A stretch of DNA of 64,000 nucleotides from assembly GCA_902565895.1 (NCBI GenBank), contig CACFGV010000006.1:1-64000 (forward strand). The letters are read 5' to 3'. Shown here piece after piece: positions 1 to 64,000 of this stretch. This DNA comes from K189A clade bacterium (GTDB taxonomy: Bacteria > Pseudomonadota > Gammaproteobacteria > Pseudomonadales > Azotimanducaceae). The position numbers and the translations under genes are program-made. Below the pieces are notes generated by a model. The model was not told the DNA's origin. It ran no database searches and was given only the letters and a program-made list of their open reading frames with translations. Position 1 is the first letter of the stretch; each line of letters opens with the position of its first letter.

Positions 1-685
1 TCACAGTATTTGGGTCATGCCTGCACGCTATTTTGCGCGCCACGGCTGGCGGGTGGTCGCAGTCGATTTACCCGGGCATGGCCGCAGCGGTGGTGCTTTG
101 CTGACCTCAATTGATCAGATGGCGGACTGGGTTGCGCAGTTGATCGCCACCGTCAGCTCGGACCAGCAAGCCAGCGTGGTGGGCCACAGTATGGGTTCGT
201 TGATCGCAATGAGTTGTGCTGCGCGATACCCAGACCACGTTGCCAAAATCGCATTGTTGGGGACCTCGGCACCCATGCCCGTTTCTGACGTGTTGTTGAA
301 TGCGGCTATGGATAACGATCAAGCGGCCGTGGATATGACGAATATTTGGAGTCACAGTGCAAAGGGAAGGTTGGGTAGCAGCGAAAACCCAGGGCTGTCT
401 AATTTGCACGTGGGCGAACGCTTGTTACAGCAAGCGGGGCGGGATGTGTTGTACACCGACCTCGCCGCCTGTAACGGTTTTCAGGCAGAAACATTGGCAC
501 CGGTGCAGCAGCCTGCATTGGTGATTATTGGTGATGACGACAAGATGACGCCGCCAAGGGCTGGCATGGCTGTAGCGGATGGTTTGACTGACGTGCGGCA
601 GCGGCGGTTAGCTGGATGCGGGCATTCAATGTTGTCGGAGAAACCCAACGAGGTGTTGGACGAACTGGCAGCGTTTCTAGTTTAG
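1..685 (+). CDS. alpha/beta-fold hydrolase (5' end outside window)
   Basis: This is the C-terminal part of an alpha/beta hydrolase. The frame is open from base 2 and the first internal ATG (17) lies mid-domain, so the true start is upstream of the window. Visible family marks are DLPGHGRSGG, the nucleophile elbow GHSMGS and a late GCGHSM that supplies the catalytic His; an Asp near GDDDKMTP completes the triad. The substrate cannot be read from sequence. It converges on the next hydrolase gene and the two 3' ends overlap by 9 bases. The fold is sure; the function beyond serine hydrolase is not. Confidence 0.88.
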   Translation, partial: HSIWVMPARYFARHGWRVVAVDLPGHGRSGGALLTSIDQMADWVAQLIATVSSDQQASVVGHSMGSLIAMSCAARYPDHVAKIALLGTSAPMPVSDVLLNAAMDNDQAAVDMTNIWSHSAKGRLGSSENPGLSNLHVGERLLQQAGRDVLYTDLAACNGFQAETLAPVQQPALVIIGDDDKMTPPRAGMAVADGLTDVRQRRLAGCGHSMLSEKPNEVLDELAAFLV

Positions 686-1288
686 GGCCTGCAATAGTGC
701 GCTCAGGGTCCGCGCCAGGTCGGTATGCGCGCCGCTAAAAAAGTGATCAGTGTCGGGTAGTTCATGCAGTCTTGCGTCGGCGAGTTGCTGATAAGCACTT
801 GGGTCGACATAGTCATCCTGGCCACCATAAATCACGTCGTACGGTTGACTATTTGACTCCATTCGACAATTCATAACGGCATTGGGTGGGGCGATCAAAA
901 TGCTCCGATTGATGTGCCCATGATCCATCAGGTGACTCACCACACAGGCGCCGAAGGAGTAGCCAATAGCCACTATGCTCTTGTGTTCGCTCTCGTTCTT
1001 TACCCAGTTGATTACGGCTAAAAGATCAGCAATTTCATTTGGCGCACTGGGCACTGGCTGGTGCTGTCCTGCACTAGCGCCGACACCGCGAAAGTTGAAG
1101 CGAAGACTGCTTAAGCCCGCATGGGCAGCGCACTCTGCTGCAACAGAGAGCACCGCATCATGCATAGATCCGCCGTATAGGGGGGGGGGGGGGCATAGCA
1201 CTGCGATAGTGCCGTTGCTCTGTGTGTTTACAAGCTCCGCTTGTAGCTCACCCACCTCACTGTCGATAAATAGTTGCTGCGTGGTCAC
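677..1288 (-). CDS. alpha/beta hydrolase of the HPHPLYGG family, with proline-run variant
   Basis: A 203-residue alpha/beta hydrolase of the short cytosolic family that normally carries an HPHPLYGG motif near the N terminus and a GxSxG elbow. The elbow is GYSFGA, an Asp follows in YGGQDDYVDP, and the late His is in DTDHFF. The N-terminal motif here reads CPPPPLYGG because it is encoded by a run of 14 C residues on the coding strand; the two expected histidines are replaced by prolines. The reading frame stays open through the run. Family members are usually described as predicted hydrolases or dienelactone-hydrolase-like; the substrate is unknown. Confidence 0.82.
   Translation of the reverse strand: MTTQQLFIDSEVGELQAELVNTQSNGTIAVLCPPPPLYGGSMHDAVLSVAAECAAHAGLSSLRFNFRGVGASAGQHQPVPSAPNEIADLLAVINWVKNESEHKSIVAIGYSFGACVVSHLMDHGHINRSILIAPPNAVMNCRMESNSQPYDVIYGGQDDYVDPSAYQQLADARLHELPDTDHFFSGAHTDLARTLSALLQALN
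1180..1193. repeat. G14 homopolymer inside a coding region
   Basis: Fourteen consecutive G on the plus strand encode Cys-Pro-Pro-Pro-Pro-Leu on the minus strand of the hydrolase gene. A change of one base would shift the frame after about 35 codons. It could be a slippage (phase-variation) tract or a sequencing artefact. Confidence 0.95.
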
Positions 1289-1434
1289 TTAAACCTCTAC
1301 GGGGCTTGTCGAAGCGACCAAGCATACGACTTTGCTGATTACGGATCTTGTTTTTCTCTTTGCGACAGGTAAGCCCGCGCCCTACCGGAAAGGTGATAGG
1401 GGTATAGTACGGCCATTCAGCTTGGGGACGCACA

Positions 1435-2055
1435 GTGATCGATTTATACACATGGCCGACGCCTAACGGGCGTAAGGTGTCTATAGCGTTAGAGGAATTT
1501 GCACTGCCTTACCAGTTGCATGCGGTTGATTTACAGCGTGATGAACAGTTTGCTGAGGCTTTTCTTGCTATCAGCCCTAACAACAAAATACCCGCCATAG
1601 TGGATCAGGATACTGGCCGGTCGTTGATGGAGAGCGGCGCCATTCTTATCTATCTTGCTGATAAATGTGATCAGTTTTGGGGTGCAGATCGCTTTGACAC
1701 GCTGCAGTGGCTCATGTTGCAGATGGCCAGTGTTGGCCCGATGCTAGGCCAAGTGCACTATTTTGCAAAATACAATGCGGGTAAAGCGCCCTTTGCGGAG
1801 CAACGTTTCCGCAACGAAGCCCAGCGTTTATACGGGGTGTTGAACAAGCGCCTCGCTGAGAAAGAATTTTTGGCGGGGGAATACTCTATTGCAGATATGG
1901 CGACCTGGCCGTGGATCTCGCGTTTTCAGTGGCAGCAAATTGAATTGGCAGAATTTCCGCATGTGCGCCGTTGGTACGAGCAGATTGCGGCGCGTGAAGC
2001 AGTGCAGAAGGGCTATCACGTACCGGTCTACGTCAATGACATTCCGTTGCCCTAA
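1435..2055 (+). CDS. glutathione S-transferase, Nu-class/YfcG-like
   Basis: A 206-residue two-domain GST. The N terminus (MIDLYTWPTPNGRKVSIAL) and the SPNNKIPAIVD and ESGAILIYLA motifs match the Nu-class GSTs typified by E. coli YfcG, which act as GSH-dependent disulfide-bond reductases using a Thr/Asn pair in place of a catalytic Cys. The C-terminal helical domain contains YSIADMATWPW. The start is GTG at 1435, preceded by GGGGAC; no in-frame ATG fits the conserved N terminus. It converges on the HIT gene, and the stops overlap by four bases. Confidence 0.9.
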   Translation: MIDLYTWPTPNGRKVSIALEEFALPYQLHAVDLQRDEQFAEAFLAISPNNKIPAIVDQDTGRSLMESGAILIYLADKCDQFWGADRFDTLQWLMLQMASVGPMLGQVHYFAKYNAGKAPFAEQRFRNEAQRLYGVLNKRLAEKEFLAGEYSIADMATWPWISRFQWQQIELAEFPHVRRWYEQIAAREAVQKGYHVPVYVNDIPLP

Positions 2056-2459
2056 GGCGTGAGTAGATCAGCCAACTCTTGGACTTTGGTTTTGGCGTCA
2101 GCGGCCCTGTAGGGCTCGGCCTGGCCAACACCCCAAACAGGTCCAGGCCATGCCGCATCTTTTGTGTAGCGAGCAATGATGTGAATATGCAGCTGCGGCA
2201 CTTGATTGCCCAATGCGGCCACGTTCATTTTGTCCGCGTGGGTATGCTCAGCAAGTAACTCTGCGGTGTACAACATGGCACGATAGGTCTGCTCCTGTGC
2301 CGATTTGCTGAGTTCGTATAGTTCCCGAATGTCGTTTTCCATGGGCACTAATACTAGCCACGGAAATCGCGCATCGTTCATCAGCAAGACCTGGCAGTTC
2401 TCCACCGCGGTGATGTAATGGGTATCTGCGGCGAGTTGCGAGTGCAGTTGAAACGGCAT
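2052..2459 (-). CDS. HIT family nucleotide-binding protein
   Basis: A 135-residue histidine-triad protein. The motif is QLHIHIIAR, so two histidines of the classic HxHxH triad are present and the third is replaced, followed by the AAWPGPVWG segment typical of a proteobacterial HIT subfamily. HIT proteins hydrolyse or transfer nucleoside phosphoramidates or dinucleotides; the exact substrate is unknown. ATG at 2459 follows an in-frame-free region and gives a normal family length. Confidence 0.88.
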   Translation of the reverse strand: MPFQLHSQLAADTHYITAVENCQVLLMNDARFPWLVLVPMENDIRELYELSKSAQEQTYRAMLYTAELLAEHTHADKMNVAALGNQVPQLHIHIIARYTKDAAWPGPVWGVGQAEPYRAADAKTKVQELADLLTP

Positions 2460-2484
2460 GACAATGTCTCTGTTTTACGCTGTG

Positions 2485-2676
2485 TTAGTTGAGTTCGATC
2501 GCCAGTAGCAAAGCAACAGCGACGCAGCCCCCAATCGCTAGGATTTTGAGGAACACCGACGCGTTGCTGGTTTCTTCGTCTTGGGGTTGCGATTCGCCCT
2601 GTCGACGTTGGCCTATTACAAAAAGGGAGGCGACTAACAGCAACAATGGCAACAGATATAAAAGCAAGACACGCAT
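2485..2676 (-). CDS. small two-helix membrane protein, unknown function
   Basis: A 63-residue protein starting with MRVLLLYLLP. It has one hydrophobic helix at the N terminus (about residues 2-22), a short polar acidic linker (GESQPQDEE) and a second helix at the C terminus (about 42-62). A longer in-frame start at 2838 exists, but the added residues look non-coding and the AAGAG before 2676 is a plausible ribosome site. It lies 25 bases upstream of the HIT gene on the same strand, so the two are probably cotranscribed. The family is not recognised. Confidence 0.6.
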   Translation of the reverse strand: MRVLLLYLLPLLLLVASLFVIGQRRQGESQPQDEETSNASVFLKILAIGGCVAVALLLAIELN

Positions 2677-2839
2677 ATCAACTCTTTGTCTTTTGGGCGA
2701 CACTTTCGATTTGCCGCAAGTTTCACGCGCAAAGCACGCCAAGTCCACCAGACTTCTAGCTTTATCATTCGCAACCGGTTGTTTTTCGCTAGTGTGCTGA
2801 TCATCATATCCGCTCGTAAATCGCAACTGGTAATACAAA

Positions 2840-2861
2840 GCGCAGTTTTTTAATAATGCGC
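2840..2861. promoter_or_regulatory. candidate operator upstream of desaturase (weak)
   Basis: GCGCA and TGCGC half sites flank an AT-rich 12-base core about 50 bases before the desaturase start, in the 233-base divergent region shared with the small membrane protein. It does not match the DesT or FabR consensus I know, so any regulator is unassigned. Confidence 0.25.
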
Positions 2862-2909
2862 ATCAAGCAACTGGCGATCTCCGCCTAACCATCGGAAACC
2901 TCGGAGCAT

Positions 2910-4154
2910 ATGAACGATCTGACACCTGAAGAGCGCGATGCGCCGATTTATTCGACGTTTAGTGAACTCTACGAAAAGGGCTTCTCCCTTGACACGGTCA
3001 CGTGGGTCTTTGTACTCGGTATACACATTGCTGCGGTAGCGCTGGGCATCTGGGCTGTTGTCGCCGCACCACAAGACTGGGCTTACATTGCTGGAATCTG
3101 GGGCATCACCCAGTTTGTTCTCGGATCGCTATCCACCACGCTGTACAGCCACCGGCTGATTACCCACAACGCGACAAGACAAGTGTCTCTGCCAGTACAT
3201 TTATTCTTTTGTGTGTTTGGTCAAATCCTCAGCGTCCAGGGCAGTGTGCGGCGCTGGTCTGCCAACCACGTTTTGCATCATGGCGTAGATCGGCATGGCA
3301 AGAAGGAACTCGATCCCTACAGCGCGACTTGGTTTCCAGATTCGCTGCGCAACTTTCTGTGGTCGCATACCCTCACTCACCTGTTCAATCATCCCGAGTC
3401 CGAGGAGTACCAACGGGCACATAACGCAAAACGTCACGCCGTGATCATGTGGCAAGACAAGTACTACGGCTTACTCACAACATTTTGGTTGTTCTTGTTT
3501 CCCATGGGATTGGGATATGCCTTAGGTGGGTGGGTCGGCTTCTTTTCTTTGATGACCGGCTCGATGGTTGCGAGTGTGTTGGTACAACACAATACCTGGA
3601 CCGTTAACAGCGTGACCCATATGTGGGGCTGGACCAAGGGGCTTCGCAGCTCAGCGGTGAACAACTACATTTGGTTAGGTCCACTGGGCGAAGGGAATCA
3701 CCATGGTGATCATCACGACTTCCCTCGTGACTACCGCAACGGTTTTGGTTGGTCGGGCTGGTTACTCGACCCAACCCGCTACTGCATTTTAGCGTTGCGC
3801 GCCCTACGTTTGGTTGGACCGCTCAACAGTGCCAGTGTGCGCGAAGAAGCGGAAATATTTGCTGCCCGCAAGTTGGCTAACATTCGCAGTCGCTCGAAAA
3901 TCAGTGCCGAAGCGTCAGAATTGTATGAGCAGCTTGAAGCCCGTGTGCTCGAACTACGCAAAGATTGGCTCGAGGCTGTGTCGCGTTGGGAATCTCTGCG
4001 TAAGGAATCTAAACTCGTTCAACAGGCCACAGCAAGGCGGAATGAGATTGCTCAAGAGATACGCGCGGCGAAGGCTCATGTGGAGGCACGTAAAGAGGAA
4101 TTTTTCGCTGCCGTTGAACGCCTGCATTCGCAGATTCCGGGTTACGCAAACTAA
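2910..4154 (+). CDS. acyl-CoA desaturase (stearoyl-CoA 9-desaturase type) with coiled-coil tail
   Basis: A 414-residue membrane-bound di-iron desaturase that would introduce a cis double bond into saturated acyl-CoA or phospholipid acyl chains. The three histidine boxes are HRLITH (residues 81-86), HHGVDRH (123-129, with His120 before it) and NHHGDHH (263-269). Hydrophobic segments lie around 30-75, 92-110 and 188-225. After about residue 300 the protein changes to a long charged, Glu/Arg/Ala-rich helical tail that is predicted coiled coil by eye. ATG at 2910 has CGGAG upstream. The first 300 residues fix the family. Confidence 0.93.
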   Translation: MNDLTPEERDAPIYSTFSELYEKGFSLDTVTWVFVLGIHIAAVALGIWAVVAAPQDWAYIAGIWGITQFVLGSLSTTLYSHRLITHNATRQVSLPVHLFFCVFGQILSVQGSVRRWSANHVLHHGVDRHGKKELDPYSATWFPDSLRNFLWSHTLTHLFNHPESEEYQRAHNAKRHAVIMWQDKYYGLLTTFWLFLFPMGLGYALGGWVGFFSLMTGSMVASVLVQHNTWTVNSVTHMWGWTKGLRSSAVNNYIWLGPLGEGNHHGDHHDFPRDYRNGFGWSGWLLDPTRYCILALRALRLVGPLNSASVREEAEIFAARKLANIRSRSKISAEASELYEQLEARVLELRKDWLEAVSRWESLRKESKLVQQATARRNEIAQEIRAAKAHVEARKEEFFAAVERLHSQIPGYAN

Positions 4155-4190
4155 CGTAAGGTCGTGGGCCTAACCTAGGCCTCAAAACCT

Positions 4191-5654
4191 ATGGCACTAC
4201 TTGACTGGCTAGCGATGCATTGGGTCGCTGGCGTCTTGCTGGCCTCGTACCTTGCAGCGCTCTTGTACAACGCACTTCAGGGTCGGCGCGCCAGTGCCAC
4301 GATGGCAGGCTACTACGTTGGGGGCAGGCGTTTTGGTGGCTTCGCCATAGGCGTATCTTTTTTTGCCACGTTTGCGTCCACCAACAGCTACATCGGTCAT
4401 GCGGGCAAAGGCTATGCTTACGGTCTGCCCTGGTTGGTTATGGCTGCTATGTTGGTGTTGTTCACCTACATCTCATGGCGTTGGATCGGACCCCGCACTC
4501 GGCGTATGGCTGCGTCGTTTGATGCGCTGACGTTGCCTGATTTCCTAGCGAGTCGCTTTCTCGCAGAACAAGACCATGATCGGCATCCTCTGCGGTTAAG
4601 CGCAGGGTTAGTCATTGTGTTTTGCAGCCTTTTGTACCTCATTGCCATTTTTAAGGGCGCAGGTCACTTGTTCGCGCTATTTTTTGACATCAGTTACGAA
4701 GCAGCGGTGCTGTTGGCGTTGGTGATTGTGGTTGTCTATACCAGCGTGGGTGGATTCGTCTCTGTGGTGCGCACAGATGTTATTCAAGGCGGTTTGATGG
4801 TGGTGGGTGCCGCGATGTTGTTCTACTTTGTCACCCAAGCGGCAGGGGGTGTAGGCACCATTGTAGATCTTGCCGAGCAACCACAGCATGAGTATCTATT
4901 TGAATGGAACGGCGGTATTCCCTTCGTCGTGTTGTTGGGCGTGGCGTTATCCGGTTCCCTGAAACTGATTGTCGATCCGCGCCAGTTGTCGCGTTTTTAT
5001 GCGTTGCAAGATGAGCGCGCAGCGAAGCAAGGACTTTGGGTGGCGGTTATTGGACTGACGCTGGTGCAAGCCTGCCTTTACCCCATTGGGATATACGCTC
5101 ATTTGTTGCTAGACAACGTCAGCGATACGGATTTGATTGTGCCGACCTTAATCAACAACGCCGCCATTTTCCCGTTGTGGGCGGCTGACTTTCTATTTGT
5201 TGCTATTGTTGCTGCGGCTATGTCCTCTATTGACAGTGTGCTGTTGGTCGCGGCGTCCACCGGTTACAAGAACTTGCTTGCGCCCCTCACACGAACCCAG
5301 CGGCCTCTGTGGTGGACACGCTTGCTGGTGGTCGTTTTCGCGCTTGTAGCGGCGTTAGTGGCGTTAGACCCCCCAGGCGATATTCTGCAAATCACCATCT
5401 TTTCTGGCAGCTTATATGCGGCCTGTTTTTTCCCTGCGGTGGTGCTTGGTTTGTACTGGTCTAAGGGTGATGCCCGAGCAGTCCTGGGTTCGATGTCGGT
5501 CGGTACTTTGATGTTACTGCTCTGGTTGGCGTTGCAGCTTGATTCCTTGCTGCATGAAGTATTTCCAGCCCTGGCAGTATCGCTGCTGACCTATATCGTG
5601 CTCAGCCAGCTGCGAGAAACCGCAAATCCTCGCAGTCTGGCTGGTGACGGTTAG
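4191..5654 (+). CDS. sodium:solute symporter (SSS family)
   Basis: A 487-residue polytopic membrane protein with about 13 hydrophobic segments. SSSF marks include the N-terminal GYYVGGRRFGGFAIG, the FATFASTNSYIG segment in TM2 near the sodium site, and the TSVGGFVSVVRTDVIQ motif. PDFLASRF is also typical. Substrates in this family range from proline and pantothenate to sugars and acetate; nothing here fixes the solute. It follows the desaturase by 36 bases on the same strand and may be cotranscribed. It converges on a GST gene with 16 bases between the stops. Confidence 0.9.
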   Translation: MALLDWLAMHWVAGVLLASYLAALLYNALQGRRASATMAGYYVGGRRFGGFAIGVSFFATFASTNSYIGHAGKGYAYGLPWLVMAAMLVLFTYISWRWIGPRTRRMAASFDALTLPDFLASRFLAEQDHDRHPLRLSAGLVIVFCSLLYLIAIFKGAGHLFALFFDISYEAAVLLALVIVVVYTSVGGFVSVVRTDVIQGGLMVVGAAMLFYFVTQAAGGVGTIVDLAEQPQHEYLFEWNGGIPFVVLLGVALSGSLKLIVDPRQLSRFYALQDERAAKQGLWVAVIGLTLVQACLYPIGIYAHLLLDNVSDTDLIVPTLINNAAIFPLWAADFLFVAIVAAAMSSIDSVLLVAASTGYKNLLAPLTRTQRPLWWTRLLVVVFALVAALVALDPPGDILQITIFSGSLYAACFFPAVVLGLYWSKGDARAVLGSMSVGTLMLLLWLALQLDSLLHEVFPALAVSLLTYIVLSQLRETANPRSLAGDG

Positions 5655-5670
5655 GTGGGTTAAATCAGCC

Positions 5671-6285
5671 CTACTGCTCGGCTGCAACGCGCTGCATAGC
5701 GGGACGCTCGGCGAGCTTGCTCATCAGCTCTTGGATTTTTGGGTAGTCGGCTAAAATGTCTTTGTCGAACATTTTTTGCGCGGTGCCGCTGATGAAACCG
5801 AATGAATAAAAGGTGTACAGATCCGCTAAGGTAAACGTATCTCCTGCGGCATAGGGTGCACAAACCATCAGTTGATCGACGGCCTGCATGCCACGTTGTA
5901 AATCTTTGTCGGTGCTTTCCTTAGTCTCGTCGCTAACTTTGCCGCCGAAGAAGGCCTCAGCAATACAACGCCGTGCCACCAGTTCTGTGTCTAACTTGAT
6001 GTGACAGATTAACTCCATCACCTTGCCTGCTTGAAATGGATCTGCCGGGAACATTGAGTTTTCTGGGTTAAGCTTTTCTAAATATAAGGCAATGGCCAAG
6101 GATTCGGACATGTACTGGCCGTCTACTTCAATGGACGGCATTTTACCCATGGGTGAACGGGCTAAATTGTCCTCCTTTTGTGTGGGCGGTGCTTTAACCT
6201 CCTCAAATTCCAAACCTTTCTCGATCAGCAGCGCTTTAGTCAGGCTGTAGTAGTTGCTCATCTTTAAGCCGTAAAGTTTGATCAT
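5671..6285 (-). CDS. glutathione S-transferase family protein
   Basis: A 204-residue GST with the thioredoxin-like N domain (MIKLYGLKMSNYYSLTKALLIEKG, then GKMPSIEVDGQYMSESLAIALYLE, where Glu-Ser binds the gamma-glutamyl group of GSH) and an all-helical C domain ending around FTLADLYTFY. The class is not one of the well-characterised bacterial types. ATG at 6285 is preceded by a strong AGGGGGA site. It is divergent from the sirtuin gene, with 88 bases between starts. Confidence 0.88.
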   Translation of the reverse strand: MIKLYGLKMSNYYSLTKALLIEKGLEFEEVKAPPTQKEDNLARSPMGKMPSIEVDGQYMSESLAIALYLEKLNPENSMFPADPFQAGKVMELICHIKLDTELVARRCIAEAFFGGKVSDETKESTDKDLQRGMQAVDQLMVCAPYAAGDTFTLADLYTFYSFGFISGTAQKMFDKDILADYPKIQELMSKLAERPAMQRVAAEQ

Positions 6286-6373
6286 AGTTCCCCCTTGTCA
6301 TGTATTTATGCGAAAACAGCGATTTGCTGTGTGCGCTCTGGAGTCTAGCCCATTCCGTAGGCAAAGTAAGAGC

Positions 6374-7243
6374 ATGGACGCATTGGTGGAACAACCCCTA
6401 GAAAAAACAAGCCAGCCGCGTGGCAGAGCTTCGACTGCGCTAGAGCACATAGCCCAGGCTCTGGCCGGGCAAACCCAGTGGGTGGTAATCACCGGTGCAG
6501 GCGTCAGTACTGGGTCGGGCATATCGGACTATCGGGACCAGGCCGGTGAATGGAAACGTCCGCAACCCGTTCAGCATCAGGCGTTCATGCAACACTTAAC
6601 TTGGCGTCAACGTTACTGGGCGCGCAGCCAGCTCGGTTACCCAGAATTTATGCGCGCGCAGCCCAACGCCGCGCATCGGGCCCTAGCGGTGCTCGAACAG
6701 CGCGGTTTGGTGCGCGGCGTGATTACTCAGAACGTTGACGGGTTGCATCAACGAGCGGGTCAACAGCGCGTATTGGATCTGCATGGTCGTCTTGATCAAG
6801 TACGGTGTATGGCCTGCGCTCAACGTATGACTCGCGATACTGTGCAGTCATGGCTCGAGCAGCACAATTCGTGGATCAGTCAGGCGCAATTTACCGCCGC
6901 ACCAGACGGTGATGCAGACATTGAGTTGGATTTCAGTCGGGTAGCAGTGCCGCAATGTCCCGATTGCGCAGGGCTGCTAAAACCCGATGTCGTGTTTTTT
7001 GGTGATACTGTACCTAAGGCCGACGTAGAACGAGGCTATCGATGGATCGAACAAGCGCCAGCGGTACTGGTGGTGGGCAGCTCGCTCATGGTCTATTCGA
7101 GTTTCCGTTTTGTTCGGCGTGCTCACGAGCTGGGTATCCCCATTTTTGCTATTAACCAAGGAAAAACCCGCGGTGATGAACTGTTTGAATACAAAGCTGA
7201 GGTAGATTGCGCCCATGGATTGGCGAGGCTTTTGGAGGATTGA
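6374..7243 (+). CDS. SIR2-family NAD-dependent protein deacylase, class II-like
   Basis: A 289-residue sirtuin. Motifs in order are GAGVSTGSGISDYRD (NAD pocket), TQNVDGLHQRAG, the catalytic HG in LDLHGRLD, zinc cysteines CMAC and CPDC, LLKPDVVFFGDTVP and VGSSLMVYS. The RDxxGxWKR segment and length resemble the SIRT4-like class II enzymes of proteobacteria, which remove acyl groups from lysine with NAD as cosubstrate. The frame is open further upstream (ATG at 6308), but that would add a non-conserved leader; ATG 6374 with GTAAGAG is preferred. The next gene follows after four bases. Confidence 0.9.
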   Translation: MDALVEQPLEKTSQPRGRASTALEHIAQALAGQTQWVVITGAGVSTGSGISDYRDQAGEWKRPQPVQHQAFMQHLTWRQRYWARSQLGYPEFMRAQPNAAHRALAVLEQRGLVRGVITQNVDGLHQRAGQQRVLDLHGRLDQVRCMACAQRMTRDTVQSWLEQHNSWISQAQFTAAPDGDADIELDFSRVAVPQCPDCAGLLKPDVVFFGDTVPKADVERGYRWIEQAPAVLVVGSSLMVYSSFRFVRRAHELGIPIFAINQGKTRGDELFEYKAEVDCAHGLARLLED

Positions 7244-7247
7244 TTCG

Positions 7248-7829
7248 ATGCTACGAAAACTACATGTCTTATGGTGTTGTTGTTTTCTGGCGGTTGCGGG
7301 CCATGTCCTGGCCCAGCCAGATCAGCCAGAGCCAATAGAAAAGGCAGAACTGTTAGAGCCGGTGCAAGACCTGGATAATGCTCTGAGCGTGCAAGACATC
7401 TTAGAGCGTGATGCCGCTGACGGTGATTACGTCAACCAAGTCAGTTGTTTAAATGCGCGGCGCATGCGCGGTACTGATGTATTAGATTCGCGCCATGTGG
7501 CCTTCAGAATGGGTAGAGACGAGTACTATCTGGTGCAGTTCAAGCACCACTGCTTAGGACTGCGTAGGGATCGACCGGTACGTTTGGATATGCGTAACAG
7601 TCGATTGTGTAAATTCGACTCAATTCAAGGCATAGAGCCATCGGCTATGATGGGTATGCGCGAGGGTCAACGTTGCTCAATTCCTGGTTTTACGCGTATG
7701 ACTAAGGCTCAGGTCGAGCTACTCAAAAGTACTTTAAAGGATGAACGCCAGCGTGCTCGGGAACTGGCCAAAGAAGAGCGCCGTCGAATTCGCGAGGAAC
7801 GCACAGCGCGTCGCCGCGGCGACACCTAG
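7248..7829 (+). CDS. DUF6491-like exported protein
   Basis: A 193-residue protein with a signal peptide (MLRKLHVLW, hydrophobic stretch, then HVLAQ as cleavage site). The mature part has conserved-looking Cys residues (VSCLN, HHCLG, SRLCKF, QRCSI) in the spacing seen in DUF6491 proteins, and a strongly basic C-terminal helix rich in Arg, Glu and Lys. The function of the family is unknown to me. It starts four bases after the sirtuin stop, so the pair is cotranscribed. It ends six bases from the stop of the opposite-strand LLM gene. Confidence 0.75.
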   Translation: MLRKLHVLWCCCFLAVAGHVLAQPDQPEPIEKAELLEPVQDLDNALSVQDILERDAADGDYVNQVSCLNARRMRGTDVLDSRHVAFRMGRDEYYLVQFKHHCLGLRRDRPVRLDMRNSRLCKFDSIQGIEPSAMMGMREGQRCSIPGFTRMTKAQVELLKSTLKDERQRARELAKEERRRIREERTARRRGDT

Positions 7830-7835
7830 CGGACC

Positions 7836-8858
7836 TTATCGATCCAACATCAAGTCGGCGAGGGTCTGTAACTCTATAACGCTACGTGCGGATACGTTTA
7901 AAGAAGTCACAGGTGTTTCATCCCATACCTGCAAACGCTCGCGGATTTTTTCCACTGGACCAACCAGGGAGATTTCATCGGCCAAAGCGCTGGGTACGGC
8001 CTCTGCCGCTTCCTGTTTCTTGCCCGCTAAATACAGCGCTTGAATTTTCTCGGCATCCGCCTCAAAGCCCATGCGGCTAACCAGTTCCTTATGGAAGTTG
8101 CGGTCTTTAGCGCCCATGCCGCCGACATATAGAGCCAGCATGTGCTTGATCGGTATCAGGCCCGCTTCAACGTCATCGGTAATGTTCACAACCACGCCTT
8201 GGGTCACCTCGAAGTCGGCTTTGGCATTTGATAACGAGGCTGAATAAACCTCCTGACGAAACGGCGAGTAATAGAGGGGTAGCCAACCGTCGGCAATTTC
8301 CGCAGCCAGGGCCACGTTCTTTGGGCCCTCGGCACCCATCATGATGGGCAGATCCGCGCGCAGCGGATGGGTAATGGGCTTTAGAGGCTTACCCAAACCC
8401 CAGGATCCCTCGCCAGTAAAAGGCAAAGGATAGTGTTCGCCGTCGTTGGCGACAGGTTCTTCACGCGCCAGCACCTGGCGGATAATGGAAATGTATTCCC
8501 GGGTGCGCGCCAGTGGTTTAGAAAAGGGTGCGCCGTACCAGCCTTCAACAACCTGTGGGCCGGACACTCCTAAGCCTAATATCATGCGGCCATTCGACAG
8601 GTGGTCCATGGTCAGGGCTGCCATGGCCATGGCTGTGGGTGTACGAGCGGATATCTGACAAATACCGGTACCCAGGCGAATGCGGCTTGTTTGTGCACCG
8701 ATCCAGGCTAAGGGTGTAAGGGCGTCGCTGCCGTACGCTTCTGCCGTCCAGACCGAGTCATAGCCAAGTTGCTCGGCTTGTTGGGCCATTTGGATATGCT
8801 GGGTGGGCGGATTCGAACCCCAATACCCGAGGGATAAACCGAGTTTCATATCAGTCAT
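7836..8858 (-). CDS. LLM-class (luciferase-like) flavin/F420 oxidoreductase
   Basis: A 340-residue TIM-barrel protein of the bacterial luciferase-like family. Marks are LGYDSVWTAEAYGSDALTPLAWIG, RIRLGTGICQISARTP, MDHLSNGRMILGLGVSGP and the later GAEGPKNVALAAEIADGW. It resembles the subgroup annotated as F420-dependent oxidoreductases; whether this organism makes F420 cannot be seen here, so FMN is an alternative. The substrate is unknown. An internal Met at codon 4 is an alternative start. Confidence 0.88.
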   Translation of the reverse strand: MTDMKLGLSLGYWGSNPPTQHIQMAQQAEQLGYDSVWTAEAYGSDALTPLAWIGAQTSRIRLGTGICQISARTPTAMAMAALTMDHLSNGRMILGLGVSGPQVVEGWYGAPFSKPLARTREYISIIRQVLAREEPVANDGEHYPLPFTGEGSWGLGKPLKPITHPLRADLPIMMGAEGPKNVALAAEIADGWLPLYYSPFRQEVYSASLSNAKADFEVTQGVVVNITDDVEAGLIPIKHMLALYVGGMGAKDRNFHKELVSRMGFEADAEKIQALYLAGKKQEAAEAVPSALADEISLVGPVEKIRERLQVWDETPVTSLNVSARSVIELQTLADLMLDR

Positions 8859-8894
8859 GCTGTGCTCCTGTCCGGCGACGATGTCTGTGACGGA

Positions 8895-10361
8895 TTAATT
8901 GGTTGGGGCCGTCGCTGCCGAGTCATCTTGGGCCGCGGAGTTGCGTTCCTTGATGATCTGCAGATTTGCTTCGTGGCTTTCGCGATCAATACGATACATC
9001 AGAATACACGCCACAGCGCTCAGACAGACCGTGCAGTAAATGGGTAAGAAAAACACGGCTTGGGTGAAACGGTGTTCGTCGGTGAAATCGGCGACATTGG
9101 TTATCGAATCGAAACCCACCGCAGACACGATAACGCCAGCGAAAATAATTCCCGATGCCGAGACGAATTTGCCAGCGAAGTTGCGAGTGGCAAAGAATAG
9201 GCCTTCGGATCGTCGATTAGTATGGGTTTCGCTGTCTTCAACGACATCCGCCATCATGGAATCCAACATCACCGCAGAAATGATGCCAAAGACCACTTCG
9301 GTAAAAATGAACGCCGTATAGATGGCAATGCTTGCAACGGAGCCAAACTCAGGCCAAACGCCTGTAAGCACGCAAATATAAGGAATGGGGTACAACACCA
9401 CCCGCGCCACCTGCATGACGATAGCGGCGGCTTTTTTACCAAAACGCACGCCGATGGCTGGAGCCAGTAGGCCTGCAGCCAAGGGTGAGAACAATACGGC
9501 GTAAGCAGTTATGGCGATCTCGTAGCCAGTGAACTCAAAGAAGTAGGTGACGTTGTACAGGTATAAGGCCGCGCCCAGACCGGCAGCGCTGCCCATAAAT
9601 AGGCCGTAACTAAACAGCGCGGCAAAGTTGCGGTTCTTAAGAGAGCGGTAGATTTGTTTGAACTCGCTCCCCAACTCACTGAGTTTGAAGGTTTCGGTTG
9701 GTTGGGGTAGCTGGGCTGCAGCGCGTTGGGTTCCTAGTGATGAAACGATGATGGTCAGGGCGATAATGATTGCACCTACTGTGCCGTAGATGGCATACCC
9801 GGTGGCCGAGGCAACACCGTAGGTGCCAATCCAAAACGTAAAGTTGATGGCGTGAAAACCGTTGCCGCCAGTCCAGCCGAAAAAGTGCCGCAGCGCCAAC
9901 CAACGATTGCGCTGGTCATAGTTTTTCTCAAGATCGGGTAGCAATGCAGTAGAGGGCACTTCGAACAAAGTAGTACCGGTTCTTATAAGCAGCGCTAAAA
10001 ACAAAATGTAAAAGAAAGCCGCTTCGCCGCTGACATCAATTACGGGGTTAAACAGACCATAAAAACTGCCAGGTAAGATCAATAAGGCGGCATACATGAA
10101 GGGGTGTCGGCGACCCAGTTTGGAACGTGTTTTGTCGGACCAATGTCCCAGCAGTGGATCAGAGACGGCGTCCCAGATCATGGCGATTGCAAGAGCAGAA
10201 CTTGCCAGATAACCCGGCACTCCAAGACATTGGTTTGCGAAGATCAGCAGCAGATATCCAAAGGCATTGTCCTTAATGCCGTAGGCTATCGATGCTGAGC
10301 CATAAAACCAGAAGATGGGCCGCTCTTTAAGCGCGACGCCTGTGTGTGCTGCATCAGCCAT
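8895..10361 (-). CDS. MFS transporter, GPH (glycoside-pentoside-hexuronide:cation) type
   Basis: A 488-residue transporter with 12 hydrophobic segments and the MFS_2/GPH signature WDAVSDPLLGHWSDKTRSKLGRRHPFMY in loop 2-3, which carries the cation-coupling Asp and the basic turn. A second matching loop includes MMADVVEDSETHTNRRSEGLFFATRNF. GPH carriers usually move sugars with H+ or Na+; in lipid-degrading gammaproteobacteria similar paralogues have unknown cargo. It lies 36 bases upstream of the LLM gene on the same strand, so the two are probably one unit. Confidence 0.9.
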   Translation of the reverse strand: MADAAHTGVALKERPIFWFYGSASIAYGIKDNAFGYLLLIFANQCLGVPGYLASSALAIAMIWDAVSDPLLGHWSDKTRSKLGRRHPFMYAALLILPGSFYGLFNPVIDVSGEAAFFYILFLALLIRTGTTLFEVPSTALLPDLEKNYDQRNRWLALRHFFGWTGGNGFHAINFTFWIGTYGVASATGYAIYGTVGAIIIALTIIVSSLGTQRAAAQLPQPTETFKLSELGSEFKQIYRSLKNRNFAALFSYGLFMGSAAGLGAALYLYNVTYFFEFTGYEIAITAYAVLFSPLAAGLLAPAIGVRFGKKAAAIVMQVARVVLYPIPYICVLTGVWPEFGSVASIAIYTAFIFTEVVFGIISAVMLDSMMADVVEDSETHTNRRSEGLFFATRNFAGKFVSASGIIFAGVIVSAVGFDSITNVADFTDEHRFTQAVFFLPIYCTVCLSAVACILMYRIDRESHEANLQIIKERNSAAQDDSAATAPTN

Positions 10362-10582
10362 AAGTCCTCCCCCCTCAAGCAGTTAGCCGTCGACGCGTAA
10401 CGCCATTTGTCAACCAAAGGTACACATAGACTGAGCGAATTCAAGAAGAATCGCAGGCGATAGTGAGTTTCAATGTTGGACATGTTGAGCAGTTTTGGGG
10501 GCTGGTCTATAGTTCAGCGGTCGGGGCTGGCAGAGATCCAAAGTCTTGAACGATTCAGTAGCAAGAACATGAGTTGGCGCCA

Positions 10583-11407
10583 ATGAGCGGTTACAGCACC
10601 CAGCAAGTTGCCGATTTGATCGGCATAAAGCCTGACAGAATTCGCCATTACGTTCGGCGTAAACTGCTTCGTCCGGCACGCAGCGAGCGCGGACATTACC
10701 GATTCTCCTTCCAAGATGTGGTGCTATTGCGCACCGCCAAAGGTATGACAGACGCCGCTATTTCCATACGCCAAACCAATCGTGCGTTGGCTAAATTGCA
10801 GACGGATTTAAAGAGCGTGTCCTCTCTCAGTTCGGTGCGCATATACGCCCACGGTAATGCGGTCGTTGTTCGTGAAGACGACAACGTGTGGGAAGTAGAA
10901 AGCGGTCAGATGACCATTGATTTCGGTATTCAAGCGCTGGCTGCAGACGTCGCGCAATTGGCTCGCGACAGCGCTGGTGGCGGGAAACCGCCAGAGCAAT
11001 TGGACTCCGACGAGTGGTACAACCTTGGGTTGGACCTTGAGGAGGTAGATCCAGAGCAGGCCCCTCATGCCTATAAACAGGCCGTGCGGTTGGATCCTGA
11101 AAATGCAGACGCCCACGTTAACCTCGGACGCCTATATCAATTGGCAGGCGACTTGCGGCTTGCGAGACATCATTACGAATGCGCCTTAGCTGTGCGTGTC
11201 GACCACGAGTTGGCGAACTACAACCTAGGCACAATCTTTGATGAGCTGGAGCAACGAGAGAGAGCCGCCGACTTTTATCAGCGCGCACCAGCGGTGCCAG
11301 ACGCTCATTACAACCTAGCACGCATTCGTGAGTTAGAAGGCGATGAGCTGAACGCTAAACGACACTTGCGGCAGTATCAGCGGTTGGTGGAGTTGGAACT
11401 GTTTTAA
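10583..11407 (+). CDS. MerR-type HTH fused to TPR repeats
   Basis: A 274-residue protein. Residues 1-65 form a MerR-like winged helix (STQQVADLIGIKPDRIRHYVRRKLL, then GHYRFSFQDVVLLRTAKGM). A linking segment of about 70 residues includes SVRIYAHGNAVVVRED. Residues 145-270 are TPR repeats (WYNLGLDLE, AYKQAVRLDPENADAHVNLGRLYQ, HYECALAVRVDHELANYNLG, AHYNLARIRELEGD). There is no metal- or effector-binding Cys set of classic MerR proteins. The combination suggests DNA binding controlled by protein contacts. ATG 10583 is preferred over the in-frame TTG at 10574. Confidence 0.82.
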   Translation: MSGYSTQQVADLIGIKPDRIRHYVRRKLLRPARSERGHYRFSFQDVVLLRTAKGMTDAAISIRQTNRALAKLQTDLKSVSSLSSVRIYAHGNAVVVREDDNVWEVESGQMTIDFGIQALAADVAQLARDSAGGGKPPEQLDSDEWYNLGLDLEEVDPEQAPHAYKQAVRLDPENADAHVNLGRLYQLAGDLRLARHHYECALAVRVDHELANYNLGTIFDELEQRERAADFYQRAPAVPDAHYNLARIRELEGDELNAKRHLRQYQRLVELELF

Positions 11408-11482
11408 AGACGGTTTTTATTAGTAGGACTTTGGTCAACGGATAATGCAGCGCAGCTGCCAGCGGACTCTTTTAGGTCGAAG

Positions 11483-11923
11483 TCAGTCTTCTTGCTTGCG
11501 TACGTACAATACCAACTCGTGGTGGACTAAATCGTAGCCGTGCTGCTCGGCGATCTTGTGTTGTAGTTTTTCGATCTCGTCGCTGATGAACTCAATAACT
11601 GCGCCGTTGTCTACGTCCACCATGTGGTCGTGATGAATTTCATTGGCAAGTTCGTATACCGCATGGCCGTCATCGAAATTATGCCGACTGACGATACCCG
11701 CCGACTCGAATTGCGTAAGCACCCGATAGACGGTGGCCAGCCCCACGGTGTCGTCGGAATTGATGAGTTGCTTATACACATCCTCCGCACTCATGTGTCT
11801 GGGCTCTGCGCGCTCTAATACCTCGAGAACCTTCAGTCTCGGCAATGTGACTTTCAGCCCCGCTTTCTTGAGATCAGATCCGACCACCGTAGTATCCTGG
11901 CTAACTAGAAACGAACTAATCAT
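11483..11923 (-). CDS. fur: Fur, ferric uptake regulator
   Basis: A 146-residue Fur repressor. LKKAGLKVTLPRLKVLEVL, HMSAEDVYKQL, VGLATVYRVLTQFESAGIVSRHNF and HHDHMVDVDNGAVIEF are in family order. The sensing histidines are present, but the structural zinc CxxC motif of the E. coli type is absent (VDVDNG in its place), as in Pseudomonas Fur, and the C terminus LVLYVRKQED also matches that type. ATG 11923 is chosen; the frame is open upstream but not conserved. The ACCGT-rich divergent region to 12015 shows no convincing Fur box by eye. Confidence 0.93.
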   Translation of the reverse strand: MISSFLVSQDTTVVGSDLKKAGLKVTLPRLKVLEVLERAEPRHMSAEDVYKQLINSDDTVGLATVYRVLTQFESAGIVSRHNFDDGHAVYELANEIHHDHMVDVDNGAVIEFISDEIEKLQHKIAEQHGYDLVHHELVLYVRKQED

Positions 11924-12014
11924 ACGCGGATTTAGCCACTTGAGGGCTGATTTTTGGCTTAGGAATATGCTCAAATTTAATCGCAACAGCAGTGCGAACA
12001 GGGGAGATTCAGCA

Positions 12015-12749
12015 ATGATTGAAGAACACATTGACATCCAAACCAAAGACGGCGCCATGAACACGTTCATCACGCGCCCAGATCAAGGCGGGCCGTTTCC
12101 GGTGATCATCTTTTTGATGGACGCACCAGGTAAACGCGAGGAACTGCACGATATGGCCCGGCGCATCGCGACCGTGGGTTACTACGTCATGTTGCCAAAC
12201 TTGTACTACCGTCAAGTTCGAGAATTCGTAGTGGGGCCAGATACCAGGGAAATCATGTTTGGCTACATGAACGCGCTAAGTAACGACATGGTTTGCGAAG
12301 ACGTGGGTGTGCTTATGGCACATGCGGCGCAGCAGGGGGACGCCGGCGAAGGCCCAGTGGGTACCTTGGGCTACTGTATGAGTGGACCGTTCGCATTTTC
12401 TGCCGCGGCCGCGTATCCCGAGCGTATCAAGGCCGCTGCTTCGTTATACGGCGTGCGCTTATGCGTCGATAAGCCAAGCTCGCCACATTTGCGTGCCGGC
12501 GAGGTACAGGGAGAGTTGTACTTTGCTTGTGCAGAAACTGACGATTGGGCACCGCCAGAAATGATTCAGGAACTCGGCGAGCACCTGGAAAAAGCAAATG
12601 TTCGCCATACGATCGAATGGTATCCGGGGACACAACATGGGTTTGCTTTTCCAGGACGGGGCGAAATTTATAACAAGGCCGCAGCGGAGCGGCACTGGTC
12701 TAGGTTATTTGCCTTGTTTGCGCGGAATTTGTTCCCCGCCACCAGTTGA
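12015..12749 (+). CDS. dienelactone hydrolase family protein
   Basis: A 244-residue alpha/beta hydrolase of the carboxymethylenebutenolidase family. The cysteine nucleophile is in GYCMSG (residues about 120-125), the acid in AETDDWAP and the His in GTQHGFAF. The N-terminal FLMDAPGKREELHDMARRIA is typical of the subgroup where the oxyanion region lacks the HGGG motif. ATG 12015 follows GGGGAGATTCAGCA, a strong ribosome site, although the frame is open far upstream across fur. Natural substrates are enol-lactones from aromatic catabolism, but many paralogues are general esterases. Confidence 0.88.
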   Translation: MIEEHIDIQTKDGAMNTFITRPDQGGPFPVIIFLMDAPGKREELHDMARRIATVGYYVMLPNLYYRQVREFVVGPDTREIMFGYMNALSNDMVCEDVGVLMAHAAQQGDAGEGPVGTLGYCMSGPFAFSAAAAYPERIKAAASLYGVRLCVDKPSSPHLRAGEVQGELYFACAETDDWAPPEMIQELGEHLEKANVRHTIEWYPGTQHGFAFPGRGEIYNKAAAERHWSRLFALFARNLFPATS

Positions 12750-12754
12750 GCAGC

Positions 12755-12850
12755 CAGTTGAGACGCGGGGATGACGCTTGTGGCCTCGAGTGGACAGTTG
12801 AAACGCGGGGATGGCCTATAGCGCCGTGTCGGTTTGCGGGGATGACTCCT
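12755..12850. repeat. cluster of GCGGGGATG repeat units
   Basis: Three G-rich units carry the core GCGGGGATG: two begin with CAGTTGARACGCGGGGATG at 12755 and 12795 (40-base spacing), and a third, shorter unit lies near 12835-12845. The core is the reverse complement of the CATCCCCGC core of the 67-base repeats at 17473-17606. They fill the gap between two convergent genes and look like dispersed REP-type elements. Confidence 0.7.
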
Positions 12851-12890
12851 CCGGTATGTATTGGCAACGGTTCTTGTCCTGTGGGTCACC

Positions 12891-13886
12891 CTATGTCGCG
12901 TTTGGTGACGGGGGCACTTGTAGTGCCTTCTCCGCCAAAAACTCTGGGTTGTACAACCTCGATTGATATTTGCCGCCGTCATCGCAGAGGATGGTCACAA
13001 TGGTATGGCCTGGCCCCATCTGCCGAGCGATCTTCACAGCCGCGGTTAAATTAATGCCAGAGCTGGAGCCAAAGAACCAACCATCTTGGCGCAACAAGTT
13101 GTAGCACATATCCACCATTTCTTGATCTGTGACCTGTACCGATTCATCGATTTCCGTGCCTGCTAGATTTTCGGTAACTCGAGAATTGCCGATGCCTTCG
13201 GTAATTGAGGGTCCTGGGGTCATTGTGGCCTCGCCGGTGGTGACCCAATTGTGCAGCGCGCTACCCATGGGGTCTGCTAATACCACACGGACATCGTTTG
13301 AGCTTTGCTTTAAGTAGCGCGAAACCCCAGCAAGCGTACCGCCGGTACCGACGGCGCAGGTAAAGACATCAACTTTGCCTTCGGTCTGTTGCCATATTTC
13401 CGGGCCGGTGGATTCAAAGTGCGCTTGTCGATTGGCGGTGTTGTCGAACTGATTCGCCCAAATAGCGTTGTCTAGTGTGGCCGCATAGCGTCCGGCTTGT
13501 TTTTGAAAATTCTCATCATTGGCGTATGGCACGGTAGGTACCACGCGCACATCTGCGCCTAAGGTGCGCAGCAGGTCGACTTTTTCTTTTGATTGGTTGT
13601 CGGGCATGTAGATCACGCACGCGTAGCCGCGGCTGTTGCAGACATGGGCGAGGCCGATACCGGTATTGCCTGCCGTGCCCTCAACAACGGTGCCGCCGGC
13701 CTTGAGTTCGCCAGAGCGCTCCGCGGCCTCGACCATCCATAGGGCAGCGCGGTCTTTTACTGAGCCGCCTGGATTCATAAATTCGGCTTTGCCAAGGATT
13801 TCGCAGCCTGTGGCCTTGGATAGACTCTCGATCTTGATCAGTGGTGTGTTGCCAATGGACCCGCTTAGACCTTGGAGGTACGTCAT
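12891..13886 (-). CDS. PLP-dependent cysteine synthase family protein
   Basis: A 331-residue fold-type II PLP enzyme. The Schiff-base lysine is in NPGGSVKDRAAL (about residue 42), the substrate loop in EGTAGNTGIGLA, the phosphate-binding glycines in GTGGTLAG and the late SSSGIN. O-acetylserine sulfhydrylases (cysteine synthase) and cystathionine beta-synthases share these motifs; this one lacks a CBS domain. It is longer than typical CysM/CysK and may belong to the CysK2-like group. The start ATG 13886 has AGGAG-like sequence upstream. Confidence 0.9.
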   Translation of the reverse strand: MTYLQGLSGSIGNTPLIKIESLSKATGCEILGKAEFMNPGGSVKDRAALWMVEAAERSGELKAGGTVVEGTAGNTGIGLAHVCNSRGYACVIYMPDNQSKEKVDLLRTLGADVRVVPTVPYANDENFQKQAGRYAATLDNAIWANQFDNTANRQAHFESTGPEIWQQTEGKVDVFTCAVGTGGTLAGVSRYLKQSSNDVRVVLADPMGSALHNWVTTGEATMTPGPSITEGIGNSRVTENLAGTEIDESVQVTDQEMVDMCYNLLRQDGWFFGSSSGINLTAAVKIARQMGPGHTIVTILCDDGGKYQSRLYNPEFLAEKALQVPPSPNAT

Positions 13887-14008
13887 AGAGAACTCCTGTA
13901 GATGCGACGGATTCTAAGGGGCGGTTGCTGGGTGGGCAAATAACCCAGGTTAGCCTTTTGTGTTAGGGGTCGGTTAACCTTGGGAAAGACACAACGGGAC
14001 GTCAAAGG

Positions 14009-15169
14009 ATGAGTGAAAAATTACTAGCGGCCGCAACGGAGCATGGCCTGGTGGTAGACCAGGTAGGCAAATTACTAGCACGGGTGCGCAAGGAAGTGGA
14101 CGACGGATTGTTACCGGCTGCACAGGTGGCGCTGGCGAAAGACGGCGAAGTGGTCTTTCAGGCCTCTTATGGCAGTGCTAGGGACGATTCGCTGACCTGC
14201 ATTTTTTCTGCGACCAAGGCGGTTACCTCAGCAGCAGCGTGGTTGTTGATGCAAGCGGGTGAGTTGTCGGAGGGAGAACGGGTTGCCGACATCATTCCCG
14301 AATTTGCTGCCAACGAGAAAGATCAGATAACTGTAGCCCAGCTATTCACCCACACCGCAGGTTTCCCGAGTGCGCCTTTTGCCCCTTTAGAGTGGGACGA
14401 CCGTGACGCTCGACTCGGTCGCTTTGCGCGATGGCGACTAAACTGGCAGCCGGGCAGTAAATTTGAATATCACGCTTCGTCGTCCATGTACGTGATCGCT
14501 GAACTGATAGAGCGGCGCAGTGGCATGGGTTATCGGGAGTTTGTTCGCAAGCGTGTGCTCGAGCCTTTGGGGTTAAAAAATTTATTTGTTGGGCTGCCAG
14601 AACACGAGAACGCCAGAGCGTTGCCTTGTGAACACGTGGGCGACGCCCTGACCCCAGAAGATTATAAGAAGTTAGGTGTACCGGTACCGCCGGTCACTGA
14701 GGTCACCGAAGAAGCGATTTTGGCGTTTAATCGGCCAGATGTGCGTGCCGTCGGTGTTCCTGGTGGTGGCGGCTTTGCCACGGCTGAAGACTTGGCGTTG
14801 TTCCATCAAGCGCTACTGCATGGCGGTTTGCCAGGCACAGACGAACTTTGGTCAAAAGACACGCGGCAGGACGTACGGCGTATTCGATCTGGTGATTTGA
14901 CGGACATGATGTTTAAGAGGCCGGCGAATCGGGCACTTGGTCTGATAATTAGTGGTGATGATTCACGCAACTTTCGTGGTTTTGGTAAAACTAATTCGCC
15001 CTTGGCTTTTGGCCACAACGGCGCAGGCGGCCAGCTTGCCTGGGCTGACCCAGCAACGGGGTTGTCGCTCGGCTACGTCACTCCAGGGCACGACCGTAAT
15101 AGTATTCGCCAAGGTAGCCGTGGTGTCGCTATCAGCAGTATTGCAGCCCAATGTGCACCGCAGTTGTAG
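14009..15169 (+). CDS. serine hydrolase, class C beta-lactamase-like fold
   Basis: A 386-residue beta-lactamase/EstB-type hydrolase. The SxxK nucleophile motif is FSATKAV (about residue 68), the Tyr motif is YHASSSMY, and the third motif is FGHNGAGG near the C terminus. No signal peptide is visible, so it acts in the cytosol, which favours an esterase over a lactamase. It begins a three-gene cassette with the M20 amidohydrolase (31 bases later) and the 6PGDH-like gene. Confidence 0.9.
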   Translation: MSEKLLAAATEHGLVVDQVGKLLARVRKEVDDGLLPAAQVALAKDGEVVFQASYGSARDDSLTCIFSATKAVTSAAAWLLMQAGELSEGERVADIIPEFAANEKDQITVAQLFTHTAGFPSAPFAPLEWDDRDARLGRFARWRLNWQPGSKFEYHASSSMYVIAELIERRSGMGYREFVRKRVLEPLGLKNLFVGLPEHENARALPCEHVGDALTPEDYKKLGVPVPPVTEVTEEAILAFNRPDVRAVGVPGGGGFATAEDLALFHQALLHGGLPGTDELWSKDTRQDVRRIRSGDLTDMMFKRPANRALGLIISGDDSRNFRGFGKTNSPLAFGHNGAGGQLAWADPATGLSLGYVTPGHDRNSIRQGSRGVAISSIAAQCAPQL

Positions 15170-15200
15170 CCGCAACCGACAAATGACTTGGGAGTTCAAA

Positions 15201-16625
15201 ATGCTTAGAACCAAGTCGTGGATGCTCGGTTTGCTGCTGATTACTTTTACAGGGCCGGTGGCGCACGCAGTAGACGTCTTGGACTATGTTGAAGGCGAGC
15301 GCGAGGCGTCCGTTGTGGTTGCTGACACCCTATGGGAGATTGCGGAGCTGGGCTATCTAGAAGAAAAGAGCAGTAAGACGCTGCAAAATTATTTGGCAGA
15401 ACGGGAGTTCATCATTGAATCGAGCGTTGCGGATATTCCTACCGCCTTCGTGGCGCGATACGGCAGCGGTGGACCAACCATAGCGCTGTTGGCGGAATTT
15501 GACGCGCTCCCCGGTCTTAACCAAGCCGCCGTACCGGAGCGTTTGGTCGAGAAACGAGGCGCATCCGGACACGCTTGTGGCCATCATTTATTTGGCGCAG
15601 CCTCAGTTGCAGCTGCCAGTGCGTTAGCCGCTTGGCTTGACGCAACGGGCGTAGAGGCGACCATTAAATTAGTCGGCACACCGGCTGAAGAAGGTGGATC
15701 GGGCAAAGTGTACTTAGCCCGAGCTGGTGTATTCGACGATGTAGATGTGGTCTTGCATTGGCACCCTAGTGACCGCAATTCAGCATCGCCGTCGACCTCA
15801 ACTGCAAACAAGTCCGGTCGCTTTACCTTTAAAGGTCGGGCTGCTCATGCAGCCTCGGCACCTCACCGTGGCCGATCCGCCTTAGATGGTGTCGAAGCGA
15901 TGAATTACATGGTTAACCTCATGCGTGAGCACGTTCCGCAGATGGCACGCATCCACTATGTCATTACCGACGGCGGCGATGCGCCAAATATCGTGCCCGA
16001 GGAAGCTCAAGTCTATTACTACGTAAGACATCCTCAAGCGTCCAAGGTCGTAACCCTGTTTGAGCGTGTAGTTAAAGCTGCTGAAGCTGCGGCAATGGGT
16101 ACCGAGACTGAAATGTCCTTCGAAGTCATGCACGGCAATTATCCGGTCATGCCGAACCACACCTTGGCGCGACTCGTGCACGACAACCTAGAGGATCTAG
16201 GTGGCATTAAATACAACGCCGCCGAACAGCAGTTTGCACAAACCATTCAGAAAAGTTTTTTCGACGGACATTTGCCACTAGGTTCGGAGCGCTATATTCA
16301 GCCTTATATGTTCCGTCAAGGAATGGGGTCTACCGATGTAGGGGATGTGAGTTGGTTGGTGCCCACTGTTGGGTTCACCACCGCAACATGGGTTCCTGGA
16401 ACGTCGGCCCACAGTTGGCAGGCAGTAGCTGCGGGTGGCATGTCCATTGGCCACAAAGGGATGCATCTAGCGACCAAGCTGCTGGCAAAGACCGCAGTGG
16501 ATCTTATTCAGAATCAGCAGCTTATCGCCGAGGCAACCGCCGAACTGAAACAATCCCGAGGGTTCGATTTCCGTTATACGGCGTTGTTGGGTGATCGTCA
16601 GCCGCCACTGGACTATCGGCGCTAG
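15201..16625 (+). CDS. M20-family amidohydrolase, exported (AbgB-like)
   Basis: A 474-residue zinc amidohydrolase with a signal peptide (MLRTKSWMLGLLLITF...AHAV). Metal ligands are seen in GHACGHHLFG and in the GTPAEEGGSGK acidic motif; HWHP follows. The length and motifs match the AbgB/HipO group that cleaves aminoacyl or p-aminobenzoyl-glutamate amides. The frame is open far upstream inside the preceding gene, but ATG 15201 follows GGGAG at correct spacing and begins the signal peptide. The 3' gene follows after three bases. Confidence 0.88.
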   Translation: MLRTKSWMLGLLLITFTGPVAHAVDVLDYVEGEREASVVVADTLWEIAELGYLEEKSSKTLQNYLAEREFIIESSVADIPTAFVARYGSGGPTIALLAEFDALPGLNQAAVPERLVEKRGASGHACGHHLFGAASVAAASALAAWLDATGVEATIKLVGTPAEEGGSGKVYLARAGVFDDVDVVLHWHPSDRNSASPSTSTANKSGRFTFKGRAAHAASAPHRGRSALDGVEAMNYMVNLMREHVPQMARIHYVITDGGDAPNIVPEEAQVYYYVRHPQASKVVTLFERVVKAAEAAAMGTETEMSFEVMHGNYPVMPNHTLARLVHDNLEDLGGIKYNAAEQQFAQTIQKSFFDGHLPLGSERYIQPYMFRQGMGSTDVGDVSWLVPTVGFTTATWVPGTSAHSWQAVAAGGMSIGHKGMHLATKLLAKTAVDLIQNQQLIAEATAELKQSRGFDFRYTALLGDRQPPLDYRR

Positions 16626-16628
16626 ACT

Positions 16629-17471
16629 ATGCGCGTCGGTGTTTTGCACCCAGGGGAGATGGGAGCCAGCGTTGCGGCAAGTTTGTTGGTGAACGGTCAC
16701 GAGGTGGGTTGGTGTAGTGCTGGGCGTAGTCAACAGAGCCGTGATCGCGCAGTGGACCTTCAAGAATTTAAGCATTTTGAAGATCTCGTGGCCTGGGCCG
16801 AGCTGCTTGTTAGCGTCTGTCCGCCGGCTGGGGCGTTGGAGTTGGCTCAGTCCGTACACGCCTGCGCTTTTGAGGGCCTGTATCTGGATGCGAACGCCAT
16901 TGCACCCACCACCGCTAGGGAGATATCCCAGTTGTTTGGCGCAGCCTACGTGGACGGCGGCATCATAGGACCGCCAGCCTGGAAAGCAGATACGACTAGG
17001 TTGTACGTCTCAGGTCGTCACGCCAGTGCTGTTGCGACGCTATTCAGCGAGGGCGTTTTAAATGCGGTAGCAATGGCACATACCGAGGGCAGCGAGGTGG
17101 CGGCATCTGCATTGAAAATGGCATATGCGGCGTATAGCAAGGGCCACTCGGCATTGCTGCTAGCGGCCAATGCGCTGGCGTACAACAGCGGCGTTTTGCA
17201 GACGCTGCACGATGAGTGGAACTTATCCATGCCTGGTATGGTGAAACGCAGTGAGGCCACCGCCCAGGCAATATCACCGAAAGCCTGGCGCTTTGTTGGC
17301 GAGATGGAGCAAATCAGTGCGACCTTCAATGACCAAGCTTTGCCAGGAGACTTTCATGCTGGCGCGGCGCAGTTGTATGCGCAGTTGAGTGAATTCAAGG
17401 ACCAGCCACCGGCCAGTCTCTTTGCGCTGCTGGAGGCGCTGAATTTATCCAGTGACGGTTTCAGTCGATAG
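16629..17471 (+). CDS. NAD(P)-binding 6-phosphogluconate dehydrogenase-like protein
   Basis: A 280-residue protein of the beta-hydroxyacid dehydrogenase superfamily. The Rossmann motif is VGVLHPGEMGASVAASL, and DGGIIGPPAW matches the substrate-binding segment. The C-terminal part (SALKMAYAAYSKGHSALLLAAN) resembles the DUF1932 domain often found with this fold. The key lysine is likely in the SALKMAYAAYSKG helix. It starts three bases after the amidohydrolase stop. The substrate is unknown. Confidence 0.85.
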   Translation: MRVGVLHPGEMGASVAASLLVNGHEVGWCSAGRSQQSRDRAVDLQEFKHFEDLVAWAELLVSVCPPAGALELAQSVHACAFEGLYLDANAIAPTTAREISQLFGAAYVDGGIIGPPAWKADTTRLYVSGRHASAVATLFSEGVLNAVAMAHTEGSEVAASALKMAYAAYSKGHSALLLAANALAYNSGVLQTLHDEWNLSMPGMVKRSEATAQAISPKAWRFVGEMEQISATFNDQALPGDFHAGAAQLYAQLSEFKDQPPASLFALLEALNLSSDGFSR

Positions 17472-17472
17472 C

Positions 17473-17606
17473 ACCGCATCAAGCCAGTCATCCCCGCGCT
17501 TCATCTGCTGACTCAAACGGTGGCGGGTCAGTCGACAATACCGCATCAAGCCAGTCATCCCCGCGCTTCATCTTCTGACTCAAATGGTGGCGGGGATCAA
17601 GTCAAC
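17473..17606. repeat. two tandem 67-base REP-like units
   Basis: Copies start at 17473 and 17540, each with ACCGCATCAAGCCAGTCATC. The first 54 bases differ at two positions. The second copy has perfect 8-base arms, ATCCCCGC and GCGGGGAT, separated by about 28 bases; in the first copy the right arm is cut short. The last bases of copy two overlap the stop codon of the phosphatase gene (17597-17599). Confidence 0.85.
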
Positions 17607-18283
17607 TGACCGCTTCCGTCATGTAATGTGGTTTGCACGTGGGTGCTGTCATTAAAAGATCGGACTTTGATTTGGGTGCCGTGCATTACCAAGTGAGTAA
17701 TAGAACCGTTGTCTGCACCATTGAAGGCAAAAGGCTGTGCGCCGCTGGCGTGGGCAACCAGATGCCCGATCACGCCTCCGTGCACTACCGCTACGACTTT
17801 CTCATCAGGGTGTGCGGCGTGTATCCGTCCAAGACCGCGCATTAACCGGGTATTCAAAGCCTCCCAGCTTTCGCCGCCGGGTATCACGTCCCAACGCTGT
17901 TGTTCTTGCATTTGAGCAAAAATTGGATCGCCGGCAGCCGCGCGTATGCGCATGATGCCACCTTCCCATTCACCCAAGAATACCTCCCGCAAATCGGGGT
18001 CGATGGTGGGTTGCAGATTCAGGTGTTGAGCTAATGGCGCGGCGGTTTGTTGGGTGCGTTGCAAATTCGATACGTATATGGCGGTTATGGTCTCATGGCG
18101 CAGTCGTTCGCCAACCAACAGGGCCTGTTGTTCGCCATTCGGGTGCAGCTCCGGGTCGCCATGTCCGTCAACCAACGGGAAAGGATTATCCGCCGAGGCG
18201 GCTCGCGACTCGCCGTGTCTGACCAAGAGTATTTCTGTAGCACCGGCGGGTGCTTGATAGCTGTGTTGTCTGTATTCGCTCAT
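17597..18283 (-). CDS. histidine phosphatase family protein
   Basis: A 228-residue phosphoglycerate-mutase-like protein. The phospho-histidine motif is LLVRHGES near the N terminus, with the second His in VVAVVHGGVIGHL. The substrate is unknown; phosphoserine and small phosphate esters are typical. ATG 18283 is chosen because the longer start (18352) would overlap the upstream carboxylase gene; the downstream edge overlaps a REP-like unit. It is the last gene of the unit 20171 to 17597. Confidence 0.88.
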   Translation of the reverse strand: MSEYRQHSYQAPAGATEILLVRHGESRAASADNPFPLVDGHGDPELHPNGEQQALLVGERLRHETITAIYVSNLQRTQQTAAPLAQHLNLQPTIDPDLREVFLGEWEGGIMRIRAAAGDPIFAQMQEQQRWDVIPGGESWEALNTRLMRGLGRIHAAHPDEKVVAVVHGGVIGHLVAHASGAQPFAFNGADNGSITHLVMHGTQIKVRSFNDSTHVQTTLHDGSGQLT

Positions 18284-18299
18284 TCGATGTCGCTTGTTG

Positions 18300-19850
18300 T
18301 TATGGGCGGTAGCCAAAATTTGGAGGATCGGTGCGCAGTGCTTTGCGCGCAAGCTGTGCCCAATCGCACAAATAGCGACGCGTGGTTTTTGGATCGATGA
18401 TTTCTTCGATCTCGAAAAATTCGGCAGAGCGGTACGGTGAGCGCAGTCGATTCAGGCGATCTTTTATTTTCGCTAAGTGTTCGTCAGGTTCGTCTGACTC
18501 GGCGATTTCAGCTTTATAAGCGACCTCAATGCCACCTTCTATCGGCAATGAACCCCAGTCTCCTGACGGCCAGGCCGCTCGCATATGATGGCTGCCGGGT
18601 TTGTGATTGGCGGCACCCGCCACACCAAACGCCTTACGTATGACAACGCAGCAGAATGGAGTGGTGCATTGACCAAGTGCGGCTAAAGCAGCAGAGCCGT
18701 AACGAATGGTGGCTTCTTCTTCTGATTGTTTGCCGATCAGAAATCCTGGGCAATCCTCAAGATGAATAACGGGCAAGTGGAAGGTCGATGCCAAATCTAA
18801 TAAACGAATCAGCTTACGTGCCGCGTCCGCCGTCCAAGCGCCCCCATACACTCGCGGATTCTCGGCAAAAATTGCCACGGGAACGCCACCAAAGCGCGCT
18901 AGGCCGGTAATCATCGAGCGACCCCATTTGCGGCCAATCTCGAAAAACGAACCCTCATCACACACAGACTCCAAGAGTGTGTGCATTTTATAGACTTGAC
19001 GTGGATCTTTAGGAACAAGACTTACCAATGCCTCGTCACTGCGATCTGGGTCGTCGTCACATTCTTGAAGCGGAGGTAATTCGTCAGCGCTGCTGGGCAA
19101 ATAAGACAAGAACTGTCGGGCCATAGCAAAGGCTTCTTTCTCGCTTGCCGCTTCATCATCAATCGCGCCGTTACGCGTATGAATTTTGTACGAACCTAAT
19201 TCTTCTTTGCTGACATCACCCAGGCTTGCCCAATCTACTAAAGCAGGGCCGGCGATCATCATTTGTGCGCTGTCGCGCACAATAACGGAGTAATGCGAAG
19301 TAGCGACCCGCGCTGCACCAATGCCGGCTACAGAGCCCAGGGCCAGTGACACCGAGGGTGCAACGGCTAGGTGTTGCACGATGGTTTCCCAACCGCGCAC
19401 CTCCGGAATATAAGTGCGACCTGCCATCTCGATGGTTTTCACCGAGCCACCGCCGCCCATGCCATCCACTAAACGGATATGTGGAAGCCGCAGCTCAACG
19501 GCTAAGCCTTCTGCACGGATGCGCTTGCCGGCAATTGATGCGTCAGCAGAGCCGCCGCGCACGGTGAAGTCGTCACCGGAAAGAATCACGGGACGGCCGT
19601 CTACGTCTGCGGTGCCAAAGACAAAGTTCGACGGCGTGAACGCTTTTAGGTTGCCGTCATCGTCGTACTCGCCAACCCCAGCCAAGGTGCCGATCTCGTG
19701 AAAGGTCGTTGCGTCTGCAATGTGGTCGATCCGCTCCCGGATGGTGAGTTTATTGAACTCATGTTGGCGAGCGACTTTGTCAGCGCCGCCCATTTCGAAT
19801 GCCAGCGCCTCTCTTGCGCGTAGCTCATCAATTTCTTTGTCCCAGCTCAT
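18300..19850 (-). CDS. acyl-CoA carboxylase, carboxyltransferase (beta) subunit
   Basis: A 516-residue carboxyltransferase of the propionyl-/methylcrotonyl-CoA carboxylase type. Two crotonase-like halves are seen, with DDFTVRGGSADA and GGGGSVKTIE in the first half, and CPGFLIGKQSEEEATIRYG and KAFGVAGAANHKPG in the second. It transfers carboxylate from biotin to an acyl-CoA. No biotin carboxylase or carrier subunit is in this window. It sits between a small unknown protein (21 bases upstream) and a histidine phosphatase (16 bases downstream), all on one strand. Confidence 0.92.
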   Translation of the reverse strand: MSWDKEIDELRAREALAFEMGGADKVARQHEFNKLTIRERIDHIADATTFHEIGTLAGVGEYDDDGNLKAFTPSNFVFGTADVDGRPVILSGDDFTVRGGSADASIAGKRIRAEGLAVELRLPHIRLVDGMGGGGSVKTIEMAGRTYIPEVRGWETIVQHLAVAPSVSLALGSVAGIGAARVATSHYSVIVRDSAQMMIAGPALVDWASLGDVSKEELGSYKIHTRNGAIDDEAASEKEAFAMARQFLSYLPSSADELPPLQECDDDPDRSDEALVSLVPKDPRQVYKMHTLLESVCDEGSFFEIGRKWGRSMITGLARFGGVPVAIFAENPRVYGGAWTADAARKLIRLLDLASTFHLPVIHLEDCPGFLIGKQSEEEATIRYGSAALAALGQCTTPFCCVVIRKAFGVAGAANHKPGSHHMRAAWPSGDWGSLPIEGGIEVAYKAEIAESDEPDEHLAKIKDRLNRLRSPYRSAEFFEIEEIIDPKTTRRYLCDWAQLARKALRTDPPNFGYRP

Positions 19851-19871
19851 AACACCCTCCCCAGTGTCAAT

Positions 19872-20171
19872 TTAGCTCGCTTTAGTGCCTGAAAATTCCG
19901 CTTCGCCAAAAGCGCCTAGCTTAACTTTGCCAGCAATGGAGTCGCCATCTACGCTTGCTGAAAACTCTAACGTCATGGGCATTGGACTGGTGATGGCCGC
20001 TTTCCAAGTCAGTGTATCTCCGTCGACTGTGCCGTTTTCGATGGCCATTTCACCCTGGGGGCTGGACATCATGCCGCTGAGTTCGCTGCCATTTGTGGTC
20101 AGGGTCAGCGTACCGTTTTGTGCGCCCATGGGCGTGTTAATGGTGGTGTTCCAGGTGCCGTCTGCGCTCAT
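19872..20171 (-). CDS. small beta-rich protein, unknown function
   Basis: A 99-residue protein rich in Thr, Ser, Gly and Met, with alternating beta-strand pattern (GTWNTTINTPMGAQNGTLTLT; GELSGMM; DTLTWKAAI; DSIAGKVKLGAFGEAEFSG). No signal peptide or membrane helix is seen. The repeats of G-x-x-D/E-x-L suggest a lipocalin-like or beta-sandwich fold but this is inference. It is the first gene of the acyl-CoA carboxylase unit. Confidence 0.7.
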   Translation of the reverse strand: MSADGTWNTTINTPMGAQNGTLTLTTNGSELSGMMSSPQGEMAIENGTVDGDTLTWKAAITSPMPMTLEFSASVDGDSIAGKVKLGAFGEAEFSGTKAS

Positions 20172-20297
20172 ATTTGTTTCCTTAAACTAGCTATTCGTAT
20201 TAAAACAGAGAAGAGAAACTACCATTAAGGATGCTGCAAAAGAACCGCCAGCTGTGGCATCCAGCCATGGCATACTGAATCGTGGCAAAAGTGGCTA

Positions 20298-20996
20298 ATG
20301 GGTGTGAGTAAAAAAGCGCCGGAGATTGGTACCCTTAATGAAGGTGCGCTGCACGCTGCGCTGAAACGGCACTATGGCGGCGCCGAGGCTCAGTTCGAGG
20401 TGCCGTTTTCTGGCTTTGTTGCAGATGTGGTGCGCGACGACACCATTTTCGAAATCCAGACCTCAAGTTTCAGTGGTTTAGAGCGCAAGATGCGTGCCCT
20501 AGCAGATCAAAACCCAGTGGTGCTTGTTCACCCAATTGCAGCGCAAAAAAATCTCGTGCGCATCAAAGATCCAGCCAGCGGCGACTTTACTCGCCGCAAA
20601 TCGCCGAAGAAGGGCAAGCTTTGTCACATTCTTAGCGAGCTGGTGTACTTACCCAGTTTGCTCAACCACCCGAATTTTTCGGTCGAGGTGGCGTTGATTG
20701 AGGAGGAGCAACACAGCATCTACGATCCCAAGGCACGCAGGGGTCGTGGCGGATGGCGCACGCGGGGTCGGCATTTAGTAGAGCTGCTAGAGCAGTTGCG
20801 CATTAACGATGTTCACGATTTATTGCAATTTGTGCAAAAGCCCTTAGCGGCGACTTTTTCGGTACAAGATCTGGCAGCTGCAATGCAACAGCCGGTGTGG
20901 CTGGCGCGACAAATGGCGTATTGCCTACGTCACGGTGGGTTATCGTCTGTTTGCGGCAAGCAGGGTAATGCGTTGCTATATGAGTTAATCCAATGA
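20298..20996 (+). CDS. PD-(D/E)XK nuclease-like protein (DUF8091-like)
   Basis: A 232-residue protein. The N-terminal part shows a restriction-endonuclease-like core: LNEGALHAALKRHYG, then FVADVVRDDTIFEIQTSSF, where Asp and Glu-x-Gln fit the D...ExQ variant of the PD-(D/E)XK active site, then KMRAL. A central basic stretch (TRRKSPKKGK) and a C-terminal winged-helix-like part (FSVQDLAAAMQQPVWLARQMAYCLRHGGL) suggest DNA binding. I believe it matches a family of conserved hypotheticals with this architecture. Function is not established. It is next to a toxin-antitoxin pair. Confidence 0.7.
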   Translation: MGVSKKAPEIGTLNEGALHAALKRHYGGAEAQFEVPFSGFVADVVRDDTIFEIQTSSFSGLERKMRALADQNPVVLVHPIAAQKNLVRIKDPASGDFTRRKSPKKGKLCHILSELVYLPSLLNHPNFSVEVALIEEEQHSIYDPKARRGRGGWRTRGRHLVELLEQLRINDVHDLLQFVQKPLAATFSVQDLAAAMQQPVWLARQMAYCLRHGGLSSVCGKQGNALLYELIQ

Positions 20997-21031
20997 TTCA
21001 GGATTGCCAACTTGACGAATAACTTTAATTA

Positions 21032-21063
21032 CCTAATATGGCCATAAATATGGCTATATTAGG
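21032..21063. promoter_or_regulatory. inverted repeat operator of the Phd/PIN module
   Basis: CCTAATATGGCCAT and ATGGCTATATTAGG form 14-base arms with one mismatch around AAAT. The right arm overlaps the AGGAG ribosome site for the GTG start at 21071. This is the expected place and shape for an autoregulatory antitoxin operator. Confidence 0.75.
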
Positions 21064-21070
21064 AGCCGTT

Positions 21071-21340
21071 GTGAACGAATACCCTATTGTGGAAGCAAAA
21101 GATCAATTGCCCAAACTTGTACGTGAAGCAGAAGCAGGTCATCCAGTCATGGTGACGCGCCACGGCAAACCGGCAGCGGTGCTGATGTCTGCGGCACGCT
21201 ATGAACAGCTCACGGCCAGCCAAAGAGACTTTGTGAGTGCCGTACAAGAATTCAAGGCGCAGTACCGAATTGACGAAGATCTAAGCGACGCCTTTGCCGA
21301 TGTGCGCGATTCATCTGCGGGTCGAGCAGTCGAATTGTGA
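21071..21340 (+). CDS. Phd/YefM-family antitoxin
   Basis: An 89-residue antitoxin: PIVEAKDQLPKLVREAEAGHPVMVTRHGKPAAVLM is the Phd/YefM DNA-binding domain, followed by a C-terminal toxin-binding tail (DEDLSDAFADVR). The start is GTG 21071, five bases after AGGAG; the ATGs at 21038 and 21050 lie inside the operator repeat and are unlikely. The stop overlaps the start of the PIN toxin gene by four bases, the usual coupling. It should neutralise the toxin and repress its own promoter. Confidence 0.88.
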   Translation: MNEYPIVEAKDQLPKLVREAEAGHPVMVTRHGKPAAVLMSAARYEQLTASQRDFVSAVQEFKAQYRIDEDLSDAFADVRDSSAGRAVEL

Positions 21341-21756
21341 GCGTAAGCTACTTGCTCGACACCAACATCGTGTCAGCATTATTGAAGCCACAACCCAATC
21401 CGCGTCTGCTCCAGCGTATGGCTGATGCTCAGAGCCATCTAGTGACCGCATCACTGGTTGTGCATGAGTTATGGTTCGGCGCCCAGCGGCTAGCTCATGG
21501 TCGCAAACGTGAATTGATCGAGGGTTTTATTCAAACCACCGTGCTGCCAACGCTACCGGTGTTGGACTACGACTCGAATGCTGGGTTTTGGCACGCCACC
21601 GAGCGCGCCCGACTGCAACAGCAAGGCATAACAACAAGCTTTGCGGATGGACAAATCGCGGCGGTGTGCGCGGTCAACCAATGCATTATGGTTACCGGCA
21701 ATCAGCGTGACTTTGAACACTTTGACGGCATTACGGTAGAGAATTGGCTGCAATAG
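21337..21756 (+). CDS. PIN-domain ribonuclease toxin (VapC/FitB-like)
   Basis: A 139-residue PIN toxin. Acidic residues of the active site are in YLLDTNIVSALL, VVHELWFG, SFADGQIAA and GNQRDFEHF. PIN toxins cleave tRNA or rRNA. The start is GTG at 21337 overlapping the antitoxin stop. It is followed by a bidirectional terminator at 21795-21818. Confidence 0.9.
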   Translation: MSVSYLLDTNIVSALLKPQPNPRLLQRMADAQSHLVTASLVVHELWFGAQRLAHGRKRELIEGFIQTTVLPTLPVLDYDSNAGFWHATERARLQQQGITTSFADGQIAAVCAVNQCIMVTGNQRDFEHFDGITVENWLQ

Positions 21757-21794
21757 CGGCAATAAACTAATGCACTGGCTGACGCTGAAATGAA

Positions 21795-21818
21795 AAAGCC
21801 CCTGTCGCCAGGGGCTTT
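21795..21818. terminator. bidirectional intrinsic terminator
   Basis: AAAGCCCCTG and CAGGGGCTTT form a perfect 10-base stem with a TCGC loop, flanked by A-rich and T-rich sequence. It serves the convergent PIN toxin and acyl-CoA dehydrogenase genes. Confidence 0.92.
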
Positions 21819-21823
21819 CTTCG

Positions 21824-22885
21824 TTAAATGCCTTGCAGCACTGCGGCTTCTTCGCGCACAAATTCTGGTGCACCGAGCCATTGTCGGTTGGCGCCAATGC
21901 GCTTAAACCAATAATGCAAGCCGACGAGATCAGTAAATCCCATACCACCGTGTACTTCGGTAGCGGTCTTGGCAATAAATTGCCCCACCTCAGCTAGGTG
22001 TGCCTTGGCGTGACAGGCGGTAACACGGGCTTCATCCGGCAACTCGGCCAGTGCGTGACCCGCGAACCACACCATTGAACGGCATGGCTCTAACTGCGCC
22101 GCCATTTCAGCACACATATGTTTTACCGCTTGGAAGCTGGCAATGGGCCGATTGAACTGTTTGCGCTGTTTGGCGTATTCAACGGCTTGGTCGAGCATGT
22201 TCTGAGCGGCGCCCAGAGTATCGGCAGCCAATGCTAACCGTCCAACGTCCAATGCCGCAGCAAAAACCTCTGGGTCTGTACTGATCGTTTGTGCGGCTAC
22301 GTTGTCGTAATTCAACTCGACGTTACGCCGAGTCTTGTCCACAGTGACCAAGTGCGTGCGGGTTAAACCGGGGTCGTCGGCTTGCACTAAGTAGAGATGT
22401 CTATTGTGATCTGCCACCAGATAGCTATCGGCTTCGGCGTCGAAGGCGTACATGGACGTACCGTTTACGAGTCCGTCGTTTACGCGGATACCGGCATCGT
22501 TACGTGCCGCTACGGCCTCACCAAAGGCTATGCCGACCCGATGAGTGCCCGCCGCAATAGCGGCTAACAGGTCACCATGGTCGCCTGCTGCAGCGATTAG
22601 AGCGGTAGGTGCGATGACTGCCGAGCCCAAAAAGGGTGTTGGCGCAATGTGTGCGCCAAGAGACTCGGCCACAATAGCGGCGTCCAGGGGCTGTAATCCT
22701 ATGCCACCGTGCTCCTCGGGAATTAACAGTGCCGGCACACCCAGCTCCGTCAAGCCCGCCCATATATCGGCATCCTCGCCACCTTCGGCGTAAGTGCGCA
22801 CGCGATCCAATGGTGTGTTGTCATCAAGGAAACGATTCACATTGTCCTGTAGGAGGATCTGCTCTTCTGATAATCCAAATTGCAT
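21824..22885 (-). CDS. acyl-CoA dehydrogenase family protein (short)
   Basis: A 353-residue acyl-CoA dehydrogenase-like flavoprotein. N-terminal helices (MQFGLSEEQILLQDNVNRFL), PALLIPEEHGGIGLQPLDAA and the C-terminal YAKQRKQFNRPIASFQAVKHMCAEM and EVHGGMGFTDLVGLHYWFKR are all family marks. It is shorter than typical (about 380), with a compact middle domain, as in second subunits of acyl-CoA dehydrogenase heterodimers used in sterol side-chain or branched acyl oxidation. It is eight bases downstream of another ACAD gene and probably forms a complex with its product. Confidence 0.9.
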   Translation of the reverse strand: MQFGLSEEQILLQDNVNRFLDDNTPLDRVRTYAEGGEDADIWAGLTELGVPALLIPEEHGGIGLQPLDAAIVAESLGAHIAPTPFLGSAVIAPTALIAAAGDHGDLLAAIAAGTHRVGIAFGEAVAARNDAGIRVNDGLVNGTSMYAFDAEADSYLVADHNRHLYLVQADDPGLTRTHLVTVDKTRRNVELNYDNVAAQTISTDPEVFAAALDVGRLALAADTLGAAQNMLDQAVEYAKQRKQFNRPIASFQAVKHMCAEMAAQLEPCRSMVWFAGHALAELPDEARVTACHAKAHLAEVGQFIAKTATEVHGGMGFTDLVGLHYWFKRIGANRQWLGAPEFVREEAAVLQGI

Positions 22886-22893
22886 GAGACCTC

Positions 22894-24087
22894 CTAACTG
22901 GCTTTTTCGATTTTCGGTTCGCGCGGCATACCAAGACCGCGTTCACTGATGATGTTTTTCTGGATCTGTGACGTACCGCCACCGATGATGAGTCCAAGAA
23001 AATACATGTACTCACGTTGCCAGCTGCCAGAGTTGCGCAGATGTGGGTTGTCATCGTAGGCCAGACCGAGCTCGCCCATGACATCAATGGCTAAGCCCTC
23101 CAGATCGTGCCGCAGTTCAGTGCCTTCAAGTTTGGTGATCATTCGCGCAAGGCCTGGGTTTTGTCCTGGATTTAAGCGCGCAGAAAGAATACGTAATTCG
23201 TTAAAGCGCATCGCCATGACTTTGCCTTGGAGTTTCATCAAACGATCGCGGTAAACCGGATTGTTGATCAAAGCATCGCCGTTAACGCTCTCTTGCTTCA
23301 TTAATTCGATTAACGCATTGATTCTGGTCTGTGCAGTGTTGGCGGGCGCCAGGGTTTCGCGTTCGTGGCCAAGGATGGCGTTAGCGACCTGCCAGCCCTC
23401 GCCGCGCTCACCAACGATTTGGTGCTTGGGCACTCTGACATCGGTAAAAAAAGTTTCGTTGAAGTTAGCGACCCCGGTCATGTCCACCAGTGGCCGTACC
23501 TCTATACCCGGGGTCTTCATGTCGAATAACAAGAAGGAGATGCCCTTGTGCTTGGGTGCATCTGGTTCGCTGCGCACCAAACAGAAGATCCAATCGGCGA
23601 TGTGCGCCGTGCTGGTCCAAATCTTTTGTCCGTTGATTACCCACTCATCGCCATCCAGCACGGCCGAGGTGGTCAAGCTGGCAAGGTCGCTGCCCGCTCC
23701 GGGTTCGGAATACCCTTGGCACCACACCATATCGCCATGAATCGTAGGGCGAATGAACTGCTCTTTTTGCTCTTGGGTACCCATTTCTAACAGGGTGGGC
23801 ACCAGCATCGAGATGCCTTGGCCACCCAGGCCGGCATTAACGCGAGCGGAAGAAAATTCCTCAGCAATAATGCGCGACTTAACGATGTCTGGCTCGGCGC
23901 CATAACCGCCGTATTCTTTAGGAATGGTGCGGCAGGTGTAGCCTTTTTCGATCAGCAGTTTTTGCCAGTCTTTGGCCGCGTTACCACGTAGGTCGTTGCC
24001 CTTTGGGGCTTTGTCAGCGTTCTGGTCTAAGAAGTTCACAACCTCTGCGCGAAAGTCGTCGTATTCAGGTCCAAAGGATAAGTCCAT
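22894..24087 (-). CDS. acyl-CoA dehydrogenase
   Basis: A 397-residue acyl-CoA dehydrogenase. TIPKEYGGYGAEPDIVKS, WCQGYSEPGAGSDLASLTTSAV, WVINGQKIWTS and a C-terminal helical domain are present. It oxidises an acyl-CoA with FAD. ATG 24087 follows TAAGGAGTGTTCC, a strong ribosome site; an open upstream extension to 24174 is not conserved. Paired with the next ACAD by an eight-base gap, likely an alpha2beta2 type complex. The 281-base gap to the dUTPase gene holds the divergent promoters, with no other feature seen. Confidence 0.92.
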   Translation of the reverse strand: MDLSFGPEYDDFRAEVVNFLDQNADKAPKGNDLRGNAAKDWQKLLIEKGYTCRTIPKEYGGYGAEPDIVKSRIIAEEFSSARVNAGLGGQGISMLVPTLLEMGTQEQKEQFIRPTIHGDMVWCQGYSEPGAGSDLASLTTSAVLDGDEWVINGQKIWTSTAHIADWIFCLVRSEPDAPKHKGISFLLFDMKTPGIEVRPLVDMTGVANFNETFFTDVRVPKHQIVGERGEGWQVANAILGHERETLAPANTAQTRINALIELMKQESVNGDALINNPVYRDRLMKLQGKVMAMRFNELRILSARLNPGQNPGLARMITKLEGTELRHDLEGLAIDVMGELGLAYDDNPHLRNSGSWQREYMYFLGLIIGGGTSQIQKNIISERGLGMPREPKIEKAS

Positions 24088-24368
24088 GGAACACTCCTTA
24101 CTCAATATTGCGAGTCCGATTGCGGTATCTATGGTGCCGCATTTTACTGCTTCTCCCTGGCGCATCAGTGTCATTGCGCACAGCAGCCGACAGAATTTAA
24201 CCCCTCAAAATCACGCTCGCAACAACCCCAAGGTTACACGTTTGGATAACTGCCAGGGTTGAGCTGTGGATTAGGTCGTTGGGTTAAGCTGCTGTCTGTC
24301 CTTAGTTCGGAGCTTAGGTTAGGCTTTAAGCTTGCGCCGATTCAGCAGCTTCGTTTTTTGAGTTTAGT

Positions 24369-25013
24369 ATGACCGCGATCTCTACTTCCCAAGCCCAAGC
24401 CATGTTGCACACGATGGCTGACATGCAAGAGCAACACAATGTGTTAGTACACCCGCAGTGGCGTGAACAGGGCTTTGAGTTTTATCGGGCCATGTGGGTT
24501 GAATGTGCAGAAATGCTGGATCACTTCGGGTGGAAGTGGTGGAAACAACAAACACCGGATATTGACCAAGTTAAATTGGAGTTAGTGGATATTTGGCATT
24601 TCGCATTAAGCGAGTTAATGCGTGAGCGCGCAATTGATCCTGCGGTTGCAGAGCAATTGGCCACGGTGAGTGTTGATAAGGCAACTGACCCCGAGGGCTT
24701 TCGCTTGGCCATCGAAACGCTGGCGGCTGCTTGTTTAAGTACTCGCTCAATCGATTTGTCTGCCTTTTGTGCTGCAATGGCCGCTTTACCCATGGACTAT
24801 GCCGAGCTGTATGCCCTGTACATTGGGAAAAACATGCTTAATCGATTTCGCCAAAATAACGGGTATAAGAGTGGCGAGTATCGAAAGCTCTGGCAGGGGC
24901 GTGAGGACAATGAGCATTTGATTGAGCTACTAGACGAATTGAGCGATGTGCCCGAGCAGTTACCAGAGCGCTTATATGCAGGTTTAGAGGCGCGCTATGC
25001 TATTGCCAACTAG
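24369..25013 (+). CDS. dimeric all-alpha dUTP diphosphatase (dUTPase_2)
   Basis: A 214-residue all-alpha NTP pyrophosphatase. Metal-binding acidic residues lie in MWVECAEMLDHFGWKWWK and LELVDIWHF, and the C-terminal GYKSGEYRKLWQGREDNEHL is characteristic of the dimeric dUTPase family. It would convert dUTP to dUMP. The downstream NUDIX start overlaps its stop (TAGTG), so translation is coupled. Confidence 0.9.
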   Translation: MTAISTSQAQAMLHTMADMQEQHNVLVHPQWREQGFEFYRAMWVECAEMLDHFGWKWWKQQTPDIDQVKLELVDIWHFALSELMRERAIDPAVAEQLATVSVDKATDPEGFRLAIETLAAACLSTRSIDLSAFCAAMAALPMDYAELYALYIGKNMLNRFRQNNGYKSGEYRKLWQGREDNEHLIELLDELSDVPEQLPERLYAGLEARYAIAN

Positions 25014-25594
25014 TGCTTAAACCACCGAAAAGTTCAGCAACAGGCGCTTTCAGCGCTCGTACGCCGTCATTAGCAACAACCTGGCGCGACCCCTGGCAGC
25101 CAGAATTTGTTGGAACGTTGGTCTTTGTGTTGCGCGATCAAGAGGTTCTGTTGATTCATAAAAAGACCGGCCACGGGCAAGGCAAAATTAATGCGCCTGG
25201 AGGCAAGTTAGAAGCTAGGGAGCGTGTCGCAGAGTGCGCAGTTCGAGAGACCCGAGAAGAAGTTGGTCTTCAGGTAACGGATCTTGTTTGTCGTGCCGAG
25301 CTGCGATTTGTCGAACAACAGGGGCCGCAATGGTTGGGCTATGCCTTCACCACCCGAAACTTCTCTGGCCAGCCCAGAGAAACTCCTGAAGCAAAACCGT
25401 TCTGGTGCCCTCAGGCTGACATTCCATACGCGCGAATGTGGGATGACGACCGGATTTGGTTACCGCAGATTTTGGCCCAGGAGCAATGCGGGGGTGATGT
25501 GTTGTTGGTTGCTGACTTGTTGTTTCGTGATGGCTGCTTGCTGCAACACAAATTGTGTCCAGCGGATCGCGCTGCTGCGGCGCTGGAGATCTAG
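25013..25594 (+). CDS. NUDIX hydrolase (MutT/8-oxo-dGTPase type)
   Basis: A 193-residue NUDIX protein. The complete NUDIX box is visible from GGKLEARERVAECAV to RETREEVGL. The WLGYAFTT and substrate loops resemble the MTH1-like 8-oxo-dGTP diphosphatases. GTG start at 25013 overlaps the dUTPase stop; together they would clean two kinds of harmful nucleotide. The N-terminal 25 residues are not conserved-looking, so a start further in is possible. Confidence 0.87.
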   Translation: MLKPPKSSATGAFSARTPSLATTWRDPWQPEFVGTLVFVLRDQEVLLIHKKTGHGQGKINAPGGKLEARERVAECAVRETREEVGLQVTDLVCRAELRFVEQQGPQWLGYAFTTRNFSGQPRETPEAKPFWCPQADIPYARMWDDDRIWLPQILAQEQCGGDVLLVADLLFRDGCLLQHKLCPADRAAAALEI

Positions 25595-25596
25595 GT

Positions 25597-26505
25597 ATGC
25601 GCATTGGCATTTCAGTGAATTCCGCTTACCGAGTAGACGATCCAAGGCAGGGCGTGCGGTACATGGTGGAGCGCGCTCGGGCGGCGCGTCAGGCTGACCT
25701 CGACAGCTTATTTGTCGGCGATCATCACGTCACCCATCAGCCCTATTACCAAAATACGCCCATGCTGGGTCGCATGTTAGCTGAATGGCATAGCAAGCCT
25801 GTCGGTGCTTTGTACCTATTACCGCTCTGGAATCCGGTTTTACTAGCCGAGCAAATCGCAACGTTGGCGGCGATCGCACCGGGGCGGTTCATCATGCAAT
25901 GTGGCTTGGGTTGGGAGCCGGCCCAAAGCGCCGGCATGGGCGTAGATATGACCCAACGTGCCGCTATGTTTGAGGCCAGCCTAGATTTGATGCAAAAACT
26001 TTGGGCTGGAGAGGTGGTCAGCGAGGCGCGTTTCTGGAACATCGAGAATGCTCGGATCTCGCCTTTACCGGCGCAAAAGGTCGAAGTGTGGGTGGGTGCT
26101 GGCGCGCCAGCCGCACTCAATCGCACCGCGCGAATGGCGGATGGTTGGCTGGCGTCACCGAGCTTGGATCATGCCGCCGCTACGCAGCAGTTAAATCAGT
26201 ACCGACAGTCTTGCGCGGAGTTTGGACGCAGTCCAACGGCTGTGGCGATACGCAGGGATATTTTCATTGCAGGCCATGCTGCTACAGCCCAGTCATTCAA
26301 ACGGCGCATGGTCAGTAAGGGTTATCGCGGATTCGCTGAAGATGCGATGCTAGCCGGCACACCAGAGATGGTTGCTGCTGAGTTCGCCGCACTGGCAGAA
26401 ATGGGGTTTACCGACATCATTGTGCGCAATATGTCGTCGGATCAGGGCGAGGCCCTGGCCACTATCGAAGGTTTGGCTGAGGTGAAGCAGATTTTGGGTT
26501 TGTAG
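25597..26505 (+). CDS. LLM-class flavin/F420-type oxidoreductase
   Basis: A 302-residue luciferase-like TIM-barrel protein. Marks are MRIGISVNSAYRVDDPRQG, DSLFVGDHHVTHQPYYQNTPMLGRM, LYLLPLWNPVLLAEQIATL, APGRFIMQCGLGWE and VWVGAGAPAALNRTARMADGWLASP. It starts three bases after the NUDIX stop at ATG 25597 and completes the three-gene unit. The cofactor (FMN or F420) and substrate are not determined by sequence. Confidence 0.87.
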   Translation: MRIGISVNSAYRVDDPRQGVRYMVERARAARQADLDSLFVGDHHVTHQPYYQNTPMLGRMLAEWHSKPVGALYLLPLWNPVLLAEQIATLAAIAPGRFIMQCGLGWEPAQSAGMGVDMTQRAAMFEASLDLMQKLWAGEVVSEARFWNIENARISPLPAQKVEVWVGAGAPAALNRTARMADGWLASPSLDHAAATQQLNQYRQSCAEFGRSPTAVAIRRDIFIAGHAATAQSFKRRMVSKGYRGFAEDAMLAGTPEMVAAEFAALAEMGFTDIIVRNMSSDQGEALATIEGLAEVKQILGL

Positions 26506-26963
26506 TTTTCGGCGGGAAACAGGGTGAATTGGTGGAGGGGTATTTAAGACCTATTCATTGCTCACCGTCGCATAACTGCCACGGGCAGTGCCGGGTTCGG
26601 GTTATCTGTCCTCTCTGTGACATTAAGAGCCCCACTATTCCGATTGGCCTTAAAAAAATCAGCGATGGCTTCGTCGATATTGGATTGCCACCGGAACTGC
26701 GTCAGGCCCCAGGTGTAATCATCCACGCGGCGTTGAGTCGACACAAAATGTGCCCCGAGGAGGCGAGTGAAATTACTCCCGGGTAAATGCCTGGTGTGAC
26801 GGCGGTGCCAGCGGCAGATACTGCTACGCGCCTGACGTTGCTGGTTGGTGTTATTCAGACTTTTACTGCTTACTCAACGGCTGGGGCGCGGTTCGGGATC
26901 AAGCAGGCTCTTAAGGCCAAAGCGCGTGGGCAAACAGTCTTTGCACTCGAACACCTAGAAAAG
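26506..26963. other. 458-base region without a supported gene
   Basis: Between the LLM gene and the opposite-strand reductase gene there are only weak open frames (26529-26786 and 26787-27083 plus, 26562-26744 minus). None has a convincing ribosome site or a family motif. The minus frame 26562-26744 remains open some distance upstream without a start and has protein-like composition, so a decayed gene is possible. Confidence 0.5.
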
Positions 26964-28169
26964 CTACTCGACGATCTCGAAAGTTACGCCTGCGTTTGCA
27001 GGCAAGCGTTCCAACAAGGCGTCACCCATGGCGCTGGCTGGGGTCCAAAAACCGCCGCCTGCGGGCAGGTCGTCGTGGGCTAATGCCAGAGCACTTTCGG
27101 CGATCATCTTTGCGGTAGAGCCATAACCCGGGTCGCGATCACCTTTAACGCTTGCGACCAGATTTTTCGACGCATCGTCGGGGTGTTTGGCGCGCATTTC
27201 GATTTCAAAATAACCCGTGCGTTGTTGCTCTGGGCTGGGTCCTTCGCCGGGTTTAGGCAGTACTTTTTGTAGGCCTTTGCGCGTGATGTGTAAGCTGGCC
27301 AGCCCGGCGAAAACGCCACTGCCGACACCAATTCCAGTGGCACCTAGAAAGCCTTTGGGACCAGCGCCGGTCAGGCTGCCTTCGTCATAACGGAAGTTTT
27401 CTCCATAGGCGCCGTCTAACAGTTCGTTGGTGCGGCGCACCACTCGGGTATTGATGGCCGCCATCATGAATGGCCCAACCCAGCCGTTGAAGTCTTCATC
27501 AAAATATGGGCTGAAGCGATCAGGGCCATCGGCTCCTCGAAAGGTGTCGTTCAGTAAATAGGGGTCGCCCAACTGTTTGAGAAGGCTCGGGTCTTTTTGT
27601 CCCGCCTCCATCATCGCCATCATGCTGTCGATGGTGCCGCCACTGAAGCCGCCTTTAAAAGACTTCGTTCGGTATTTGATGTGCCGGGCGGCAACGCCAT
27701 GGCGGCGTTGCATCTCCTTTTGCAGAAAAAACACACCGATATCAGAGGGTATGCTGTCGAAACCACAGGTATGAACGATGCGCGCGCCACTGTCTTTCGC
27801 TGTTTGTTGGTGCGCGTTAATCATCTCGCGCATCCACAACGACTCACCGGTTAGATCACAATAATCGGTACCGTGCTCTGCGCAGGCCGCGACCAGTTTT
27901 GATCCATAGCGCGCGTAGGGCCCTACCGTGGTGAGTATGACTTTGGTCTGCTGCACCAGTTGGCGCAGGGCCTCGTCGTCGTGGCTGTCCGCGTTCAGTA
28001 CCGGTATGTCCCGGCCACCCACCACGCTCTCAAGCTTGGCAGGGTTACGACCGGCAACGGCCCAGCGCAAATTACCGTTGCCGTATTCCTGGTGCATATA
28101 GTCCACCACAATCCGGCCGGTAAAGCCGCTGGCCCCCCAAACGATGATGTCGTATGGGCGCTCTTGCAT
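26964..28169 (-). CDS. saccharopine dehydrogenase-like oxidoreductase (trans-acting enoyl reductase type)
   Basis: A 401-residue NAD(P)-binding protein. The Rossmann motif is IIVWGASGFTGRIVVDYM; GPYARYGSKLVAACAEHGTDYCDLTGE and HTCGFDSIPSDIG are typical of the saccharopine-dehydrogenase-like family that includes mycobacterial trans-acting enoyl reductases. Such enzymes act on lipid intermediates in mycobacteria; in gammaproteobacteria their role is unclear. It starts two bases after the stop of the upstream redox fusion gene, so the two are cotranscribed. Confidence 0.87.
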   Translation of the reverse strand: MQERPYDIIVWGASGFTGRIVVDYMHQEYGNGNLRWAVAGRNPAKLESVVGGRDIPVLNADSHDDEALRQLVQQTKVILTTVGPYARYGSKLVAACAEHGTDYCDLTGESLWMREMINAHQQTAKDSGARIVHTCGFDSIPSDIGVFFLQKEMQRRHGVAARHIKYRTKSFKGGFSGGTIDSMMAMMEAGQKDPSLLKQLGDPYLLNDTFRGADGPDRFSPYFDEDFNGWVGPFMMAAINTRVVRRTNELLDGAYGENFRYDEGSLTGAGPKGFLGATGIGVGSGVFAGLASLHITRKGLQKVLPKPGEGPSPEQQRTGYFEIEMRAKHPDDASKNLVASVKGDRDPGYGSTAKMIAESALALAHDDLPAGGGFWTPASAMGDALLERLPANAGVTFEIVE

Positions 28170-28171
28170 CG

Positions 28172-30142
28172 TTAGCGCGCGCCGGCGTTGCTGCCCTGAC
28201 TTCGTTGCATTTGCTGTAGCTGATGCATTTCTCTAATGCTCAATCCGCCGTCGCTGTTGATATCCGCCTGCTCAAAGCGCTTGCCGATGCGTCGCTTGAG
28301 ATAGCCGGGCAATTCTGTCCATGACAATTTGCCGTCGAAATCTTTATCCATGAAGCCAACCATTTGCGTGGTTTCGGCCAACGCTTTGTCGTGCACAGGA
28401 GCTTCTGTGGTTTCGTCCACATAGGTATAGCTGAACGCGCCGTAGAGCATTTCGTCCCAGCTTTGCAGGCCCCAGGGCACATTGATGTTCGGATCCGGGT
28501 TGCCTGGGTTGTTTGCGGAATTGTCGTACCAAGTCGTGTGCACCAAGCGGGCACCAGCCTCTACACGCTTCGGCTCAACAAATTCGTAGGTGCGCTGCCA
28601 ATTAAAATCGTAGTTGGGCACCGACAAAATGGTCTCTTTGCGACCATCGGCGTGTACGATTTCGAATTTCGACGCTACACCGCGGTAGTGAGAGTGGGGC
28701 ACCAGGTCGTGAATTTCTGCCGGTCGATCAAATTCGTAGTACGACACTTCTTGATGGCGCGCTGTATTTGCTGGAATGTTAATCGCCGGGTTGATGACCA
28801 CGTCTTGGCGATAGAAGTTCTTTGGCTGCTCTTGATGAAAGTACAGGCCGATTTTTGACCGGTCTGTGGTCTCTCTGCCCACCGGGGTGTAATGCAGCTG
28901 GAAAGTGAACTCACCACCAGGTGCGATGTACACGCCGGTGTCGACCGGAAAGACATTAGACTCGTTACCTGGTGCGTATCCGATCAGATAGTTGTCAAAG
29001 ACACCGCTGTTGCGCTTTTGTGCTGAGGTGTCGGCGTCAATAGAGCCTGCCAATATATGATGAACGACCTCTCGATCGCCAGGCAGTACGGTCGCTGCAC
29101 GAACCCAGACGCCTACATCTAGGGGGTTCTTGACCCGAGGGAATTTGTACTCAACCACGCCACTGGCGGGAATTGTATATTCAGGAATGTTGAGAACAAG
29201 GTCTGGTTCGCCCAACGGCCATTGCGTCTGAGCGATTTTGACCTCTGCCAGTGGATCTGGGCCTTCACCGCGTGGTGCGCCAGCTTCAATCCAATGCACC
29301 AATGTTTGTTTTTGCTCAATGCTCAATGACTTGTCGTCTTTGAACACGCCAATATGCGGATCTGCGTGCCAGGGTGGCATGCGCTTAGTACGTACGACTT
29401 CTCGAATCATCGGCGCGAAGCCGCGCACCATGTTGTAGTCGCTCATTGCCCAAGGGCCAAGGCCGCCCTCGGTATGACACACCACACATTTTTCTTGCAG
29501 CATGGGCGCAATGGTTTCGGCGTAGCTGATCTGTTCGTGGGCCTTATTCTTTTGCGCAAAGTTAATAAGGCAGCCAATGGCGTCGCGCTTGGCCAGTGCC
29601 ACAGGTTCGCCAGCCAGGACGGCGTCTATTGCATCCGCAGCAAAGTGCTCAGACGCTTCGTTCTTTTGACGTTCATAGACTTGTCGATCGTTGATCGGGC
29701 CGCGATAGGCGATTTGCCAAGTCTTGGGGTCAATGACCAGAATTTCACCGGTTCGGATCAGATCCAGGGATTCGCCAATAAGTTGTGTTTCATCATGCAG
29801 TATGGGCATATCAATGCCGTATTTCTCGGCCTCGGCGGCGATGGTTTCCCGGCGATCCTGCAAGTTTGAGTTGAGCATGAAAAACTGCGTGCCAGCGTCT
29901 GCAAACTGATCTCTTAATGCTTTGTAGTCGGTCAACGCATTGCGCACGATTGGGCAGCCGTTGCCCTGAACCATAATTACAATGGCGGATGCGTTCTTGT
30001 GATAGTACAGGTCGTGGGCGTCGCCTTTGTGATCAAGTAGCACAAAGTTGTCTACGCGCATGGCCTGAACGCCGCCGGTGCTCAAGACCAATGCCACCAA
30101 CACAGCAGTAGCCCGAACAGTTTGGTAAAGGAAACGACTCAT
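28172..30142 (-). CDS. exported redoxin-cytochrome c-copper monooxygenase-EF-hand fusion
   Basis: A 656-residue secreted multidomain protein. Residues 1-28 are a signal peptide. About 30-185 form a thioredoxin-like AhpC/TSA redoxin (VQGNGCPIV, single Cys63, no CxxC). Residues 205-300 form a haem c domain (CVVCH 219-223; Met candidates near RTKRMPPWH). About 310-560 resemble the copper type II, ascorbate-dependent monooxygenase (PHM/DBM) fold, with VVHHILAG (361-362), QLHYT (417) and PHSHYRG (483, 485) as copper-ligand candidates. Residues about 590-650 hold two EF-hands (DKDFDGKLSWTE, DINSDGGLSIRE). It would act in the periplasm or outside. Substrate unknown. Confidence 0.85.
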   Translation of the reverse strand: MSRFLYQTVRATAVLVALVLSTGGVQAMRVDNFVLLDHKGDAHDLYYHKNASAIVIMVQGNGCPIVRNALTDYKALRDQFADAGTQFFMLNSNLQDRRETIAAEAEKYGIDMPILHDETQLIGESLDLIRTGEILVIDPKTWQIAYRGPINDRQVYERQKNEASEHFAADAIDAVLAGEPVALAKRDAIGCLINFAQKNKAHEQISYAETIAPMLQEKCVVCHTEGGLGPWAMSDYNMVRGFAPMIREVVRTKRMPPWHADPHIGVFKDDKSLSIEQKQTLVHWIEAGAPRGEGPDPLAEVKIAQTQWPLGEPDLVLNIPEYTIPASGVVEYKFPRVKNPLDVGVWVRAATVLPGDREVVHHILAGSIDADTSAQKRNSGVFDNYLIGYAPGNESNVFPVDTGVYIAPGGEFTFQLHYTPVGRETTDRSKIGLYFHQEQPKNFYRQDVVINPAINIPANTARHQEVSYYEFDRPAEIHDLVPHSHYRGVASKFEIVHADGRKETILSVPNYDFNWQRTYEFVEPKRVEAGARLVHTTWYDNSANNPGNPDPNINVPWGLQSWDEMLYGAFSYTYVDETTEAPVHDKALAETTQMVGFMDKDFDGKLSWTELPGYLKRRIGKRFEQADINSDGGLSIREMHQLQQMQRSQGSNAGAR

Positions 30143-30217
30143 GGCGTCCTCCTACAAAGATAAGTGACGGACAAACCTATACCCCACGTCCAACGGATTC
30201 AAGGATTTCGGCTCGTT

Positions 30218-30238
30218 TTGTGTTGTTTGGTAACACAA
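30218..30238. promoter_or_regulatory. perfect 7-base inverted repeat upstream of redox fusion gene
   Basis: TTGTGTT and AACACAA are separated by seven bases, in the 154-base space between the esterase stop (30297) and the redox fusion start (30142), both on the minus strand. It may be an operator for the fusion gene or a weak hairpin after the esterase gene. Confidence 0.4.
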
Positions 30239-30296
30239 TTGTGCTTCGCGTATTGCGTTGAGTCTGCGTGTTGGGCTGCGTTCTGCGCGAGGTGAT

Positions 30297-31190
30297 CTAC
30301 AATTCGCTGATAAAGTCGAATATCGCCCGGTAAGCGTCCTGGTATTGGGTGTCGCTGAAGCCGCTGTGATTGCCACCCTCCATGGTGACCAATCGATTCG
30401 GCGTACTCAGGCTTTCATGCAGTGCGGTGGCCTGTTCAAAGGGCACCACGGAATCCTGGTCCCCGTGGACGGTTATGATGGGTGGGGTGTCTTCTGAAAC
30501 TAAGAATAACGGTGAGTGGGCAGCGGAAATGTCTGACATTTTGTCCAAATCGCCAATCCAGCTTGCTGCATAGTTACTTTCTGGCTTGGTTTTACGTAAA
30601 AATTCATGCACGGCTTCGATGTCGGTGATACCAAACCAATTAACAACTGCGCGAGGCGGCGTGGGCGCCTGGCAAGGATGTTCGCCCTTACTGTTGCGCA
30701 TGCCCACCACCAAAGCCAGATGACCCCCGGCACTGGCACCGGAGACAACGACTTGATCCAGTGGCATGTCGGCAGCAGCTAAAATTTCGCTGATACGTTG
30801 GTAGGCGCACATAACGTCGTCGGCGGCGTTCGGCGCTGTATTGGGTCCCTGGCGATAGTTCACGTTGGCAACATTCCAACCCCGTTGTAGGTACGGAATA
30901 AGCCATGGGGTTTCGCGGGCCTTGTCGCCGGCAACCCAGCCGCCGCCGTGAATCCAGACCAGCGTAGGTCGTGGTGTTGGGTCTGCGGCAAAATAGCTTG
31001 GCTCGCCGGTACGTTGACCGTACATGTATAGGTCGAAGACTTGCCCTGGTTGCTCGCCGTAGCGGATGTCCACCTGTTTGCTGTAGCGATGACCCCAAAA
31101 TTCCGCCGCGAGGGCCGTATGACTGAGTATAAGAGCGCAGATAGCAATGATTGAGGCGATGATTCGGTGATGAAATGTTCGCGGCTTCAT
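30297..31190 (-). CDS. exported alpha/beta hydrolase (carboxylesterase/BD-FAE type)
   Basis: A 297-residue esterase of the hormone-sensitive-lipase/BD-FAE superfamily with a signal peptide (MKPRTFHHRIIASIIAICALILSHTALAAE). The oxyanion motif is WIHGGGWVAGDK, the nucleophile elbow GASAGGH, the acid in HGDQDSVVPF and the His in GGNHSGF. ATG 31190 is chosen since it begins the signal peptide; it overlaps the upstream CysZ-like stop by four bases (ATGA). Confidence 0.9.
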   Translation of the reverse strand: MKPRTFHHRIIASIIAICALILSHTALAAEFWGHRYSKQVDIRYGEQPGQVFDLYMYGQRTGEPSYFAADPTPRPTLVWIHGGGWVAGDKARETPWLIPYLQRGWNVANVNYRQGPNTAPNAADDVMCAYQRISEILAAADMPLDQVVVSGASAGGHLALVVGMRNSKGEHPCQAPTPPRAVVNWFGITDIEAVHEFLRKTKPESNYAASWIGDLDKMSDISAAHSPLFLVSEDTPPIITVHGDQDSVVPFEQATALHESLSTPNRLVTMEGGNHSGFSDTQYQDAYRAIFDFISEL

Positions 31191-31918
31191 GACGGTGTGT
31201 CCTCGGAAATGGATTGCCAAAGTAAAGTGCCTCCTACGACGGCGGCGGGTATGACAAAAAAGTTTAAAAACGGTATCGCCAGAGTAAGGCTGGCGCAAGC
31301 GCCGAATCCCAATGACCGCGCGCGGACTTGGGCGAGTTGTTGCAACGTAAAATCGAATGGCCGGGCATGGTTTTCGCTGGCGTAGTCGGCGAATTGCACC
31401 GCCATCAACCAAGCACTGAATCCAAACCACAGCGCTGGCATGATCAAATTCAGGCCAGGGACAAAACTCAGCAGCACCAGTGCAAGCAAGCGAGGTAAGT
31501 GATAACGCAGTTTATGCAGTTCTCGCGCAATACTGGTACCGATGCTCTTTAGTAGACTTTCGTGAGCTTGGGTGGGGGCGTCTGAACTCGACAGTGCCCA
31601 GGCAGCCTCCGCTAATTGGCCAAGAAAGGGTGCTGCGATAAGAGTAACCAGCAGGCTGCTAAGCCAAAAGCCCGCTAGCCCCATCGTGGTGTAAATCAAT
31701 ATCAGCAATGCTACGTTTAGCCAACTTAACCATTGCGGTAGGTTCTGTTGCAGCCAGTCACCGGCATTGGCGCCTAGCGGCACAACAACCAGCGTAAGAG
31801 TCAGGCTAAAAATCACCACGCCAATCAACACCGGTAACCATACATAGCGGCGCAGTGCCGGGGAGAGTGCCAGTTTTACGCCAGATAGAAACAGTTGGCC
31901 ACCGTGCAATAATTGCAT
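31187..31918 (-). CDS. cysZ: CysZ-like/EI24 membrane protein
   Basis: A 243-residue membrane protein with four to six hydrophobic segments. FLSGVKLALSPALRRYVWLPVLI at the N terminus and LPRLLALVLLSFVPGLNLIMPALWF match the CysZ/EI24 family, where CysZ mediates sulfate entry for cysteine synthesis. ATG 31918 is preferred; an upstream TTG (32005) extends the frame but the extra residues are not CysZ-like. The downstream esterase is coupled. The 290-base gap to the phosphotransferase gene contains the divergent promoters and nothing else I recognise. Confidence 0.75.
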   Translation of the reverse strand: MQLLHGGQLFLSGVKLALSPALRRYVWLPVLIGVVIFSLTLTLVVVPLGANAGDWLQQNLPQWLSWLNVALLILIYTTMGLAGFWLSSLLVTLIAAPFLGQLAEAAWALSSSDAPTQAHESLLKSIGTSIARELHKLRYHLPRLLALVLLSFVPGLNLIMPALWFGFSAWLMAVQFADYASENHARPFDFTLQQLAQVRARSLGFGACASLTLAIPFLNFFVIPAAVVGGTLLWQSISEDTPS

Positions 31919-32208
31919 GGGGAGAATCCATAGCCCAGTTGAGGCGGCATTCTGCGTTGCCTGGCTGACAGGGTCTAGTGCCACAACCAACTGAACGTTC
32001 AGCAACAGCGCGGGTCTGGGTTGTTGGCGCCCAGCTAACGCGTCTCCGGCCCGCCGTCTTGCTCAGGCCCGCAAACCCCTAATATTCAACGGATTGGAGC
32101 TGTGGTTGTGCAAAATATTCCCTCGTCTATGATCTTCGCTGACCAAGCAGCGACAAAGTGAGCACGCTGTAGGGGAAAAACGAGTATCAGTTGCATAAGG
32201 GGAGCAAG

Positions 32209-33234
32209 GTGTCGCCAAAGGAGAATCAACAGGGGATCGCGGCAGATCGAGTCACTGATTGGATGTCGCAGCACATAGACGATTTGGCCCCACCGCTCAG
32301 TTTTGAACTGATTGCTGGCGGCCACTCCAACCTGACCTATTCTGTGCAGGATCAAAACGGGCGTACCTTTGTGCTGCGGCGTCCGCCGCTGGGCCATGTG
32401 TTGGAGAGCGCCCACGACATGGGACGGGAGCACAAGATCATTACCGCGTTGGCTGGGTCGGCGGTACCAGTAGCCGAAACTGTGGGACTGTGCAAAGACG
32501 TTGCAGTGAACGATGCACCTTTTTATGTCATGCACTACGTAGCTGGCCCGGTGCTGCACGATGCCGAAGTGACGGCTCAAGTGCCAGCACAAGGGCGCGC
32601 GGTATTAGGCGATAACGTTGTAGATGTGCTCGCAGCACTGCATCAGCTTGATCCAGACCAGGTTGGGCTGGGTGATTTAGGGCGCAAAGAAGCTTATCTG
32701 CAGCGGCAACTAACACGTTGGAGCAAACAATGGGACGCCACCGAGACCCATAAAGTGCCAGCTATGGATGAAAGCACCCGATTGCTCGCCGAGCGAATGC
32801 CAGAGCAACTTGGTGCGAGCATTGTTCACGGTGACTATCGCTTGGGCAATATGATTATCGGTGAGGGCAAGGTTAAAGCGGTATTGGATTGGGAGCTTTG
32901 TACCCTGGGTGATCCGCTGGCGGATGTAGGGTATTTGCTGAATAGCTGGATTGCACCAGGCGAGGGCGAAGAAGACATTGCACCCACCTCAGCCGGTGGA
33001 TTTTGTAGCCGCGAACAACTCGCCGAACGCTATGCTCAACAGACCGGTCGTGATCTGAGCGCGATAAATTACTATCGGGCTTTCTCTCACTGGCGTTTAG
33101 CCGCCATTGGTCAAGGAGTCTATAAACGGTACTTGGTCGGTGCTATGGGCGATAACCGTGATGTGGATTTAGAAGCGCAGAAACAAGGCGTTACCCTCAA
33201 AGCCGAAGCGGCGCTGGAGTTTCTAAGCAAGTAA
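32209..33234 (+). CDS. phosphotransferase (aminoglycoside-phosphotransferase fold, ACAD10/11-like)
   Basis: A 341-residue kinase-like protein. LIAGGHSNLTYSV is the glycine-rich loop, FVLRRPP carries the ATP-contact lysine-equivalent region, VHGDYRLGNM is the catalytic loop with Asp, and VLDWELCTLGDPLADVGY holds the metal-binding Asp. This subfamily is like the N-terminal domain of ACAD10/11, where 4-hydroxyacyl-CoAs are phosphorylated before dehydration. GTG at 32209 follows GGGGAGCAAG; the upstream TTG (32191) is rejected. It converges on the candidate sRNA at 33250-33360. Confidence 0.9.
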   Translation: MSPKENQQGIAADRVTDWMSQHIDDLAPPLSFELIAGGHSNLTYSVQDQNGRTFVLRRPPLGHVLESAHDMGREHKIITALAGSAVPVAETVGLCKDVAVNDAPFYVMHYVAGPVLHDAEVTAQVPAQGRAVLGDNVVDVLAALHQLDPDQVGLGDLGRKEAYLQRQLTRWSKQWDATETHKVPAMDESTRLLAERMPEQLGASIVHGDYRLGNMIIGEGKVKAVLDWELCTLGDPLADVGYLLNSWIAPGEGEEDIAPTSAGGFCSREQLAERYAQQTGRDLSAINYYRAFSHWRLAAIGQGVYKRYLVGAMGDNRDVDLEAQKQGVTLKAEAALEFLSK

Positions 33235-33249
33235 CTAAGAGTTGAGAAT

Positions 33250-33360
33250 AAAAAAGGCGTGCCAGACATCGGAACATCTGGAGACAACTCGTCTTCTTGG
33301 GGGAAGGACATTGTAAGGAAGGACTCTACTGAGTTGTACACACGCCTGAACTAAAATCTG
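33250..33360 (-). ncRNA. candidate structured sRNA with anti-Shine-Dalgarno loops
   Basis: On the minus strand a TTGACA-N16-TACATT promoter lies just upstream. The transcript of about 110 nt folds as P1 GGCGUG (33346-33341) with CACGCC (33261-33256), P2 ACAACUC (33337-33331) with GAGUUGU (33290-33284), and P3 CCAGAUG with UGUCUGG (33281-33262 region), then six U (33255-33250). P3 pairs with two G-U wobbles only when read on the minus strand; on the plus strand the same positions would be C-A mismatches. The P2 loop has two copies of GUCCUUCC (33324-33317 and 33309-33302), complementary to ribosome sites. No supported reading frame is within it. It is a prediction from sequence only. Confidence 0.62.
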
Positions 33361-33366
33361 GCGCTA

Positions 33367-33428
33367 AATGTACAGTACAAAAATAAGCTGTCAAGCAAAT
33401 ATTTTAAAATTGTACAGGTTATGTACAA
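33367..33428 (-). promoter_or_regulatory. promoter and TGTACA boxes of the candidate sRNA
   Basis: Minus-strand -35 TTGACA (33394-33389) and -10 TACATT (33372-33367) are separated by 16 bases. One TGTACA box (33369-33374) overlaps the -10. Two more, TTGTACA at 33410-33416 and TGTACAA at 33422-33428, form a 7-base inverted pair with a five-base spacer upstream of the -35. A fourth box, 33335-33340, lies in the transcript. The same boxes flank the MerR gene start, so that regulator is the likely binder. Confidence 0.6.
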
Positions 33429-33477
33429 GCGTAAGGTCTCGAACACAGCGAATTGAATCGCGTCGCCTGGTCTTGAC

Positions 33478-34485
33478 TCAGTGCTGGGGGTTGCCTGCAC
33501 CGCCCTGTGGGTAGTCAGATGGGTTGGTTTGCAGCGGATTGGCGCCGCTTACTGGGTCCTGTTGTTGCTGTTGCAGCAGGGTTTGCAGCGCGATCTCTGC
33601 TTGTGCGCGACTCTGGCCGATATCGCTTGCCGCCTGTTGCAGCGCCTGTGCCTGTGTCGAGGTGGACTGGGTCAAGGCGTCATCGCTGCATACATTTAGA
33701 AAGCTGTTTAGCGCATTAAGCTGATGAATTTGCTCGACAATTTTCTGGTTCGCTTGATGCGGTGAGTCATCAGCTACAGCAACAGCGATCAATTCTTCGT
33801 CGCTAAATAAGCGCGGTGCGCTGACGCCGTACAGCTTCGGTACGCCGAATAGACTTAAGCACTGTTGTTCAATGTCGCGCCAGGGCAGGGGCCAACGTAT
33901 TGGGTTCAGTTCAGTCTCCTCACACTGGCGCACCTGTTCTGCCGTGGCGAATTGGTAAATTGGCAACACCCTCGCAGTTGGCGCCAGGTCTTTGACCTGC
34001 GCGATCAATTGCGGCAGCAATACGGGTAGCTGTAAGGCGATAACATCAACTGACGGTACCTGGGCGTCCGCCAGCAGCGCCTCGACATTGGCCCAGCGGC
34101 CCACCACAGAAACCGAGTCGGCAACCTTTGACTGTTGCTCCAGCTGTAAAATACCCGCGCCGACCAGTGCTACGTTTGCGGCCCGTCCTAAACGGTTGGC
34201 CCCAACGGTGTTTAGATCCTGAGCGGGCTCTACGTTTAGGCGCGCTTCGAGTTGCGTGCTACTGAGTTCGATGATGCGTGAAATTGATTCGCCGCGATCC
34301 AGTAAGCGTTTGATTTTAATTAAATTCTGAACTTGCGTGTGACTGTACAGGCGAATTTTTCCCTTCCTTTCAGCAGGCGCGAATCCATAACGGCGCTCCC
34401 AGGCCCGCAGGCGCTCTGCAGCTATACCGGTCAGCGCGGTAACGCTGCCGATCTGATACAGATCCTGTGCGGGAAAGTCTGTCAT
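33478..34485 (-). CDS. MerR-family regulator (MlrA/CarH/LitR-like)
   Basis: A 335-residue regulator. Residues 8-80 are a MerR winged helix (LYQIGSVTALTGIAAERLRAWERRYGFAPAERK, then IRLYSHTQVQNLIKIKRLLDRGESISRII), close in form to MlrA and the LitR/CarH group. The middle (about 105-215) has a Rossmann-like pattern suggesting a B12-binding-like fold, but the DxHxxG cobalamin motif is absent. The C terminus is Gln/Pro-rich and probably disordered. ATG 34485 is preferred over the upstream 34509. TGTACA boxes precede the gene and the candidate sRNA that follows it. Confidence 0.85.
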   Translation of the reverse strand: MTDFPAQDLYQIGSVTALTGIAAERLRAWERRYGFAPAERKGKIRLYSHTQVQNLIKIKRLLDRGESISRIIELSSTQLEARLNVEPAQDLNTVGANRLGRAANVALVGAGILQLEQQSKVADSVSVVGRWANVEALLADAQVPSVDVIALQLPVLLPQLIAQVKDLAPTARVLPIYQFATAEQVRQCEETELNPIRWPLPWRDIEQQCLSLFGVPKLYGVSAPRLFSDEELIAVAVADDSPHQANQKIVEQIHQLNALNSFLNVCSDDALTQSTSTQAQALQQAASDIGQSRAQAEIALQTLLQQQQQDPVSGANPLQTNPSDYPQGGAGNPQH

Positions 34486-34495
34486 GGTCAAAATC

Positions 34496-34540
34496 TGTAC
34501 AAAGGGCACGGGATATTACCGAAAAACGAGAGTTTGTACA
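34496..34540 (-). promoter_or_regulatory. autoregulatory promoter of the MerR gene
   Basis: TGTACA boxes lie at 34535-34540 and 34496-34501. On the minus strand the first box is 16 bases before TAATAT (34518-34513), so it takes the place of the -35 element; the second lies near the predicted transcript start, just before the gene. This layout suits autoregulation and could also affect the divergent acyl-CoA synthetase gene. Confidence 0.55.
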
Positions 34541-34660
34541 GGTCGTTCGAGCAGCGCTAGGGCGGGAATGCAGTGATAGATGCCGTGCGGCGATTGTTAT
34601 CCAGCGGATTTTTGGTCAACAATAGCGCTCGAATTATTGATTGGATTGGGGACGCTTCTC

Positions 34661-36205
34661 ATGCTGAATAATCTAGGTTTGTTTCTAACCAAACGGGCGC
34701 ACTTATCGCCTGATGTCGAGGCGTATGTCGAAAGCGACGGCAGTTATCGTCTGACCTACACCGAACTCAATGACCGCTGCAGCCAACTGGCTAATGCCTT
34801 CGTGGCGGCAGGGATCGAAAAAGGTGAACGGGTTGGCCTGTTACTTATGAACTCCAGTGAGTTCATGGAGTCGTATTATGCGCTGGCGAAGATTGGCGCT
34901 GTGGTGGTGCCGCTGAACTGGCGCTTAGTGGCTGATGAGCTGGAGTTCATTCTGAAGGACAGTGGCACTAAGCGGCTGATCTTTGATAATGAATTTGTTG
35001 AAACCGTGGCGGACTTACACAGTCGGGGCGACAAAACGGACATCAAGCATTGGCTGCAAGTCGCGCAGCCCGACGAGATTGCCCACTTTGCTGAAGACTA
35101 CCGCGCGTTCCGCGACGCCCAACCCACCACGGAACCTGCGATCAACGCGGCTGACGATGACATGCTGTACATCATGTACACCTCTGGTACCACTGGGCTG
35201 CCCAAGGGTGTCGTTCACACCCACCACACGTCGATTTGGGGCTTGCTGAGTATTGCAGCAACTGCAGAGTACCATCCCCCTGAACGTTACTTAGCGTGTT
35301 TGCCAATGTTCCATGTCGGCGCTTTAACGCCTTTAGCCGTGAACGTTTACAAAGGTGCAACGTCAATCGTCATGCGCAGCTTTGATCCGGTGGCGGCGTG
35401 GCAGATTGTCGAGCGGGAAAAAGTCACCAGCGCACTCTGTGTGCCAGCCATGCTCAACTTCATGCTACAGGTGCCGAATTTTAAGCAATACGACCGCTCA
35501 ACTTTGCGCTGGATGATGACTGGAGCAGCACCGGTGCCGCCTGCGCTTACCAAGACTTACAGCGACATGGGCATCGAACTGCTGCAAGTGTATGGGTTGA
35601 CTGAAACCTGTGGTCCGGCCTGCTTGATGGACGCGAAGAACTCTTTGATCCTGCCAGAATCCACTGGTAAAGCGTTTTTTCACACTGAGGTGAAAATCGC
35701 TGACGCCTCTGGCGCGACCTGTGCACCCGGCGTGGCGGGTGAAGTACTGGTCCGTGGTGAGCACATCATGACCGAATACTGGAATCGTCCAGAAGCCACA
35801 GCAGAAACCATTGTCGATGGCTGGCTGCATACGGGTGACGTTGCGACCATGGACGAACAAGGCTTTGTGTTTATTCAGGATCGCATCAAAGACATGATCA
35901 TTTCTGGCGGCGAGAACGTTTATCCGGCAGAAATCGAAGGTGTACTGGGCGCTCACCCGGGTATTTCCGAGGCAGCAGTCATTGGCCAGCAAAGCGAGCG
36001 CTGGGGCGAATCGCCCTTGGCGATTGTGGTTAAGACCGACGACGCGCTGTCAGAAAATGACGTGCTGGAATACTGCAATGGCAAATTAGCGCGTTTTAAG
36101 CAGCCTCAATCGGTTGTCTTTGTGGAGCAGATTCCGCGCAATCCTAGCGGCAAGATACTCAAGCGCGTTTTGCGTGAGCAATTTCCTGACGCGGCGCCGA
36201 CCTAA
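34661..36205 (+). CDS. acyl-CoA synthetase (AMP-forming, fatty-acid-CoA ligase type)
   Basis: A 514-residue ANL-superfamily ligase. The P-loop is YTSGTTGLPKG, then FHVGALTPL, YGLTETCGP, WLHTGDVATMDEQGFVFIQDRIKDM and the catalytic lysine motif PRNPSGKILKR near the C terminus. It activates a carboxylic acid to acyl-CoA; the chain length is not clear. ATG 34661 follows GGGGAC; the frame is open upstream to 34580 but has no conserved residues. It is followed after 42 bases by a phosphotransferase gene, which is probably in the same unit. Confidence 0.92.
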   Translation: MLNNLGLFLTKRAHLSPDVEAYVESDGSYRLTYTELNDRCSQLANAFVAAGIEKGERVGLLLMNSSEFMESYYALAKIGAVVVPLNWRLVADELEFILKDSGTKRLIFDNEFVETVADLHSRGDKTDIKHWLQVAQPDEIAHFAEDYRAFRDAQPTTEPAINAADDDMLYIMYTSGTTGLPKGVVHTHHTSIWGLLSIAATAEYHPPERYLACLPMFHVGALTPLAVNVYKGATSIVMRSFDPVAAWQIVEREKVTSALCVPAMLNFMLQVPNFKQYDRSTLRWMMTGAAPVPPALTKTYSDMGIELLQVYGLTETCGPACLMDAKNSLILPESTGKAFFHTEVKIADASGATCAPGVAGEVLVRGEHIMTEYWNRPEATAETIVDGWLHTGDVATMDEQGFVFIQDRIKDMIISGGENVYPAEIEGVLGAHPGISEAAVIGQQSERWGESPLAIVVKTDDALSENDVLEYCNGKLARFKQPQSVVFVEQIPRNPSGKILKRVLREQFPDAAPT

Positions 36206-36247
36206 ATACGAGTGGTCGTTTTTTGATCAGGCGTAATTGAGGCGGCG

Positions 36248-37243
36248 ATGGATCTAGAGGAACTCGAACAGCGACTATTGCCGTTTTGTCAGGCACGATA
36301 TGAGGGCTCGGTAAACATTACCGAGGTGGTCACCATGCCCGGTCATGCGGGTTTCGCATATGGCTTTAAGGTGGCCCACGAGCGAGGTGAGGACGCTTGG
36401 TTTATCCGCCTACCGCCGCCAAATGTGAACTGGGTGGGTACCGCAGATGTATTGCGTCAGGTAGCAGTGCTCAATGCGCTGGACGGTACAGATGTTCCAC
36501 ATTGCTCTGTGCGCTGGTCGGGTGATGACTTGGAATGGTTCGGTTGTCCTTATTTTGTCGTACCGTGGTTGCAAGGTGATGTAATGCGACTGGGGCCAGA
36601 GGATTGGGGCTCGAGCCTGAGCGATGGGCAACTGTTGGAGTTTGGCCGCCAGGCGATGTCTGCGTTAGCTAAGGTCCATCAGGTAGATATTGACCAAGTC
36701 AGTTATCTTGGAGAGCCCGTGCCCTTTGCGGATGACGTTGTGCGCTGGGATAAGTTCTACGAAAAAGCCGCCGAACCCCAGCGCCTGGCTGCGGTTCCCG
36801 AGGTGCGTCAGCGACTATTGGACACCATACCCGCAGACGCCCCAGTGGGTATCTTCCATGGCGATTTTCAAACAGCCAATTTGTTCGCAACACCCGATGC
36901 GCAACTGGCGGCGGTCATCGACTGGGAACTGACCGGCATCGGCGCGACGCTGAATGACTTGGGGTGGATCTGTACCTTCAGTGACCCGCTCGCTTGGGAT
37001 CGTGAGCACCCGCGCCCGCATTTTCTAAATCCAGATACCCTCATCGACTTATATGCTGAGGCCTATGCGGGAAAGCTACCCAACATAAATTGGTATCGGG
37101 CGTTGGCGGCTTACAAGTTCGCGATCATCAGTGGCCTCAACCTCAGCCTGCATCGGCGGGGTAAGCGCGTTGACGAGACCTGGGAGACCACGGCAATGTC
37201 CATGCAACCCTTAATGGAGCGGGCGCTTGAGTTGTTGGCGTAA
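36248..37243 (+). CDS. phosphotransferase (aminoglycoside-phosphotransferase fold)
   Basis: A 331-residue APH-fold protein. The catalytic loop is IFHGDFQTANLF, and AAVIDWELTGIGATLNDLGWI carries the metal-binding Asp. The N-terminal lobe has GHAGFAYGFKV and WFIRLPPP. It is a second copy of the ACAD10/11-like type in this window but clearly distinct from the one at 32209. The pairing with an acyl-CoA synthetase suggests a role with hydroxyacyl-CoAs; that is inference. Its stop abuts the opposite-strand CDF gene end with no gap. Confidence 0.88.
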   Translation: MDLEELEQRLLPFCQARYEGSVNITEVVTMPGHAGFAYGFKVAHERGEDAWFIRLPPPNVNWVGTADVLRQVAVLNALDGTDVPHCSVRWSGDDLEWFGCPYFVVPWLQGDVMRLGPEDWGSSLSDGQLLEFGRQAMSALAKVHQVDIDQVSYLGEPVPFADDVVRWDKFYEKAAEPQRLAAVPEVRQRLLDTIPADAPVGIFHGDFQTANLFATPDAQLAAVIDWELTGIGATLNDLGWICTFSDPLAWDREHPRPHFLNPDTLIDLYAEAYAGKLPNINWYRALAAYKFAIISGLNLSLHRRGKRVDETWETTAMSMQPLMERALELLA

Positions 37244-38131
37244 TCAAGCGTCAGGGCAAGGCCCGACCTCAATCTGAATGGTGGAGTGATCTATTCGATA
37301 GGTCTCGCGCATTACGGCTTTTATGTACTCAACTACGGTTTGCACCCAGGTACCTTCCTTCACCAGCGCATGCAAAGTCAGCAGCGGTTTTTCTGCGGTT
37401 AAACCCCAGGCATGAACATGGTGAATTTGCACCACACCGTCGACCTTGTCGGTGAGTCCTCGTTTAATGGCCTGTATATCAATCCCCTTTGGCACACCCT
37501 CTAACAGAATATGAGTGGTCTCTTTCAAAACCCGATAAACGCCACGGCCTAGGATAGCCACAATCAAAAGAGTCAGTACTGGGTCTGCGTACAGCCAGCC
37601 GAACAGATACACCGCCAGCGCGGCAATGATCGCTGCCGCAGAACCCAGCAGGTCGCCTAGAACATGCAGTGCAGCGCTGCGCATGTTGGTATTGCTACTG
37701 CCGCTGTGGAGCTAACGAAAAGCAATAAGGTTCACGACAAAACCTAAAGTGGCCACGGCCAGGGCGGGCAGTGGAATCATCGGTTCAGGTGTGAGTAATC
37801 GGCTGCTGGCCTCAATAGCGATCCACACAACCAGCGCGGCCATAGTCAGACCGTTCACAAAGGCGGCCAACACCTGGAAGCGGTGATAGCCATAAGACAA
37901 GCGTTCATCCTCATTGCGCCTCGACAGATGGGCGGCCCACCAAGCCAGTCCCAAGGCCACCTAGTCCAGTAACATATGGCCTGCATCGGCAATCAGCACC
38001 AGGGCGTTGGTCCACAGTCCGGCAATCAATTCCACCACCAGAAACACAGTGGTCAGCACAAAGGCTCGACGCAGCATCACCACATCGGCGTTGCCATGAT
38101 GGTGATCGTGATTGTGTGAGTGGTCAGACAT
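37244..38131 (-). pseudogene. cation diffusion facilitator (ZitB/CzcD-like), two in-frame amber codons
   Basis: One reading frame of 296 codons encodes a complete CDF zinc transporter but for two TAG codons. It begins MSDHSHNHDHHHG at 38131. The first TAG (37963-37961) lies in ADAGHMLLD-stop-VALGLAWW; the second (37714-37712) in NLIAFR-stop-LHSGSS. Aligned to E. coli ZitB from memory these are Thr and Leu positions. Downstream RSAALHVLGDLLGS and IHHVHAWGLTAEKP are intact. No frameshift is present. TAG is a normal stop for several neighbouring genes, so recoding is unlikely; a recent pseudogene or sequence errors fit best. Confidence 0.85.
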
Positions 38132-38194
38132 TTACAAAAGGCCGCAGTGATTTAGTGGCACAGGGTAATGCTTGGTGCAGACTCCAAGGTCAAG

Positions 38195-39070
38195 TCAGAA
38201 TTGTTCCCCCGCAGCGGAGCGCTCCAGCATGGCCACCAAATCCATAGTGGCAACATCCTGGCGCGCGAGGATTTGCTCGGTGCGGGAGCGCACAAAGTCG
38301 TCCCAGGCAGGGTGGGGCAGCATATAAAACCGCTTGGCCATCATTGCCTGAAACACGTATTCGGCAATTTCTGCTGGACTTTTACCGTTGGCTAACATCG
38401 CTTTAGCGGCTGCAAGTTGTGGATCGTCGGAGTCGATCTGGCTCGTTTCTGCACCTGGTCGATTGCGTTCAGCAGCAAAAATTTGCGTATCAACAAACCC
38501 CGGACACAGCACTCCCGCCCGCAGCTTTGCACCTCGTTGTTCGAGTTCTACTTGCACGCCCTCGGTGAGCGCCAGCACGCCGTGTTTGCTGACGCCATAA
38601 GAACCACCCATAGGCATGACCGCGGCAAGGGACGCTGTGTTCACTATGTAACTTTCTTCTCCATGGGCGAGCATGTGGGGGATAAAGGTTTGCACGCCGT
38701 ACAGCACGCCATAAAAATTGACCCCCATCACCCATTGCCAATCAGCGTCTGGTGCTTCCCAAACAGGTATGCCTGCGCTGTTGCCAGCTGCAACGCCAGC
38801 GTTATTAAAGACCAGGTGCACATTGCCGAAGGCCTCAGTCGCTTCGTCCAATAGATTCTGCACAGAGGTTTTGACCATGGTGTCAGTAACTACTCCAACC
38901 ACACGGGCTTGACGTTGTTCGACTTGCACAATCGCCTGATCTAAAGCGTCTTTTTGAATGTCGCCCAGCACCACATTCATACCCAACTGTGCGCAATGTT
39001 CAGCCAGCCCCAATCCAATACCGCTGGCGCCGCCGGTGATGACCGCTGTTTTTCCGTTGAAGTCTTGCAT
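38195..39070 (-). CDS. short-chain dehydrogenase/reductase (SDR)
   Basis: A 291-residue SDR. The cofactor motif is TGGASGIGLG, then GDIQKDA (Asp suggests NAD preference), FNNAG, and the Ser-Tyr-Lys active site in NTASLAAVMPMGGSYGVSKHG. The length and C-terminal region (FYMLPHPAWDDFV) match a subgroup common in lipid-degrading bacteria, with unknown substrate. It is divergent from the enoyl-CoA hydratase gene with 125 bases between starts. Confidence 0.9.
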   Translation of the reverse strand: MQDFNGKTAVITGGASGIGLGLAEHCAQLGMNVVLGDIQKDALDQAIVQVEQRQARVVGVVTDTMVKTSVQNLLDEATEAFGNVHLVFNNAGVAAGNSAGIPVWEAPDADWQWVMGVNFYGVLYGVQTFIPHMLAHGEESYIVNTASLAAVMPMGGSYGVSKHGVLALTEGVQVELEQRGAKLRAGVLCPGFVDTQIFAAERNRPGAETSQIDSDDPQLAAAKAMLANGKSPAEIAEYVFQAMMAKRFYMLPHPAWDDFVRSRTEQILARQDVATMDLVAMLERSAAGEQF

Positions 39071-39195
39071 AGGAATATCCGCTTTTTTTTGCCAGTGTAT
39101 GGCACATGCCTACCGGACAGCCAGACTGTTTGTCACAGCATGACTGACACTGCCGCTTTGAGTTAATCTGTTGCAATCAGCAAAAGGGGGAATTT

Positions 39196-39978
39196 ATGCA
39201 ACGTATGCAACTAGAGTTCGCAGACCGCGTGGCGGTCTTAAAGTTCGATCATCCAGAAGTCATGAATGCAGTAGGTGGGCAAATGCTTCGTGATTTTGGT
39301 GCCGCGATTGAAGAAATTAAGTCTAAGGGAACAGACGTTCGCTGTTTGTTGTTAAGTGGTAATGGTCGGGCATTCTGTGCTGGCGCTAACTTACAGGATG
39401 ATGACGACAAGAAAGCTTCGGGCGGTGCTGGCAGTTCGTTACGCCATGGCTACCATCCCCTGATGTTCGAGCTACGCGGTTTGGAAATGCCCATGGTGAC
39501 GGCGGTTAACGGAGCCGCTGCTGGTGTGGGTATGAGTTTCGCCATGATGGGCGACATCGTGTGTGCGTCTAAAGACGCGTATTTTTTACAGGCCTTTGCG
39601 CGCATCGGTCTGATACCGGATGGTGGCGCAACTTACCTGTTACCTCGGCTAGTGGGTTGGGGACGCGCTATGGAGTTGTCGCTGTTGGCAGAGCGCTTGC
39701 CGGCACAGACCGCCCACGAATGGGGATTAGTGAATCGGGTGTTTGACGACACCGACAACCTCGCAGCTGGAGCCATGGAAGTGGCCCAACGTTTGGCGAA
39801 CGGTCCGCGCTCTTTAAGCCTGATCCGCAAAGCGTACTGGCAAAGCTGGGGTAACAGCTACGAACAGCAACTGGAACTAGAAGCTCAATTACAGAACGAA
39901 GCCGGACGTAGCAAAGACTTCCGCGAGGGCGTGAGCGCGTTCTTGCAAAAGCGTGATGCCAAATTCGCTGGGGAATAA
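39196..39978 (+). CDS. enoyl-CoA hydratase/isomerase family protein
   Basis: A 260-residue crotonase-fold protein. The oxyanion-hole segments are LSGNGRAFCAGANL and NGAAAGVGMSFAMMGDIVCAS, and GLIPDGGATYLLPRLVGWGRAMEL follows; the first catalytic Glu of classic hydratases is replaced by Asp/Gly-like sequence, so isomerase or other crotonase activity is possible. It ends KRDAKFAGE. The last 31 bases are duplicated beyond the stop codon (39982-40012). Confidence 0.9.
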   Translation: MQRMQLEFADRVAVLKFDHPEVMNAVGGQMLRDFGAAIEEIKSKGTDVRCLLLSGNGRAFCAGANLQDDDDKKASGGAGSSLRHGYHPLMFELRGLEMPMVTAVNGAAAGVGMSFAMMGDIVCASKDAYFLQAFARIGLIPDGGATYLLPRLVGWGRAMELSLLAERLPAQTAHEWGLVNRVFDDTDNLAAGAMEVAQRLANGPRSLSLIRKAYWQSWGNSYEQQLELEAQLQNEAGRSKDFREGVSAFLQKRDAKFAGE

Positions 39979-40012
39979 AGAGCGTGATGCTCAGTTCCCT
40001 GGCGAACAGAGA
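39951..40012 (+). repeat. 31-base tandem duplication spanning the hydratase stop codon
   Basis: Unit 1 (39951-39981) contains the end of the gene and its TAA; unit 2 (39982-40012) matches at 24 of 31 positions and has CAG where unit 1 has TAA. Read in its own frame, unit 2 gives RDAQFPGEQ against RDAKFAGE-stop in unit 1. Confidence 0.8.
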
Positions 40013-40096
40013 GGTCTACTTGTTATTTTCAAAGTCGCACAAAAGGGATGCCCGTCGGTTGACGTTTATGGCGGTGATGGCCTAACCCTTCGGCCA

Positions 40097-40128
40097 GGCT
40101 CAGTGTCTGTTCGAACAGGCGCTGAGCC
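40097..40128. repeat. 32-base palindrome, REP-like hairpin
   Basis: GGCTCAG and CTGAGCC flank CTGTTCGAACAG, with three intervening bases on each side that can also pair by wobble. It lies between the hydratase gene and the convergent cytochrome c gene and could end transcription of either, although no U tract follows. Confidence 0.7.
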
Positions 40129-40150
40129 CAGCTTGTAGCAAATATAACGG

Positions 40151-40591
40151 CTATTGGACCTTAAGTTGGGCTAATAAATCCCTGCGCACTGCCGCGGCGT
40201 CGCTCATAGTCTGCTTCCGGTAATCGTTGACCTCGGCCGCGGTATAGGGCTCAAACGGCTGAGGCAACTGCGGTTGGCTCATTGTCAGTAACACCCAATT
40301 CAATACTTCAGCCAGTTGGTGATTGCTCAGGGGTGAATTGGCGGAACCTGGCACCTGCACTAAATAAGCTCTGCCGCCATCAACAGTCAGAAATTTGCCA
40401 ACGAAATCGGCCATGGTTGGAATGTCGTTAAGCCCACGTCCATCGACCGCGTGGCAGCCTTGGCAATTCAGCATGTAATTTAGTCCCGCTTGCTTGGGGT
40501 CGACGCCTGCCGCAGACAGGGCGTCGATGGGTTCGTTCGCCTGACCAACGCCGCCGACAAGCAACAGTAAAAGCACCCAGCGCGGGCTCAC
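40151..40591 (-). CDS. exported c-type cytochrome, class I-like
   Basis: A 146-residue protein with a signal peptide (MSPRWVLLLLLVGGVGQAN) and one haem c site, CQGCH, in NYMLNCQGCHAVDGRG. A Met ligand may be in IPTMADFVG. The C-terminal half is longer than usual. The start is GTG at 40591, overlapping the TGA of the deacetylase gene, so translation is coupled. Its role as electron carrier is likely; the partner is unknown. Confidence 0.85.
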   Translation of the reverse strand: MSPRWVLLLLLVGGVGQANEPIDALSAAGVDPKQAGLNYMLNCQGCHAVDGRGLNDIPTMADFVGKFLTVDGGRAYLVQVPGSANSPLSNHQLAEVLNWVLLTMSQPQLPQPFEPYTAAEVNDYRKQTMSDAAAVRRDLLAQLKVQ

Positions 40592-41499
40592 ATCATTGCC
40601 TGCAAGTGAGCGCTGGCGGACTTTGCCAGTGCATCCAGGTCGTAACCACCCTCTAAGGTAGACACGATGCGCCCCTGGCTGTGCTGATTCGCCACATCAA
40701 CAATCTGCTGCGTAATCCAGCTGAAATCAGCTTCTGTGAGATTAAGAGCCGCCAAAGGATCGGCCTGGTGCGCATCAAAGCCTGCAGACACCAAGACCAA
40801 ATCCGGCTGGTGTCGTTGCAGTGCAGGCTGCCAACTGCTGCTGATGGCTCGGCGAAAGACATCGCCATTGCTGCCAGCTTGCAGGGGTGTGTTGACGATG
40901 TTGGGTTGGTCGAGATCGTCCAAGCGATTCGGATAGTAGGGGTGCTGAAAACTCGAGCACACCATAATTTCAGGGTGGTGCTGGCAGATGTCGACACTGC
41001 CATTGCCGTGGTGAACATCGAAATCAACAATGGCTACCCGCTCGATTCCAGGTTGCTGCAACGCGTGTAATGCGCCAATGGCAACACTGTTGAGCAAACA
41101 AAAGCCCATGGCCGATCCGGTTTCCGCGTGATGCCCAGGCGGCCTTACCGCACAAAAGACGCGATTTTCTGTAGTGGTTAGTACATCGTCCACGGCGTTG
41201 CAAACAGCCCCTGCTGCAAGCCGCGCTGCGTTCATGCTGGCCTTGCTCATCCAGGTATCGGGATCCAGGGGCACCACTCCCTCGCTTGGCGCGCTGCTCC
41301 GTAAAAACTGCAAGTGCTCAAGGCTGTGGGCGGCGAGAATTTGGGCGTCGCTAACGTCGTTGGGCTGACGTAGCGGGCTGTCGCTCAAAATGCCCTCGCG
41401 TTGCAGATGCGCTAACAAATGACTCAGACGTTCGGGTCGTTCGGCGTGGCCCTCGGCCACTTCATGGTTTAAGAATTCGGGATGGGTGTAGATGTGCAT
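40588..41499 (-). CDS. histone deacetylase family protein (acetylpolyamine amidohydrolase/AcuC-like)
   Basis: A 303-residue zinc deacetylase of the arginase/deacetylase fold. RPPGHHAETGSAMGFCLLNSVAIGA contains the tandem catalytic histidines, IVDFDVHHGNGS the Asp and His zinc ligands, and LVSAGFDAHQADPLAAL the second Asp. LEGGYDLDAL completes the family pattern. The acyl substrate (protein, polyamine or small molecule) is unknown. ATG 41499 is used; the frame runs upstream to 41535. It lies 45 bases after lhr on the same strand. Confidence 0.9.
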   Translation of the reverse strand: MHIYTHPEFLNHEVAEGHAERPERLSHLLAHLQREGILSDSPLRQPNDVSDAQILAAHSLEHLQFLRSSAPSEGVVPLDPDTWMSKASMNAARLAAGAVCNAVDDVLTTTENRVFCAVRPPGHHAETGSAMGFCLLNSVAIGALHALQQPGIERVAIVDFDVHHGNGSVDICQHHPEIMVCSSFQHPYYPNRLDDLDQPNIVNTPLQAGSNGDVFRRAISSSWQPALQRHQPDLVLVSAGFDAHQADPLAALNLTEADFSWITQQIVDVANQHSQGRIVSTLEGGYDLDALAKSASAHLQAMM

Positions 41500-41544
41500 G
41501 GATAAGAATATGCACCAAGCGTGGATGATTACCAATAACAGCGA

Positions 41545-44500
41545 TTAAATTGAAGTCAGGGTTACCTGCTTATGATCGTGGCTGAGCTGGCCAATGCTGC
41601 GCAGACCCTCCAAATAGGGATTGGCTAAAGCGGATTCGCCATTGATCGTGTTGATATTGATCGAACGCTGGTGGCCGTGCAGTAAGTGGGCTAACACCTG
41701 ATTGATTTCCATCAGCTCTGGATGCTCTGGTGAGACAAAGTACTGCAATCGAGCGCCATAGTTCTCGACCACTAACGCCAGTTCGCCAGCGCAAAAAACC
41801 AGGTAGTTGCCGTCGGTACGGCGCGGCAGTTCTGGCCATGCTAACCCCAGACCGCAGGGCGCTACTGGGTCGGTGGCGGCCAACCAAAACACCGACGCAG
41901 GTGGTAGATTAACGCCCATGGCGTTGATTGCGCTTGGGGTGGCAAATTGCGGGGTCTCGGCGTCAGCGACAAAGTGACCCAAAGAGACCTCACCTGCCAG
42001 CTCCATAACGCGCAAAGCCATAAAGGCATCGCGCCAGCGCCAGTGACCTTGGGCGTTACTGTGCGAACTAACCGGCAAGCGTTCGCGATTTACCAGGTCG
42101 CGATTAATCCAACCATAACGATCCAACAATAAGCGTACGCGTTCTTTATTGGCTTCCAATTGATCGAGCGGGTCGTCGATTGTGCTTTGCGTACTCAACC
42201 GCCAGTTCCCGCTCCAGCCGGGGGCCGCACGTAGTGCTGAGACGCGACGACGACTCATCCTGCTGCGAGCGTCAAAGGCTGCGAGGGAGAACTTACGCAA
42301 TATCCCCTGGCGCAAAGGTTCCAAGCTGTCGCTACTTAACTGACCCTGCCACACGCCTTGCCACCACTGCTCGTTTAATTCGCTGGCGGTGAGTTCTCCA
42401 TCGGTAAGCACCGCGCGATCAGCAATTTGGCTATAGCTGTATCGCCCTTGGGGGTCGGTAAAATATTTCGCTACGGCGGCACTCTGGCTTGGGCCCAGTA
42501 ACGCCAAGTCCTCTGCATAGCCCACTGTAATGTATTGTTTTGCGGTGCCCTGCCAACGCAAGTCAAAGCGTTGTAGGGCATTCTCTAACACGCTCGGCGG
42601 GTGTCCGCGCGCGGGCAGCAGGTCGCGCAGCCAAGTGGCTATTGAGGCTGGGTAAGTGCGCAGCAGTTCTAGCGCGGTAAGGGCGGTTTCCTGCGAGCTG
42701 GGTCTTGTCAGTTCATGCAAATTCGACCAGAAACTAAGCAGTTGGTTGCGGGACAACGGTTCAATGGTTTGGCGTTGTGCTGCACGTTGAAAACGAATCA
42801 GAGTCTCTAAATTCTCTGCATCGCACCAATGTTCTTGAGTGCTGTCTTGCACCAGTGCGCCTTGCACAAAGGTTTCATCAGCGCTGAGCACGCCAGCGGG
42901 GAGCGTTGGTAGCACTTCGGTGACCGCTTCCTCGGTAAGCGGACCGTAGAAGGATAAAATCTCTCGACACAGTTCCAGCGCCGAGCGTTGTTCAATCAGT
43001 GCTGGCGCGTCTGTTGGTGCCGGTCCGGGTAAAAGGCCTGTGTTATGCAGGCCATGCACCAGTTCCCGGTGGGTAAGCCATTGGCGATGATCCACGGTAA
43101 TGGTGATGGCGTCTTCAGATAACTGTGGATCGCTGGGCAGCTCTGGGATGGGAATAAGCACCCGCTCTTTTAGCCATTCGCCCCATTCTTCTGGATTGCT
43201 GGGTTCGTACCCTGGCGCTCGGCGCTGTCGTTTTGCGACAAACTCGACGATGGTTTGCGGATTGATCTTAGGCCGCAGCGTCGGGTCAAAGACTGCTTGT
43301 TGAATCAGCTCTGCGCGTATTGCGCTGGGCGTTTCGTCCTCTGGCGTGTCGTCAGCGTACATATAACGACTGACTTGATCGAAGATCACATTTTGCGCAA
43401 AGGGACTGGGTGTCTGGGTGGTCACCAGACTTGCTTGAATATCGCCGGTTTGACTGGCGTTGAGTTTGGCACCTAAAGCCGACAGATCGAATTCGTCATG
43501 TAAGCAGGTGCGCCAGGTTTCTAACATGATGGGAAAGTCGTCAAGCGACTTAATTTTGCTCATGAGTTTTTTTGCTTGCAGCCGGCTCATCCACAGTGGC
43601 AAGCGTTGGTTAAAGCGCTGCTTGTTGAGCAGCAATGCTCGACCAGCGCATTCGCGGAATCGTGCACCAAAAAAACCCGATGCTTCCAAACGCTCGCGCA
43701 ATAGCGTTAATAAGTTGTCGCTGTTTACCCAGCCCAACAGTTGCTCGGCAAAGTCTTGTGCCAGGCCCTCGTTTAGACTTTTGCATTGAATAACCACCAC
43801 ATTGTTATCTGCATGCAGCTCAGGTTTGCAGCCGGTGTGTTGCTGCCAGGCCACATCAAGGGCTAAGGCCCAAGGCCGGTTGATGCGCCCACCCCAATGG
43901 GTATGGATCACTAACTGTTGAGGTTGGTCAGGTCCTTGGTAGCCTGCTGGGCCGGACAAAACGTGTTCAAACAATACGTTGGTTCGGTTCGGTAGGGCGC
44001 TGCGGGTGTGTTCTCGTTGACGTTTTAGGTAGTCCACCAGTTCAGCTGCCGCCGCTTCTTCGAACTGCTGTTTCTGCACCAGCTCCTGGGCCAGATCAGA
44101 CTGACTGCCTAAGCGCTGCTCCGCGTGATACAGAAAGTCGCAAATCTGTGCAGAGAAATGCACCGAGCGATTAAACGTTTCGCTGCGCCAAAACGGCGGC
44201 AGGGTAGTGCCGCTGCTTGCCTCAGTCACCAACACATCATTATGGGTAATGCTGTGAATACGCCAATGCTGAGTGCCCAAGGTAAAACTGTCGCCGGTGG
44301 TGGCCTCCCAGACAAATTCCTCATCCAGTTCGCCCAGCTTGGCACCGCTGTCTTTGTGTTTTAGTTGAAAGTAGCCGCGATCTGGAATGCTGCCGCCGGA
44401 ACTGTAAAGCGCCAGCACGGCACCACGGTTGGCTTTAATACGCTGGGTCACTCGGTCTAGCACGATTCGCGGTTTCAATTCGCGTACCCGGCTGCCTGCA

Positions 44501-45858
44501 TAGCGGCCGCTGAGCATATCGATGATGAGATCGAACTGCCCTCGTTCAAGATCAACATAGGGCCCGGATTGGCGTAGCAGCCTGTAGATTGAATCAATAC
44601 TGCGCTCGCGGTGCGCCACCATGCCAATAATGATTTGCGCTAGTACATCAAGAGGGTTGTACAACAATTGCAAAGGTTCGATATCACGTTCGGCAACGGC
44701 GTTAGCCAGCGCAGCCGCTTCGATAAAGTCTTGAGCGTGGCTTGGGTACAGGCTGCCGCGACTGACTTCGTTAACCCGATGACCGGCACGACCGATACGT
44801 TGCAAAGTAGCGGCTACACTGGGCGGTGACTGCACCATAATGACTTCGTCAAGATCGCCAATGTCGATGCCCATTTCTAGTGAGTTGGTGGCGACGATGG
44901 CATCTAGATCGCCTGCTTTTAATCGTGTCTCGACTGCGTGTCGGACGTCTTTTGCTAAAGAGCCGTGGTGAGCGTAGGCCTTGGGTTGGTCGCTGCCTTG
45001 GTTAATTTCTAGCGTGATCTTTTCTGCCAAGCGACGGCTGTTGACAAACAATAGCGTTGAGCGGTTTTGGATAATACGTTGGCGAAAGTCATCACACAGC
45101 GGCTGCCAAATTTTCTCGCCGCGTTCGGCGGCGGCGTGAGCGGTGGCCGGAAACTTAATCTTAAGGTCAATTGCCTTGTCGCTGGCGACGTTCACCCGCC
45201 GTACCCTGCGCGGCTGACTGTCAGCTGTACGTCCGCCAAAGTAGCGCGCGACCTCATCAAGAGGCGTCACAGTAGCGGACAGCGCAATGCGTTGGAATTC
45301 TCCGCTCAATTCACTGAGTTGTTCCAATGCTGTCATTAAGTTCACGCCGCGGCGGTTCTCTACCAGGGCATGAATTTCATCCACAATCACCGTTGCCACA
45401 CTTTGCAAGGCGCTCTGGCCTTTTTCAGTGGTCAGCATCAGGGACAAACTCTCGGGGGTGGTAATTAAAATATCCGGCGGTTTGCGCAACATGCGTTGGC
45501 GCTCGCTTTGTTCTGTATCGCCAGAGCGTACTCGTACCTGTAAGGGAGGCATGTTGTAGTCGGCGACCAACTCTGTCAGCGGCGTCAACAGATTTTGTTG
45601 AATGTCGTTGTTCAGCGCCTTCAAGGGCGATACATACAGGACCTTGGTGCTGCCGGTTTCCAAGCCGCCGGCAGCGAATTGACTCAACGACCATAGGAAG
45701 GCCGTAAGTGTTTTGCCGCTGCCTGTTGGAGCAGTGATCAGCGCATGCTCACCGCCAGCAATGACCGGCCAACTTGCTTGTTGCACCGGGGTTGGCGCAT
45801 CGAAGTTGTGTTCGAACCAGCGGCGAACGGTTGGATGGAAGGCGTCCAAACTGTTCAT
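41545..45858 (-). CDS. lhr: Lhr-type large ATP-dependent helicase
   Basis: A 1437-residue superfamily 2 helicase. Walker A is ITAPTGSGKTLTAF, motif II VDEIHALVE, motif III SATVTPLDEVA, motifs V and VI TNSLEMGIDIGDLDEVI and QRIGRAGHRV. The long C-terminal part (winged-helix, Lhr-core and the extended bacterial tail, about 850-1437) matches the large Lhr of E. coli and Pseudomonas (about 1,400-1,540 residues). Lhr unwinds RNA-DNA hybrids and takes part in DNA repair. It heads the unit lhr, deacetylase, cytochrome c. Confidence 0.94.
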   Translation of the reverse strand: MNSLDAFHPTVRRWFEHNFDAPTPVQQASWPVIAGGEHALITAPTGSGKTLTAFLWSLSQFAAGGLETGSTKVLYVSPLKALNNDIQQNLLTPLTELVADYNMPPLQVRVRSGDTEQSERQRMLRKPPDILITTPESLSLMLTTEKGQSALQSVATVIVDEIHALVENRRGVNLMTALEQLSELSGEFQRIALSATVTPLDEVARYFGGRTADSQPRRVRRVNVASDKAIDLKIKFPATAHAAAERGEKIWQPLCDDFRQRIIQNRSTLLFVNSRRLAEKITLEINQGSDQPKAYAHHGSLAKDVRHAVETRLKAGDLDAIVATNSLEMGIDIGDLDEVIMVQSPPSVAATLQRIGRAGHRVNEVSRGSLYPSHAQDFIEAAALANAVAERDIEPLQLLYNPLDVLAQIIIGMVAHRERSIDSIYRLLRQSGPYVDLERGQFDLIIDMLSGRYAGSRVRELKPRIVLDRVTQRIKANRGAVLALYSSGGSIPDRGYFQLKHKDSGAKLGELDEEFVWEATTGDSFTLGTQHWRIHSITHNDVLVTEASSGTTLPPFWRSETFNRSVHFSAQICDFLYHAEQRLGSQSDLAQELVQKQQFEEAAAAELVDYLKRQREHTRSALPNRTNVLFEHVLSGPAGYQGPDQPQQLVIHTHWGGRINRPWALALDVAWQQHTGCKPELHADNNVVVIQCKSLNEGLAQDFAEQLLGWVNSDNLLTLLRERLEASGFFGARFRECAGRALLLNKQRFNQRLPLWMSRLQAKKLMSKIKSLDDFPIMLETWRTCLHDEFDLSALGAKLNASQTGDIQASLVTTQTPSPFAQNVIFDQVSRYMYADDTPEDETPSAIRAELIQQAVFDPTLRPKINPQTIVEFVAKRQRRAPGYEPSNPEEWGEWLKERVLIPIPELPSDPQLSEDAITITVDHRQWLTHRELVHGLHNTGLLPGPAPTDAPALIEQRSALELCREILSFYGPLTEEAVTEVLPTLPAGVLSADETFVQGALVQDSTQEHWCDAENLETLIRFQRAAQRQTIEPLSRNQLLSFWSNLHELTRPSSQETALTALELLRTYPASIATWLRDLLPARGHPPSVLENALQRFDLRWQGTAKQYITVGYAEDLALLGPSQSAAVAKYFTDPQGRYSYSQIADRAVLTDGELTASELNEQWWQGVWQGQLSSDSLEPLRQGILRKFSLAAFDARSRMSRRRVSALRAAPGWSGNWRLSTQSTIDDPLDQLEANKERVRLLLDRYGWINRDLVNRERLPVSSHSNAQGHWRWRDAFMALRVMELAGEVSLGHFVADAETPQFATPSAINAMGVNLPPASVFWLAATDPVAPCGLGLAWPELPRRTDGNYLVFCAGELALVVENYGARLQYFVSPEHPELMEINQVLAHLLHGHQRSININTINGESALANPYLEGLRSIGQLSHDHKQVTLTSI

Positions 45859-45955
45859 CAGCTTGCGGCTCTGCTGGCTGATTGGAACTCAGAGTTACGC
45901 CGTTGGAGAAATATTACGGTTATCATGGCGCCTTTAAGTGTAGGCGAAAGCGAAC

Positions 45956-46315
45956 GTGTTAGCTGTGTTGTCGTTACTTCGCACGGCCATTGCCATGATG
46001 GTGGGTAGTTTTGTCTGGTTTGTCGTGAGCAATGGATTAGGCCAACCCACAGGTGTGGCGGCCCTGTTGCCGGTGTGGATAGCGGGGATGGCTGGCGGTG
46101 CGGTATGCACGTTGTACTCAGCGCGTCAGGGTGTTGCTATGGCGGCGGTCAGTGGCCTGTTACTTGCGCTTGGCTTCTTATGGTTTCGCCACGTGTATTT
46201 GGCTTTGCCGGTGACCGGTACTGCCTTGGTGGCGTTGTGGCCGCTGTGGTTTCCACCGGCTTACTACGTAGGTGCCTATGCCTATGTACTGTTTCTGATT
46301 CGTCGTGGGAGGTAA
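45956..46315 (+). CDS. small integral membrane protein
   Basis: A 119-residue protein with about four hydrophobic helices and few charged residues. The start is GTG 45956, without a strong ribosome site. It ends directly before the CoA-transferase ATG (stop 46313-46315, next start 46316), so the two are cotranscribed. The family is not recognised. The 97-base divergent region to lhr holds the promoters. Confidence 0.65.
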   Translation: MLAVLSLLRTAIAMMVGSFVWFVVSNGLGQPTGVAALLPVWIAGMAGGAVCTLYSARQGVAMAAVSGLLLALGFLWFRHVYLALPVTGTALVALWPLWFPPAYYVGAYAYVLFLIRRGR

Positions 46316-47539
46316 ATGATGGCTGAACTTGCGGAGTTATTGGCACCGGGCCAGCGTATTTTTGTTGCTGGCAGCAGTAACGAACCCACGGCTTTATTGG
46401 AAGCCATGGCGCAGATGCAGTTGCCGAAAGATCTGCACTTTTTACAATTTCCAATCGCCGGTTTAAATGGGGTGGACTTTACCACTTGGAATGACTCAGC
46501 GGGTCTAACAACATTTTTTATGACCCCGACCTTGGCTAAGGCAGATGTCCAACGAGTTCACTATCTGCCCATGCAAATGCGCGCGGTGTTCGACTATTTG
46601 GCAAAAGATGTAGACGTGTGTCTGCTGCAAGTGGCCCATGACCGCAATGGCGTGCTGCGGGTGGGTCCGAATGTGGACTTTGTCGCAGCAGTCCTTAGTG
46701 GAGCAAGAATCGTGATCGCCGAGTTGAATCGGCACATCGTGGCCCCCTTAGGGTGTCCGCGAATTGAGTCTGCACAAATAGATTACTTGTTCGAGAGCGA
46801 TCGGTCGCTGGCGACCATGGCGACGCCGAAGATAGATGAGGCAGCACAGAGCATAGGCAAATTAGTGGCCGGACTCATAAATGATGGCGACTGCGTACAA
46901 ACAGGCATTGGTGCAATACCTGCTGCGATCTTGAATGAACTGAGCGCCAAGAACGATCTAGGTTTGCACGGTGGCCTGATCGACGCGGGCGGTATGCGCT
47001 TGATAGAAGCGGGCAACGTAAACGGCGCGCGTAAGGCCATCGACCGTGGTCTGCATATTACAGGTATGGCCTTAGGCGATAGCGAGCTGTTCGACTGGTT
47101 AGCGGATCAGCCGAGCGTTGTTTTTAGAGGTGCAGACCATACCCACGAAGTCAGTGCTATTGCTGAACTCGACAACTTTGTCTCAATCAATTCTGCGGTA
47201 GAAGTTGATTTGTTTGGTCAGGTTAATGCCGAATTTGCTGGCGGCAAACAGATCTCAGGCACCGGTGGTTCAGTCGACTTTATGCGCGCCGCTAAAGCGT
47301 CAAAAGGCGGGCGCTCCATCGTGGCGATGAACGCAACCGCTCGCGGCGGCACGGTCTCGCGCATCGTGCCTCAGGTAGATATGGTCACCGCGCTGCGCAC
47401 CGACGTCGACATCGTGGTAACAGAGTTTGGCGTTGCGCAGTTAAAGAACCTGCCAAATCGTCAACGTCAAGATGCATTGATTGAAATAGCGGCGCCACAG
47501 TTTCGGGATGAATTACTCGAAGGCAGCTTGAAGAGCTAG
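46316..47539 (+). CDS. acetyl-CoA hydrolase/CoA-transferase family protein
   Basis: A 407-residue class I CoA-transferase fold. The catalytic Glu is in INSAVEVDLFGQVNAE, and the glycine loop near GTGGSVDFMRAA is seen. GTVSRIVPQVDMVTALRTDVDIVVTEFGVAQLK matches acetyl-CoA hydrolase/4-hydroxybutyrate CoA-transferases. It would exchange CoA between acyl groups; the acid is unknown. ATG at 46316 follows GGGAGGTAA. A second ATG follows at once. Confidence 0.9.
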   Translation: MMAELAELLAPGQRIFVAGSSNEPTALLEAMAQMQLPKDLHFLQFPIAGLNGVDFTTWNDSAGLTTFFMTPTLAKADVQRVHYLPMQMRAVFDYLAKDVDVCLLQVAHDRNGVLRVGPNVDFVAAVLSGARIVIAELNRHIVAPLGCPRIESAQIDYLFESDRSLATMATPKIDEAAQSIGKLVAGLINDGDCVQTGIGAIPAAILNELSAKNDLGLHGGLIDAGGMRLIEAGNVNGARKAIDRGLHITGMALGDSELFDWLADQPSVVFRGADHTHEVSAIAELDNFVSINSAVEVDLFGQVNAEFAGGKQISGTGGSVDFMRAAKASKGGRSIVAMNATARGGTVSRIVPQVDMVTALRTDVDIVVTEFGVAQLKNLPNRQRQDALIEIAAPQFRDELLEGSLKS

Positions 47540-47565
47540 ATCTTACACTGGTAGCTCACCTGCTG

Positions 47566-47688
47566 AGGTTTTTGGCTGCACCTCCAGGCTCATCCAAGAA
47601 GAAGGCGAACGCCTTCACAAGCTCTGGAGTTCTCTTTAGAAGAAGGCAAACGCTTTCACATACCTCGGAGTTCACTCAGGAAGAAGGC
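47566..47688 (-). repeat. three 41-base units at the oligopeptidase B 3' end
   Basis: Unit 1 (47688-47648) encodes AFFLSELRGM plus the stop; unit 2 (47647-47607) agrees at 30 of 41 bases; unit 3 (47606-47566) matches mainly in its first half (GCCTTCTTC). The copies lie past the stop codon, in the space before the CoA-transferase end. Confidence 0.8.
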
Positions 47689-49743
47689 GTACTCCTCCGC
47701 AACCTCCCGCAGCGCCGTGAACCGTCCTGATTGTCCGCCATGGCCGGCCTCCATATTGGTTTTTAGCAACAGAACATTACTGTCAGTCTTTTCGTGGCGT
47801 AGTTTGGCGACCCACTTTGCTGGTTCCCAGTAGGTGACCCTGGGATCGTTTAAGCCAGCGGTTACCAGCATGGGTGGATAATCCTGGGCGCTGACTTGGT
47901 CGTAGGGCGAATACGCCTGAATGGTGGCGTAGTCTTCTGCGCTCTCTATGGGGTTCCCCCATTCCGGCCACTCCATTGGGGTTAGGGGCAAATCTGCATT
48001 CAACATGGTGTTGAGTACGTCGACAAAGGGAACATGGGCAGCTACGGCGGCGTAGAGTTGGGGGGCTTGATTCACAACTGCCCCCATTAACTCACCACCG
48101 GCACTGCCGCCGCTGATCAATACCTTGCCTGCCGCGGTATAACCTTTATTTATGAGGTGGTGCGTGCAGTCGACAAAGTCGTTAAAGGTGTTTTCTCGTT
48201 GTTGCAGTTTGCCGTCCTGGTACCAGTGGTAACCCAAGTCGTCGCCGCCGCGAATGTGTGCAATGGCAAAAATGATGCCGCGATCCAACAGAGATAAGAC
48301 GTTAGTAGAAAATGCCGGGGGTACGGCGTAGCCATAGGCACCGTAGGCGTAGAGGTGCAGGGGTGCGCTGTTATCGATTGGCGTGTCGCGACGATGCACC
48401 AAACTGATAGGCACCTGTTTGCCGTCTCGGGCTGTGGCCGTGAGTCGCTCGGACTGATACTGCGTGGCATCGTAACCGCTCGGGATGCTCTGCACTTTGC
48501 GGGTCCGCAAGGAGCGGCTGGCTAGATCGTAGTCCAGCACGCTGTTTGGGGTGGTCAGCGAACTGTACTGCAAACGCAAAAACGCGCTTTGATAATTTGG
48601 GTTCACCCCCAGATCTAGACTGTAGGTGGCCTCGGGCAGCTCAACGAAGTGTTGTTGTTGGTGCTGATCGATGACCAAAATTTGATCCAGACCGTCTACT
48701 CTTTGGGGTACGAATACGTGGTTTTCGTAAACCAGATGGCCAACGAGATAATGGTTGTCGTCCCCTTCCAAGAACGGTTGCCACTGGGCCTGACTGTGAG
48801 CGCTCAGGGGTGCGGTGAACAAATCGAAGTTGGGCTGGCGTAGGTTACTGCGTATCAGTAATTGGTCTTGGTAGTGCTCCACGTCGTACTCGTGTCCGCT
48901 TGTGCGTGGACTGATCATGACGGGTGTGGCGCTGAAGTCGTCGATTGGTAGGTAGCTAACTTCGCTGGTCACATGGTCGGCGCTGCGCAAGAACACCAGT
49001 TGTTCTGACTGGCTCAAGTGCATAGACAAAAAGAAGCCGCCGTCTTCTTCTGCACAGATAAGGGTATCGGCTTGGTCGTCATGAAGCTTGCGCCAATAAA
49101 TTTTGTCCGGCCGCCATTGCTCGTTTACGTTGCGGTACAGCAGCCCGTCACTGTGTTGGTTCCAAATGGCTTCACCAATGGTATGAGTAATTGGGGAGGT
49201 CACCGCAATCCCATTTGTTAAGTCAATAACGTGCAGGGTGAAGCGTTCGCCGCCATCGGTATCAATACTGTAGGCAATAAATTGGTTATTAGGGCTGACA
49301 CTCATTGCGCCGAGGCGGAAATAATCTTGGTCTGTAGCCAGCGCATTCTCATCAAGCAAGGTAACCCAATCCCTTGGGTCTATTTGTTCGTGCTCATGAC
49401 TCCCTGCTGCGCGATACCAGCGCCGATATTGATCGCCCTCGTTAAAGCGCCACTGATAGTGATAGCCATTGTGGAAGTACGGCACGCTTTCGTCGCTGTC
49501 GCTCTTGCGGTTTTTGAGTTCCTTGAACAGGGTATCCACCAACTCTCGGTTAGGTGCCATGTACTGCTCGAAGTACGTATTCTCGGCCTGTAGGTAGTCC
49601 AATATCTCTTGGTCGTTAACCGTGGGGTAATTGGGGTCTTGGAGCCAGGCGTAAGGATCTTGCACCACAATCCCATGATGGTTGTGCTCGTGGTGTTTGC
49701 GCGCGGCCTTGGGCGGCTCGCCAAATGCGTGTGGGGTTGTCAT
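47656..49743 (-). CDS. ptrB: oligopeptidase B (S9A serine peptidase)
   Basis: A 695-residue prolyl-oligopeptidase-family enzyme. An N-terminal seven-bladed propeller is followed by the catalytic domain with GGSAGGELMG (nucleophile Ser), TAGLNDPRVTYWEPAKWVAKLR (Asp) and MEAGHGGQSGRF (His). These match oligopeptidase B, which cuts small peptides after Arg and Lys. The gene ends 10-15 codons short of E. coli PtrB, and its terminal 41 bases recur twice beyond the stop. Confidence 0.93.
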   Translation of the reverse strand: MTTPHAFGEPPKAARKHHEHNHHGIVVQDPYAWLQDPNYPTVNDQEILDYLQAENTYFEQYMAPNRELVDTLFKELKNRKSDSDESVPYFHNGYHYQWRFNEGDQYRRWYRAAGSHEHEQIDPRDWVTLLDENALATDQDYFRLGAMSVSPNNQFIAYSIDTDGGERFTLHVIDLTNGIAVTSPITHTIGEAIWNQHSDGLLYRNVNEQWRPDKIYWRKLHDDQADTLICAEEDGGFFLSMHLSQSEQLVFLRSADHVTSEVSYLPIDDFSATPVMISPRTSGHEYDVEHYQDQLLIRSNLRQPNFDLFTAPLSAHSQAQWQPFLEGDDNHYLVGHLVYENHVFVPQRVDGLDQILVIDQHQQQHFVELPEATYSLDLGVNPNYQSAFLRLQYSSLTTPNSVLDYDLASRSLRTRKVQSIPSGYDATQYQSERLTATARDGKQVPISLVHRRDTPIDNSAPLHLYAYGAYGYAVPPAFSTNVLSLLDRGIIFAIAHIRGGDDLGYHWYQDGKLQQRENTFNDFVDCTHHLINKGYTAAGKVLISGGSAGGELMGAVVNQAPQLYAAVAAHVPFVDVLNTMLNADLPLTPMEWPEWGNPIESAEDYATIQAYSPYDQVSAQDYPPMLVTAGLNDPRVTYWEPAKWVAKLRHEKTDSNVLLLKTNMEAGHGGQSGRFTALREVAEEYAFFLSELRGM

Positions 49744-49862
49744 AGTAATGAAGGCATGCTGAAAACAGCGCGTAGATTAGTGGCCTGAACGGCAACTTGC
49801 ACCTTTGGCCTAGCAGTGGAGGCGCAGGGCGCCGCCGAACCCAGACACACAGGAGATCTTCT

Positions 49863-50525
49863 ATGGCGCACATAGAACCCTTGGACACCGATCAACACCC
49901 GGAATTGGCGCCAATCATGGCGGTGGCGGAGGCAGCCATGGGATTTGTGCCCAACAGTACCCGCACGATGGCGCATATGGGGCAATTGCCTTTCGTCTTT
50001 TCTGCATTGTTTGGCACAGTTATGGGAGGCGATGCCAAAGCGATTCTGGCAGGCCTGTTAGACGTTATGCCAGAACAAACCGATGCGCACGAAAACCTGC
50101 TGCCAGAACTGTTACAGCTTATTGCCTATTGCGTTAGTTTGAGCGCCGGCTGCCGCTATTGTCAGGCCCACACGGGCCACAACTCAGAACGTCTAAGTGC
50201 TGCGCCAGAACAGCAGGGGCAAAGACTTGCACAAGTGCTGAACTATGAAACCGCTGACTGTTACAGCGACGCCGAGCGTGCCGTCATCGGATTAGCCCTG
50301 GCGGCCGGTCAAGTACCCAATGCCAGTGATGCGCAGCATTTCGCTCAGTTACAAGCGCACTTTTCACAGCGCCAACAGGTGCAAATCGTGGCCATGATTA
50401 GTCTGTTTGGATTTCTCAACCGCTGGAACGACACTGTTGCCACTACGCTGGAGCCATTGCCAACGGACTTTGCACAGCAACATCTGGCATCAAATGGTTG
50501 GCAGGTGTCCAAGCACGGGGAATAG
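49863..50525 (+). CDS. carboxymuconolactone decarboxylase/AhpD-like protein
   Basis: A 220-residue helical protein with the AhpD-type redox motif CRYCQAHTGHNS (CxxC followed by His). This family includes alkylhydroperoxidases and gamma-carboxymuconolactone decarboxylases. ATG 49863 has AGGAGATCTTCT upstream. The frame continues upstream without conserved residues. It leads a unit with SRAP and an unknown gene; the SRAP start is seven bases after its stop. Confidence 0.88.
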   Translation: MAHIEPLDTDQHPELAPIMAVAEAAMGFVPNSTRTMAHMGQLPFVFSALFGTVMGGDAKAILAGLLDVMPEQTDAHENLLPELLQLIAYCVSLSAGCRYCQAHTGHNSERLSAAPEQQGQRLAQVLNYETADCYSDAERAVIGLALAAGQVPNASDAQHFAQLQAHFSQRQQVQIVAMISLFGFLNRWNDTVATTLEPLPTDFAQQHLASNGWQVSKHGE

Positions 50526-50532
50526 ATCTGCG

Positions 50533-51228
50533 ATGTGTGGACGCTTACATGTACGGGCGGCGGACGTCACGGCTCTGCTGGTTGAATTTCTCGAGTTAAT
50601 CCACCATGGCCCTGACAATCTTAATGCCGCGCCCACAGAAGAAATTTCAGTACTGGTCAGCGACACGCAAGGTGCGATAAGTCTGCAACCAATGCGCTGG
50701 TGGTTGACGCCAAGTTGGGCGAAACAACCCAGCACTCGTTACAGCATGTTCAACGCTAAAGCGGAAACTGCGGCAAATCTACCGAGCTTTCGCGAACCGT
50801 ACAGGAAGCGTCGTTGTGTGGTGCCTGTGAGTGGCTTTTACGAGTGGGCTCGGCGGCAAGGACATAAGCAAGCTTATCTGCTGCAAAGTGCTGAAAGCCC
50901 GGGTTTGTTGCTGGCCGGTTTGTGGGATCGTTGGCAAGGCCGCGATGAAAACGGGCAGTCTCAGCAACTCGACAGTTTCACGATACTGACCACGGCGGCA
51001 AGCGCTGGGATGCAACAGGTGCATCACCGCCAGCCGGTTCTCTTGGACAAAGATCAAGCGCTGGGTTGGTTGGACCCAAATATTGCCACCGCAGAATTGG
51101 AATCGTATTTCGCGCCCCAGCTGGCAACACCTATGACAGCATTGCCGGTATCATCTTGGGTGAACAATGCGCGTAACAAAGATCTGCGCTGCGAGCAGGG
51201 AATGGCCGAGGCCATATTGCTTACTTAA
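50533..51228 (+). CDS. SRAP (YedK/HMCES) abasic-site protein
   Basis: A 231-residue SOS-response associated peptidase family protein. The catalytic Cys is residue 2 (MCGRLHV), and FNAKAET, VVPVSGFYEW and VHHRQPVLL provide the Asn, Glu and His that are invariant in the family. It crosslinks to abasic sites in single-stranded DNA and protects them. ATG 50533 is fixed by the Cys2 requirement. Neighbours give no further link to repair. Confidence 0.93.
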   Translation: MCGRLHVRAADVTALLVEFLELIHHGPDNLNAAPTEEISVLVSDTQGAISLQPMRWWLTPSWAKQPSTRYSMFNAKAETAANLPSFREPYRKRRCVVPVSGFYEWARRQGHKQAYLLQSAESPGLLLAGLWDRWQGRDENGQSQQLDSFTILTTAASAGMQQVHHRQPVLLDKDQALGWLDPNIATAELESYFAPQLATPMTALPVSSWVNNARNKDLRCEQGMAEAILLT

Positions 51229-51261
51229 TTGCGCCGACCCCAGCGACATGAGGAGAATCGT

Positions 51262-51711
51262 TTGATATTACGTAAAGGCCTTTGGTCAGGTCGCGGCAGT
51301 GTGCTTACCGAAGGTGCCAGTCTTGGGCAGAGCATTTCCTTAGACGCTGAGATCGTGGACGAGTTGGATGGACTAACGATTACCGGCGAGATTAGCGACA
51401 GCTACGGTGCACCGATTTCTGTGCGCGTTGCACCCAACGAGGTAGGCACCTATGTGATCGACGCGCGCTTGGGTAAGGTAGCCCTAGATGGCATCGCTAA
51501 GCTCGAGAGTGAGCCGAATCATGCGCTGCTGTGGCATGAGTCGGGTATCTACAGCGCCAGCGTCTCTTTGTTCAGTATTGGCGGGGGCCTAGGCTGTCGC
51601 GGTTTCTTTCGCGACGCTAAAGGCGCGCTCACCTGGGAGATGCAACTGCAACCAAAACAGCAGGCGGTCGGAGGCGCCAATGTGGTGTCATTGGCGCGTC
51701 GCCGTCGTTAG
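51262..51711 (+). CDS. conserved beta-rich protein, unknown function
   Basis: A 149-residue protein. The start is likely TTG 51262 behind AGGAG (51251-51255); an upstream TTG at 51229 is possible. It has a regular pattern of short beta strands (LWSGRGSVLTEGASLG, LTITGEISDSYG, PISVRVAPNEVGTYVIDARLG) and ends in a basic tail RRRR. No signal peptide or membrane helix is seen. Not recognised. It follows SRAP by 33 bases and converges on the TetR gene with three bases between stops. Confidence 0.7.
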   Translation: MILRKGLWSGRGSVLTEGASLGQSISLDAEIVDELDGLTITGEISDSYGAPISVRVAPNEVGTYVIDARLGKVALDGIAKLESEPNHALLWHESGIYSASVSLFSIGGGLGCRGFFRDAKGALTWEMQLQPKQQAVGGANVVSLARRRR

Positions 51712-51714
51712 ACG

Positions 51715-52329
51715 CTAATTCACAAGGTATGGCCGAACCAACTGCTCCATCTGCTGGCGTAGGGTGAGTAACTTAAGCTTAGTGTTAGTGCTGTTGACGA
51801 TATAGCGGTCGAGTGTGGTGTTCGCAATGCCGTGAAGGGTATGCGCCATCAGTTGAATATCGACATCATCGTGCATATGCCCCATACCTTTAGCGGTACT
51901 TAAAGCAGCGTAGTAATAGCCATCGCCGGCTTTGTCTATCGTTTCTATGACGCTGGTAGCATCAGCGGACTCATCAAATTTCGCGAAGCTAGTGCTTAAT
52001 AGGCTGAGCAGCCACTTTAGATTTTCGCGGCTAAAACTCTGAATACGCACGCGGTTGATGTTGTCGAGTGTTTCTAGAAGATCGCCGCTGTATTGCTTGA
52101 TAACATCGTTGATTGCTGGCCCTGGCCCGACATAGGCGTCTAGTAGTATCTCGTGCAAAATTGACGCTTTGGCGGGGTAGTAGTTGTAGAGCGTTTGATA
52201 ACTCACGCCTGCGGCATCGGCAATTTGTCTCGTCGTGACGTCGTTCCATTGACCCTGGTTGGCCAAGGCCCTTGCCACGTCCAAGATCGCGGTCCGAGTG
52301 CGGGCCTTATTTTTTTCTCTGAGTGACAT
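51715..52329 (-). CDS. TetR-family regulator
   Basis: A 204-residue TetR repressor. The N-terminal helix-turn-helix is seen at about residues 27-55: VTTRQIADAAGVSYQTLYNYYPAKASILHEIL. The C-terminal ligand-binding domain is not informative. It faces the Lol-like operon across 98 AT-rich bases, and it is the likely regulator of that operon. Confidence 0.88.
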   Translation of the reverse strand: MSLREKNKARTRTAILDVARALANQGQWNDVTTRQIADAAGVSYQTLYNYYPAKASILHEILLDAYVGPGPAINDVIKQYSGDLLETLDNINRVRIQSFSRENLKWLLSLLSTSFAKFDESADATSVIETIDKAGDGYYYAALSTAKGMGHMHDDVDIQLMAHTLHGIANTTLDRYIVNSTNTKLKLLTLRQQMEQLVRPYLVN

Positions 52330-52427
52330 AACTAGATCAAAGTCTAAATATTGACTCGATATATTATTATTGCTTTGTCAGTAGGCGCAAGTTAACGTTC
52401 GTACAACTATTCCTGCAGAGCGTCTTC
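52330..52427. promoter_or_regulatory. AT-rich divergent promoter region, TetR / Lol-like operon
   Basis: The region is much more AT-rich than its surroundings, with ATATTGACTCGATATATT near its middle as a weak inverted repeat that could serve a TetR dimer. Its position between a TetR gene and a five-gene operon is the main evidence. Confidence 0.4.
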
Positions 52428-53189
52428 ATGTTTAAGCGGTGCGTGTGTTTCACATGGTTTGCCTTAGTGGCCCTGGGTGGCCCCGCTAAGGCGGAAGAAA
52501 CTTTTGACCCCCTGACCTTAGTCACCCAGTCCATTGATCAAACTCGCGGCTTGAGTTCCTACGCTGAGATCAACATGTTGATTAAACGCCCAAGTTGGCA
52601 ACGGGAGTCCACTCTGTATGCCTGGACTCGGGGTCGCGAGGATGCGTTGATCCGATTTGTCGCTCCGGCGCGAGACGCCGGCAATGCTTTGCTTAAACAA
52701 GGCGATAAAATGTGGACGTTCAACCCCAAACTGAACAAAAGCATTCGTTTGCCTGGTGGCATGATGTCGCAGAGTTGGGCGGGCTCCGATTTTTCCTATG
52801 ACGACATGTCTCGTAGCGACAAGTGGATCAAATACTATCGACTAGAGCATGTAGACACTGAGGTTAGTGACGGGCTGAAGACCTATACGATCGACGCTAT
52901 TCCTTTTGACGACGCGCCTGTGGTTTGGGGCAAGGAACGGTTGCGCATTCGCGAAGACTCTGTACTGATTGAAGCGCTCTACTATGACCAGGACATGCAA
53001 CCGCTGCGCCGCATGGTGACCACAGAAATTGGCGAACTCGGCGGTCGCGTTATGGCCACGTCTATGCGCATGATGGACCTAGAAAAACCCGACAGCTTTA
53101 CCGAGGTGCGTTACGACGCTATGGACTTTGATGTGGCGTTAGAGGATCGGCTGTTTACGTTGTTTTCGCTGCAATCAAGGAACCGCTAA
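52428..53189 (+). CDS. LolA-like outer-membrane lipoprotein-sorting protein
   Basis: A 253-residue periplasmic protein. Residues 1-22 are a signal peptide (MFKRCVCFTWFALVALGGPAKA). The mature part matches the LolA_like family: ALIRFVAPARDAGNALLKQGDKMWTFNPKLNKSIRLPGGMM and SQSWAGSDFSYDDMSRSD. Such proteins are thought to carry hydrophobic cargo across the periplasm. It begins a five-gene operon; the permease GTG follows after three bases. Confidence 0.88.
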   Translation: MFKRCVCFTWFALVALGGPAKAEETFDPLTLVTQSIDQTRGLSSYAEINMLIKRPSWQRESTLYAWTRGREDALIRFVAPARDAGNALLKQGDKMWTFNPKLNKSIRLPGGMMSQSWAGSDFSYDDMSRSDKWIKYYRLEHVDTEVSDGLKTYTIDAIPFDDAPVVWGKERLRIREDSVLIEALYYDQDMQPLRRMVTTEIGELGGRVMATSMRMMDLEKPDSFTEVRYDAMDFDVALEDRLFTLFSLQSRNR

Positions 53190-53192
53190 CCC

Positions 53193-54419
53193 GTGATTGC
53201 CTTGGCCTGGCGTAATCTTTGGCGCAACAAAACTCGAACCTTGCTGACCGCTGGCGGCATAGCCTTCGCGGTGTTTTTGGTAACGTTTTCTATGGCCCTG
53301 CAGGGCGGTAGCTATGAAGACATGATAAAAGCTGCAACCCGCTTTTACACCGGTCATGCGCAAATCAATCAGCGCGACTTTGTTACCGACAGCAAACTCG
53401 AGCAAACCATTGGTAATGCGGCTGCTTTGCGGGCTCAGCTGGAGAAAAAGTTTTCGTTGGTTGCACTCCCCCGAGTGCAGGCTTTCGGCATTGTGTCTAG
53501 AGAAGAGCGCTCCATAGGTGGGATGTTATTGGGTATCGACTTCGCTGCTGAGGTGGCGCAGTTGGATTTGTACGACGACATCACAGCCGGTGCGATACCC
53601 ACCGCACCAGACCAAGCCTTAGTCGGCGCTGCAATGGCACGTAATCTCGGCGCGGAATTGGGTGACGACATCGTCATTTTAGGTTCCGGTAAACGCGGCG
53701 GAGTAGCAGCCATGGCCCTAACAGTGACGGGCATACTGTCCACCGGCCAAGCCGAACTGGATCGTAATTTGTTGTTCGCGCCGGTAAGTAGCGTACAAGA
53801 CGCCTTTGGCCTTGAGGACGAAGTACACAATCTAGTACTGGTGTTGGAAAACTACACCCAAGTCAAAGCCTTGGCTGCGCCTATTAATGATCTGCTGCAG
53901 CCGGACCAGAGCTACCGTACCTGGCAGCAATTGTTGCCCGAGGTAGAACAGGGTATCGAGTTGGACCGCGTTTCGAGTGCGATCTTTTACTATATTCTGC
54001 TCATTCTGGTGAGCTTCGCAGTACTCAATACTTTTGTCATGGTCATCTTCGAGCGCACTCGTGAGTTCGGTATGCTCATGGCGCTAGGTTTGCGGCCTTG
54101 GCGAATCATCGGCCAGGTCCAAATTGAATCTTTGTTTCTGAGCTTTATAGGCGTGCTTTTAGGTTCTGTATTAAGTGCTGCACTGGTGGCTTATTTGGCC
54201 GAGGTGGGTATTCCGTTGAGCGCTATGGGCGGTGAAGCGGCGCAGCAGTCGATGGCCAAAATGCAAGCCGGCAGTGTGGAATCTATATACCCCGCTTTTT
54301 CCGCGGCCAGTTTAACCACTGCGCCGGTGGTGCTGATTTTAGGGGCGCAATTGTCGGCGCTGATTAGCATGTTAAGGGTACGTCGCTTGAATCCTGTAGA
54401 CGCCTTGCGAGCGGAGTAA
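53193..54419 (+). CDS. ABC transporter permease, LolC/E-MacB (FtsX) type
   Basis: A 408-residue inner-membrane permease. An N-terminal helix (IALAWRNLWRNKTRTLLTAGGIAFAVFLVTF) is followed by a large periplasmic domain (about 45-265) and three C-terminal helices (from FYYILLILVSFAVLNTFVMVIFERTREFGMLMALG). This is the FtsX/MacB_PCD layout used for pulling lipids or lipoproteins out of the membrane. GTG start at 53193 is three bases after the LolA-like stop. The next permease starts three bases after its own stop. Confidence 0.9.
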   Translation: MIALAWRNLWRNKTRTLLTAGGIAFAVFLVTFSMALQGGSYEDMIKAATRFYTGHAQINQRDFVTDSKLEQTIGNAAALRAQLEKKFSLVALPRVQAFGIVSREERSIGGMLLGIDFAAEVAQLDLYDDITAGAIPTAPDQALVGAAMARNLGAELGDDIVILGSGKRGGVAAMALTVTGILSTGQAELDRNLLFAPVSSVQDAFGLEDEVHNLVLVLENYTQVKALAAPINDLLQPDQSYRTWQQLLPEVEQGIELDRVSSAIFYYILLILVSFAVLNTFVMVIFERTREFGMLMALGLRPWRIIGQVQIESLFLSFIGVLLGSVLSAALVAYLAEVGIPLSAMGGEAAQQSMAKMQAGSVESIYPAFSAASLTTAPVVLILGAQLSALISMLRVRRLNPVDALRAE

Positions 54420-54422
54420 GTC

Positions 54423-55655
54423 ATGCCTTTAAAACTCATTCTACAGCTTAGTGCGCGTAATCTGTTTCGCTACCCCAGACGCAATGGTTTGCTACTTTTG
54501 GCGATAGCGTTTGCTCTGGCAGGAGCGACCTTCACCAATGCGCTTATGCGCGGCTGGCAATACGACATGCTCGACCGAGCGGTAGAGAACTTAGTCGGTC
54601 ATGTCAAAGTGCAAACTGAGGAATATCGGGACGACCCGAATATGCTGCATAGCTTCGCCCTGCCCCAAGGCTACCAACCGGAAATATCAGGGGTTGCGAT
54701 TGCCGGATGGGCGCCAAGAATCAACGTACCAGCGGTGTTATTGAGCGAACGCGAAAGCCGGGGTGTGCAATTGGTTGGCATAGACCCTCAGCGCGAAGAC
54801 ATCTCGTTTTATGCTGATCTGAACATTGTTGGGGAAAATCTAAGTGGGACCGCAGATGGACGCATTGTGCTCGGTCAAGAGCTGGCGCGGCAGCTGCAAA
54901 CCTCGGTGGGGCGTAAAGTTGTAGTACTGGCCCAAGGTGCTGACGGCAAAAATCGTGAGCGCGGTTTTCGCGTTGCTGGGCTGTTTGATGCCCAGGCTGA
55001 GTCCTTAGAAAAGGCAGTTGCCTTTACCGGACTAGCCACGGCGCAGGCGTACCTGGGCGGCTCGCCGCAGGCAGGCAGCGAAGGGTTGGTCACTGAGATT
55101 TCAGTATTGTTAGCAGATGAACCCCAGCGGCTAGAGGCGGTGGACAGCTTAGGTTCAGAATTCCCCGACAAGCTAGTGGCCGATTGGCGCACCTTGCAGC
55201 CCCAAGCTGCAGAAATGTTTGCTCTAGCGGACATGGGGATTTACATCATTTTCCTGTTCATGATGGGGGGCTTGGCCTTTGGCTTGGTCAACACTTTAAT
55301 CGCTGCTGTCATGGAACGAGTACGCGAGCTAGGCATGTTGCGCGCCATTGGTATGCCTCGGCGAGTGGTCTTGATGCAAGTGGTCGTCGAGTCCATGTTG
55401 ATTATGATTGTGGGCATCGTGCTGGGTCTGGCCGCCGGAATACTGAGTGTTGCAGCGCTGGCTGATGGTATCGACTTGAGCGCCTTCGCCGAGGGCATAG
55501 ACGCCTTTGGTATGAGCGCACTGCTGATTCCGGTACTAAGTACAAAGGACTTAGTGATGTTCAGCAGCTTGAGCTTATTGTTAGGGCTGGTTGCCAGTAT
55601 TTTTCCGGCCTTGCGAGCGGTGCGCATCACACCTTTGATGGCAATGAATAGATAA
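54423..55655 (+). CDS. ABC transporter permease, LolC/E-MacB (FtsX) type
   Basis: A 410-residue second permease with the same layout: helix 1 (LILQLSARNLFRYPRRNGLLLLAIAFALAGATF), a periplasmic domain, and a C-terminal FtsX region (IIFLFMMGGLAFGLVNTLIAAVMERVRELGMLRAIGMPRRVVLMQVVVES). Together with the first it should form a heterodimer, as LolC and LolE do. It is clearly diverged from gene one in its periplasmic part. The ATPase gene follows after 35 bases. Confidence 0.9.
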   Translation: MPLKLILQLSARNLFRYPRRNGLLLLAIAFALAGATFTNALMRGWQYDMLDRAVENLVGHVKVQTEEYRDDPNMLHSFALPQGYQPEISGVAIAGWAPRINVPAVLLSERESRGVQLVGIDPQREDISFYADLNIVGENLSGTADGRIVLGQELARQLQTSVGRKVVVLAQGADGKNRERGFRVAGLFDAQAESLEKAVAFTGLATAQAYLGGSPQAGSEGLVTEISVLLADEPQRLEAVDSLGSEFPDKLVADWRTLQPQAAEMFALADMGIYIIFLFMMGGLAFGLVNTLIAAVMERVRELGMLRAIGMPRRVVLMQVVVESMLIMIVGIVLGLAAGILSVAALADGIDLSAFAEGIDAFGMSALLIPVLSTKDLVMFSSLSLLLGLVASIFPALRAVRITPLMAMNR

Positions 55656-55690
55656 CCCGGGTACTACAAATTACGGCACAGAGCGAAATA

Positions 55691-56389
55691 ATGAGCGAGA
55701 ACCAAAACCAGACCCCAGTTGTACGTTGCCGCGATGTCAGCCGCACTTACCAAAAAGATGCCATACCGGTGCATGCGCTGCGCTCGGTGGACTTGGATGT
55801 GCATGCCGGAGAGTTTGTCAGTCTTGCCGGACCATCCGGCTCCGGAAAGTCGACTCTCTTGAACATCATCGGTGGTCTGGACGAATTTGACGGTGGCTCG
55901 GTGCAAGTGGATGGTGTGGAGCTTGATGGCTTAAGTCCTGCTGCACTGTCTGCCTTACGCCTAGAGAAAATTGGCTTCGTTTTTCAGGCTTATAACTTGT
56001 TGCCAGTGTTAACTGCCCAAGAAAACGTCGAGTTTATTCTGCAACTGCAAGGAATAGACAAGCAGCAGCGACGCGAGCGAGCCGCTCAAGCCTTAGACAA
56101 TCTAGGTTTAGGCGAGCTGGGTGAGCGTAGGCCCGGTGAGTTGTCGGGTGGTCAACAACAGCGGGTCGCCATTGCGCGGGCGATAGTAACGAGGCCGGTT
56201 TTGCTGGTGGCGGACGAGCCTACGGCAAACTTGGATTCGGCAACAACCGAGGAGTTGCTGGTGCTTATGGCTCGGCTGAATTCAGAGCAAGGTATGACCA
56301 TAGTCACTGCCACTCACGACCCTATGGTGATGTCCCACGCCGAGCGCCAAGTACATCTATCAGACGGACGCATTGACCGCGATGGTTAA
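55691..56389 (+). CDS. ABC transporter ATP-binding protein, LolD/MacB type
   Basis: A 232-residue ATPase. Walker A is AGPSGSGKSTLLNIIGGL, the Q-loop FVFQAYNLLP, the signature LSGGQQQRVAIARAIV, Walker B LLVADEPTANLD, and the H-loop TATHDP. The QAYNLLPVLTAQENVEF segment is typical of the LolD/MacB/FtsE group. The barrel gene start (56382) lies inside its last codons, an eight-base overlap. Confidence 0.94.
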   Translation: MSENQNQTPVVRCRDVSRTYQKDAIPVHALRSVDLDVHAGEFVSLAGPSGSGKSTLLNIIGGLDEFDGGSVQVDGVELDGLSPAALSALRLEKIGFVFQAYNLLPVLTAQENVEFILQLQGIDKQQRRERAAQALDNLGLGELGERRPGELSGGQQQRVAIARAIVTRPVLLVADEPTANLDSATTEELLVLMARLNSEQGMTIVTATHDPMVMSHAERQVHLSDGRIDRDG

Positions 56390-58049
56390 GGCCTATGGGA
56401 TAACACCGCGTCATATAATGAGTTTCGCTCTAGTGTTGTTGCTCTGCGCAACGGCGCAGGCCGATGACTATGTGGTGGTTGTGGGCAGTTACGCCAATGA
56501 CAACAATGCTCAAAAAGCGCAAATCAGGGTTGCGAATTATTTGCGCCAAAGCGGCATGGCTGCACAGGCGCAAATTATAGAGAGCGCAGGTCGGCTGCGG
56601 GTGGCTGTTGTGGCCTCTGAGCAACCCAGCCAAAGTTTGTTACGGCGTTTACGCCAAGGACCGTACATAGACGCATGGCGGCTCAAGACCGACGGATCAA
56701 CATCGGTAGTGAGTATAGCGGCTGTAAAAGCCGTGCCGGTAACAAAGACTCAAACGCTTGCTCTTAAGCAAATGCCTACCAAAACGGCAGCGACCACGGC
56801 TGAGCCGCGGGCCAAAAGAACATCGTCGCGAAAACCTAAGCCGATTGCTCGGCCGATGGAATTCGATGCGCGAGTCAAAGGCTTTGCCCTGGCTGCGGAT
56901 CTTCCAGGAACCGATTGGCAGCGCCAAAGTTTTGCTAACCCCACCACAGACTTCAGCGGTGATCTTCGGCTGATGCTAAACAAGACCGTAGGTCAGTTAC
57001 AGTTTCAGGTGCATCACAGCAGCGTACTGCAGACCGGGGACACGGCGCAGTGGGGCCAAGGCGCTGTGGCACAAGTAGACCAAATGGCGGCGACGGATGC
57101 TCACCGGCTTTTAGATATGACCTGGCAAACAGACACAGGACGTCGGCACCAGTGGAGCCACCGCATTGATCGCATGAGCGTGCAGTGGCAGCGGGCGGAT
57201 TGGAGCGTCACTCTTGGTCGACAAGCGGTTAGTTGGGGCAGCGGTATCGTATTCCAGCCGTTAGACCCCTTTAATCCGTTTGCGCCAACCGCAGTGGATC
57301 GAGACTACAAGAATGGGGACGACCTGGTGCTGGTAGAACGACTGTTACCGAATGGTCACGACCTGCAAGTGCTGCATGTTATGCGGCGAGACGATCGCCA
57401 ACAGTTGCGCAGTCGTGTAAGCAGTACGGCCGCCAAATGGCATGGCTACCTGTTCGACAGCGAATTTGAATTGATTGCCGCCAGTCATTACGACCAAGAT
57501 TTTGTAGGCTTAAGTATTCGCCAGCCTCTGGGCCCCGCGGTGGTGCGGACCGACCTAGCTTGGCGCGAAGGGTTACAAAGCGGTAATCGTTGGCGCTTAT
57601 TGGGCATCGTTAATGTCGACGTGGCGTTCCCTGTTCGTGATCGTATGGCCTACGTTTTTGCAGAATACTTCTACAACGACTTTGGCATGCAAAGCATGCC
57701 AGGACCCGCAGACACGATACCCCAACAACTAGAAACCGCATTACTGCGCGGCGAAGTATTTAATTTAATGCGCGAGTACTTGGCAGTGGGAGCTAGTTAT
57801 CAGTGGCACCCTTTGTTGACCCAGTCGCTGTCAGTCATCAGCAATCTAAGTGATGGCAGCGCACTGTTGCAGGGGCAACTGTCCGTCGACTCCGCACAAA
57901 ACCAGCAACTGCAGTTTGGTTTTATTGGCGGCTATGCCGATCCTGGTGACGAGTTTGCACCCCTGTCTGTAACCCTGAGTCCCCAAGGTGAACTCCTGAC
58001 CCAAGGCGGCAGTGATCGCTATTACCTGCGCTGGGCTTGGTATTTTTAG
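56382..58049 (+). CDS. exported SPOR-like domain fused to outer-membrane beta-barrel
   Basis: A 555-residue exported protein. The signal region is IMSFALVLLLCATAQA. About residues 30-105 are SPOR-like (DDYVVVVGSYANDNNAQKAQIRV, then RLRVAVVASEQPSQSLLRRLRQGPYIDAWRL); SPOR domains bind denuded peptidoglycan. A basic Ala/Pro/Lys-rich linker follows to about 165. From about 170 to the terminal Phe the pattern is beta strands with aromatic ends, including LGRQAVSWGSGIVFQPLDPFNPF, and the protein ends WAWYF like an outer-membrane barrel. The start overlaps the ATPase gene. No characterised homologue is known to me. Confidence 0.8.
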   Translation: MVKAYGITPRHIMSFALVLLLCATAQADDYVVVVGSYANDNNAQKAQIRVANYLRQSGMAAQAQIIESAGRLRVAVVASEQPSQSLLRRLRQGPYIDAWRLKTDGSTSVVSIAAVKAVPVTKTQTLALKQMPTKTAATTAEPRAKRTSSRKPKPIARPMEFDARVKGFALAADLPGTDWQRQSFANPTTDFSGDLRLMLNKTVGQLQFQVHHSSVLQTGDTAQWGQGAVAQVDQMAATDAHRLLDMTWQTDTGRRHQWSHRIDRMSVQWQRADWSVTLGRQAVSWGSGIVFQPLDPFNPFAPTAVDRDYKNGDDLVLVERLLPNGHDLQVLHVMRRDDRQQLRSRVSSTAAKWHGYLFDSEFELIAASHYDQDFVGLSIRQPLGPAVVRTDLAWREGLQSGNRWRLLGIVNVDVAFPVRDRMAYVFAEYFYNDFGMQSMPGPADTIPQQLETALLRGEVFNLMREYLAVGASYQWHPLLTQSLSVISNLSDGSALLQGQLSVDSAQNQQLQFGFIGGYADPGDEFAPLSVTLSPQGELLTQGGSDRYYLRWAWYF

Positions 58050-58177
58050 CGTTTCAGACTAAACCGGCACATCGGACGGGAATTGGGCTCATTGATCGTG
58101 GTCATCAGCATAAGGCTGGTCGATTAAGGTGGTTAAAGGACTCGCCTTGAGCCGACTGTGTATCGGCGTTGTTAGGG

Positions 58178-59092
58178 TCACAGCTCTATCGGCCTGGCGC
58201 TTTCGTCTGCTGCTGCCACATTCGCTTTCTTTGCTTCAACAAGCTGGGGAACGATTTGGTCCAGTTCGTCCATGGTCCATACGCTGCCGCGTTTTTTGAA
58301 TTGCTTAATGATTTTTGGCTGCTGCATGATGGCGATGCCGCCGCGGCCGGTGTGGAAGATCTCTGAGGTAATACCCGCAGATTCGTCGCTGGCTAGCCAG
58401 GCACAGATGGGTGCGATGTGCTGTGGGCCGCCGCTTTCGATCTCGTTGTCGCCCACATTTTCGCCCCGGTTTTCGCGCAGCGGTATGGTCATGCGGGTCA
58501 GAGCCCCCGGTGAAATGGTGTTACTGGTGCAGCCGTACTTGGCCAACTCCAGAGCCATAACCCGAGAAAAGCCAGCGATGCCCGCCTTCGCTGCGGCGTA
58601 GTTCGCCTGACCGAAGTTACCAAACAGTCCTGACACGCTGGAGAAGTTAATAATACGGCCGCCTGTACGGTTTTCGTTGCGTATGTAGTTGGCAAATGGC
58701 CGGGTGCAGCAATAGTGGCCTTTCAGGTGTACGGCCAAAACCGCATCCCAGTCAGACTCTTCCATTTTGAAGATCGTGCGGTCACGCAAGATGCCTGCGT
58801 TGTTCACCAAAATGTCCATGCCGCCGAAGCTGTCCAGTGCCGTTTGCACCAAGGCTTCGCCACCCCCGACCTCAGCGACAGAATCGGTATTGGAAACCGC
58901 TTCACCACCGGCTGCGCGAATTTCCGCTACGACGTCGTCGGCGATTTTGCCGGTTCCGGTACCGTCAGTGTTGCCGCCTAGGTCATTCACTACAACCTTG
59001 GCGCCTTGAGCTGCCATAAGCAGGGCGATTTCTCTACCGATGCCCCGGCCAGCACCGGTCACTACTGCTACTTTGTCTTCTAGTCTTTGCAT
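58178..59092 (-). CDS. SDR, multifunctional-enzyme-2-type 3-hydroxyacyl-CoA dehydrogenase-like
   Basis: A 304-residue SDR. The cofactor motif is VTGAGRGIGREIAL and VVNDLGG; NNAG and FSSVSGLFGNFGQANYAAAKAG hold the Ser-Tyr-Lys active site. DLGGNTDGTGTG and the SNTISPGALTRMTIPL segment match the dehydrogenase domain of peroxisomal MFE-2, which oxidises 3-hydroxyacyl-CoA. ATG 59092 is chosen; a longer frame to 59158 shows no conserved residues. It is divergent from a histidine phosphatase gene (112 bases). Confidence 0.9.
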   Translation of the reverse strand: MQRLEDKVAVVTGAGRGIGREIALLMAAQGAKVVVNDLGGNTDGTGTGKIADDVVAEIRAAGGEAVSNTDSVAEVGGGEALVQTALDSFGGMDILVNNAGILRDRTIFKMEESDWDAVLAVHLKGHYCCTRPFANYIRNENRTGGRIINFSSVSGLFGNFGQANYAAAKAGIAGFSRVMALELAKYGCTSNTISPGALTRMTIPLRENRGENVGDNEIESGGPQHIAPICAWLASDESAGITSEIFHTGRGGIAIMQQPKIIKQFKKRGSVWTMDELDQIVPQLVEAKKANVAAADESARPIEL

Positions 59093-59204
59093 AATTTTCC
59101 CCAGCCGTATCACGGTCTTCACTCTGATTTGCGAACGCTCCCAACCTCGTCGCCCCATGGGCTAACATATTAGCACTCTGAGTCGAATTGCCATAAGGAA
59201 GACC

Positions 59205-59933
59205 ATGACCGCTGATGCCAACCCAAACATTGAGACCCGTATGGATTATGGTGAAAACACGGTCGCCATGGTGAATGAGCATTTTGCCAAGGGTGCAGAG
59301 CGTGGTGTGCTATTGATGCGCCACTCGGCACGGGAGTTTAATCGCGACATTAACGACTTGCTGAATCCGTTAACCGATCACGGTCGGCAATTGTCCGTGG
59401 CCATGGGCGCGGCTCTCAGCGATGACATTCAACTGCGCGGCTATGCCAGTCCGCCAGAACGCTGTATGGAAACAGCGCAATTGTTGCTTGAGGGCGCTGG
59501 CCAAGCCTCGGGATCGGCCCCGAACGTCAGGCCTCTAGAGGCGCTGGGCGTGTTCTATGCTTTGGACCACATTCGCATGTGGAAAGGTATGCGTAATACT
59601 CAAGGCCTTGAGGACTACTTAAGCCGCTGGTTTCAGGGCGAGCTTGCGCGCGACGTCATGATGCCCCCTAACGTTGCGGTGGCCATGGTTTTAAACGTGA
59701 TGCTCGGCAAGCTGGACGCCCAAGCTCTTGGCGATAGGCCCCAGCTCGATCTGTGCGTGAGTCACGACATGACCGTGTACACCGTGCGTCACGGCTCAGG
59801 CCTAGAACCCATTGCTGCCGCCGCGGTGGAGTTTTTGGATGGTTTGCTCATGTACCGCGAGCAAGGCCAGGTGCTGTTGCGCAGCCATCATGGTGGGGTT
59901 GTCGAATTAGACGAAGGCATGTTGTCGCCCTAG
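59205..59933 (+). CDS. histidine phosphatase family protein
   Basis: A 242-residue protein of the phosphoglycerate-mutase-like superfamily. The phospho-His motif reads LLMRHSAREF, with the Gly of RHG replaced by Ser, and the second His is in CVSHDMTVYTVRHG. LTDHGRQLSVAMG and ASPPERCMETAQLL complete the pattern. The substitution after RH is typical of more remote members. The substrate is unknown. Confidence 0.82.
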   Translation: MTADANPNIETRMDYGENTVAMVNEHFAKGAERGVLLMRHSAREFNRDINDLLNPLTDHGRQLSVAMGAALSDDIQLRGYASPPERCMETAQLLLEGAGQASGSAPNVRPLEALGVFYALDHIRMWKGMRNTQGLEDYLSRWFQGELARDVMMPPNVAVAMVLNVMLGKLDAQALGDRPQLDLCVSHDMTVYTVRHGSGLEPIAAAAVEFLDGLLMYREQGQVLLRSHHGGVVELDEGMLSP

Positions 59934-59936
59934 CTA

Positions 59937-59952
59937 AAAGCCTGCCGGCTTT
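59937..59952. terminator. short bidirectional hairpin, weak terminator
   Basis: AAAGCC and GGCTTT form a six-base stem with TGCC loop between the convergent phosphatase and uup genes. The stem is short, so efficiency is doubtful. Confidence 0.45.
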
Positions 59953-59972
59953 GGCAATTGCCTATCGAAAGC

Positions 59973-61883
59973 TCACCCTGCCAGCTCTTCCAACTCGATC
60001 CAGCGCTCTGTCGCGCTGTCCAGCTGTGCTTGAGTATCCGCCAGTTCTTTGAGCACCGGCTCGGTTTCTGCAAACGGCCGTTGAAAAAATTCAGGCGCGG
60101 CAGTTTGTTCTTGCAGCGTGTTCACTTGTTGTTCCAAGGCTTCAATCTGAGCCGGTAGCTGCTCGAGTTCTCGTTGCAGTTTGTAGCTAAGGCGTTTCTT
60201 CTGTGTTGGCTTGGTTCCTACCGGCTTTGATTTTTGGGCCTGCGTCGCGCTGGGTTCGGCAGGTTCAGCACCAGGTGCATCAGCAACTCGTAACGTGCGA
60301 CCCCGCGCCACCCAGTCGCTAAAGCCGCCGGGGTAGTCAACAACGTCACCGTTGTCTTCAAACACCAGTGTGCTGGTGACCACGTTGTCCATAAACGCGC
60401 GGTCATGGGATACCAGGATCAACGTGCCGGTAAATTCCACCAACTTTTGCTCTAAGACTTCGAGCATTTCAATGTCGAGATCGTTCGTAGGTTCGTCCAG
60501 TACCAATAGGTTGGTTGGTCGCGCGAATAACTTTGCCAACATCAGGCGATTGCATTCACCACCAGATAACTTGTGCACGGGAGTGCGCGCGCGTTGTGGG
60601 GTGAATAAAAAGTTCTTTAGGTAACCGACAATGTGTTGGTCTACGCCATTAACGGTGACGTGGTCACGTCCCTCAGCCACGTTCCAGGCCACGGTTTGGT
60701 CGTGGTTTAGAGTTTGGCGCACCTGATCGAAGTAACCGACTGTCAGTTGAGTGCCCAGCTGGGCGCTGCCCTGATCGGGCTGCAGTTCGCCTAACAGTAT
60801 TTTCAGCAATGTGGTTTTGCCTACACCGTTGTTGCCTACCAAGCCGATACGGTCGCCGCGCATGACTCGCAAATTAAAATTGTTGAGTAAGCTCTGCTCG
60901 TCGTAGCTGTGGCTCACGTCTTTTGCTTCTATAACCTTGCGGCCTGACTCTTTGGCATTGGACACCTGCACTTGTGCCCGACCTTGTTGTTCCAGGCGCT
61001 GGCTACGCTCTACGCGCAAGGCTTTGAGCGCACGCACGCGCCCCTCGTTGCGGGTGCGCCTAGCTTTAATGCCCTGGCGTATCCAAATCTCTTCGTCGGC
61101 TAGGCGTTTGTCGAACAGAGCATTGTGTGTTGCCTCTTCTTCCAACGCTTGTTCTTTTAGCTTTAGGTAATTTTCGTAATCGCCTGGCCAACTGATCACC
61201 CGGCCGCGATCGATCTCGACAATGCGGGTGGCCAGCTTTTGCAAGAACGCGCGATCGTGGGTAATGAAAACCACACTACCGGAATAACCACGTATCTCGT
61301 GTTCTAACCACTCGATGGTTGCAATATCCAAGTGGTTGGTGGGTTCGTCTAGCAGTAACAGGTCGGGCTTGCTCACCAAGGCGCGAGCCAACGCCACCCG
61401 ACGGCGCCAGCCGCCAGAAAGGTCGGCCATTCGCGCAGAACTCGGCAGCGCCAGTTGGGTGATGATGCTTTGGGCCTGTTGCTCGGGCTGCCATCCGCCC
61501 AGGGCGTCAATTTGCGATTGCAAGTGCTCGAGCTTTTGCAAACTTGCAGTGTCGCTGGCGCCTTCACTACTAAGTATTGTGTATTGCTCAATCAATTTGA
61601 ATTGATCCGCCAAGCCTTGGCGTACGCTGTCCAATACGGTTGTGTCGTCTGCTACGGGTAACTGCTGAGCCAGGTCGCTGATCCGCAGACCGTTGCGACG
61701 TTGCACATTGCCCTGGTCCACGGTTATGTCACCACTGAGGGCTTTCAGCAGGGTCGACTTGCCTGCGCCATTGCGGCCAATCAGACACACTCGCTCGCCG
61801 CTCTCAACATTGAATTGGGCGTTGTCGAGCAGCGGAGTATCACCAAAGGCGATGGATACATTGTCACAGCGAATCAGGCTCAT
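59973..61883 (-). CDS. uup: Uup, ABC-F family ATPase
   Basis: A 636-residue ABC-F protein with two nucleotide-binding domains: Walker A LIGRNGAGKSTLLKALSG and VGNNGVGKTTLLKILLG; signatures LSGGWRRRVALARALV and LSGGECNRLMLAKLF; Walker B LLLDEPTNHLD and LVLDEPTNDLD. The C-terminal coiled coil (about 545-636, LEQLPAQIEALEQQVNTLQEQ) matches Uup (E. coli 635 residues), which acts on ribosomes and affects transposon excision and Holliday-like structures. ATG 61883 begins MSLIRCDNV. Confidence 0.95.
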   Translation of the reverse strand: MSLIRCDNVSIAFGDTPLLDNAQFNVESGERVCLIGRNGAGKSTLLKALSGDITVDQGNVQRRNGLRISDLAQQLPVADDTTVLDSVRQGLADQFKLIEQYTILSSEGASDTASLQKLEHLQSQIDALGGWQPEQQAQSIITQLALPSSARMADLSGGWRRRVALARALVSKPDLLLLDEPTNHLDIATIEWLEHEIRGYSGSVVFITHDRAFLQKLATRIVEIDRGRVISWPGDYENYLKLKEQALEEEATHNALFDKRLADEEIWIRQGIKARRTRNEGRVRALKALRVERSQRLEQQGRAQVQVSNAKESGRKVIEAKDVSHSYDEQSLLNNFNLRVMRGDRIGLVGNNGVGKTTLLKILLGELQPDQGSAQLGTQLTVGYFDQVRQTLNHDQTVAWNVAEGRDHVTVNGVDQHIVGYLKNFLFTPQRARTPVHKLSGGECNRLMLAKLFARPTNLLVLDEPTNDLDIEMLEVLEQKLVEFTGTLILVSHDRAFMDNVVTSTLVFEDNGDVVDYPGGFSDWVARGRTLRVADAPGAEPAEPSATQAQKSKPVGTKPTQKKRLSYKLQRELEQLPAQIEALEQQVNTLQEQTAAPEFFQRPFAETEPVLKELADTQAQLDSATERWIELEELAG

Positions 61884-61961
61884 GTTGCGATCGCGTATCA
61901 GCAAACGCCGCAGTATAGCGGTTAGCGCAGTAGATACGCGTTGATCAAGATAAACCGAAGG

Positions 61962-63176
61962 TCAAAAGTGTTTCGCTACGGCGGGTTTTAAAATTTTTGC
62001 CGCAGGTCTTGGCCAGACCTCGTGAACGCTGACCTGATCACACGCCTGAAACGTCGCGAAATCCGGTAGTGCTGCGGCGAGGGCTGTGCACACTGCCTCA
62101 GTGTCTGCCTCGGCGCACTCTAAATGTACCCTTTGCAGCGCCAGCCGACGCTCATCCCGAAAGGCTTTGCAGTCTACGCGCCCGACGAGCTGATCTTTAT
62201 AGAGCAGCGGCAGCGCAAAGTAGCCGTAACGGCGTTTCGGTGCGGGTACGTAGCATTCAATTTGATAATCGAAGTTGAATAGCGACAGCAAACGGGCGCG
62301 CTGAATAATGAAATTGTCGAAGGGCGACAAGATCTGCAGACGTTGACTGACCCTAGGTAGAGGTTGGTCGAATAGGTTAGATCGTGCGTAGTAAATCTGT
62401 TGGTCAGGCAGTTGTATAGCTTGCAAGGTGCCGCTGTCTAGACGTTGCCGAATGGTTTTCTTGACGGCGTTCGCTAAGCCTGCGTGGCGACGGCAATAGG
62501 TGACGCCTATTGCCGTGACTAGGCCGTGGCAATTCAATTGCTCATCCAGCAAGTGATCAGCCCAATCCTGCACGCTGGGCATAGATGTATCGATGTGGCC
62601 GGGCAATACTCGCTCGGTTAAGTCGTAAGTTTTTTGAAAGCCCGCACGCGAGCTGATCATTAAGTCGCCCTGCAAATACAGACGTTCGGCAGCTTTCTTT
62701 GCCGGTTTCCAATCCCACCAACCGCTGCGCTTCACGCCCGGATTTTCTAAATCCTTAGTGCTCATAGGGCCGTCGCTGCGAATCTGCGCCAGGATTCTGT
62801 TCATCATCTTGGTATCGTTAGGCAGTTTGCTGCGGTACTCGCCGCTGCGGATGCGCGCTTTGTCGATTAATGAAAAACGAAAGTCTCGCATGGGCATATA
62901 AGACGCCGCATGGGCCCAGTACTCGTAGATATCGCCTTGCTCAAGTAGCTGGTTACTTAGATCAGGAGGGAAGTTTGGTATCCGGCTGTACCAGGTGTGA
63001 TTGTGAGCCCGCTCAACGACACTGATGCTGTCCAATTGCACATAGCCCAAGTGTTGTATCGCTGCCAGTGCGCCTTGTTCGTTTCGACCAAAGGCACCGG
63101 CGGGGATGAGTCCTTGGGCATGCAGTGCGGTGCGGCGCAACCTTTGTAGATCTTTTGTTGTCTTAACCTGCAACAT
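61962..63176 (-). CDS. YcaQ/AlkX-type DNA glycosylase (winged-helix HTH_42)
   Basis: A 404-residue protein of the HTH_42 superfamily. The QxD catalytic motif is YVQLDSISVVERAHNHTWYSR (Gln47, Asp49), followed by YEYWAHAASYMP. YcaQ-type enzymes (AlkX) excise alkylated bases and unhook interstrand crosslinks. Tandem winged helices fit the length. Its neighbours (uup, GGT) do not add context. Confidence 0.9.
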   Translation of the reverse strand: MLQVKTTKDLQRLRRTALHAQGLIPAGAFGRNEQGALAAIQHLGYVQLDSISVVERAHNHTWYSRIPNFPPDLSNQLLEQGDIYEYWAHAASYMPMRDFRFSLIDKARIRSGEYRSKLPNDTKMMNRILAQIRSDGPMSTKDLENPGVKRSGWWDWKPAKKAAERLYLQGDLMISSRAGFQKTYDLTERVLPGHIDTSMPSVQDWADHLLDEQLNCHGLVTAIGVTYCRRHAGLANAVKKTIRQRLDSGTLQAIQLPDQQIYYARSNLFDQPLPRVSQRLQILSPFDNFIIQRARLLSLFNFDYQIECYVPAPKRRYGYFALPLLYKDQLVGRVDCKAFRDERRLALQRVHLECAEADTEAVCTALAAALPDFATFQACDQVSVHEVWPRPAAKILKPAVAKHF

Positions 63177-63322
63177 GGGACTCTTATTGGCTCCAGCTTA
63201 AGTAAATCTTGGGCAAACGTGTTGCTGGCTTTCCGGGCATTCGTCACAATCCTAGCACGGCCATTGTTAGCAGCCGGTTGTGATCGTCGCCGGTTAACAT
63301 CCCAACGTTATAGGTAAAAACC

Positions 63323-64000
63323 ATGAGCACTTCATTCGCGAACCGACTCAACGGCAGTATTTTGCTGATCAGCAGCATGTTTTTCGGTCTTGCCCATGGG
63401 GTTGCACCGAAAGCACTGATTGATGACGGTGGAATGGTGGCTTCGCGGTCTGCCTTGGCGACTGAGATTGGGGCGCAGATTCTCGCTGACGGAGGCAACG
63501 CCATCGATGCGGCGGTCGCGACTGGTTTTGCCTTGGCAGTGACCTATCCCTCTGCGGGCAATCTCGGGGGTGGTGGTTTCATGGTCATTCACTTGGCTGA
63601 TGGCACGGTCATTGCCAACGATCATCGTGAGCGAGCGCCAGGGGCAGCCAGCAAAGACATGTTCTTGGATGAGGAAGGACAGCTCGTGAAAGGCCTATCT
63701 ACCGCGTCGCACTTGGCGGTAGGCGTGCCTGGGACCGTGGCCGGGTTATTGGATGTATTAGCGCGCTATGGTCGTCTTGATCGTAAACGTGTGATGCAGC
63801 CGGCGATTGATCTGGCTGCCAAAGGTTTTGTTCTGGACCGTGATTTGGCGGCGCAGTTTGCGCGTCGCCAGGACGTGTTTGCTAAGTATCCTGCATCCGT
63901 GGCGGTATTTGCCAATGAGGGTGCGCCCTACAAGATGGGCGAACTATTCGTGCAAACCGATCTGGCCAACACCCTGCGCCGCATCCAAAAGCACGGTAAA
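63323..64000 (+). CDS. ggt: gamma-glutamyltransferase, N-terminal part (runs off window)
   Basis: The first 226 codons of a gamma-glutamyltransferase, cut by the window end. A signal peptide (MSTSFANRLNGSILLISSMFFGLAHG) precedes MVASRSALATEIGAQILADGGNAIDAAVATGFALAVTYPSAGNLGGGGFMV, a GGT hallmark. DHRERAPGAA carries the Arg that binds the gamma-glutamyl carboxylate. The autoprocessing Thr would lie beyond the window. It hydrolyses or transfers the gamma-glutamyl group of glutathione in the periplasm. Confidence 0.93.
   Translation, partial: MSTSFANRLNGSILLISSMFFGLAHGVAPKALIDDGGMVASRSALATEIGAQILADGGNAIDAAVATGFALAVTYPSAGNLGGGGFMVIHLADGTVIANDHRERAPGAASKDMFLDEEGQLVKGLSTASHLAVGVPGTVAGLLDVLARYGRLDRKRVMQPAIDLAAKGFVLDRDLAAQFARRQDVFAKYPASVAVFANEGAPYKMGELFVQTDLANTLRRIQKHGK

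Follow-up and report, generated by a model that had tools for sequence, protein, structure and literature searches.

A conserved small RNA encoded downstream of a LitR/CarH-like MerR gene in a gammaproteobacterial family

Introduction

Does the gap between two convergent genes of a K189A clade bacterium encode a regulatory RNA, and if so, what controls this RNA and on what does it act? The gap lies in a 64,000-nucleotide stretch of DNA (assembly GCA_902565895.1, contig CACFGV010000006.1, positions 1 to 64,000), which was analysed as a whole and is called the window here. The genome comprises 2.0 Mb, is 69% complete and belongs to a family whose members are often marine and mostly uncultured. 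A first-pass annotation had proposed a minus-strand small RNA (sRNA) in this gap, under the control of a MerR-type regulator and with two anti-Shine-Dalgarno (anti-SD) motifs in its loop. On one side the gap is bounded by aph (32191-33234), a gene for an APH-family phosphotransferase, and on the other side, in convergent orientation, by the gene of the presumed regulator:

33478..34509, minus strand: merR gene, LitR/CarH-like helix-turn-helix (HTH) plus receiver-like domain (Pfam, curated models, structure model)

The conserved start of merR is probably the ATG at 34485.

Results

The element is a structured RNA on the minus strand

The proposed RNA core and its structural parts are located as follows:

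33249..33347, minus strand: small RNA core of 99 nt with P1, P2, C-rich loop, P3 and poly-U (fold, alignment, covariance model)
33341..33346, minus strand: P1 5' strand GGCGUG, partner 33261-33256 (RNAalifold, alignment; compensatory change in 1 of 6 pairs)
33256..33261, minus strand: P1 3' strand CACGCC (RNAalifold, alignment)
33331..33337, minus strand: P2 5' strand ACAACUC, partner 33290-33284 (compensatory change in 7 of 7 pairs)
33284..33290, minus strand: P2 3' strand GAGUUGU (RNAalifold, alignment)
33262..33281, minus strand: P3 hairpin, CCAGAUG 33281-33275 with UGUCUGG 33268-33262 (compensatory change in 7 of 7 pairs)
33293..33306, minus strand: small hairpin CUUC/GAAG displaying CCCC (RNAalifold; retained mainly within the genus)
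33250..33255, minus strand: six-T run, terminator tail (sequence; retained in homologues)

The three nested helices and the six-U end are present as the first-pass annotation had described them, and the model gives a single RNA in the shape of a three-way junction. The 99-nt RNA folds with -27.5 kcal/mol (z -3.29), a value equalled by none of 200 shuffled sequences; the fold of the plus strand is less outstanding (z -2.34, with 2 of 200 shuffles as good). Transcription from the minus strand is also indicated by the conserved orientation of the T-run and by promoter elements on the matching side. A simple terminator scan reported no terminator, because P1, the stem adjoining the T-run, encloses about 80 bases and thereby exceeds the loop limit of the scan. 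Judging from the position of the promoter, the transcript is probably about 105-115 nt long with a short 5' leader. In many homologues, the presumed 5' leader carries a recurrent short AGTTT-like element within about 12 bases of P1.

A DNA search of 97 genomes, including that of the window, returned matches with E < 1e-6 in 38 others, 31 of them from the same genus and 7 from other genera of the family. Thirty sequences, reduced to 26 distinct ones by dropping three duplicates and one with undetermined bases, were aligned with MAFFT without structural guidance (alignment A1). From A1, RNAalifold recovered P1, P2 and P3 as first predicted, plus the CUUC/GAAG hairpin. Altogether, 95.2% of the cells pair and 9 of the 24 pairs show compensatory changes, and none of 500 shuffles matched either value; slid controls reached 33-49% paired. 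For further pair types, one of five measures, 108 of the 500 shuffles did as well. A second, structure-fitted alignment was assembled from 81 sources, chosen from strong and weak matches plus named records, and contained 69 distinct sequences. Here, 16 of 24 pairs are compensatory and 198 cells carry double changes vs 50 in shuffles, although this alignment was fitted to the model and leans towards it. The CUUC/GAAG hairpin is the weaker part of the structure in the family-wide set (86% of cells paired).

Credible matches to the RNA family were found in relatives of the host

Of the 206 family genomes, 94 from 18 of the 37 genera were matched by the covariance model R1, which had been built from A1. 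One finding that would have refuted the first-pass annotation, stems without compensatory changes in homologous regions, was looked for and not obtained. In a sample of 390 genomes of the order, the wider model R2 gave 8 matches, all from the own family; 18 genomes of this sample, listed by kinship, belong to the own family, so that the 372 others would be free of matches. In a sample of 274 genomes of the class, 3 matches were obtained, namely the own genome and two near E 0.06. For the order and the class, 10-15 candidates per genome were scored under strict filters, so that absence in these samples is no proof. The two class matches near E 0.06 were rejected as chance, since neither has a merR homologue or a UCCUYCC in the matched stretch. 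The same applies to the one pattern match in viral contigs, which has neither a model nor a merR match. A pattern scan of 84,980 species genomes yielded 56 stretches, all in metagenome-assembly records whose titles name Gammaproteobacteria, Proteobacteria, Pseudomonadales or groups within, including HTCC2089, K189A clade, OM182 and Candidatus Azophilus; the named host records examined were likewise metagenome assemblies only, and the family is probably the HTCC2089 family of GTDB.

Rfam 15 gave no match at the gathering score in the window and none at E up to 1 in five homologous loci, and no title found in the open-licence literature searched describes the RNA. By its fold and conservation, the element is almost certainly a real non-coding RNA gene, and its standing as a new sRNA family is strongly supported.

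Two C-rich motifs in the loop differ in conservation

The loop closed by P2 contains both motifs that the first-pass annotation had proposed as anti-SD elements:

33317..33324, minus strand: C-rich motif 1, GUCCUUCC, elsewhere in the family commonly GUCCUCCCU (alignment)
33299..33309, minus strand: C-rich motif 2, GUCCUUCCCCC, the most conserved stretch of the loop (alignment)

The two copies of GUCCUUCC in the window, at a distance of 15 bases, have their starts at 33324 and 33309. Of the 69 distinct RNAs, 67 contain UCCUYCC, and 56 of them have two copies. On average, the first UCCUYCC copy, in most single-copy RNAs motif 2, is unpaired with a probability of 0.77 and the last of two copies with 0.60, compared with 0.38 over the whole RNA. 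The part of the claim that stood is therefore the presence of two C-rich, mostly unpaired motifs, and what had to be refined is their equal rank: motif 1 is variable (CCUCCC or CCUUCC) and in some species missing as UCCUYCC, and motif 2 with its near-invariant UGUCCUUCCCCC forms the core across genera.

RNA and merR occur together

Of the 69 loci other than that of the window, 68 have a merR homologue, in some cases only a fragment, upstream of the RNA on the same strand. In the remaining locus, L031, a merR fragment was found at the contig end, so that merR is upstream in all 69. An aph match, in contrast, is absent in 23 of the 69 loci, seven of which span about 3 kb downstream. Six genomes have a strong merR match without an R1 match. 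In three of them (G028, G226, G162) merR stops at the contig end, and the other three have diverged RNAs: G224 (42.2 bits, R2), G240 (32.1 bits, R2) and G014. The RNA of G014 scores from 17.9 (R1) to 23.0 (R2) bits, not above chance matches, and was accepted by promoter, merR and position. It lies beside merR (L165, 1521-1609) with the same promoter, has different P2 and P3 sequences and retains of the C-rich motifs only GATGTCCTTCCC, which suggests that motif 2 is essential. Conversely, six genomes of the same genus lack the RNA (G003, G020, G023, G025, G030, G034), and in these merR is unmatched or gives only matches of about 1e-9. Since these six genomes without the RNA have no close merR and the RNA loci have one, RNA and merR appear and disappear together.

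In one genome (G163), the merR-RNA-aph segment was found twice, on different contigs (L121, L122) and with an identical RNA core, which may reflect a duplication or a mixture of strains.

The regulator resembles LitR/CarH proteins in its DNA-binding part

Pfam detected only a MerR_1 HTH in the MerR protein. The closest curated model was CarH (NCBIfam), with 49 bits far under the cut-off of 400 bits, and the closest solved sequences were CarH and related regulators, matched in the HTH. CarH of Thermus is a B12-dependent light repressor, and its B12-binding part has no match in the sequence of the MerR protein. An AlphaFold2 model from 25 sequences reached a mean pLDDT of 79.8 and a pTM of 0.42. 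With Foldseek, CarH was the best full-length match to this model (E 1.6e-6) at a TM of about 0.2, which indicates that the placement of the domains differs; the middle part matches CpaE and response-regulator receiver domains with target TM values of mostly 0.55-0.71. The protein (33478-34485) accordingly joins a CarH-like HTH to a Rossmann domain, predicted to be of the receiver/CpaE type, in the place of the B12 domain. Neither B12-binding domains (class I) nor a four-helix bundle (class II) were found by Pfam and in the model (pTM 0.42), and for this reason we do not file the protein as a LitR or CarH member. In its DNA-binding part, it is LitR/CarH-like by sequence comparison.

The sRNA promoter and the merR upstream region share TGTACA sites

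The following elements were assigned upstream of the RNA and of merR:

33367..33394, minus strand: promoter with TTGACA 33394-33389, spacer of 16 and TACATT 33372-33367 (sequence; conserved)
33369..33380, minus strand: TTGTACTGTACA operator over the spacer and -10 region (TGTACWGTACA exact in 48 of 70 loci)
33411..33427, no strand assigned: pair of TGTACA half-sites with a period of 11 (33411-33416, 33422-33427), upstream of the promoter (sequence)
34496..34540, no strand assigned: two TGTACA sites upstream of merR (34496-34501, 34535-34540) with a presumed role in autoregulation (sequence)

A promoter scan alone does not exceed chance level (2 promoter-like sites on 1.5 kb vs 1.2 expected). 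The hexamers and the spacer named in the first-pass annotation are present, and they are conserved across the loci: TTGAC was found in 59 and TTGACA in 50 of the 70 sRNA promoters. In 40 promoters with an exact TTGAC, TGTACWGTACA also follows 7-9 bases past the -35 hexamer; the 22 of 70 promoters without the exact palindrome have diverged forms instead. TGTACA also occurs upstream of merR in 34 of 42 regions, with 50 hexamers vs 1.4 expected from mononucleotide shuffles, a count of related, non-independent loci from which 28 of the 70 had been dropped as the merR start was unrecognised or too near the locus end. The 11-base-period TGTACA repeats upstream of the window promoter have similar, uncounted pairs in part of the homologues, and this spacing resembles a one-turn direct-repeat operator.

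In 40 genomes of the genus, the pattern TTGTACWGTACA gave 39 rows vs 10 for the reversed control. These correspond to 34 distinct places, 28 of which are at the promoter of this RNA; the main target labelled by this exact site is thus the RNA. Five of the six remaining places (all but G006:C112) have neither a merR nor an RNA match below E 1.

Given the linkage and the shared operator, the RNA is very probably controlled by the neighbouring LitR-like MerR protein, which upholds the MerR control first proposed and narrows it to a regulator with a LitR/CarH-like HTH. In class II LitR repressors of Pseudomonas, the TGTACA half-sites are spaced by N12, and one of these proteins, PmlR2, prevents transcription until a light-activated LOV protein removes it (PMC9758184). 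Half-sites of this type are present in the target promoters described here, although their spacing differs. The normal distance between -35 and -10 and a site that covers the -10 region make repression more likely than classical MerR activation, and from this operator position we consider control by repression likely.

Exact complements of motif 2 are not enriched at gene starts

The target search used exact long complements and, for start sites, ATG only. In 40 genomes, GGGAAGGAC-N2-11-ATG was hardly enriched (48 vs 38 for the reversed control; 29 loci viewed in gene context for the 48 rows). The first-pass annotation had expected pairing with ribosome sites of the GGAAGGAC type, which was not supported: in eight genomes of the subclade of the window, GGAAGGAC-N2-11-ATG was rarer than its control (19 vs 30 rows), and none of the 19, all viewed in context, opens a frame of at least 60 codons outside a longer frame. 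The 11-base complement GGGGAAGGACA was found anywhere at 43 places (30 loci viewed), of which 23 are the RNA's own antisense, leaving 20 vs 25 in the control. Among the contexts viewed, neither the start-site nor the 11-base complement search yielded a recurrent conserved target. Isolated gene starts in single genomes belong to what we take to be an ExbD-like and a GMC-oxidoreductase-like gene (G037) and a multicopper-oxidase-like gene (G028); none of them recurred among the contexts viewed. Predicted pairing of the RNA with its neighbours merR, acs and aph, computed without shuffle controls, gave nothing interpretable and was not used.

Discussion

Alternative explanations of the element

Does the locus need a separate sRNA gene at all? 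On the same strand and downstream of merR in every locus checked, the element could be the 3' untranslated region of merR with its terminator, processed or read through. The RNA is separated from merR by a conserved -35 and operator, and conservation extends beyond a terminator hairpin to the entire 99-nt structure, which makes this improbable. A small protein is still harder to defend and appears highly improbable to us. Although a 73-aa frame (33120-33341) is open in the window and GUG-UCC-UUC-CCC is widely conserved as sequence, the corresponding frame has anything between 1 and 231 codons in the 35 homologues listed, attains at least 30 codons in only 21 of 70 and has GCG at its start in 14 of 70. 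The coding reading was rejected on this erratic frame length and the missing 3-base pattern in the length variation of 89-111 nt; changes in the stems are compensatory, and a conserved frame is absent among the 70 homologues, in keeping with the first-pass annotation, which had found no supported frame to fit the element. The position between convergent genes would also suit a terminator common to merR and aph, or inverted repeats that arose by chance. The probability of this is practically negligible, with conservation in 18 genera, compensatory changes in both alignments, a one-sided U-run, and merR always present where aph is often unmatched, even in loci that extend far enough downstream.

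The more serious rival accepts an RNA that is real and controlled by MerR and differs in the action of the loop: the C-rich motifs would have a protein or one dedicated RNA as their partner, as in a titrating or sponge RNA, instead of ribosome-binding sites. Since exact complements at gene starts are not enriched and the 11-base complement stays at background, such a partner is a live alternative, and the near-invariance of UGUCCUUCCCCC across genera points in the same direction. On the other hand, both variants of motif 1, CCUCCC and CCUUCC, are complementary to purine-rich SD sequences, no candidate partner is known, and short imperfect seeds would have been missed by the pattern tests. We therefore regard a dedicated partner as unlikely, and anti-SD action of the C-rich motifs, as suggested by their sequence and exposure, as plausible and on balance the reading we lean towards.

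A proposed repressor-sRNA module

The best explanation of the locus as a whole, and in our view a reasonably likely one, is a module of a repressor and a derepressible sRNA with anti-SD action. The MerR protein would repress its own promoter and that of the sRNA by binding to their TGTACA sites, which in the latter cover the spacer and -10 region. A signal, by analogy to LitR perhaps light or photo-oxidative stress, would release it, and the freed promoter would then yield a stable RNA, about 110 nt long, with P1 closing it, the terminator at its end and the two C-rich motifs displayed in the P2 loop. Together with Hfq, these motifs may base-pair with mRNA targets at G-rich ribosome-binding regions and thereby prevent their translation. 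We infer both the signal and the use of Hfq; an hfq gene is present in the genome. Several findings speak against this module: exact complements of motif 2 are hardly enriched before ATG and no target recurred among the contexts viewed, pairing to SD sequences alone would not require motif 2 to be as invariant as it is, the spacing in TGTACWGTACA is unlike that of TGTACA-N12-TGTACA in LitR systems, 22 of 70 promoters lack the exact palindrome, and the CarH matches are far under the cut-off in sequence and low in TM. A more specific version is conceivable, though we hold it to be speculative and rather doubtful. Here, a repressor descended from LitR/CarH, its light-sensing part swapped for a receiver-like domain, would have the sRNA as its sole external target and convert a signal into a post-transcriptional switch, with the near-invariant UGUCCUUCCCCC acting on one dedicated partner.

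Comparison with known systems

Exposed UCCC-type motifs that pair near ribosome sites are a feature of the LhrC family of Listeria and of RsaE/RoxS, whose fold differs from that of the RNA described here. Unlike the present host, these systems are Gram-positive, and LhrC is under a two-component system. C-rich loop motifs are also shared with the CcsR1-4 'cuckoo' RNAs of Rhodobacter sphaeroides. CcsR1-4 further have a stress link and interact with Hfq, both of which would be likenesses under the proposed module, but these four homologues are processed from the ccaF1 3' UTR and depend on alternative sigma factors (PMC8307010), whereas here one RNA has its own promoter. NmsRA and NmsRB of Neisseria meningitidis resemble our RNA in two UC-rich anti-SD segments in unpaired regions; both motifs were mutated in NmsRA, and the paper ascribes its effect to them (PMC5362039). 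NmsRA and NmsRB are sibling RNAs with three separate stem-loops, in contrast to the single three-way junction with its own MerR regulator.

On the side of the regulator, the class II LitR proteins PplR1 and PmlR2 of Pseudomonas share the MerR-type HTH, the TGTACA half-sites and promoter repression, the last being likely in our case. The LitR targets named there are, however, protein genes with TGTACA-N12-TGTACA sites, a LOV partner is involved, and the C-terminal part is a four-helix bundle (PMC9758184), where the MerR protein described here has TGTACWGTACA sites and a predicted receiver-like domain. In the literature searched, we found no paper on a LitR-type repressor that controls an sRNA.

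Implications

If the proposed control is true, the locus would be an example of a LitR-type repressor controlling an sRNA. Because the three components, regulator, operator and RNA, occur as a unit, a small reconstituted system could be used to test the signal, the repression and the effect of the RNA. For the host family, the finding adds a well-supported sRNA family that is missing from Rfam 15 and that is tied to one regulator via a shared operator.
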